A stretch of 26,112 nt of DNA from a virus. Of this stretch, positions 1-26,112 are shown piece after piece. The notes below the pieces were generated by a model, which ran no database searches, was not told where the DNA came from, and saw nothing but the letters and a program-made list of their open reading frames with translations. The stretch lies in IMG/VR virus record IMGVR_UViG_3300007540_000087, positions 1-26,112 of that record, one strand, 5' to 3'. The position numbers and the translations under genes were made by a program. Every line of letters begins with the position of its first letter. Position 1 is the stretch's first letter.

Positions 1-1266
1 AGTACCTTGCGCTGCTGTAGCGTAATCTGAAGAATCAAAAGCTTTAACTTGTGCTAGGTTAGTAACCTCAGAGTCCATTAAAGCACCAGCAGCAGTTACG
101 TTTGTTGTATCTGTTACATCAGCGTTAGTCTCAACAGTGTCTAGCTTAGTACCATCTGTAGCTACATCACGGCCATCAACTGTGCCGCCAACTACAATAT
201 TACTTGCAACAGTCAGTGTAGAGGCCATGTCCACAGCACCGTCTATATCTACAACATCTAGGTTTGTAGTACCATCTACATCTAGGTCGCCATTGAAATC
301 TACGTTGCCTGCAACAGCTAAAGTTGTAGCCATATCTACTGCGCCGTCGATATCAACAACATCTAAGTTAGTTGTTCCTGCTACGTCTAAAGCGCCATCA
401 ATATCTACTGCGCCTGAGAAGTCGCCTGTAGCCGCATCAAGCTCACCGCTCAATGTAATGTTGGTAGCTCCAGTAACTGCACCATTAAGTGCTACAGCAC
501 CATTAATGTCTATAGTAGTTGCGGCTATTTGAATCTCAGTGTCTGCAACAATATCTAGTTGTCCGTCAGCACTAGAGTTAATGTAAATTGCGGCATCGCG
601 GAACTGAACCTTGTCGGTTGTGGTCAACTCTACATCTGTACCGCCAGATGTGTTACTCAATGCTAAAATCTCTGCGAATGTATCAACAGTATCTTGCTGT
701 GCGTCTACATAGGCTTTAATGCTCTGTTGAGTTGCAAGGGCTGTCGCACTGTCGCCTGACAGATCGTCTTGGTCTAGGATGTCTGTGACTGTAACTGATC
801 CTGTGCCAGATAAACCGTCAAACTCTACAATGCCGTCAACATCTACGTTACCTGTTACAGTTATATTTCCACCAACTGTGAGGTTTCCTGTAGCTGTAAG
901 ACTATCAATGTAAGCGTCTTTAAAACGTAAAGCATTTGTACCCAAATCTACATCGCTGTCGGTTACTGGATATACTACGCCGTCTTCAATGCGTACTTGC
1001 TCAACGGCGCTACCGCCCACTTCTACAAAGACGCTCCAACGGTTGTTAGAACTATCAACAACTATCTTGTTTAAAAAGTCTTGATCTCCAATGATTTCAA
1101 TGTTGCCGCCCTCTCCTGAGCCTCCATCGTGTTGGTGTCCTGTAGTGCCAGAAGCCGCATACGAAAACGCAGTAACTAATTGATTGTATTCTGCGTTAAA
1201 AAGTGAAGCTGTAATCGTATCGCCATCGGTAAGCGTACTTTGTCTAGTGTAACTTGTTCCTGCCAT
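1..1266 (-). CDS. tail fibre / receptor-binding protein, 3' end missing
   Basis: Read directly on the minus strand: an uninterrupted frame of 422 codons that leaves the window. The start at 1266 follows a clear AGGAG, which lies inside the 3' end of the upstream 534-aa gene (5 nt gap). The N-terminal 60 residues hold a GHQHDGG motif (43-49), typical of phage fibre and tail-spike attachment regions. Residues 104-145 (DVDLGTNALRFKDAYIDSL, then alternating TVGGNITVTGNVDVDG) are the usual beta-strand fibre repeats. A near-exact repeat of about 35 residues occurs at 298-332 and 333-365 (TTNLDVVDIDGAVDMA). The GRDVATDGTKLD segment at 365-374 is common in phage shaft regions. The protein should be a trimeric fibre on the virion tip. 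The receptor-binding C-terminus is outside the window. No chaperone or endosialidase domain is visible in this part. Confidence 0.85.
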   Translation of the reverse strand, partial: MAGTSYTRQSTLTDGDTITASLFNAEYNQLVTAFSYAASGTTGHQHDGGSGEGGNIEIIGDQDFLNKIVVDSSNNRWSVFVEVGGSAVEQVRIEDGVVYPVTDSDVDLGTNALRFKDAYIDSLTATGNLTVGGNITVTGNVDVDGIVEFDGLSGTGSVTVTDILDQDDLSGDSATALATQQSIKAYVDAQQDTVDTFAEILALSNTSGGTDVELTTTDKVQFRDAAIYINSSADGQLDIVADTEIQIAATTIDINGAVALNGAVTGATNITLSGELDAATGDFSGAVDIDGALDVAGTTNLDVVDIDGAVDMATTLAVAGNVDFNGDLDVDGTTNLDVVDIDGAVDMASTLTVASNIVVGGTVDGRDVATDGTKLDTVETNADVTDTTNVTAAGALMDSEVTNLAQVKAFDSSDYATAAQGT

Positions 1267-1271
1267 TTGGG

Positions 1272-2876
1272 TTATCTCCTACCTGATGGGACGTAATTTA
1301 TGTAGATGCCGTTAATTGCATAAGGCGGCTTTTGATCTGTGCTGCGTATTCGTAAATTGCAAACACTTCCACTTCCTTGAACAGCTTGACGAAGCATTGG
1401 GTCAGTGCTTGCGCCAAATACAGCCGTTCCAAATACTGCATCTCCAAAAAGAGAAGGTGTCGGTATGTTGTCTAAAACATACTCTGGCGGCTGTGGTATT
1501 GTTGTATCTTCGTAGTCATATCTAATTTTTAATGTAGGTGACGCTTCGCCTTCTGGAGTTACAGAAATCTTAACATAATGTAAAGTTTTTCTAGTGCCTA
1601 CATCTCCAAAGTCATAGTGCGGAGTAAGATACTGAGCGTCAATATCTAAAGCCGTGCCGCCTGTTAAAAAACTATTGCCAGTATTATGATTATAAATATA
1701 ACCTTGGCTGTCTCCGTGATAGAGTTTTTCAACACCTGTAGCTTCAAAGCCAGAAGCAAAGCCAGTAGCTTGTATTCCAAGAGTTTCAGACCATTCAAAG
1801 CCGTTAGCTGTTAGTGTACCAATAATTCCTTTAGCAGATGCAGTAGACCCGCCGTCTGTATTATAAAATAATCTGTACTGCGACTTGCTTCTTAGGACTG
1901 CGCTTGTAATAGTAAAAGAATTTATGCCGTGAGCAACAGTAGAAATAATAGATTGTATTTGACGACTAACTGATCCTAATTCAACGTCACCAATTCTTGA
2001 TGTACCCGCAACAGAACGTATACCGTCTGGGCTAAGGAACACTAAGTCACCACCAATTTCTTGAATGCTATGTGAACTCAAGCAACCTACGTTCTGTGTA
2101 ACAGGTACAATAGCAATGTTACTAGAATCATTAATGTTTATAAGCTTGTGTAAACTATTACGGCAGAAAATAATTAAGTCGCCACGAAAGCTTTTAAGTC
2201 CTATAACTTGATCAGACAGCTTAATGCTTCCCGATCCTGAACCTGAAAAGTTTTCAGGCTCAAAGTTGTGGCTATAATATATAGTATCTTTAGCCGCGTC
2301 TGCTCCCGCAACTACTAAGTGATGATCGTGCACTGCACATACTGTTGGGGCTGTTGTGCCGCTTACTGTTATTTCTTCTGCAAAGAATGTGCGAGTAGTT
2401 AAAGCTCCAGAGCCTTCCATGTGAAAGTAAAAAGGCTTGTTGACACCATCACAAATAATAATTTGACCATAGTCTGTGTTGCCTTCGTAGACTGCAAAAC
2501 TTGACTGTCCTTGACTTGTCCGTGCGGCTAAACCTCTCCCAATAAATGTTGAGTAGTTGTCCCCACTTGAGTGTACAGATGCTCTATTGATTTGTAGCCA
2601 AGCATTTTCACCGTCAGGGCTAAAGAAAATACCATCGCCCGAACAAGCTATAAGGCCATCAGCATATACTGCAAGCCCTAGTATTTCATTAGAGCCATTA
2701 GGACGAGTATCACCAAAGGCTGTATAGCCGTTTATGCGGCGATAGCCTCCGTCTGGATCAACTTCAAAGTTTACAAGCTTTGTAGCTAATCCCGGCTGTC
2801 CAAGCATTTCAAGTTGGTTTAGGTTAGTATTTAACCCACCTTTACATGAAACACCATAGGGTTGCGAAGCGGCCAT
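1272..2876 (-). CDS. virion tail protein, tail-tube-B / nozzle-like
   Basis: 534 aa between the 256-aa adaptor-like protein (1 nt gap) and the fibre. The N-terminal line (KGGLNTNLNQLEMLGQPG, then LVNFEVDPDGGYRRINGY) is the pattern of podoviral tail proteins that thread along a genome-wide list of structural genes between adaptor and fibre. Many short beta strands with G-x-D/N turns (GLAVYADGLIACSGDGIFF, GDLIIFCRNSLHKL, GGDLVFLSPDGIRS) suggest a propeller-like or stacked beta fold. No membrane segment, coiled coil or catalytic motif is visible. By position it corresponds to T7 gp12 (tail tubular protein B, the nozzle), though it is shorter (T7 gp12 is about 794 aa). The assignment rests on gene order and this texture, not on catalytic residues. 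Confidence 0.65.
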   Translation of the reverse strand: MAASQPYGVSCKGGLNTNLNQLEMLGQPGLATKLVNFEVDPDGGYRRINGYTAFGDTRPNGSNEILGLAVYADGLIACSGDGIFFSPDGENAWLQINRASVHSSGDNYSTFIGRGLAARTSQGQSSFAVYEGNTDYGQIIICDGVNKPFYFHMEGSGALTTRTFFAEEITVSGTTAPTVCAVHDHHLVVAGADAAKDTIYYSHNFEPENFSGSGSGSIKLSDQVIGLKSFRGDLIIFCRNSLHKLININDSSNIAIVPVTQNVGCLSSHSIQEIGGDLVFLSPDGIRSVAGTSRIGDVELGSVSRQIQSIISTVAHGINSFTITSAVLRSKSQYRLFYNTDGGSTASAKGIIGTLTANGFEWSETLGIQATGFASGFEATGVEKLYHGDSQGYIYNHNTGNSFLTGGTALDIDAQYLTPHYDFGDVGTRKTLHYVKISVTPEGEASPTLKIRYDYEDTTIPQPPEYVLDNIPTPSLFGDAVFGTAVFGASTDPMLRQAVQGSGSVCNLRIRSTDQKPPYAINGIYINYVPSGRR

Positions 2877-2877
2877 A

Positions 2878-3648
2878 TTATACGAATCTCATTCGGTCAT
2901 CTTTGATATAAGTGGGCGTAGGCTCTAAAAGGTTAGAACGCATACTGCGTAATCCTTTCTTAAAATCTTCTAATGCAAACGCCGCCGCTTGTGGGTTATC
3001 TTTAAACTGCCAGATATAGTATCGGGCTTTAGCTAGTAATACAGATGTATACATTTCAGGGAACACTACAGTGTCTCCGTGAGCTACAAGGTTTGTGGGT
3101 AGGCTCCAAGCATAGAACCATACGCGATATGTTTTATCTGGGATAGGGCTTAGTCCAAACTTTCGTGAGTCTGGGCTTCGGATGACGTTGCTAGGCTCAC
3201 CGTATTGTTGTGTGTCAGCATCGTCTAAATTTTCTGAAATTCTTCGGTAGTCCTTCCACGCCTCTGTAGTCATGAAGCGAAGGTTGCGCGAAACATAAGG
3301 AGCAGTTTCTCCGTCTACACCTACAGTAGTAATATAAAAATTATCCCAATCTATTGATCCGTAGTCCGTAGTAATACTAGAACTAGCGGGTTTTAATTCG
3401 TAAAAACGTGTACCTGCGGTTGTCTCGACATATACGTTTCCATACATCGGGTCTACGTCACCGCTTTCAGCAACAGCTAAGTACGGCCACTGCGGTTCTT
3501 CGTTAATGATATCAAAGTATGCACGATTAAGTGAGTCTTTAACATGTTGCTGTACACCAACCGCACTTGTAAATGTTGCGCTTGTTAACGTAACTTCATT
3601 AAGTTCTCGTAACAGTTCGTTAGTTAAATCAAGATAAGTTGATGACAT
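2878..3648 (-). CDS. head-to-tail adaptor-like protein (gp11-like position)
   Basis: 256 aa, starting MSSTYLDLTNELLRELNEV. The stop at 2878 is 1 nt before the next start, so translation is probably coupled. The N-terminus is helical (LxxxLLRELNE, then VKDSLNRAYFDIINEEPQWP). The middle is beta-rich, with aromatic residues (FYELKPASSS, YRVWFYAWSLP). The C-terminus is a helical bundle (LLAKARYYIWQFKDNPQAAAFALEDFKKGLRSMRSNL). This helical-beta-helical layout and the position between capsid and nozzle fit phage adaptor or tail-tube-A proteins such as T7 gp11. I recall similar proteins annotated as adaptor or DUF6682 in marine phages, but I cannot check that here. It would act in the connector ring below the portal. 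Confidence 0.6.
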   Translation of the reverse strand: MSSTYLDLTNELLRELNEVTLTSATFTSAVGVQQHVKDSLNRAYFDIINEEPQWPYLAVAESGDVDPMYGNVYVETTAGTRFYELKPASSSITTDYGSIDWDNFYITTVGVDGETAPYVSRNLRFMTTEAWKDYRRISENLDDADTQQYGEPSNVIRSPDSRKFGLSPIPDKTYRVWFYAWSLPTNLVAHGDTVVFPEMYTSVLLAKARYYIWQFKDNPQAAAFALEDFKKGLRSMRSNLLEPTPTYIKDDRMRFV

Positions 3649-3651
3649 ATG

Positions 3652-3825
3652 TTATTGCGCCTTTGATTCTGTTTTAGTGTCTGGTTTATTAAAAATTCTG
3701 TCCCAGTTGTCTTCATACTTCTTTTTGTTTTCGGGCTTATACCAACTTCCTGTATCGCCTAATATCTTTCCTCTCTTTTTGCCTCTCATCATTATAGGCT
3801 TTTCATTACTTCCAATAATTGCCAT
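3652..3825 (-). CDS. small virion-region protein with WDRIF motif
   Basis: 57 aa if started at ATG 3825, which is preceded by GAGAGG at a workable distance. A TTG 12 nt further upstream also opens the frame but has no better ribosome site. The protein is basic and soluble. The core GDTGSWYKPENKKKYEDNWDRIF matches the G-x-GS / RP-x(n)-F/Y-x2-NWDxIF pattern found in many very small phage proteins. A second member of this pattern lies on the other strand at 17,777-17,938. The gene sits between the capsid hairpin and the adaptor gene (3 nt gap), so it is probably late-expressed. The function is unknown: a minor head or connector component is the simplest guess. Confidence 0.6.
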   Translation of the reverse strand: MAIIGSNEKPIMMRGKKRGKILGDTGSWYKPENKKKYEDNWDRIFNKPDTKTESKAQ

Positions 3826-3843
3826 GTTGCCTCTCAAAGATCA

Positions 3844-3863
3844 GAGGGGCTTTGACACCCCTC
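3844..3863 (-). terminator. hairpin after the capsid gene
   Basis: On the minus strand a GAGGGG / CCCCTC stem with an 8-nt loop lies just after the capsid stop at 3880 and before the next gene at 3825. The run after the stem (TGATCTTTGAG) is poor in T. It is therefore more likely a partial terminator or an mRNA 3'-end stabiliser that raises capsid expression over the downstream tail genes than a full stop. Confidence 0.55.
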
Positions 3864-3879
3864 GTCTCTAATTGCTTAC

Positions 3880-4869
3880 TTAGTCAATACCGTAGAACGC
3901 AGATACTAATGCGTCTGGGCGTAGAACCTTAGCACCATATACGTGCAGTCCACGACAGATGTCACCAAAGCTGTCTGGGTCGCGTAGGACTTCAGTGCTT
4001 GTGATGGTCTGTGCAGTTGCAGTAGAGCTAATGTGTCCACATACTACTTGACCTGCCGCGTTAGTTGTAGCGGCAATGTTGTTAGACTTGTACATGTCAA
4101 ATCCACGTAGCTTGCCAGAAGATACCAATCCGTTGCGGATAGAACCTTGTCCGGCGTTGAAATCAACAGACATCAACTTAGAGCTAGACTGAGATAGTTG
4201 CTCGTAAAAACTAGGTGGAGCCAAGAACCAACGACCTTCTTCTGGGATGTTCTGCTCGTCAAGAAGACGCGCCATGTGAGCCATCACATCTAAAGGATCA
4301 TGTTCGGTAGAGCCAGAACCAATGTCCAAGTTACCAGTGCCGTCAAAAGTTCCTGCGGCTAGGTCAGTAGCACTGTCGCTACCAAGGATGTGGTTAGGGC
4401 TTGAAGCTGAAACGCCTGCAATAATCTTAGCAATTACGCCTGCATCAAATGCGTCACGCAATGCGTAAGCGGCAGATGAAGATGCAACCTCTTTGAAGTT
4501 TACGTGAGACATAGCAGTTTCAATATCATCAACTTTGAATTTAAATGCGTTAGCCACATCTACAATCAAAGTAGTTTCAACGTCAGTTAGCTTAGTCTGA
4601 GTTACGTCAGCGCCACGCTCATACTGATAAACAGTGATTTCTGGCTCTTTGATGATCTTTACAGAATCACCGAAACCTGAGATTTCGCCTGCATAGTCAG
4701 TGTTGGTAATTGCTTCAGCTACCGATGCTTTCCGGAAGAAGTTAAGAACCTTCTTAGAAAAGATTGAGGGCATGAAGAAGCTGTTAGTTTGACCGGAAAT
4801 TGAGTTAGCAAAGTTACCGTTGGTATCTGTGCTTTGCTCAAATAGTTGGTCTGATTGGTTATAAGCCAT
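3880..4869 (-). CDS. major capsid protein
   Basis: 329 aa following the scaffold gene by 31 nt. A strong AGGAG lies upstream of ATG 4869. The N-terminal region (MAYNQSDQLFEQSTDTNGNF, then PSIFSKKVLNFFRKASVAEAITNTDY) and the SVKIIKEPEITVYQYERG / DVETTLIVDVANAFKFKVDDIE region are the typical texture of podoviral HK97-fold coat proteins: an N-arm, a long spine helix, then a P-domain. The later LDEQNIPEEGRWFLAPPSFYEQL segment is the conserved 'P-domain response' line shared by many T7/P22-like coat proteins. No delta domain or protease site is evident, so assembly probably relies on the separate scaffold. It would form the icosahedral shell. The assignment is strong because of the scaffold-capsid gene pair and this sequence texture. 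Confidence 0.88.
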   Translation of the reverse strand: MAYNQSDQLFEQSTDTNGNFANSISGQTNSFFMPSIFSKKVLNFFRKASVAEAITNTDYAGEISGFGDSVKIIKEPEITVYQYERGADVTQTKLTDVETTLIVDVANAFKFKVDDIETAMSHVNFKEVASSSAAYALRDAFDAGVIAKIIAGVSASSPNHILGSDSATDLAAGTFDGTGNLDIGSGSTEHDPLDVMAHMARLLDEQNIPEEGRWFLAPPSFYEQLSQSSSKLMSVDFNAGQGSIRNGLVSSGKLRGFDMYKSNNIAATTNAAGQVVCGHISSTATAQTITSTEVLRDPDSFGDICRGLHVYGAKVLRPDALVSAFYGID

Positions 4870-4900
4870 GTTATGTTACTCCTAAAAAAGACAATTTAAT

Positions 4901-5752
4901 TTAATCTACTATTCTGCCTTCCATTATGGCTTGATCAATCTCACTTTCATATTTGTCGAATTGAGCCATAGACAGTTTAGCAATTTCCCGTTGTGACCAA
5001 ATCTTTGGTTCTTTAGCATTTATTTGTGTTGTCCGTGTGGACACCATATCTGCCGCTGAAGATTTGGGGGCTTGTGATTTCTTTGTCTTTTGCTCTTTTA
5101 CAATCTTGATACCATTTTCCATTTTATAAAGATCAATAGCTTTAACTGCTAATGAAACATTATCTGGGTTTTCATAAATCCAACCTTGAATTGCTTCAGG
5201 TTGTTCTTTAGCCCAATCATGAAACTTTTCGTCTCCGCGTATATCCTCAAAATCAGGATGGCGCGAACGTAGTGTAGCTTCAGCTTCTTTACGTTGGATG
5301 GCGGCTTCTCGTTCTTCGATAACAGACATCTTAGTTTTTAAAGCTTCTAGTTGTTGTTCACTTTGTAAGTGTGCAACAGTTTCTACAGTTTCATATAGAT
5401 CAGGATATTGCTCTCTAAAGTTTTCAAGGTCTTCAGTTGACTTAGGCGGGGCATACGCAGGTTGCGTCTCTTGTGCCATCGCGGTAAGTTCTAATTCCTT
5501 TTGCTTAAAAGAAGCTATCTTCTGATCATAGTGTTTCTTTAGGTCATCGTATCGCTTTTTATAATTTGTTCTTCCTTTGGTTTCTTTCTCTTCTGGTTCA
5601 GGGGCCGCTTCTTCGCGGGTAGCCTGTGAGGGTTCTTCAAAGAAAAGCGTATCTGCTTTACCTCTACTTGGTTCATCTGGCGTGTGCCAAGACTTCTTAG
5701 AGTTATACGGATTCGCAGTTGGTTCTTCAAGTTGTTCAGTTGCATTGGACAT
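4901..5752 (-). CDS. capsid scaffolding protein
   Basis: 283 aa from ATG 5752, with AGGAG about 10 nt upstream. A GTG at 5761 in the same frame lies only 1 nt from that AGGAG, so I reject it as the start. The protein is highly charged, rich in E, K and Q, and mostly helical. Residues from about 60 to 160 (KKRYDDLKKHYDQKIASFKQ, then QLEALKTKMSVIEEREAAIQ) look like a coiled coil. The N-terminus is disordered and P/E-rich. The C-terminus (SQREIAKLSMAQFDKYESEIDQAIMEGRI) is a short helix pair, like the coat-binding domain of T7 gp9-type scaffolds. It lies immediately upstream of the capsid gene, the usual scaffold position. It would act as an internal assembly core that is lost from the mature head. 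Confidence 0.82.
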   Translation of the reverse strand: MSNATEQLEEPTANPYNSKKSWHTPDEPSRGKADTLFFEEPSQATREEAAPEPEEKETKGRTNYKKRYDDLKKHYDQKIASFKQKELELTAMAQETQPAYAPPKSTEDLENFREQYPDLYETVETVAHLQSEQQLEALKTKMSVIEEREAAIQRKEAEATLRSRHPDFEDIRGDEKFHDWAKEQPEAIQGWIYENPDNVSLAVKAIDLYKMENGIKIVKEQKTKKSQAPKSSAADMVSTRTTQINAKEPKIWSQREIAKLSMAQFDKYESEIDQAIMEGRIVD

Positions 5753-5809
5753 AATAATCACACTCCTTTTGGGGCTTGTCAGTCTTTCAAGGTGGCTGTG
5801 CTGTTCGCG

Positions 5810-5837
5810 TTTACAGTACAGGGTCTTGATACTTCAA
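5810..5837 (-). promoter_or_regulatory. weak promoter candidate upstream of scaffold/capsid
   Basis: On the minus strand TTGAAG and TGTAAA are separated by 16 bp, about 4/6 match to each sigma-70 box. It lies between the strong terminator and the scaffold gene, where some promoter is needed if the terminator is efficient. The -35 part overlaps one of two copies of GCCACCTTGAA (plus-strand 5786-5796 and 5833-5843, 47 bp apart), which may be the true regulatory element. Weak evidence. Confidence 0.3.
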
Positions 5838-5851
5838 GGTGGCCTCTAGGT

Positions 5852-5893
5852 AAAAAAAAATGATAAGGGGTCTAGTTAAAGAGTGGCCTTATC
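5852..5893 (-). terminator. Rho-independent terminator upstream of scaffold
   Basis: On the minus strand a GATAAGG stem (5893-5887) pairs with CCTTATC (5868-5862) across an 18-nt loop. It is followed by A and nine T residues (5860-5852). The stem overlaps the TAA stop of the 397-aa gene at 5889. This is the clearest terminator in the window. It separates the packaging/portal transcript from scaffold and capsid. Confidence 0.8.
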
Positions 5894-7082
5894 GGGGTCT
5901 AACACTTGGCATCTGATTAGAAGCAATCATCATATTGTTGATTTCTTCGTCTTCTTGACGCTCATCCATAGGGATGTCATCTACCATGCCGCCAAATGCT
6001 TTCTTCATTAAACCACCGTCATAGGCTTTCTCAGCTTCGTCCATCATAGTTTGTAGCTGATCCGCACCTAATTGATCGGTGGCTTTTTTGGTGAAAACAA
6101 ATTCACCGTCCGATAACCTTGCGGGAATCGAATCTGATGTGCCGTCTCCGGGGCCTTCTACAGCTCCTTCGCCAGCAAATTCTCCTGCAACATCCATAAC
6201 CTTATCAAAGATGCTGCTTAGGCGTTCATCACCTTCTAGAATGCCCATTAAATATTCTTGGTCTTCCATGTCTAAAGATTGCTCTAAGACATATTCAGTG
6301 TAGTCTTCTTCCATTTCATCGTCTGGAAGCTGTGAAGCTTCTACAGCTGCTTTTTCGTCTTCTGGGATGTTGTCGTATGTATCTACTGGCATCTCGTCTT
6401 CTAAGCCCATTTCAGGGGCTACAAGCATAGAGCCTTCGTTGTACTGTAACATACCACCAGACATTTTTCCTTTGCGCACTTCTGTGCTAAATTCTTTTCC
6501 TTCAAACGTAAAAGTTTCTTTTCCTTCGTTATGCGCTTTACTAAAAGCTTTATCAAAAGAAGATTTTTCTTTAGCCGTTAATTTATTATACGCCCAGTCC
6601 CCACCGCCTATAACAAGGGCAGCCTTGCCAGCACCTTTAATTTGTTCTGTTGTTTTAAAAGCTTGTGTTCGGTCTTTTCCTACAACAACTCCACGATCTT
6701 CTGCTGTCCTTCCGGGAGATTTTTCATCTACACCTGAAAGCTTGTCTAATTTTTTATTAGCCGCGCTTTTAGTTTTATTAGCTGCATTAATTGTAGCTTT
6801 AACAATAGACCCTAGTCTAAACTCTTCACGTTCTGGAGAGCTTAGCATAGAGCCGCCTTTAGAAAGACCATATCTTTCGGCAGCCTTTTTCATTTTACGA
6901 TCCATTTCTTGTTCAGCTTGTTGTTCTTTTAGTTTTTTTTCTAATTCAAGAGAAATGTCGCCAGACTCCATTGCATTATTATAATCAGCAGCGCGTTTTG
7001 CGGTTTCAGCTTCTAGTTTTGAAATGCGTTTTTTTTCTTCTATCTGCATTCTATATCGTTTGTCGTCTATGTTTTCTGACAT
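5889..7082 (-). CDS. virion-associated protein with tape-measure-type C-terminal motif
   Basis: 397 aa, starting 1 nt after the 76-aa gene. A GGGGA lies just upstream of ATG 7082. Residues 1-100 are charged and probably coiled coil (EEKKRISKLEAETAKRAADY, LEKKLKEQQAEQEMDRKMKK). The middle region is low complexity. An acidic region (about 225-285) is rich in D and E. At about 313-335 it carries EGPGDGTSDSIPARLSDGEF followed by VFTKKA. I know this G-x-GDG-SDSIPARLSDGEFV line from the ends of tape-measure and other virion proteins of many phages. Here it sits in the head module. It is probably a structural or ejected internal protein. I do not recognise a full-length family. No peptidase or lytic domain is visible. 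Confidence 0.65.
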   Translation of the reverse strand: MSENIDDKRYRMQIEEKKRISKLEAETAKRAADYNNAMESGDISLELEKKLKEQQAEQEMDRKMKKAAERYGLSKGGSMLSSPEREEFRLGSIVKATINAANKTKSAANKKLDKLSGVDEKSPGRTAEDRGVVVGKDRTQAFKTTEQIKGAGKAALVIGGGDWAYNKLTAKEKSSFDKAFSKAHNEGKETFTFEGKEFSTEVRKGKMSGGMLQYNEGSMLVAPEMGLEDEMPVDTYDNIPEDEKAAVEASQLPDDEMEEDYTEYVLEQSLDMEDQEYLMGILEGDERLSSIFDKVMDVAGEFAGEGAVEGPGDGTSDSIPARLSDGEFVFTKKATDQLGADQLQTMMDEAEKAYDGGLMKKAFGGMVDDIPMDERQEDEEINNMMIASNQMPSVRPR

Positions 7083-7083
7083 T

Positions 7084-7314
7084 TTAATCCCCAGTTCTTT
7101 GTTTAGCTTCTCGTATTTGATCTTTTAGTTGTAGTAAGTTACCCAGAGAACTCACTTTCCCCTGCTTGCGGAACATTTCCAGTTCCGATGTTGCCACCGC
7201 CAGTGCCTGTAGCTCCAAGGTCTTGAGGTTGCTCAGATGCTCCTTGAACGCCTCCCATAGCTCCGGGTTGGTCACTAGGGGGGACAGCCTCGCTGCCATT
7301 TCCTTGTCCAGCAT
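7084..7314 (-). CDS. small helical protein overprinted on portal 3' end
   Basis: 76 aa in the +1 frame relative to the portal gene, overlapping its last 176 nt. AGGAG lies 6 nt before ATG 7314, a better ribosome site than the portal itself shows. The sequence (PELWEAFKEHLSNLKTLELQ, then SELEMFRKQGKVSSLGNLLQ LKDQI) has the regular hydrophobic spacing of a helical hairpin. I recall similar small proteins next to portals in other phages (WEAF...L...R.QGK...L..L..L...I). The portal frame over the same bases is glycine/proline/glutamine-rich tail sequence that tolerates change. It is probably a small structural or portal-associated protein. Function unknown. Confidence 0.75.
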   Translation of the reverse strand: MLDKEMAARLSPLVTNPELWEAFKEHLSNLKTLELQALAVATSELEMFRKQGKVSSLGNLLQLKDQIREAKQRTGD

Positions 7315-9301
7315 TTTGCGCTCCTATAATTTGTGCCATGATTGCGGCTTCTTCAGGGTCATTAAGAATCTCATCAGGGTCAAGATCAAGGCTATAAGCC
7401 AACTCACTAACAATTTTAGAGATTTTAACAAACGGTGCAATCGCAGGGTTTTGTGCAGTTTGAAGAAACATAGTTAGTCGTTGACTTCGAACTTCTTTTT
7501 GCATTAGGCTGTTTGTGCCCATAGCTTGAACTTCTAAATCGCCCTCGATGTCTAACTCACCTTCAAAGAACTGCATGTTCCATTGATAATAAGACTTACC
7601 AAGCGGCTTCAGTAAAAAATCGTCTATGTTTTTAACAACTGTTTTAATGTTTAAAGACGCAGCACCCAACAACATAGACATTCCTGATGCAGTGCGTGTC
7701 ATGCTCTGTACGCCTGTTTGTCCGTGTGAATAACTTGGAATACCTGTCTGCTCATCGGCAAGCTGACGAAACTTGTCAAACATCATCATGTTTTCTTGTG
7801 ATGTGTTAGGAAACTTTAAGCCATGAATAGCTTGACCTTGCATTCCTGCTTGCCTTCTAAATACCTTGCCGGGGTATATTTCCATTGACTGTCCACCAAC
7901 TAAAGCAGACTCGTCTACGTCAAACACTAATGAGCCTGACAACGCTAGGTTATCAATTGCCATACGTGCATGCCCATTCATTATTTGTTGCGAGTCGTCC
8001 ATATTCTCAGCAACGCCAATACCGAAGAAAGAATAAGGATTACGCTCGTAAGGAAAGGCATTGTAGGGGAGTCGGTACGGAGTAAATGGATTAACAACCC
8101 CACGTAACAACTTACCATTACTAATCCAAGCATTAACTTGTACTTCATCTAAATCGTCTACCTCATTTGGAAGATCCATTCCAGCTTCTTTAGCATATTG
8201 TGCATCCATAACACCCCAGTATTCTAAAACTTCAAATAAGCCGTCTCCATACTCTTCGGTAGTTTGATCGTCTTTTAATTCAGTTTCGTAATCTTTTTCA
8301 ATATAATTTGAACCCATCTGCAAACATTCACGGATTTGATCCTTATTAAAATGAGGAAGTTTTGCTAATCCTCTAAGCTGAGAACGGTTCATTTTGTGAC
8401 GGTGAAATGTGTATTCGCAGTCTTCCATTGTAGTTGCATTAGGGTCTGGGAAAAAATCCCAAATGCTTACAAACTCAATACGCGGAACACGAACAAACAA
8501 AGGGTTGTAACTTCTTTCGCCTGTGGCTTCGTCTTTTTCCCAACGACTAAGAGTTTTATTGTAGTTGAATGGGCCTTTAACGACTCCAGTTCCAAACAGC
8601 GCAGACTCGAACAAAGCATTACGAAGCTCTGAAGAACCATTAGACTCTTCTATCTGATCGTGTATTAGTTTTTCCATTAGCCGTGCTGCACTTTTTGCAG
8701 GTGCAATTTCTAACGTTTGTGGGTTAGGACTAGGGCCGTCAACAAAAGATAAGTCTGCTTCTTCTATTGCATTTTCAAAAGCTGATTCGCCAGATGAAAA
8801 AGTTGCGCCGGGTTTTAATACTTTTCCATCGCCTTCGTAACCGACATCAAAAGGATTACTTTCTTCTTCGGTGGTTTCTACAGGTGCAGAAGTTTCAATT
8901 CCCGGAGCAGTGTCTAAATGCTTATAGCTTGAAACACCTTCAGGAATTTTAGTTTCTTTAACACCGATTGGAAACTGGCCAGTGCCAAATATAACATCGA
9001 CCAACTGACCAAATGCTGCAATAACTTTTGTTTTAGTTACTTTAATAAATACTTTAGATTTTTCTGATTCTCTAAACTTAACGTGTTTTGGATATAGACC
9101 ACGGAAGTTGTGGTATGCTTGTAGCCAACGAGCTTCATCATGCTCTCTAGCTCTTTCAGCTTGCTCAAAACGATCTTCAACTAAACCAACAAAACGAAGA
9201 CGAACATCTTCTTCTAGCGTTAAATCGAGACCGCTCTCCCCTTCAACAGGAGTGAAGTAAAGCTCGTTTGCGTTTCCAAATAAACCGTTTTCTTCGTTCA
9301 T
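7139..9301 (-). CDS. portal protein
   Basis: 720 aa, starting 5 nt after the large terminase stop. It is near the size of the P22 portal (725 aa) and larger than T7 gp8 (536 aa). The N-terminal helix (DVRLRFVGLVEDRFEQAERA REHDEARW) leads to the KVFIKVTKTKVIAAFGQLVD clip/wing entry. The line PYNAFPYERNPYSFFGIGVAENMDDSQQ and the TRTASGMSMLLGAASLNIKT segment with KNIDDFLLKPLGKSYYQWN are the characteristic central features of podoviral portals. Residues about 645-720 are low complexity (GNGSEAVPPSDQPGAMGGVQ and on) and overlap the 76-aa gene in another frame. It forms the dodecameric DNA channel and docks the terminase. High confidence from features and position after TerL. Confidence 0.9.
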   Translation of the reverse strand: MNEENGLFGNANELYFTPVEGESGLDLTLEEDVRLRFVGLVEDRFEQAERAREHDEARWLQAYHNFRGLYPKHVKFRESEKSKVFIKVTKTKVIAAFGQLVDVIFGTGQFPIGVKETKIPEGVSSYKHLDTAPGIETSAPVETTEEESNPFDVGYEGDGKVLKPGATFSSGESAFENAIEEADLSFVDGPSPNPQTLEIAPAKSAARLMEKLIHDQIEESNGSSELRNALFESALFGTGVVKGPFNYNKTLSRWEKDEATGERSYNPLFVRVPRIEFVSIWDFFPDPNATTMEDCEYTFHRHKMNRSQLRGLAKLPHFNKDQIRECLQMGSNYIEKDYETELKDDQTTEEYGDGLFEVLEYWGVMDAQYAKEAGMDLPNEVDDLDEVQVNAWISNGKLLRGVVNPFTPYRLPYNAFPYERNPYSFFGIGVAENMDDSQQIMNGHARMAIDNLALSGSLVFDVDESALVGGQSMEIYPGKVFRRQAGMQGQAIHGLKFPNTSQENMMMFDKFRQLADEQTGIPSYSHGQTGVQSMTRTASGMSMLLGAASLNIKTVVKNIDDFLLKPLGKSYYQWNMQFFEGELDIEGDLEVQAMGTNSLMQKEVRSQRLTMFLQTAQNPAIAPFVKISKIVSELAYSLDLDPDEILNDPEEAAIMAQIIGAQNAGQGNGSEAVPPSDQPGAMGGVQGASEQPQDLGATGTGGGNIGTGNVPQAGESEFSG

Positions 9302-9306
9302 ATATC

Positions 9307-10983
9307 TTAATATCCAAAAGTGGAATCAACAGGAGTAAATGTGCTTTCCCGATGAAACTGTCTCATCTGACTCAGCGTATCGTTTATACGAGGTCTAGAC
9401 ATAATCAGATAACGTAGTGCATCGTATGCATGATCGGGTGCATGTGTGTCTACGTCTTCTGGGTTCTTTTTATCCAGAGGAATACTTTGAAGTTCGCGTA
9501 TCAGGTTCGGGCATGTATTAAATATCTGTATTCGTGGCCTACCGCTTTGCATTACTTTTAAGTATTCATGGATTTGTATTTTGCCCTGTATTCGGTTCTT
9601 ATCAGCTCTTCTTAGCTTATGACCAGCTCTTATGAGGGTCTCTCCGATTGTTGGGCCTGTAGTTCCGGTGCGACTCCAGCAAGCTGTATCAAGCACTCCG
9701 GGAACTGAAAAGGGGTCTGCTAGTTCCATGTTTGTAATTAAATCTGCTAGGTCAGTACCCAATAAACCTTTTTTATACAGCTCACGATATATAATCAGTG
9801 TGCCGTCACTCGGATCTACTGCACCCCAAATACAAGCAGACTCAGACGCATACCCGTAGTCAATCCCTTTTATACGTTCCCAGTGTACCGGAATCTCAAA
9901 AGGTGTAATTACATGTAGCTGCGGAACAAACTCAGTAAAGGCTGCGCCCTCTGAAACATCCCAATTGCCGTCTAATAGCTGTTGTCGCTGTGTAGGCGGC
10001 AAAGCCTTTAGCATCTGTTCGTAACGTCCGTCTGTGGCTAGGAAGGGGTTGTCTTGCAACCTAGCAGGTATAAACTTTCGTGTTAGTCCATCTGCACCTA
10101 TAAAAGATTCGTAGGACGGTGCGGGGTCTATGTATCGTTTTTTTACCCATGTTGCTCCAGCACCACCGGGGTTAGCTGTACAACGCATATAGACTTGTAT
10201 CTCTGGGTCTGTAGTACGCAGTCTTGAAGCCAAGTAGTTCCAAGCAAACTCTGTCGGAAGGTGAGTAATCTCATCAAACCCTATCCAGCTATATGCTTGG
10301 CCCTGATAGCGATAAACATCTGCATCTCGTTCCAAGAATCCAAACTCAATCTTTGCTCCGCTTGGAAAGTTCCAAAGTTTTTCTACTTCTTTGTACTTAC
10401 AGCCCGGAAAGGCTTTTGGGTACAGCTCACGACTCTTATCAATCAGTTCGCGCAGTTCAGGCATAGAGCGCCTAATAATCAAACCTCTATGTGCAGCTCT
10501 GTGTGCAAAACGCAATGGGTCTACAAGCATAGCGTAGGACTTACCACCCCCTGCTGCTCCGCCATACAGGACATCTGTTTCTCCTGCGGCAAGAAAGTCT
10601 TCCTGTGGGCCTTCGTTGGCCTTGAAGATAACGTCCTCTTGAGCTTCAGTTGCTAAAGGCTTTGGAAGATCTTGTAAGTCTTCTTCGCTTATAATTTTAC
10701 TTGCTTTATCGTTAGCAAGCTGTATTAAAGTCTTTTTAGTTTTACTTATTGACTTCTTATAGTTATCGACTTTAGCTTGGGCTGCCTTTAATTTCTTTTG
10801 TTTTTCTTTGACTGCTTTCTTTGCAGCCATCTTTGCCTTAGTCTCAGAATGGTAATTATAACCACGGCTTTTAGATCCTTTAGCTCTGCCTGACTTCTTA
10901 CGCGGTGTCCCGTCAACTTTGAGTATAAACTCTCCGTTGTCGTCTTTTGCGTAGTTATCGGGATTTAGTTCCCAATCATTCAT
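9307..10983 (-). CDS. terL: terminase large subunit
   Basis: 558 aa packaging ATPase/nuclease. Residues 30-90 form a lysine-rich helical extension, longer than usual. Walker A is GGAAGGGKS at 141-149. Walker B is IGFDE at 234-238. The coupling motif CTANP lies at 268-272. The RNase H-like nuclease has acidic residues at D375 (GIDYGY), D432 (VLDTACW) and D517/D521 (HAPDHAYDALRYL). All catalytic positions are present. The start overlaps the stop of the upstream 77-aa gene by 4 nt (ATGA). It would pump DNA through the portal and cut concatemers. I cannot tell headful from cos cutting from this sequence alone; the general form is like the Terminase_6-type enzymes. Confidence 0.95.
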   Translation of the reverse strand: MNDWELNPDNYAKDDNGEFILKVDGTPRKKSGRAKGSKSRGYNYHSETKAKMAAKKAVKEKQKKLKAAQAKVDNYKKSISKTKKTLIQLANDKASKIISEEDLQDLPKPLATEAQEDVIFKANEGPQEDFLAAGETDVLYGGAAGGGKSYAMLVDPLRFAHRAAHRGLIIRRSMPELRELIDKSRELYPKAFPGCKYKEVEKLWNFPSGAKIEFGFLERDADVYRYQGQAYSWIGFDEITHLPTEFAWNYLASRLRTTDPEIQVYMRCTANPGGAGATWVKKRYIDPAPSYESFIGADGLTRKFIPARLQDNPFLATDGRYEQMLKALPPTQRQQLLDGNWDVSEGAAFTEFVPQLHVITPFEIPVHWERIKGIDYGYASESACIWGAVDPSDGTLIIYRELYKKGLLGTDLADLITNMELADPFSVPGVLDTACWSRTGTTGPTIGETLIRAGHKLRRADKNRIQGKIQIHEYLKVMQSGRPRIQIFNTCPNLIRELQSIPLDKKNPEDVDTHAPDHAYDALRYLIMSRPRINDTLSQMRQFHRESTFTPVDSTFGY

Positions 10984-11213
10984 GTGCGCTTATCTACTAT
11001 TTTCTTTAGACCCATGTGCGAAAGCTTGCGTCCTGTTTCAAACTCTAACCACAAGCTGCCTTCTCGTAAACTTAATGTTTTATCTTTGATCATGGGTATG
11101 ACCTTATCTAAAGCTTTTAGTTCATCGTCTATAGGCGTAAGAAGCTCTGTGTTCTTCTCGTCTAATGCATAGCCAAACGGTATAGTGCTACTAGACCTCC
11201 GTATAGTCTGCAT
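10980..11213 (-). CDS. small protein resembling a serine-recombinase fragment
   Basis: 77 aa lying between the two terminase genes, overlapping the small subunit by 23 nt and the large by 4 nt. The sequence RSSSTIPFGYALDEKNTELL, then ELKALDKVIPMIKDKTLSLREGSLWLEFETGRKLS, follows the 'recombinase' domain (PF07508) that comes after the catalytic domain of large serine recombinases: PFGY, a short beta pair, a helix, then SLRE and a helix ending R-K-L-S. No catalytic serine domain is present, so it cannot recombine DNA. I infer a DNA-binding accessory to packaging or a small regulator. Tight overlaps on both sides show it is co-translated with the terminase. Confidence 0.7.
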   Translation of the reverse strand: MQTIRRSSSTIPFGYALDEKNTELLTPIDDELKALDKVIPMIKDKTLSLREGSLWLEFETGRKLSHMGLKKIVDKRT

Positions 11214-11589
11214 CTATAACTACCTCTTTTTTCGCCGGTATGACGAATAAACCACCACTTGTGTTTACTGTCACATCTAGCCTATCAGTCTTACCTAAGC
11301 CTACACGGTCTAGAATGGTCTGTGCGGCCTGTATACGCATGTTAGCTTGTGGGATAGGAACTTCACTGTCCATGATGTGTACGAGCTTTAGAGCAGCTTT
11401 AGGGGCGCTTTGAGCTAGTATATTTGTAGCAAGATCAAGTATCTCTGTTTTTAAGCTCTTAACAACACTATTAATGCTTGTAGGCGCATAGCCTGCCATT
11501 TCTCCTGCTAGTCTTGTGTCGCCATTACAGGCTACAAGGCTATCAAGAAATGATTGTTGCTTAGTTGTGAGTTCTTTATTGTTTGACAT
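11191..11589 (-). CDS. terS: terminase small subunit
   Basis: 132 aa. The N-terminal ELTTKQQSFLDSLVACNGDTRLAGEMAGYA segment is the standard helix-turn-helix start of small terminases (xLTxKQxxFxxxxxxxNGDxxxAxxxAGYA). A central helical region follows (ATNILAQSAPKAALKLVHIM, then NMRIQAAQTILDRVGLGKTD), which forms the oligomer ring. The C-terminus is a short beta tail. It recognises phage DNA and delivers it to the large subunit. It is the first gene of the leftward operon. No Shine-Dalgarno precedes ATG 11589. The -10 box of the promoter ends 7 nt before it, so the mRNA is probably leaderless. Confidence 0.9.
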   Translation of the reverse strand: MSNNKELTTKQQSFLDSLVACNGDTRLAGEMAGYAPTSINSVVKSLKTEILDLATNILAQSAPKAALKLVHIMDSEVPIPQANMRIQAAQTILDRVGLGKTDRLDVTVNTSGGLFVIPAKKEVVIDADYTEV

Positions 11590-11596
11590 GTATTAC

Positions 11597-11625
11597 ATTA
11601 TACAGGTAAAATGGGGTTTTGTCAA
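11597..11625 (-). promoter_or_regulatory. consensus sigma-70 promoter for the structural operon
   Basis: On the minus strand, TTGACA (11625-11620), 17 bp, then TATAAT (11602-11597): a perfect match in sequence and spacing. Predicted transcription start about 11,590, at or next to the terS ATG. The -10 is preceded by TACCTG; the same TTATACAGGTAAAA word recurs at about 12,463-12,476. It implies transcription of packaging genes by the host RNA polymerase. Confidence 0.85.
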
Positions 11626-11749
11626 GTGTTTTATAACTTATTTGCATAAGAATCTCATTTATGATGCATATATACGCATAAAGGGGGTGCATATATCACT
11701 TATGGTATATTAATACAGGTGCACATAACTAAAAAGTATATGAAAGTAC

Positions 11750-11778
11750 TTGACAAAATTGAATTTCAGGTGTATAAT
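11750..11778 (+). promoter_or_regulatory. consensus sigma-70 early promoter
   Basis: TTGACA at 11,750-11,755, 17 bp, TATAAT at 11,773-11,778, again a perfect consensus. Predicted start about 11,785. It points rightward into the early genes. It is the mirror partner of the leftward promoter, with 124 bp between the two -35 boxes. Confidence 0.85.
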
Positions 11779-11911
11779 GGATATTAAGCCCTCCGGGGTT
11801 ATATAGACATATTAGCCATACATTCCTTATCCATCTCCCCCCGCCTTTTAGGTTTAGATTTGTGTGTATATGCGCACTCTAACACCGCACATATGCATAA
11901 ATATAAACCGA

Positions 11912-11966
11912 TGTATACATTTATATGTACATATTTCTGTACTTTGTGTACATTTATATGCACATA
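11912..11966. repeat. pair of 22-bp direct repeats
   Basis: Two copies of TGTryACATTTATATGyACATA start 33 bp apart, at 11,912 and 11,945, differing at three positions. Related TGCATATA words flank them to the left. A 33-bp period places the copies near the same face of the helix. Possible protein-binding sites. Confidence 0.7.
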
Positions 11967-11974
11967 CCTCCCAC

Positions 11975-12241
11975 CTTTAAAGTCTTTAAAGCTGCCGCCC
12001 TAACTGGTTGACACTCCAAAGTCTTCCAAAATGTATAAGATTGTGTATATATAGGGGGAGGGGGGGTATGGTCACCTGCCCGCCCTTCAAAGACTCCAGA
12101 GTCTCCAAGCCATACACTAAAAAGACTTCAAAGTCTACAAAATTTTTAAAAATAAAAAAAATAAAAAGCTTGCACTCTGGTTTACTATACTGTAAGGCCT
12201 TTGGAGTCTTTAAAGACTAATAGATTTTAACTATAAAGACT
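11975..12241. repeat. AGACT/AGTCT palindrome cluster
   Basis: The pentamer AGACT or its complement AGTCT occurs at 11,981, 12,020, 12,091, 12,100, 12,123, 12,132, 12,205, 12,214 and 12,237, with one more at 12,285. Three pairs form 14-bp perfect palindromes: AGACTC-CA-GAGTCT (12,091-12,104), AGACTT-CA-AAGTCT in inverted-repeat form (12,123-12,136), and AGTCTT-TA-AAGACT (12,205-12,218). The flanks are often CAAA/TTTG-like. This iteration is not explained by any gene. Origin iterons or operators are the best guesses. Confidence 0.75.
12008..12039 (+). promoter_or_regulatory. possible second early promoter
   Basis: A perfect TTGACA (12,008-12,013) is followed by TATAAG (12,034-12,039). The 20-bp spacing is longer than optimal, so activity is doubtful. 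Tandem early promoters would parallel the T7 A1-A3 arrangement. Confidence 0.35.
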
Positions 12242-12390
12242 CAATAGAATCAACCATTTAGCTATAACTCTACAGCCTATATTTAGACTATCCCTAGATA
12301 GCCATATAATCCATTTTAAGGCCCGCAAAATTCTACCCTATCCCTACTATCTAAAAAGCTTTAAAACCCCTTAGACCTCAATTGAACAAT

Positions 12391-12511
12391 CCGGTCACAA
12401 CTATTTTTCTATATTCTATTGACATGGATATTTTATTCGTGTTACTCGCACACGCGTTCCTTTTATACAGGTAAAAATTTTATAGCGTGACCGAAATTCA
12501 ATATCCGGTCA
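12391..12511. promoter_or_regulatory. CCGGTCA motif set, operator-like
   Basis: CGGTCA occurs at 12,392-12,397 and 12,506-12,511, and in inverted form TGACCG at 12,488-12,493. The last two make an inverted repeat with a 12-bp spacer. Two copies follow an AT-rich ATTgAA/ATTCAA-type word. A TTGACA lies between them (12,419-12,424) but has no good -10 box. The set is about 120-240 bp upstream of the first early gene, suitable for a regulator-binding site. Confidence 0.45.
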
Positions 12512-12601
12512 TTCTTAGCCGGGTTTATTTTTAAATAATAATAGACTTATGCAAATTGACCTCTTAAGATGGGTACCAGTAACAAACAACAACCAAATTA
12601 T

Positions 12602-12620
12602 TTATAACTGATTATAAGGA
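12602..12620 (+). repeat. palindrome-plus-SD module, copy 1
   Basis: TTATAA-CTGA-TTATAA (12,602-12,617) runs straight into AAGGA, which serves as ribosome site for ATG 12,631. It is a variant of the TTATAATTAATTATAA element found at several gene junctions further right. Confidence 0.7.
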
Positions 12621-12630
12621 ACACAAAAAA

Positions 12631-13128
12631 ATGACTACTTTATTATTGAATGAAAAAACTATTCCTACATTGGCCCGCGGATTTGTGCAAGGCGTGAACA
12701 ACAAAATAAAAATGCAAGATGCAATCACCGAGTCGATGCAAGCGTGGATAGTTAACAAAGATATAAAGGCCCGCGATGCGCTGCAAGATCTATGGGCCGC
12801 GCTGGAACATAATAAAAAGGCGCTCGCGGTTTTAAGATCGCAATACAATACAATTTCAAAGCGCGTCAAAAAAGCGAGCGGTGAGGAAAATCCAATAGCG
12901 CTTACAGTAACCGATGGCGTTTTAACTGAAGTAGTGCCGCGCAATAAAGCTGGCGGTGGTTCCGGTGAATCTGACAGTGCGATGACTAGCACTGCCGCGC
13001 CTTCAAAATCCGAAATAGAGCTGGCCGCGCATTTGGATATATTGCGCGAAATGCTTAAAAATTCAAAGGATGCAGCAGCAATTAGCGCCCTAAAATTCGC
13101 AATAGCTAAGTTGGCCGCGAGTGTATAG
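12631..13128 (+). CDS. first early protein, unknown function
   Basis: 165 aa with AAGGA about 10 nt upstream of ATG. It is mostly helical. Residues 12-80 contain long amphipathic helices (ITESMQAWIVNKDIKARDAL, then ALEHNKKALAVLRSQYNTIS). A flexible G/S/T-rich linker spans about 106-127. A C-terminal helical region follows (SEIELAAHLDILREMLKNSK). No enzyme motif, membrane segment or signal peptide is visible. Codon use is unlike its neighbours: 11 of 25 alanine codons are GCG, while the polymerase and primase genes favour GCT and GCA. As the first gene after the early promoters it could be a host-takeover factor, but I do not recognise it. A terminator-like hairpin follows. Confidence 0.7.
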   Translation: MTTLLLNEKTIPTLARGFVQGVNNKIKMQDAITESMQAWIVNKDIKARDALQDLWAALEHNKKALAVLRSQYNTISKRVKKASGEENPIALTVTDGVLTEVVPRNKAGGGSGESDSAMTSTAAPSKSEIELAAHLDILREMLKNSKDAAAISALKFAIAKLAASV

Positions 13129-13140
13129 AGGAATATCTGC

Positions 13141-13168
13141 AAGCCCATGCATCTATTGGTGGGCTTTA
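13141..13168 (+). terminator. terminator-like hairpin after the first early gene
   Basis: AAGCCCA (13,141-13,147) pairs with TGGGCTT (13,160-13,166) across 12 nt, followed by TATT. The U tract is short, so it is probably partial. It would reduce expression of later genes relative to the first. Confidence 0.6.
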
Positions 13169-13179
13169 TTGATACGCTT

Positions 13180-13198
13180 TTATAACTAACTATAAGGA
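13180..13198 (+). repeat. palindrome-plus-SD module, copy 2
   Basis: TTATAACTAACTATAA (13,180-13,195) joins AAGGAAT, the ribosome site for ATG 13,208. One arm carries a mismatch relative to the perfect form. Confidence 0.65.
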
Positions 13199-13207
13199 AT
13201 CAGAACC

Positions 13208-13357
13208 ATGAAAAAACGAGAATCATTTTATGCGCGTAGAAAAAAGCGCGAGCGTATGCGCGATATTACAAGTGCGATTGTTATTATACTGGCCGCCATT
13301 CCATTGGTTGCGGTGGCGTATATTGTGGGCGCGGTGGTGATCGCTGGCCCGTTATAA
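13208..13357 (+). CDS. small single-pass membrane protein
   Basis: 49 aa. The N-terminus is strongly basic (MKKRESFYARRKKRERMRD), followed by one hydrophobic helix (SAIVIILAAIPLVAVAYIVG, then AVVIAGPL). The charge pattern predicts the N-terminus inside the cell. AAGGAAT precedes the ATG by about 8 nt. The stop codon TAA and the last Leu codon are both supplied by the palindromic element at 13,352. Codon use is GCG-rich, like the gene before it. It could be a membrane-targeting host modulator (for example superinfection exclusion). It is too early and too small to call a holin. Function unknown. Confidence 0.65.
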   Translation: MKKRESFYARRKKRERMRDITSAIVIILAAIPLVAVAYIVGAVVIAGPL

Positions 13358-13397
13358 TTAATTATAAGGAATCCAAAACGCTTATAATTAATTATAA
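13352..13397 (+). repeat. tandem palindrome modules, copies 3 and 4, with no gene between
   Basis: Two perfect copies of TTATAATTAATTATAA, at 13,352-13,367 and 13,382-13,397, lie 30 bp apart. The first is followed by AGGAAT, a ribosome site with no start codon after it. The second leads to the next gene with AAGCC, and that gene instead uses GAGAG. This looks like two gene-junction modules that have lost the gene between them. Confidence 0.85.
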
Positions 13398-13424
13398 GCC
13401 TAACCAAAAAAGAGAGTGTTTATC

Positions 13425-14120
13425 ATGAAATTATTATCAACTAGTGCAAGTAATACAAAAATTGCTAAGACCCAGAAAAAAGAGAAAGTGCAAACGCGGG
13501 TCGCGTCCCTATCATTATATCCAAACCACACTATATGTGCGGGCAGTAAGGCAGCAGGCTGCATGGAAGGCTGCTTAAAATCAGCAGGCATGGGCGTGTT
13601 TAGCAATGTTGAAGCAGGGCGAAAAGCCAAAACAGATTTTTATCTAAACGATCAGGAAGGATTTCTGGCCCAGCTGCGGGTAGAGCTGGCTAACTTTTCC
13701 AAGCTTTGCAAGCGTACAGGGTCTGTAGGCGTAGTCAGGCTGAATACAATCAGCGACATCCCATGGGAAAAGCACCAGATACCGCAGGAGTTTCCAGAGC
13801 TGAGCTTTTATGACTATACGAAGCTAGTTAAAAGACTAGGCAGAACGCCAACTAACTACAAGTTGATGTTCAGCTATAGCGGCAAGCGCTCCTATCGTAA
13901 GCAGGTGGAGCAAATGCCGGACGGTTACCCGATGGCGGTGGTGTTCCACAAAAGATTACCGGCTCGGTTTATGGGTCGTCCGGTTATTGACGGGGACAAT
14001 AGTGATCTGGACAATCTCAGATCGGGCCATGTGGTGGTGGGCCTGCTGGCAAAAGGTAAGGCCAAAAAAGATACAAGCGGGTTTGTGGTAGACCCTGACA
14101 TGATCGCGGTGGGCGGCTAA
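13425..14120 (+). CDS. conserved phage protein with Cys motif, unknown function
   Basis: 231 aa from ATG 13,425, preceded by AGAGAG 8 nt away. A GTG 9 nt upstream overlaps that site and is unlikely. Residues 26-60 hold SLSLYPNHTICAGSKAAGCM and EGCLKSAG: cysteines in C-x6-C-x3-C spacing. Later conserved lines are FYDYTK, LMFSYSGKRSY, PMAVVFHK and GRPVIDGDNSD. I recall this pattern (SLSL-P...C-GSKAAGCMExCL... YDYTK... VIDGD) as a widespread phage family (DUF7227 or gp88-like), but no biochemical role is known to me. The three Cys could bind metal or an Fe-S cluster. It is soluble and lies inside the palindrome-separated early cassette. Confidence 0.75.
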   Translation: MKLLSTSASNTKIAKTQKKEKVQTRVASLSLYPNHTICAGSKAAGCMEGCLKSAGMGVFSNVEAGRKAKTDFYLNDQEGFLAQLRVELANFSKLCKRTGSVGVVRLNTISDIPWEKHQIPQEFPELSFYDYTKLVKRLGRTPTNYKLMFSYSGKRSYRKQVEQMPDGYPMAVVFHKRLPARFMGRPVIDGDNSDLDNLRSGHVVVGLLAKGKAKKDTSGFVVDPDMIAVGG

Positions 14121-14133
14121 TTATAACTGGAGA
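14121..14133 (+). repeat. half palindrome-plus-SD module, copy 5
   Basis: Only the left arm, TTATAA, followed directly by CTGGAGAAT, the ribosome site for ATG 14,140. It is consistent with a decayed form of the junction element. Confidence 0.5.
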
Positions 14134-14139
14134 ATAGAT

Positions 14140-14340
14140 ATGATCGCGGATGATTTTTTTGACTGGCTCTATGTGGCTGAGTGTGATGGTCGAGCTGATG
14201 GTGAGACTGTAGTGCAGGAGTTTGGTGCTGAGTATAAAGTTGTCAACAGCCCAGACGATTACTACGCGACTGTTGTTGTGGAGTTTCAAGATGGGTCGCG
14301 TGTGGAAACTAATTACAAGGGTGAGTTTGATCGGGCCTGA
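14140..14340 (+). CDS. small acidic protein, unknown
   Basis: 66 aa with GGAGAAT upstream of ATG. It is strongly acidic (MIADDFFDWLYVAECDGRAD) with a predicted alpha-beta pattern (TVVQEFGAEYKVV, then YYATVVVEFQDGSRVETNY). No motif is recognised. Acidic early phage proteins often act as DNA mimics or inhibitors, but nothing here shows that. It is bounded on the right by the next palindrome module. Confidence 0.6.
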   Translation: MIADDFFDWLYVAECDGRADGETVVQEFGAEYKVVNSPDDYYATVVVEFQDGSRVETNYKGEFDRA

Positions 14341-14344
14341 GTTC

Positions 14345-14366
14345 TTATAATTAATTATAACGGAGA
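14345..14366 (+). repeat. palindrome-plus-SD module, copy 6
   Basis: A perfect TTATAATTAATTATAA (14,345-14,360), then CGGAGAAT, the ribosome site for ATG 14,373. It starts 4 nt after the upstream TGA stop. Confidence 0.85.
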
Positions 14367-14372
14367 ATGAGA

Positions 14373-14603
14373 ATGTTTATATCAAAACAAGGTTGGACAT
14401 TGTTCAACAAAGCAAACGAGAAAGTAGTAGTGGATGAGCTGATCAGGGATCGCGATGGCGAAGCATGGGTAATCTCTGGAGGCGCAATACCCCTACATGG
14501 TGCAAGTACTGGTCGAGTGTGGGTACGTTCGATGGATGAGGACAAAATGGATCGAGAGTTCTTTCCCTCAGTGTTTAACTTGCAATGGAGAAAGGATAGA
14601 TGA
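14373..14603 (+). CDS. conserved small phage protein (STGRVWV / EFFPSVF)
   Basis: 76 aa from ATG 14,373. GGAG lies 7 nt away; an ATG 6 nt upstream is only 1 nt from the GGAG. The sequence WTLFNKANEKVVVDELIRDR, then GGAIPLHGASTGRVWV and EFFPSVFNLQW, fits a small beta-rich family I have seen in many phages (gene of unknown function, GxxPPHxxSTGRV...EYFPSVFGL). It is probably a small beta-barrel. The stop overlaps the next start as ATGA, showing translational coupling. Confidence 0.75.
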   Translation: MFISKQGWTLFNKANEKVVVDELIRDRDGEAWVISGGAIPLHGASTGRVWVRSMDEDKMDREFFPSVFNLQWRKDR

Positions 14604-14764
14604 GACTGACAAAGTTTGAATTGAAGCGGCTGCAATCTGAGAAGATTCGAACATCGGGAGGGTATAAGTTCCCTGAAGATGACCGCACTAAATACTGCAC
14701 ACACCCTGAGCAGACTGACTGGACACAGCCCTGTCCTATATGTAAACGGAGAATAAGAGTATGA
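14600..14764 (+). CDS. small Cys/His-containing protein
   Basis: 54 aa read directly, MRLTKFELKRLQSEKIRTSG to the end CPICKRRIRV. ATGA overlaps with both neighbours support it. A C-x-H (YCTH) followed 12 residues later by C-x2-C (PCPIC) could bind one zinc ion. It is basic overall. Possibly a nucleic-acid- or protein-binding zinc ribbon. No family recognised. The GGAGAATAAGAG near its end is the ribosome site for the next gene. Confidence 0.55.
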   Translation: MRLTKFELKRLQSEKIRTSGGYKFPEDDRTKYCTHPEQTDWTQPCPICKRRIRV

Positions 14765-14931
14765 AGTTATCAGAAGTGACAGTGAGAGACATAAAGCAGT
14801 TCAGTGATTTGTTTGAATGGGTTTGCTCTATGCCAATAGACGGTAAGGATCGCAGGATTCTAATGGACTTGATAGATGTGAGCTGTGAGCTAAACACTAA
14901 GCTACTGCGAGAGAAAGGATTAATGAAGTGA
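14761..14931 (+). CDS. small helical protein, unknown
   Basis: 56 aa read directly (MKLSEVTVRDIKQFSDLFEW, then MDLIDVSCELNTKLLREKG). GGAGAATAAGAGT precedes the ATG. It overlaps the previous stop (ATGA) and the next start (GTGA). It is amphipathic and helical, with no recognised domain. Confidence 0.5.
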   Translation: MKLSEVTVRDIKQFSDLFEWVCSMPIDGKDRRILMDLIDVSCELNTKLLREKGLMK

Positions 14932-15047
14932 CTAAATGCAGCTGCGGTGCAAGAGCAGATGTAAATGAGGGGGGCGTATATGTTTGTGCGCCCTGTTGGA
15001 TAAGAATATATAGTACTAACTTTAAATTTATTTGGAGAATAACATGA
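14928..15047 (+). CDS. tiny zinc-ribbon-like protein
   Basis: 39 aa from a GTG start overlapping the preceding stop by 4 nt (GTGA). It ends in an ATGA overlap with the next gene. CSCGARAD, then VCAPCW, give C-x-C and C-x2-C pairs 14 residues apart, a plausible four-Cys zinc ribbon. The GTG start lacks a strong Shine-Dalgarno, so it relies on coupling. Support comes from the perfectly nested overlaps. Confidence 0.45.
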   Translation: MTKCSCGARADVNEGGVYVCAPCWIRIYSTNFKFIWRIT

Positions 15048-15250
15048 TTGTATTTAACTACCCTAGCAAGAAAGAATTAAAAGCTAATATCGGCAAGCCG
15101 CTCAAGTACATAGAGACTAGCTTGTTTGGCGCTGAGTATGTAAGCAGTGGCTATATGGTTGGAGCTAATCGGCCACACATTACAGGGCAAGGGCGCGAGT
15201 TCTTTGCTGAAGTAACTATGAAAGATAATCTAATTGTAGGAGTTAAGTAA
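15044..15250 (+). CDS. conserved small phage protein (NYPSKKELK family)
   Basis: 68 aa from ATG 15,044; GGAGAAT lies 6 nt upstream. A TTG 12 nt upstream overlaps that site and is rejected. The line MIVFNYPSKKELKANIGKPL, then ETSLFGAEYV, HITGQGREFFAEVTMKDNLI, is one I recall from many phages as a short conserved protein of unknown role. It is likely alpha/beta and soluble. Coupled to the previous gene by ATGA. Confidence 0.7.
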   Translation: MIVFNYPSKKELKANIGKPLKYIETSLFGAEYVSSGYMVGANRPHITGQGREFFAEVTMKDNLIVGVK

Positions 15251-15251
15251 T

Positions 15252-15680
15252 ATGAAAACTTTAATTGAAGCAGTAGAAGCGTGGATTGATGGTCGCATTA
15301 AAGCTAAAGTAAATGAGCTTGAAGGCTTACAGATACGAGATGCCAATAGAGTTGCTGAACTAGAACGGAAAATAATGGCTCTAGAAAATGCTACAGGTGT
15401 TGAAGATATGATAACCCTGACTGAGCGTCTAGATATTATTGAGTCTACAGCTGAAGATGCGCTGGCTAATGCTGAAGAAGCTCATAGCATAGCTGAGAAT
15501 CTAGATTGTCGGGTTGATGATCACGAGTCTCGTATTGATCAGATAGAAGCAGAGGATTCAGATGATGTGGATACTGATGCGATTGAGCGATCAGTGCGTG
15601 ACAGTGTAGAAGATTTTATTGTTGATGCAGTCCGAACTGAGATAGATGCGATAGACTTTAGAGTAATTGTGGAGAGATAA
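15252..15680 (+). CDS. acidic coiled-coil protein
   Basis: 142 aa with AGGAG about 9 nt before ATG. It is very acidic and heptad-like over residues 5-110 (ALENATGVEDMITLTERLDI, then AEDALANAEEAHSIAENLDC, RVDDHESRIDQIEAEDSDDV). It looks like an elongated coiled coil. It lies among tiny early genes with no structural partner nearby, so a regulatory or scaffolding role is possible. No family recognised. Confidence 0.65.
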   Translation: MKTLIEAVEAWIDGRIKAKVNELEGLQIRDANRVAELERKIMALENATGVEDMITLTERLDIIESTAEDALANAEEAHSIAENLDCRVDDHESRIDQIEAEDSDDVDTDAIERSVRDSVEDFIVDAVRTEIDAIDFRVIVER

Positions 15681-15681
15681 C

Positions 15682-15789
15682 ATGGTGGAACTATTCGGAG
15701 CAGCGCTAATTGTTGTATCGTTTTTAGTAGCTTGGGAATCAGAGAAAATGGTTCAAGAAAAAAGGAGCGTAAATAATGTGGGCAATTGA
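15682..15789 (+). CDS. tiny membrane protein
   Basis: 35 aa read directly (MVELFGAALIVVSFLVAWES, then EKMVQEKRSVNNVGN). One short hydrophobic segment is followed by a charged tail. GGAG is 8 nt upstream, and the gene overlaps the next by 14 nt. Phage early operons often carry such peptides; role unknown. Confidence 0.5.
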   Translation: MVELFGAALIVVSFLVAWESEKMVQEKRSVNNVGN

Positions 15790-15901
15790 TTGGGATGAGA
15801 TGGGTTGTACGCAGTACGCTGCAACCCTTGAAGATGCACATAAAATTGGTCAGCGTGGTGGGCCTTTCTATATTATAACGTACTTGGGAGAAAGCAAATG
15901 A
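15776..15901 (+). CDS. tiny protein, unknown
   Basis: 41 aa (MWAIDWDEMGCTQYAATLED, then HKIGQRGGPFYIITYLGESK), with AGGAG upstream. It ends in an ATGA overlap with the next gene. No recognised motif. Confidence 0.5.
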   Translation: MWAIDWDEMGCTQYAATLEDAHKIGQRGGPFYIITYLGESK

Positions 15902-16071
15902 AAATTAGTGAACACGCTGTGCTGTTAGAGCTGGTCGAAATGGCACTAGAGGAAACACTTGAGGACTTGAACGGTGCAGAGGTGAGCGAAACAGGGGCGA
16001 GGCTGTTGAACAAACACTATCGCGAACTAACACTTGCACACTCAGCTCTGGTAGAGAAAAATGCGGAATAG
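15898..16071 (+). CDS. small helical protein, unknown
   Basis: 57 aa (MKISEHAVLLELVEMALEET, then ARLLNKHYRELTLAHSALVE). It has GGGAGAAAG upstream and an ATGA overlap with its neighbour. Two acidic amphipathic helices. No family recognised. Confidence 0.5.
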   Translation: MKISEHAVLLELVEMALEETLEDLNGAEVSETGARLLNKHYRELTLAHSALVEKNAE

Positions 16072-16237
16072 AATAAAACTAAAAGGCGGTGATGAGCAGG
16101 ATGTTCTGACCCGCTGGAGAAAATTCATAAGTCTTAAAAGCCAAGAAGCTAAAAAGATTAAGCGCGGCTACAACAAACGCTTCCGAAAGGAAGGAAACCA
16201 ACATCTCAAATCAGAGGTTCAAGAAGATGATAGATAA
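16061..16237 (+). CDS. small basic protein, unknown
   Basis: 58 aa, overlapping both neighbours (11 nt each side). It is strongly basic in the middle (LKSQEAKKIKRGYNKRFRKE). It could bind nucleic acid. The ribosome site (GAGAAAA) is modest and lies inside the previous gene. Confidence 0.45.
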   Translation: MRNRIKLKGGDEQDVLTRWRKFISLKSQEAKKIKRGYNKRFRKEGNQHLKSEVQEDDR

Positions 16238-16463
16238 GTTAGTAATGCAGATGGACGTTGAGAAACCTATAAAGGTTTACAAAGTTATGATGTCAAAAGT
16301 GAATGGTTACTTCATAGATGTGGCGGCTGGTTCACCCGAAGAAGCCCTACAATATGCAGAGATCAACAAAAACTCTGGCGTTTATAAGCCATATGGCGAT
16401 CAGGTGGTGGATATTTCACCAGTTGAGGTCGTTGAAGAGGATAACAATAAGGATTTGTTATAA
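16227..16463 (+). CDS. small alpha/beta protein, unknown
   Basis: 78 aa, overlapping the previous gene by 11 nt. The line KVYKVMMSKVNGYFIDVAAG SPEEALQYAE resembles small beta-alpha-beta proteins (beta strand, DVxAxSxEEAxxxA helix) that are common in phages and plasmids. The C-terminus is acidic. The final codons TTA TAA come from the palindromic element at 16,458, just as in the membrane gene at 13,208. Confidence 0.6.
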   Translation: MIDKLVMQMDVEKPIKVYKVMMSKVNGYFIDVAAGSPEEALQYAEINKNSGVYKPYGDQVVDISPVEVVEEDNNKDLL

Positions 16464-16477
16464 TTAATTATAAGGAA
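16458..16477 (+). repeat. palindrome-plus-SD module, copy 7
   Basis: A perfect TTATAATTAATTATAA (16,458-16,473), then GGAAT. No gene follows for 160 nt. It provides the Leu-stop of the upstream gene. As at 13,352, the attached ribosome site now serves no start codon. Confidence 0.8.
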
Positions 16478-16552
16478 TACACACTATATAGTCTTGATAG
16501 AGTGCATAAGTTCTTTTGTATCTTATAAGTTATACTATAAATAAAATAATAG

Positions 16553-16582
16553 TTGACTTGTAAACCTTAAAAGTATTATAAT
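16553..16582 (+). promoter_or_regulatory. sigma-70 promoter for the DUF932-like gene
   Basis: TTGACT (16,553-16,558), 18 bp, TATAAT (16,577-16,582). Predicted start about 16,589, 46 nt before the ATG. It lies in a 171-nt intergenic gap in otherwise tightly packed genes, so it probably drives a middle operon. Confidence 0.75.
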
Positions 16583-16602
16583 CTCTTTTCAAATGATGTC
16601 AA
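16575..16602 (-). promoter_or_regulatory. opposing promoter sharing the -10 region
   Basis: On the minus strand TTGACA (16,602-16,597), 16 bp, TATAAT (16,580-16,575). Both boxes are exact. The -10 shares the palindromic ATTATAAT with the rightward promoter. A leftward transcript would be antisense to the tiny-gene operon; no leftward gene is seen. Confidence 0.55.
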
Positions 16603-16634
16603 CCGAAGACTAAAACTTTTTTTTGGAGAATGAA

Positions 16635-17573
16635 ATGAACAACATTACACCTATGTTTGCAAACAACACAGCGTTAACTACAATCCGCAATGGGGGTTAT
16701 GGCTCAGCAGATTTTGATATAGCTACAGCACCTTTAATTTATTTAGATGCTTATGAAAGCTCCAAGTCTATTATCTATCGTACAGATACAGCTCAAGAGC
16801 TGGGAGTACACGGACATGGTTACAAACCTGTTGCACCTAAGCACATGATAGATGTTACTCGTAATATTATTGAGCGTTCTGATCTGTCAATTAACGGGAT
16901 ACAAGAAACTATCCGTACATCTCATGATGGTTCAAGAACTTTTGTGCAGTACAAACTTCCTGAGCATACGTATAGGACTGCTGATGGAGATACAGCTGCT
17001 CTGAGTCTGTTGTCCATATCATCCTTCGATGGTACTTGGCCGTTCATGATCAGTGCAGCAGCTATTCAGCAGGCGTGTACAAATCTACAAGTCTTTGTTA
17101 GCGGTGAGGTCGCTGTGTTTAAAGCTAAGCACACAAGGTCTTTGGACATTGAGCAGGGTGGTCGAGTCATCACTAAGTCTTTACAGCTTTTCCACAAAGA
17201 GCGTGACCTGTGGCAGCAGTGGCAGCAGACAAGGACTGATGATGAGAGCGCCTTTATATTCTTTTGTAAGTCTCTCAAATGCACATCAGCTGAGAAGCTC
17301 ATAGGGTTAGGGTACGTTGATCCTCAAGTTATCCTTGGAGATCTTCCCAGACGCAACGCCAGTCTTGAATATGTTTGGAACAAATATAAAACAGTTTATT
17401 CTCAGCGACTAGGTAATAATTACTGGGCTGTGTATAATGCTTTGACTGACTGGTCAACTCATGCGACAGCCTCCCGACTTAGTAATGAGGTGAACATTGC
17501 AGCAGTTCAGAATCAACGACAGCAGATAGTTCGTGAGGCTGTTAAATCTAACCAATTCATGAGGGCAGCATAG
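16635..17573 (+). CDS. DUF932-like phage/plasmid protein
   Basis: 312 aa from ATG 16,635; GGAG lies 6 nt upstream. An in-frame TTG overlaps the site and is rejected. The N-terminal half has the AYESSKSIIYRTDTAQELGVHGHGYKP pattern. The middle line SISSFDGTWPFMISAAAIQQACTNLQVF, and the C-terminal GNNYWAVYNALTDWSTHAT segment, match the DUF932 / TIGR03299 'phage/plasmid-like protein' family, which is common next to replication genes. Its function is not established in my knowledge. It starts the second early operon, 46 nt from its promoter, and is followed within 2 nt by the next gene. Confidence 0.8.
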   Translation: MNNITPMFANNTALTTIRNGGYGSADFDIATAPLIYLDAYESSKSIIYRTDTAQELGVHGHGYKPVAPKHMIDVTRNIIERSDLSINGIQETIRTSHDGSRTFVQYKLPEHTYRTADGDTAALSLLSISSFDGTWPFMISAAAIQQACTNLQVFVSGEVAVFKAKHTRSLDIEQGGRVITKSLQLFHKERDLWQQWQQTRTDDESAFIFFCKSLKCTSAEKLIGLGYVDPQVILGDLPRRNASLEYVWNKYKTVYSQRLGNNYWAVYNALTDWSTHATASRLSNEVNIAAVQNQRQQIVREAVKSNQFMRAA

Positions 17574-17574
17574 G

Positions 17575-17775
17575 ATGACAATCAATTTTGGAAAGTATAA
17601 CTTCAGTGTAAATGTACGAAACGGTGTGGGTTTAGACTTAGAGTTTACTGATACTCGTGCAGTGTGGGTGTGTGGCGATGACATAGATGGTTTTGAAGCC
17701 GCACAGTTTGAAGGCATAGTATTGTGTGTGCCTTTCTTTGTTCTTACATTCGGACAAGTATATATGGAGGGATGA
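17575..17775 (+). CDS. small protein, unknown
   Basis: 66 aa starting 1 nt after the DUF932-like stop. The line MTINFGKYNFSVNVRNGVGL, then DLEFTDTRAVWVCGDDIDGF, suggests beta strands. The C-terminal part is hydrophobic (GIVLCVPFFVLTFGQVYMEG) and may pack against a membrane or within a beta fold. No family recognised. Confidence 0.55.
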   Translation: MTINFGKYNFSVNVRNGVGLDLEFTDTRAVWVCGDDIDGFEAAQFEGIVLCVPFFVLTFGQVYMEG

Positions 17776-17776
17776 C

Positions 17777-17938
17777 ATGGGCGAACAAACTCATGGCGGT
17801 AAAGGTGATCGAGCTAGAAGAGTAGATCACAATAAGTTCAGTAAAAATTTTGATGAAATATTTAAACAAACATTTAAAGAGGAGATGAAAAATGTTAAGC
17901 AATCTACTGAAGTCAAGGAGAGTAAAAAGACTACTTGA
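17777..17938 (+). CDS. small GGKGD...FDEIF protein
   Basis: 53 aa from ATG 17,777; GGAGG is 6 nt upstream. The line MGEQTHGGKGDRARRVDHNK FSKNFDEIF matches the small phage family GGKGS-x-R-x(5)-F-x2-N(W/F)DxIF that I recall from many genomes. A related core (GDTGSWYKPENKKKYEDNWD RIF) is found in the late block at 3,652-3,825. The tail is lysine-rich. Role unknown. The last 47 nt overlap the next gene in another frame. Confidence 0.65.
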   Translation: MGEQTHGGKGDRARRVDHNKFSKNFDEIFKQTFKEEMKNVKQSTEVKESKKTT

Positions 17939-18038
17939 TTTTTCAAGGATACCTAGCAGGTTTATAAAGTGGAGTAATGTTGCGGTGATATTCGCAGTGC
18001 TATTCACATTGTTGTTTATGTTTTTGGAGTTAGCATAA
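17892..18038 (+). CDS. tiny inner-membrane protein
   Basis: 48 aa read directly. A basic N-terminus (MLSNLLKSRRVKRLLDFSRI, then PSRFIKWS) is followed by one hydrophobic helix (NVAVIFAVLFTLLFMFLELA) that ends the protein. AGGAG lies 8 nt before the ATG. The stop overlaps the next start (TAATG). Topology would be N-inside with a C-terminal anchor. Unlikely to be the lysis holin given its place in the replication operon. Confidence 0.6.
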   Translation: MLSNLLKSRRVKRLLDFSRIPSRFIKWSNVAVIFAVLFTLLFMFLELA

Positions 18039-18286
18039 TGTTTGAACAAACAATATCTGGCAGCCCTAGTCTTGAAGCCATGGCTACAGCTAAAGCAGCT
18101 TTGGATGTGGTGGACGGGAAGGTTCCTTTAAGTACAGCCTGCTCTATGTACAATGTCAGAGAGCAAACTGTAATACAATACATCATTGACAAGACTGAAT
18201 ATGAGGCTATGATGGAGTTAATGGCTGTTAAATCAGACACCGTTAAAACAAAAGTTAAAGGAGGAGAGATATGGAGCAAGAAATAA
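18038..18286 (+). CDS. small helix-turn-helix protein
   Basis: 82 aa; GGAG lies 8 nt upstream of ATG. Residues 17-50 (ATAKAALDVVDGKVPLSTAC, then SMYNVREQTVIQYI) have the spacing of a psq/Fis-type helix-turn-helix: helix, G-K, S/L-x-x-A-x-x-Y-x-V, then a recognition helix. It is a likely DNA-binding regulator. It could act on the nearby promoters or the AGACT region, but no evidence ties it to a specific site. It overlaps the MazG-like gene by 16 nt. Confidence 0.6.
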   Translation: MFEQTISGSPSLEAMATAKAALDVVDGKVPLSTACSMYNVREQTVIQYIIDKTEYEAMMELMAVKSDTVKTKVKGGEIWSKK

Positions 18287-18612
18287 ATGAAGAAAACCGT
18301 GGCATAGAGATTTCAATACAGCGGATAATCTCTTGGCACTTAGCTCGTAACCTTATACATGGGTCGGATGATAAACAACAAGTGTTAAAACTTATGCAGG
18401 AAGTTGGGGAGTTATCAGACAGCATCTGCAAAAATACGACACCTGTTGATGACATCGGAGACATCATAGTTATATTAATTAACATAGCTGTACGAAACAA
18501 CCTGCCTTTGAAGCACTGTATTGATCATGCTTATGAAGATATTAAAGATCGTACAGGAATAATGAAGGACGGAATCTTTATCAAGGCTTCAGATATTGAC
18601 GGCAACAAATAA
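18271..18612 (+). CDS. MazG-like nucleoside triphosphate pyrophosphohydrolase
   Basis: 113 aa; GGAGG precedes ATG 18,271. The motif KLMQEVGELSDSI (E44, E47), then DDIGDIIVILINIAVRNNL (D60, D61, D64), is the E-x2-E ... D-x3-D metal site of the all-alpha NTP-PPase fold. The tail AYEDIKDRTGIM matches the usual end of phage MazG-like proteins. It hydrolyses NTPs or dNTPs to monophosphates. Phage versions may adjust nucleotide or ppGpp pools. The C-terminal 15 codons contain a promoter for the SSB gene. Confidence 0.8.
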   Translation: MEQEINEENRGIEISIQRIISWHLARNLIHGSDDKQQVLKLMQEVGELSDSICKNTTPVDDIGDIIVILINIAVRNNLPLKHCIDHAYEDIKDRTGIMKDGIFIKASDIDGNK

Positions 18613-18624
18613 ACGTGGTATATT
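18596..18624 (+). promoter_or_regulatory. promoter for the SSB-polymerase operon
   Basis: TTGACG (18,596-18,601), 17 bp, TATATT (18,619-18,624), spanning the end of the MazG-like gene. The -10 sits inside a GTGG-TATATT-CCAC inverted repeat (18,615-18,628), which may be an operator or RNA hairpin. Predicted start about 18,631, 30 nt before the SSB start. Confidence 0.55.
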
Positions 18625-18660
18625 CCACAAACATTTTACAACCACAAAGAGGAAAGCAAC

Positions 18661-19089
18661 ATGGCAATACTACAAGGCGCAGCATATTGGGCTTCAGTCA
18701 CTACACCTAACACAACTTATGAGCCAGTGTATTCGGTTAATCTAGTTGTAGATGAGGCGACTGCTGAAGATTTTCAATCACGAGGCTTCACTATTAAACA
18801 GATGGATGAAGGCCCAGCAGTTGTAATCAAGCGTAAAGTTAACGGCCCGAACGGCATGGTACGTCCAGCACCCCGCTTGGTAGATGCGTACAAGAACCCG
18901 CTAGATGCTCGTGTAGGTAACGGCTCAAGCGTTAAGGTTCAGTACAAGGAGTGGGAATCAGAATGGAAAGGCAAGATATTTAAGGGCTTAGACTTCCAAG
19001 CTATGCAGGTTATTGACTTAGTAGAAGTTGGTTCACCTGATGGTTCAGAGTTTGATTCACTAGATGGCGGAATGGAGGATGAACTGTAA
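18661..19089 (+). CDS. single-stranded DNA-binding protein, gp2.5-like
   Basis: 142 aa; AGAGGAAAG precedes ATG. The line AAYWASVTTPNTTYEPVYSV NLVVDE, then PAVVIKRKVNGPNGMVRPAPRLVDA and VGNGSSVKVQYKEWE, is the OB-fold texture of T7 gp2.5-like SSBs found in marine phages. The C-terminus is strongly acidic and ends GGMEDEL, the tail that contacts the polymerase and helicase in this family. It coats ssDNA at the fork. Position immediately before primase-helicase and polymerase supports it. The stop and next start overlap. Confidence 0.75.
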   Translation: MAILQGAAYWASVTTPNTTYEPVYSVNLVVDEATAEDFQSRGFTIKQMDEGPAVVIKRKVNGPNGMVRPAPRLVDAYKNPLDARVGNGSSVKVQYKEWESEWKGKIFKGLDFQAMQVIDLVEVGSPDGSEFDSLDGGMEDEL

Positions 19090-19316
19090 TGGCACTAGTA
19101 ACAATCGACAACGTAAACTATGAATCAGACCTACTCTCAGATGAGGGTAGGGTAATTCTTACACACTTGGTAGAAGCAAACGCCAAGTTGCAAGAAGCTT
19201 CAATGACCGCAGGCTTAATGCAAGCAGCCACTGTAGCACTAATTAATGATCTTAAAGAAAACCACCTTACGGAAGAGGCTATCGCAACAGAGGAAGTTGC
19301 ACAAACTGAGGAGTAA
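19089..19316 (+). CDS. small DUF6447-like protein
   Basis: 75 aa. The line MALVTIDNVNYESDLLSDEG RVILTHLVEANAKLQ matches the short family VTIDGVEYDxxxLSxEAxxxLxxLxxxxxxLxxL, which I recall as DUF6447. Helical, with an acidic C-terminus. It overlaps the SSB stop by 1 nt and is 5 nt before primase-helicase, so it is co-expressed with replication genes. No function known. Confidence 0.6.
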   Translation: MALVTIDNVNYESDLLSDEGRVILTHLVEANAKLQEASMTAGLMQAATVALINDLKENHLTEEAIATEEVAQTEE

Positions 19317-19321
19317 GGCAA

Positions 19322-21022
19322 ATGCCTTTCGTTAAAATGCACCAGCCGTGCTTTGAGTGCGGCTCTAGCGATGCAGCAGGTATCAATGATGATGGGTCTG
19401 CATTCTGCTTTAGTTGTAATAAGTATTTTAAAAACTACAGTACATCGGAAGTACACCAACCGGACATTGAACCGGACACGATAACGGACTTTGAAGTTTA
19501 TCAAAGGAACAGTAAGATGGAACAGAGTTCACACCAGCAGCGGACATCTGATGCTAGATTTGTAGAGCTGGCTGATCGCAAGATTAGTTTAGCTACAGCA
19601 AAAAAGTATGGGGTGAGAGCTACAGTTACTAATTCAGGCCAGATTGATAAGCATGTTTACCCTTATTATAATGGACACGAACTAGCAGCTTCAAAGATTC
19701 GCAAGCCAGATAAGTCTTTTGCTTGGGAAGGAAGCTCTAAAGAAGTTGGATTGTTTGGTGAGAACCTGTTTAAAGCAGGCGGTAAGTTTATAACATTAGT
19801 GGAAGGCGAGTGCGATGCTATGGCTGCTTACGAACTTATGGGTTCTAAGTGGCCAGCAGTATCAATAAAGTCAGGGGCACAGGGAGGTGTCCGTGATGTT
19901 AAAGCTAGTCTTGAATATCTTGAGTCGTTCGACTCTGTTGTCATTAACTTCGACAACGATAAGCCCGGCAAGGAAGCGGCTAAACAAATTGCAAAACTAT
20001 TAACTCCCGGCAAAGCTAAGATCATGACACTGCCTGTGGACTACAAGGATGCAAACGATATGTTGCGTCAGGGTAGACATTCTGCATATGTTAGTGCTTT
20101 CTGGGAAGCAAAACTCTACACACCTTCTGGTGTTTTAAATCTATCTGATCAGCTGGGAGCTTATCAAAAGCTACGCACTGAAAAGAAAACAGCTATTCCC
20201 TATCCTTGGTCTGGTCTCAACGGCAAGTTAGAAGGCATGAGAGCAGGTGAGCTAGTCACTCTCACTGGCGGCACAGGGCTGGGTAAGTCATCTGTTACTC
20301 GTGAGATAGAACACTGGCTGATCGATAACACAGAAGATAATGTAGGTGTTGTAGCCCTTGAAGAGAACTGGTCTCGTACTGCTGAGGGCATCATGGCCGT
20401 TGAAGCTAACGCCAAGCTACACCTTGACAGTGTTAAGGCTCAGTTCACAGACGATCAGTTAGACGAATGCTTCAAGAAAGTATTCATGGGTGATAATGAG
20501 GGTCGTGTTTGGATTCATGCTCACCACGGTGTCAATAATCTTGATGACATCTTCAGCAAGCTACGCTACATGATCATTGGTCTAGACTGTAAATGGATTG
20601 TTGTTGATCACTTACACATGTTGGTTCTCTCTACACTGGAGAATGATGAGCGGAAAGCTATTGATAGTATCATGCATAAGCTCAGAACCATGGTAGAAGA
20701 AACAGGCTGCGGCATGATCCTAGTGTCACACTTGCGTAGAGTTGAAGGGAACCGTGGACATGAGAACGGTATCGAGACAGGCCTATCACACCTCAGAGGC
20801 TCACAGTCTATTGCTCAGTTATCTGACTGCGTGATTGCACTTGAGCGTAACCAACAATCAGAAGATGAAATAGAGGCATCAACCACCAAGGTGCGAGTGC
20901 TTAAATCTAGATACACCGGAGATGTCGGAGTGGCATGCAACTTACTGTATGATGGCAAGACAGGAAGGCTTAGAGAGTTAGATGATTACGATGCGTCTCA
21001 GTTTGATGGAGATATAATATGA
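19322..21022 (+). CDS. bifunctional DNA primase-helicase (T7 gp4-like)
   Basis: 566 aa, the same length as T7 gp4A. A zinc finger comes first: C10, C13 (CFEC), C29, C32 (CFSC). TOPRIM primase motifs follow: LVEGECDAMAA (E161) and VINFDNDK (D211, D213). The helicase part has Walker A GGTGLGKS (316-323), VVALEENW (343-350), Walker B WIVVDH (425-430), MILVSHLRR (465-473) and HLRGSQSIAQLSD (490-502), all expected for RecA-type DnaB/gp4 helicases. The C-terminus is acidic (DDYDASQFDGDII), like the gp4 tail that binds polymerase. All key residues are present. It unwinds the fork and makes primers for the polymerase two genes downstream. Confidence 0.95.
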   Translation: MPFVKMHQPCFECGSSDAAGINDDGSAFCFSCNKYFKNYSTSEVHQPDIEPDTITDFEVYQRNSKMEQSSHQQRTSDARFVELADRKISLATAKKYGVRATVTNSGQIDKHVYPYYNGHELAASKIRKPDKSFAWEGSSKEVGLFGENLFKAGGKFITLVEGECDAMAAYELMGSKWPAVSIKSGAQGGVRDVKASLEYLESFDSVVINFDNDKPGKEAAKQIAKLLTPGKAKIMTLPVDYKDANDMLRQGRHSAYVSAFWEAKLYTPSGVLNLSDQLGAYQKLRTEKKTAIPYPWSGLNGKLEGMRAGELVTLTGGTGLGKSSVTREIEHWLIDNTEDNVGVVALEENWSRTAEGIMAVEANAKLHLDSVKAQFTDDQLDECFKKVFMGDNEGRVWIHAHHGVNNLDDIFSKLRYMIIGLDCKWIVVDHLHMLVLSTLENDERKAIDSIMHKLRTMVEETGCGMILVSHLRRVEGNRGHENGIETGLSHLRGSQSIAQLSDCVIALERNQQSEDEIEASTTKVRVLKSRYTGDVGVACNLLYDGKTGRLRELDDYDASQFDGDII

Positions 21023-21348
21023 GTAAGACACCTTACGGAACTTACGCCTTACAGAAGGCGCTGCAACATCTTAGAAAGACAGCCCCTGAATTAGTTTATG
21101 AAGTAAGCTACACTAGACAGGGTACAATCTTTAACGGATTCTTAATAGCTAAAAACAAAACAAGGTTTAGGCCTGTTGGGATTCTTGATTGGGCACACTT
21201 CACTGGAGCGGGGCTGCGCGTTGCAATAGAGTTTGATGTGCTTCAAGAGTATTACGAAGAGATGCTCAAAGATCACCGCAGTCCTAATAATGTTTGGAAG
21301 AATAAAGATAAAGAGCATATCCTAAAGGAGCAGTATGCGAATGAGTAA
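21019..21348 (+). CDS. hypothetical protein between helicase and polymerase
   Basis: 109 aa overlapping the helicase stop by 4 nt (ATGA) and the polymerase start by 8-14 nt. The line ALQHLRKTAPELVYEVSYTR, then FNGFLIAKNKTRFRPVGILD, suggests helix then beta. It is basic overall, with a charged C-terminal tail. I do not recognise a family. The position implies a replication accessory. Confidence 0.6.
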   Translation: MSKTPYGTYALQKALQHLRKTAPELVYEVSYTRQGTIFNGFLIAKNKTRFRPVGILDWAHFTGAGLRVAIEFDVLQEYYEEMLKDHRSPNNVWKNKDKEHILKEQYANE

Positions 21349-23107
21349 CTTAGTATTTGATATAGAAGCAGACGGCTTAGACCCCACGAAGATTCATTGT
21401 ATCGTGGCTCAAGACGTAGATACTATGGATGTGTTTACGTTTGACAACACTCAGCTGCAAGAGGGCTATGAACTTCTATCCTCTGCAACTAAACTGATAG
21501 GTCATAACTTAATTGGCTATGACATTCCTGCAATTAAAAAGATTTCTGGTGTTGACCTGTTCGACAAGAAGATTGTAGATACTCTGGTGCTGTCGCGTTT
21601 GTTTAACCCAACACGCGAAGGCAATCACGGTCTTGAGGGCTGGGGCTACAGGCTGGGGTTCAAGAAAGGCGACTTCGGACAGCAAGAAGACGCATGGGAA
21701 CAGTACACTCCAGAGATGCTAGAGTATTGTAAGAACGATGTGCTGCTTAATACTAAAGTATATGAAGCACTCAAGGTTGAGAGCCGTGGATTCACACCAC
21801 AATCAGTTCAGATAGAGCATGCTGTAGCTAAGATTATTGATGAGCAGCGGAGCAATGGTTTCGTATTAGATGTTGAGAAGGTGATGGGGCTGATGGCAAT
21901 GTTTGAAACTAAACTACATGACTTGGAGCAAGAGGTACAGGAGGAGTTTAAACCTGTAGTTGTTACACAGATCCTTACTCCTAAGTTTACTGCCACAGGC
22001 GCAGTAGCTAAGACAGCTACAGACCAACACGGAAAGGGCACAAGGCTGACAGACCTAGAATACGAGAAGCTAACGCTTGATGTAAACTGTAAGCCCATTG
22101 CACGTAAAACTGAAATACCTTTTAACTTAGGTTCAAGGAAACAGATCGGTGAATATCTTATTCGCTTTGGCTGGAATCCTAATAAGCATACACCTACAGG
22201 ACAGCCCATTGTAGATGAAGCAACACTCAATAGGGTTAAGAATATCCCGCAAGCTGCAATGATTGCTAAGTACTTGATGCTACAGAAACGCTTAGCACAA
22301 ACTAAAAGCTGGATTAAAGAACTTAATGAAGAGACAGGACGGGTTCACGGATATGTCAATCCCAACGGTGCGGTGACATCTCGTATGACTCACTCACATC
22401 CTAACATGGCACAGATACCCAGCAGTAACTCGCCCTACGGTGAAGACTGTCGTGCTTGTTGGACAGTACCGAAAGGCTATAAACTTGTGGGCATAGATGC
22501 TTCTGGCTTAGAACTTAGAATGTTGGCACACTATTTAGACGATGAGGGCTATACAAATGAAATCCTTAACGGAGACATACACACCGCTAATCAAAAACTT
22601 GCAGGACTTGAATCAAGAAATCAGGCGAAGACTTTCATCTATGCCCTCCTCTACGGAGCAGGAGATGCGAAGCTTGGGTCAGTGGCTGGACGAGGTAGAG
22701 CAGCAGGTAAGCAGCTTAGACAACGCTTCTTTGATGGTCTCCCATCATTTAAGAAGCTTACGGACAGAGTTCAGCGAGAAGCTAAAAGCGGATTCGTTAA
22801 AGCGTTAGACGGCAGGCGCTTGACTGTTCGTTCTGAACACGCTGCACTTAATACTTTATTGCAGGGCGCAGGAGCTATTGTAATGAAGAAGGCTTTAATA
22901 ATATTAGATTCTAAACTGACTTACTTAGATGCTAAGTTTGTAGCTAACGTACACGATGAGTGGCAGATAGAGTGCCATGAAACTGTCGCAGATGCTGTAG
23001 GAAAGCTTGGAGTAGAGTCTATTATAGAAGCGGGCAAGAGGTTAAACTTAAACTGCCCCTTAGATGGAGATTATAATGTCGGAAACAACTGGTCAGAAAC
23101 CCACTAA
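21335..23107 (+). CDS. DNA polymerase family A with 3'-5' exonuclease (T7 gp5-like)
   Basis: 590 aa. ATG 21,335 is 4 nt from AGGAG; ATG 21,341 is 10 nt away, so the true start is uncertain by two codons. Exonuclease motifs: FDIEADGL (D9, E11), HNLIGYD (D63), and YCKNDV (131-136). Polymerase motif A is GIDASGLELR (D388). Motif B/O-helix is RNQAKTFIYALLYGAG (R428, K432, Y436, Y440). Motif C is NVHDEW (H540, D541, E542). Y436 falls at the E. coli F762 / T7 Y526 position. It is about 110 aa shorter than T7 gp5, so the long thioredoxin-binding loop is probably absent. It copies the phage genome with the gp4-like helicase. Confidence 0.95.
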   Translation: MRMSNLVFDIEADGLDPTKIHCIVAQDVDTMDVFTFDNTQLQEGYELLSSATKLIGHNLIGYDIPAIKKISGVDLFDKKIVDTLVLSRLFNPTREGNHGLEGWGYRLGFKKGDFGQQEDAWEQYTPEMLEYCKNDVLLNTKVYEALKVESRGFTPQSVQIEHAVAKIIDEQRSNGFVLDVEKVMGLMAMFETKLHDLEQEVQEEFKPVVVTQILTPKFTATGAVAKTATDQHGKGTRLTDLEYEKLTLDVNCKPIARKTEIPFNLGSRKQIGEYLIRFGWNPNKHTPTGQPIVDEATLNRVKNIPQAAMIAKYLMLQKRLAQTKSWIKELNEETGRVHGYVNPNGAVTSRMTHSHPNMAQIPSSNSPYGEDCRACWTVPKGYKLVGIDASGLELRMLAHYLDDEGYTNEILNGDIHTANQKLAGLESRNQAKTFIYALLYGAGDAKLGSVAGRGRAAGKQLRQRFFDGLPSFKKLTDRVQREAKSGFVKALDGRRLTVRSEHAALNTLLQGAGAIVMKKALIILDSKLTYLDAKFVANVHDEWQIECHETVADAVGKLGVESIIEAGKRLNLNCPLDGDYNVGNNWSETH

Positions 23108-23639
23108 TAATTCAGAGGTAGACACGATGAATACAAGTACTATACCCAATGTTAAAAATTCAATTTTTGAAAGCGGCAAGTGGTGGTATGTTGGAGCAAG
23201 TGATGGAGCTAGGCGAAGCATCGAAGCGCACAGACGTAAAAACTCTAATCGTATGTTTGTTGGCGGTAAGTATGTCCCTGCCTCACATCCACTACACACC
23301 CCCGGAAGATTTAAAACTTTTGAAAGCGTAGCATTCGCATCGCTAGATAAGTATTCTACTGTGGAATACGGCTATGTTTATATAATCTCTAATCCTGCTT
23401 GGGATGGGTGGTTCAAGGTAGGACGAGCTATTGATGCATATGACAGATGCTCTGGGTATCAAACATCTTCACCTCTAAGAGATTATGCGGTAGAATACTG
23501 TAAGTACTTTGATAACAGAAAGAACGCAGAAGAAAAAGTACACGAGCAACTAGCAAACAACAAGATAGAAAAACGTGGCGAGTGGTTCAAGGCTTCGCTT
23601 AAAGATATAAAATCTATTGTTCAGAACACTGAGCTTTAA
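23076..23639 (+). CDS. GIY-YIG nuclease (T5orf172-like)
   Basis: 187 aa from ATG 23,076, with GGAG 6 nt upstream. A frame-matching ATG 12 nt earlier overlaps that site. The start lies inside the 3' end of the polymerase gene. The C-terminal 90 residues carry GYVYII (99-104), FKVGRA (113-118), R124, AEEKVHEQL (E153) and GEWF (168-171), the GIY-YIG/T5orf172 fold. The N-terminal part (SGKWWYVGASDGARRSIEAH, then VPASHPLHTPGRFKTFESV) may bind DNA. Such proteins are often free-standing homing endonucleases. They could also process phage DNA. Confidence 0.8.
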   Translation: MSETTGQKPTNNSEVDTMNTSTIPNVKNSIFESGKWWYVGASDGARRSIEAHRRKNSNRMFVGGKYVPASHPLHTPGRFKTFESVAFASLDKYSTVEYGYVYIISNPAWDGWFKVGRAIDAYDRCSGYQTSSPLRDYAVEYCKYFDNRKNAEEKVHEQLANNKIEKRGEWFKASLKDIKSIVQNTEL

Positions 23640-23651
23640 ACAAAGGAAATT

Positions 23652-24512
23652 ATGATGGGCTTACATGAATTAGTACCTGAAATTTACAACGAGCTTGAGA
23701 GGTTATCAGACGATGGCAAACCTTTGCCTCTCACCGAAGAGAACATTGACCGAACTATATCAGGAATGAAAGAAGCCTTGATGTCTTGGGCAACACCACG
23801 GGAACGAGACTCCGATTTCACTGTTCGGATGTCTAATGTAGGTAAACCTCCTCGCCAGTTGTGGTATGAGAAGCGTGATCCTAAAGGACGCGGTGGTGTG
23901 GATGGCCCGACACAGATTAAGTTCTTGTACGGCCACTTGCTTGAAGAGATTGTGTTGATGTTAGTACGCATGGTGGACTACGAAGTAACAGATGAGCAAA
24001 AAGAAGTTGTAGTTGACGGCATCGTAGGTCATATGGACTGCAAGATAAACGGTGAGGTGGTTGATGTTAAGACCGCATCTCGTTTTGCATTCAACAAGTT
24101 CAAGGAAGGGCGCTTAGCACAAGACGATCCCTTCGGTTATCTTGGGCAGCTTGCCGGTTATGAGGAAGCAGAGGGTACAGAGAATGGAGGCTTCTTGGTT
24201 TTGAACAAAGAGAGCGGAGAGCTGTGCATGTATGTGCCCGATGATCTTGATAAGCCTAATATTAAATCTAAAATAAACAAACTTATTCCTTCTTTGGAGC
24301 TTGACACACCACCAGAACTTTGTTACGCTCCAATACCGGATGGAAAGAAAGGAAATATAAAGCTTGCTAAGGGCTGTAGCTGGTGTAAATACAAGTACAA
24401 CTGCTTTGCAGATTCCAATGATGGTCAAGGTTTAAGAACATTTAAATACTCAAACGGCCTAACTTACTTAACCAAAGTAGTAGTCGAACCGAAAGTAGAT
24501 GAATTATTATGA
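23652..24512 (+). CDS. PD-(D/E)XK exonuclease, RecB/Cas4-like
   Basis: 286 aa. AAGGAAAT precedes; ATG 23,652 or 23,655 are both possible. Core nuclease residues: FLYGHLLEE (H95, E98, E99), VGHMD (D129), EVVDVKTAS (D138, K140) and GQLAGY (Q166, Y170). These are the H-E-D-D/ExK-QxxxY set of RecB-family enzymes. C242, C245 and C251 give a C-x2-C-x5-C cluster at the C-terminus, as in Cas4/AddB iron-sulphur nucleases; the fourth ligand may be one of C130, C192 or C224. It probably resects DNA ends for recombination or degrades host DNA, in place of T7 gp6 exonuclease. Coupled to the next gene (ATGA). Confidence 0.85.
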   Translation: MMGLHELVPEIYNELERLSDDGKPLPLTEENIDRTISGMKEALMSWATPRERDSDFTVRMSNVGKPPRQLWYEKRDPKGRGGVDGPTQIKFLYGHLLEEIVLMLVRMVDYEVTDEQKEVVVDGIVGHMDCKINGEVVDVKTASRFAFNKFKEGRLAQDDPFGYLGQLAGYEEAEGTENGGFLVLNKESGELCMYVPDDLDKPNIKSKINKLIPSLELDTPPELCYAPIPDGKKGNIKLAKGCSWCKYKYNCFADSNDGQGLRTFKYSNGLTYLTKVVVEPKVDELL

Positions 24513-24811
24513 ATAGAAAAAAAAGCAAACGCATTACTCGACACTCAATTACATTGCTAGTTTCTTGGATGAAACAATTATTGCCCGAAGAAGAAGCTGA
24601 GAAGGTCACCGTAGATACTTACAAGACTATGATGCCTGAGCAAACTCACTTCATGGCAAACAGGACAATGTATTTGAATGCCTATCATCCCAAATGGATA
24701 ACAAAGAAAATAAAACAATTAATTAAAATCTTCCCCGATATTGAAATCGAAGATGTTGACTTGGAGTTGATCACATGGAAAGTAAACCAGCGCTCAATGG
24801 TCTCTCATTAG
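24509..24811 (+). CDS. basic hypothetical protein
   Basis: 100 aa, overlapping the exonuclease stop by 4 nt. The line RITRHSITLLVSWMKQLLPE, then RTMYLNAYHPKWITKKIKQL, is helical and basic up to about residue 70, then acidic. I recall short phage proteins like this beside exonucleases, but name no family. Possibly a DNA-binding partner. The last 37 nt overlap the next small gene in another frame. Confidence 0.6.
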   Translation: MNRKKSKRITRHSITLLVSWMKQLLPEEEAEKVTVDTYKTMMPEQTHFMANRTMYLNAYHPKWITKKIKQLIKIFPDIEIEDVDLELITWKVNQRSMVSH

Positions 24812-24951
24812 ATCAGATGATTATTGCAGTAGGTAGCTTTTTGTACAACAACGAAGACGCTACTATCTGTGATATAGATGGCCTGTTCTTAGAAGATTTA
24901 AGGCTAATCATAGAAGCAGAACTAGAAAGGCGGGAGGCTCAACTTCATTGA
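24775..24951 (+). CDS. small helical protein, unknown
   Basis: 58 aa read directly (MESKPALNGLSLDQMIIAVG, then EDLRLIIEAELERREAQLH). GGAG is 8 nt upstream. It overlaps the genes on both sides, ending TTGA with the next start. It is acidic, with a long C-terminal helix. No family recognised. Confidence 0.55.
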   Translation: MESKPALNGLSLDQMIIAVGSFLYNNEDATICDIDGLFLEDLRLIIEAELERREAQLH

Positions 24952-25415
24952 AAAAAGTTAAGAAAGGTTTTAGAAAAGCCAGAGTTAAAAGACCTGTTGA
25001 AAAAGACTTAGTTAAAGGTTATGATTCTAACTGGGAGTATGAGCTACACACGGGTATATTAGACGGCTGGAACTTTCACACTCAAAAGGTTCCGTACACT
25101 GTTGAACACAACTACCACCCCGACTTCCTTAAAGATATTGATGGTAAGAAGATTCTTCTTGAAGCTAAAGGAAGGTTCTGGGACTACGCTGAATTTAGTA
25201 AATATATTTGGATTAGCAAAGCGCTTCCTGAAGATACAGAGTTAGTGTTTCTGTTTGCGAATCCAAGTGCGCCTATGCCACAAGCAAAGCGTAGAAAGGA
25301 CGGAACAAAAAGATCTCATGGAGAGTGGGCATCTGCAAATGGGTTCACTTGGTATAGCGAAGACAGCATCCCAGATAGCTGGATCAATACAAAAAAGAGA
25401 GAGACCTTTGACTGA
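24948..25415 (+). CDS. endonuclease I-like Holliday junction resolvase (T7 gp3-like)
   Basis: 155 aa from a TTG start, with GGGAGG 10 nt upstream and a TTGA overlap with the preceding stop. No in-frame ATG offers an alternative near the N-terminus. Residues: SNWEYEL (E30 or E32), KVPYTVEHNYHPDF (D59), and LLEAKG (E72, K74) match T7 endonuclease I positions E20, D55, E65 and K67. The later line KYIWISKALPEDTELVFLF and GEWASANGFTWYSEDSIPDSWI align in order with T7 gp3. It is expected to cleave branched DNA and clear junctions before packaging. High confidence. Confidence 0.9.
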   Translation: MKKVKKGFRKARVKRPVEKDLVKGYDSNWEYELHTGILDGWNFHTQKVPYTVEHNYHPDFLKDIDGKKILLEAKGRFWDYAEFSKYIWISKALPEDTELVFLFANPSAPMPQAKRRKDGTKRSHGEWASANGFTWYSEDSIPDSWINTKKRETFD

Positions 25416-25563
25416 CTACAGCCGAAAAGATGAAAGGCGAGATAGGTTTGTACGGAAGAAAAAATTTAAAAAAATATCTACGTCTTCTAAATTAAAAGAA
25501 ACTAAACGTAAACAAACCCGATATAAAAACAGTGAGATAGAGTATGAACAAACGATTGAATGA
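25408..25563 (+). CDS. small very basic protein, TTG start (tentative)
   Basis: 51 aa from TTG 25,408, overlapping the endonuclease stop by 8 nt, with AGAGAG close upstream. The sequence is extremely basic (MTDYSRKDERRDRFVRKKKF, then KLKETKRKQTRYKNS). It fills a gap of 128 nt between two good genes. A DNA- or RNA-binding peptide is plausible. The frame is open further upstream without a better start, so this start is uncertain. Confidence 0.45.
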   Translation: MTDYSRKDERRDRFVRKKKFKKISTSSKLKETKRKQTRYKNSEIEYEQTIE

Positions 25564-26026
25564 TGCTACCCCTGAAGATTGGAACAGGTTAAGAACAAAC
25601 CACCCTGCCCTTGAAAAACCTTCTATGTTGGATTCTTGGATGAAGGCAGCACACAATGAAAATGCAGACCTTTGGGAAGACGAGGAAGAAGAAGACACAG
25701 ACCACTACGATATGACTACAGAAAAGGGTAGACAGGAAGTGTGGGAGTTGTTTTCTAAGGTAAATCAGGACGATGACGATGACGATGATTACGAAGACGA
25801 ACACGATGCAGTACACAACCCAGCGCACTACAACACTGGCAGCATAGAGTGTATTGAAGCTATAGCAGAGTCTATGTCTACAGAGGCTTTCAGAGGCTAT
25901 CTCAAGGGCAACTGCATGAAATACCTGTGGCGCTACGACTACAAAGGTAAGCCGGCAGAAGACTTACAGAAAGCTAGTTGGTATTTGCAGGAGCTAACAG
26001 CAAGAGTGATAGCGGAGAATAGCTAA
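25544..26026 (+). CDS. DUF3310 protein (T7 gp1.7-like)
   Basis: 160 aa. The C-terminal 70 residues (VHNPAHYNTGSIECIEAIAE, then FRGYLKGNCMKYLWRYDYKG KPAEDLQKASWYLQEL) are a standard DUF3310 domain: HYxxGxIExIEAI, then F.G..KGN..KYLWRY..KG..EDL.KA.WYL..L. The N-terminus is acidic and probably disordered, with DDDDDDDYEDEHD at 76-88 encoded by a run of GAC/GAT codons. T7 gp1.7, which has this domain, is a nucleotide kinase that affects dTMP/dGMP handling. Here the role is inferred from the family. It overlaps the next start (TAATG). Confidence 0.85.
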   Translation: MNKRLNDATPEDWNRLRTNHPALEKPSMLDSWMKAAHNENADLWEDEEEEDTDHYDMTTEKGRQEVWELFSKVNQDDDDDDDYEDEHDAVHNPAHYNTGSIECIEAIAESMSTEAFRGYLKGNCMKYLWRYDYKGKPAEDLQKASWYLQELTARVIAENS

Positions 26027-26112
26027 TGATTAATTATTTTAATGCCTTATCTGCTTGTTATAGAAGATGTTCTTCTCAAGGAGAATACTATATAATGTTA
26101 TGTTGTGTAGGG
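26026..26112 (+). CDS. partial gene at the right edge
   Basis: An open frame from ATG 26,026 (overlapping the DUF3310 stop) runs to the window end, 29 codons (MINYFNALSACYRRCSSQGE and on). A second in-frame ATG at 26,095 has AAGGAG upstream and may be the true start. Too short to identify. Confidence 0.35.
   Translation, partial: MINYFNALSACYRRCSSQGEYYIMLCCVG

Follow-up and report, generated by a model that had tools for sequence, protein, structure and literature searches.

The iterated AGWCT sites (AGACT or AGTCT) in the divergent region of this phage, together with the conserved core that adjoins them, are best read, on comparative sequence analysis and published work on other phages, as one bipartite DNA site, whose most likely role, in our tentative assignment, is that of a packaging-initiation (pac-like) region. 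The window, by which we mean the whole 26,112-nucleotide stretch of viral DNA analysed here, is assigned to an HMO-2011-type podophage because its large terminase subunit (TerL) matches those of the pelagiphages HTVC115P, HTVC103P and HTVC104P at 68–70% and that of HMO-2011 at 51%; a search of a phage isolate collection returned no DNA match to the whole window. HMO-2011-type phages are described as a dominant and broadly distributed marine virus group (PMC9038755). In the text of the main survey of these phages the words intergenic, promoter, replication origin, terminal and permuted do not appear. The core with its iterated sites gives the group a concrete signal for packaging or replication that can be tested. 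The array occupies the interval between terS, which is read leftward, and the early genes, which are read rightward: terS, terL, portal and capsid genes occupy the minus strand to its left, and the early genes to its right include a T7-like primase-helicase, a Gp2.5-like single-stranded DNA-binding protein (SSB), PolA and a Cas4-type exonuclease.

The preliminary description of this DNA had reported nine copies of AGACT or AGTCT within about 265 bp and a tenth at 12285, and all of them are present (11981, 12020, 12091, 12100, 12123, 12132, 12205, 12214 and 12237, then AGACT at 12285). None of 5000 dinucleotide shuffles of the intergenic sequence contained nine copies, and the density of AGWCT also passes a look-elsewhere test, since across 300 shuffles nine copies were never attained by any pentamer. 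The three pairs spaced at 9/10 bp were likewise equalled in 0 of 5000 shuffles. Over the whole window the two pentamers are unremarkable (76 found, 65 expected), and they stand out only locally. The same description spoke of three perfect 14-bp palindromes; one of them (12205–12218) is perfect, and the other two (12091–12104 and 12123–12136) match at only 12 of 14 positions. Its statement that no gene explains the sites stands, as only short mechanical open frames overlap a stretch that is very variable between relatives. The elements of the site are as follows.

11975–11991, no strand assigned: left box CTTTAAAGTCTTTAAAG, which the core alignment shows to be conserved and which contains a single AGWCT site (11981)
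12004–12080, plus strand: conserved core, CTGGTTGACA-N-AAAATGT-N-GTATATATA-(G or C run)-TGG-NN-CCTGCC, including the AGTCT at 12020, from a 30-sequence alignment
12091–12104, no strand assigned: AGWCT pair I (AGACTCCAGAGTCT), 10 bp off the core edge
12123–12136, no strand assigned: AGWCT pair II (AGACTTCAAAGTCT)
12137–12171, no strand assigned: A-rich tract between pairs II and III, a candidate unwinding element in this phage only
12205–12218, no strand assigned: AGWCT pair III (AGTCTTTAAAGACT), the perfect 14-bp palindrome
12237–12241, no strand assigned: single AGACT
12285–12289, no strand assigned: single AGACT, the tenth copy

The core, which the preliminary description did not list, spans about 77 bp and contains many invariant columns in the alignment of 30 sequences. 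Its skeleton, with intervals that hardly vary, is GGTNNACA, AAAATGT, GTATATAT, a run of G or C, TGG and CYTGCC; in the homopolymer run G prevails in most relatives and C in others, with strand and place unchanged. Nearly all loci that reach far enough carry the core in the divergent region, and a profile search recovered it in the divergent regions of CRP-1 (E=8.7e-4) and, more weakly, of HMO-2011 (E=0.014), from which we consider the core to be probably group-wide. Since it lies about 8 kb from terS in HMO-2011 and 5 kb from it in CRP-1, adjacency to terS is no rule. HTVC103P and HTVC104P retain a recognisable core without the array.

Relatives were collected mainly through TerL, which yielded 80 loci, with the Gp88 gene adding 11; terS was found in 34 of 34 near relatives tested and in 13 of 13 records tested, a constant linkage that is partly one of ascertainment given how the set was gathered. 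In the 38 relatives left after dereplication we counted 330 AGWCT sites where about 52 would be expected, whereas AGSCT shows no enrichment (68 against 63). The spacing of AGWCT pairs in this set is strict: 57 pairs stand 9 bp apart and 39 stand 10 bp apart, seven in total fall at 8, 11 or 12 bp, and none at 1–7 or 13–16 bp. Pairs at 9 bp leave the central A/T unconstrained (AT 16, TA 11, AA 14, TT 16) and inverted and direct arrangements are about equally frequent (27 to 30), whereas 37 of the 39 pairs at 10 bp are inverted, 34 of the 39 reading AGACT...AGTCT; the difference in orientation between the two spacings gives a Fisher P of ~5e-7, which is optimistic because related phages are not fully independent. 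The 400 bp to the right of the core hold 94 pairs, compared with ~0.05 per kb elsewhere, with one location per genome, and in 21 of 37 relatives the first site lies 6–13 bp off the core edge. In more distant relatives the array takes the form of three or four direct 9-bp repeats in a run. The conserved spacing, the W-only centre and the single location per genome support the earlier proposal of a cis-acting array of protein-binding sites, and the pattern points to sites on duplex DNA that would be bound on one helical face. Retention in relatives of the same gene order, which the preliminary description had named as its test, gave a divided outcome. The near clade and several relatives with TerS identities of 47–56% retain sites of this kind, though not at matching positions; HTVC115P, HTVC103P and HTVC104P lack them, and the array is missing from the isolates examined in the collection searched. 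The array is confined to the window's clade and to relatives with TerS identity down to ~47%. Dense 9-bp AGWCT arrays were also seen in unrelated viral contigs (L109, L155, L174, L216, L219 and others); we rejected these as the same element, as they lie mostly in long open frames coding for SLQSLQ/SLESLQ-type three-residue repeats.

Two consensus promoters, placed back to back and both missing from the preliminary description, lie to the left of the site, and the first genes of either arm lie beyond.

11191–11589, minus strand: terS, small terminase subunit of 132 aa with an N-terminal helix-turn-helix (PHROG 2538, E=1.5e-4)
11597–11625, minus strand: P_L, consensus sigma-70 promoter TTGACA-17-TATAAT into terS, 12/12 match
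11750–11778, plus strand: P_R, consensus sigma-70 promoter TTGACA-17-TATAAT reading rightward through core and array, 12/12 match
12503–12524, plus strand: terminator-like hairpin ahead of the first early gene, absent in most relatives
12631–13128, plus strand: first early gene, type A, 165 aa, of no known family or fold

P_R lies 114–249 bp before the core in 25 of the 26 relatives examined. The interval from the P_L –10 box to the terS start is TATAAT-N7-ATG in 33 relatives and N6 in 3, and terS appears to be leaderless, its predicted ATG beginning 7 nt past the –10 box in the window (11589–11625). On the early side, other relatives carry in the same place a type B first early gene that is unrelated to type A. 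In type A, the window's type, most pairs are at 9 bp; in type B both 9- and 10-bp pairs occur, often together with long hairpins; seven type B relatives (L044, L048, L065, L068, L076, L079 and L080) have many hairpins to the right of the core before the first early gene, some with stems of 15–26 bp. The type B protein (L003:6888–7346 and its relatives) consists of a conserved N-terminal domain, a Lys/Ala-rich linker and a C-terminal coiled-coil-like helix, and searches for a family or fold gave no match. L003 itself is near-identical to the window in terS, SSB and primase-helicase, but is of type B and diverges just after pair I; the array may be a recombination boundary, at which near-identical phages part after the first AGWCT pair into unrelated early modules. 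In L135, L170, L212 and L200, core and array are kept although the next open frame (60 aa or more) points leftward. Unrelated first genes and leftward next frames together show that the core–array cassette is not tied to one downstream gene.

We prefer the packaging reading on account of three observations: the adjacent TerS of the ring type, the reported one-turn spacing of helix-turn-helix (HTH) motifs with a footprint of 3–5 bp, and the location of the predicted phiM6 pac cut in the corresponding region. A TerS profile built from the relatives matches the solved TerS rings 7joq (E=1.9e-6) and 6w7t (E=4.5e-5), which are nine-subunit rings of the PaP3 type (PMC9611059); the phage thus encodes, as expected beside a pac site, a TerS of a ring-forming kind with an N-terminal HTH. 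The 9/10-bp pairs lie some 500–630 bp from the terS start, placing repeats of helical-turn spacing near terS, again as expected of pac. In TerS of the SF6 type, the distance between adjacent HTH motifs is about one B-DNA turn and a DNA-binding domain spans 3–5 bp; the pac of SPP1 has direct repeats in three sets, located at terS (PMC4737164). We envision that the TerS ring, encoded just to the left, would place its N-terminal HTH domains on successive AGWCT sites, that the spacing of 9–10 bp, about one helical turn, would allow the DNA to bend round the ring, and that the large terminase would make its first cut in or near this TerS–DNA complex, from which headful packaging would begin. We infer, in this scheme, that TerS is the reader of AGWCT and that the cut is located at the array and core.

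The comparison with phiM6 concerns the cut. Its genome is terminally redundant, with a pac site predicted from reads by PhageTerm and set as position 1 (PMC6256558), and this predicted site falls in a divergent region, 600 bp before a TerS-like gene. phiM6 TerL matches that of the window at 46.8% and the TerS-like ORF at 34%; the link, made by position and protein homology only, suggests that the two regions correspond. A search with the core profile at the phiM6 pac cut found nothing significant, and an alignment made by eye between the core and the pac region of phiM6, which that search did not support, was dropped. Short repeats near the phiM6 pac cut and near the HMO-2011 and CRP-1 cores were dropped as well, having failed a look-elsewhere control. 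Several relatives assemble as circles, which would fit permuted or redundant genomes.

Several observations count against packaging. SF6 TerS has almost no sequence preference and responds little to its own pac repeats (PMC4737164), which weighs against an array that is specifically read by TerS. The two-fold symmetric AG-W-CT would be an unusual site for a single HTH, and a small dimeric binder would suit it equally well. HTVC115P, HTVC103P and HTVC104P have a TerS that is 49–55% identical, yet lack the array. The pac regions of SPP1 and SF6 resemble the present site in having repeats beside terS and next to promoters, there as direct repeats bound by a TerS ring with its HTH domains about one helical turn apart (PMC4737164); they differ in that here a single symmetric pentamer is strictly iterated at 9–10 bp beside a separate core, whereas the SPP1 boxes form three different repeat sets, which SF6 TerS hardly reads. 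A stronger form of the packaging reading strikes us as doubtful: the array, an orientation-blind 5-bp site iterated at one-turn pitch beside a conserved cutting core, would be dedicated to sequence-specific recognition for packaging, and it, but not the core, would be gained and lost between subgroups of a phage group that is among the most abundant in the ocean. If true, such an array would be a natural system for studying how ring TerS proteins read DNA. Current models fail to explain specific DNA recognition by TerS (PMC9611059), and if TerS reads the array, the spacing of its sites would bear directly on how TerS rings recognise DNA.

The main rival to packaging is a replication origin, a possible function that we rate as somewhat unlikely: the AGWCT sites would be iterons for an initiator, and the origin would be activated by P_R transcription through the core, as in lambda, or primed by the P_R transcript, as in T7. 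The position at the early/late divergence, the consensus promoter reading through core and array, and the T7-like primase-helicase, Gp2.5-like SSB and PolA encoded in the genome all agree with this. There is precedent in ori-lambda, where transcription through the origin stimulates replication (PMC3985674), and in SPP1, whose origins consist of direct repeats and an AT-rich element (PMC6316719). Here too, an early promoter lies close to the repeats and reads across them, but the repeat is much shorter, and neither a conserved unwinding element nor an initiator gene was found. In the window's region, no 50-bp stretch is less stable than that of the A-rich tract at 12137–12171, but an unwinding element occupies no fixed place among the relatives profiled. 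The tandem repeats may be replication-origin iterons, as suggested earlier, but with no conserved unwinding element. The array-bearing relatives have an SSB, and mostly a primase-helicase, nearer to the window's than are those of the array-less HTVC phages, whereas TerS does not separate the two groups; this slightly better tracking of the array by SSB is weak, since the identities are ordered mainly by relatedness. L057, moreover, bears the array with a primase-helicase only 42–46% identical, which argues against the primase-helicase as reader. No initiator candidate was found; the gene beside the array has no known family or fold and is replaced by an unrelated one in type B. DnaA and IHF sites are not enriched, nor are CtrA sites; GANTC is modestly enriched (198 versus 117). 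GC skew, which had been proposed as a check, follows gene direction and does not discriminate, its maximum in two complete isolate genomes lying at a convergent gene junction and not opposite the array.

That the sites are operators or other transcription-control elements of the early operon, to which a repressor or activator would bind as a dimer (a ribbon-helix-helix protein, for instance), possibly as a roadblock in the P_R leader, is in our view improbable. A two-fold symmetric, orientation-free pentamer does suit a small dimer bound in tandem, and the array stands downstream of P_R and ahead of the first early gene. The met boxes of MetJ, a ribbon-helix-helix repressor, are likewise tandem short symmetric sites of similar letters (AGACGTCT) with a pitch of 8. 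Here, however, the pitch is 9–10 bp, and sequence searches detected no such protein, nor any conserved ribbon-helix-helix gene. The sites also lie 200–500 bp downstream of P_R with no overlap of the promoters, and the cassette is kept with unrelated first genes and with a leftward next gene. The preliminary description had suggested the HTH protein at 18038 as a possible reader of such operators, an assignment that is not supported: tblastn finds no such protein in many relatives that carry both the array and the neighbouring SSB gene (L013, L044, L048, L049, L057, L064, L065, L077 and L079), and the protein itself has no Pfam hit. We also rejected as readers a DUF932 protein, which is missing in the array-bearing G011 and present in the array-less HMO-2011 and CRP phages, and the first early proteins of types A and B, which are unrelated to each other and whose structures gave no significant match.

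That the palindromes are instead hairpins of a structured, noncoding leader RNA transcribed from P_R is very unlikely. The conservation of P_R and the long hairpins further to the right in many type B relatives would fit such a leader, but with inverted and direct arrangements equally frequent, half of the 9-bp pairs could not form a full hairpin, and only the 10-bp pairs are consistently inverted. The stretch in the window has 2 perfect stems of at least 6 where ~1 is expected by chance, RNA folding z-scores are mixed on both strands, and Rfam returned no family, with sub-threshold chance hits only.

Short iterated sites beside a strict core also recall two further layouts, an attP with integrase arm-type sites and a cos site with fixed ends, either of which we regard as close to negligible here. 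In lambda cos, which comprises cosN and the R sites of cosB, a strict core stands beside iterated TerS sites, much as the core stands beside the AGWCT array; in contrast to lambda, no fixed ends are seen here, the genomes assemble as circles, and the sites are of 5 bp, not ~16 bp. PaP3, whose solved TerS ring is matched by the TerS profile above, has a TerS that binds its own cos site specifically (PMC9611059). For attP, none of nine long relatives, the longest of 49.8 kb, yielded a tyrosine integrase. For cos, contig ends to the right of the core form a loose cluster between +53 and about +700 bp, spread over ~650 bp with no fixed point, and assemblies that close into circles run across the site. 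Exact end overlaps of 90–127 bp occur in three relatives, and complete relatives circularise elsewhere. The cluster resembles the result of assemblies breaking within variable repeats rather than a cohesive end. The two ends of the 46,840-bp contig of L054 share 248 bp, with a single mismatch, inside the array, as in a circular genome interrupted in these variable repeats. To the left of the core, at 11911–11966, the window contains another set of palindromes, formed by TGTACA/GTATAC-like repeats, in a stretch whose folding scores are strong on either strand.
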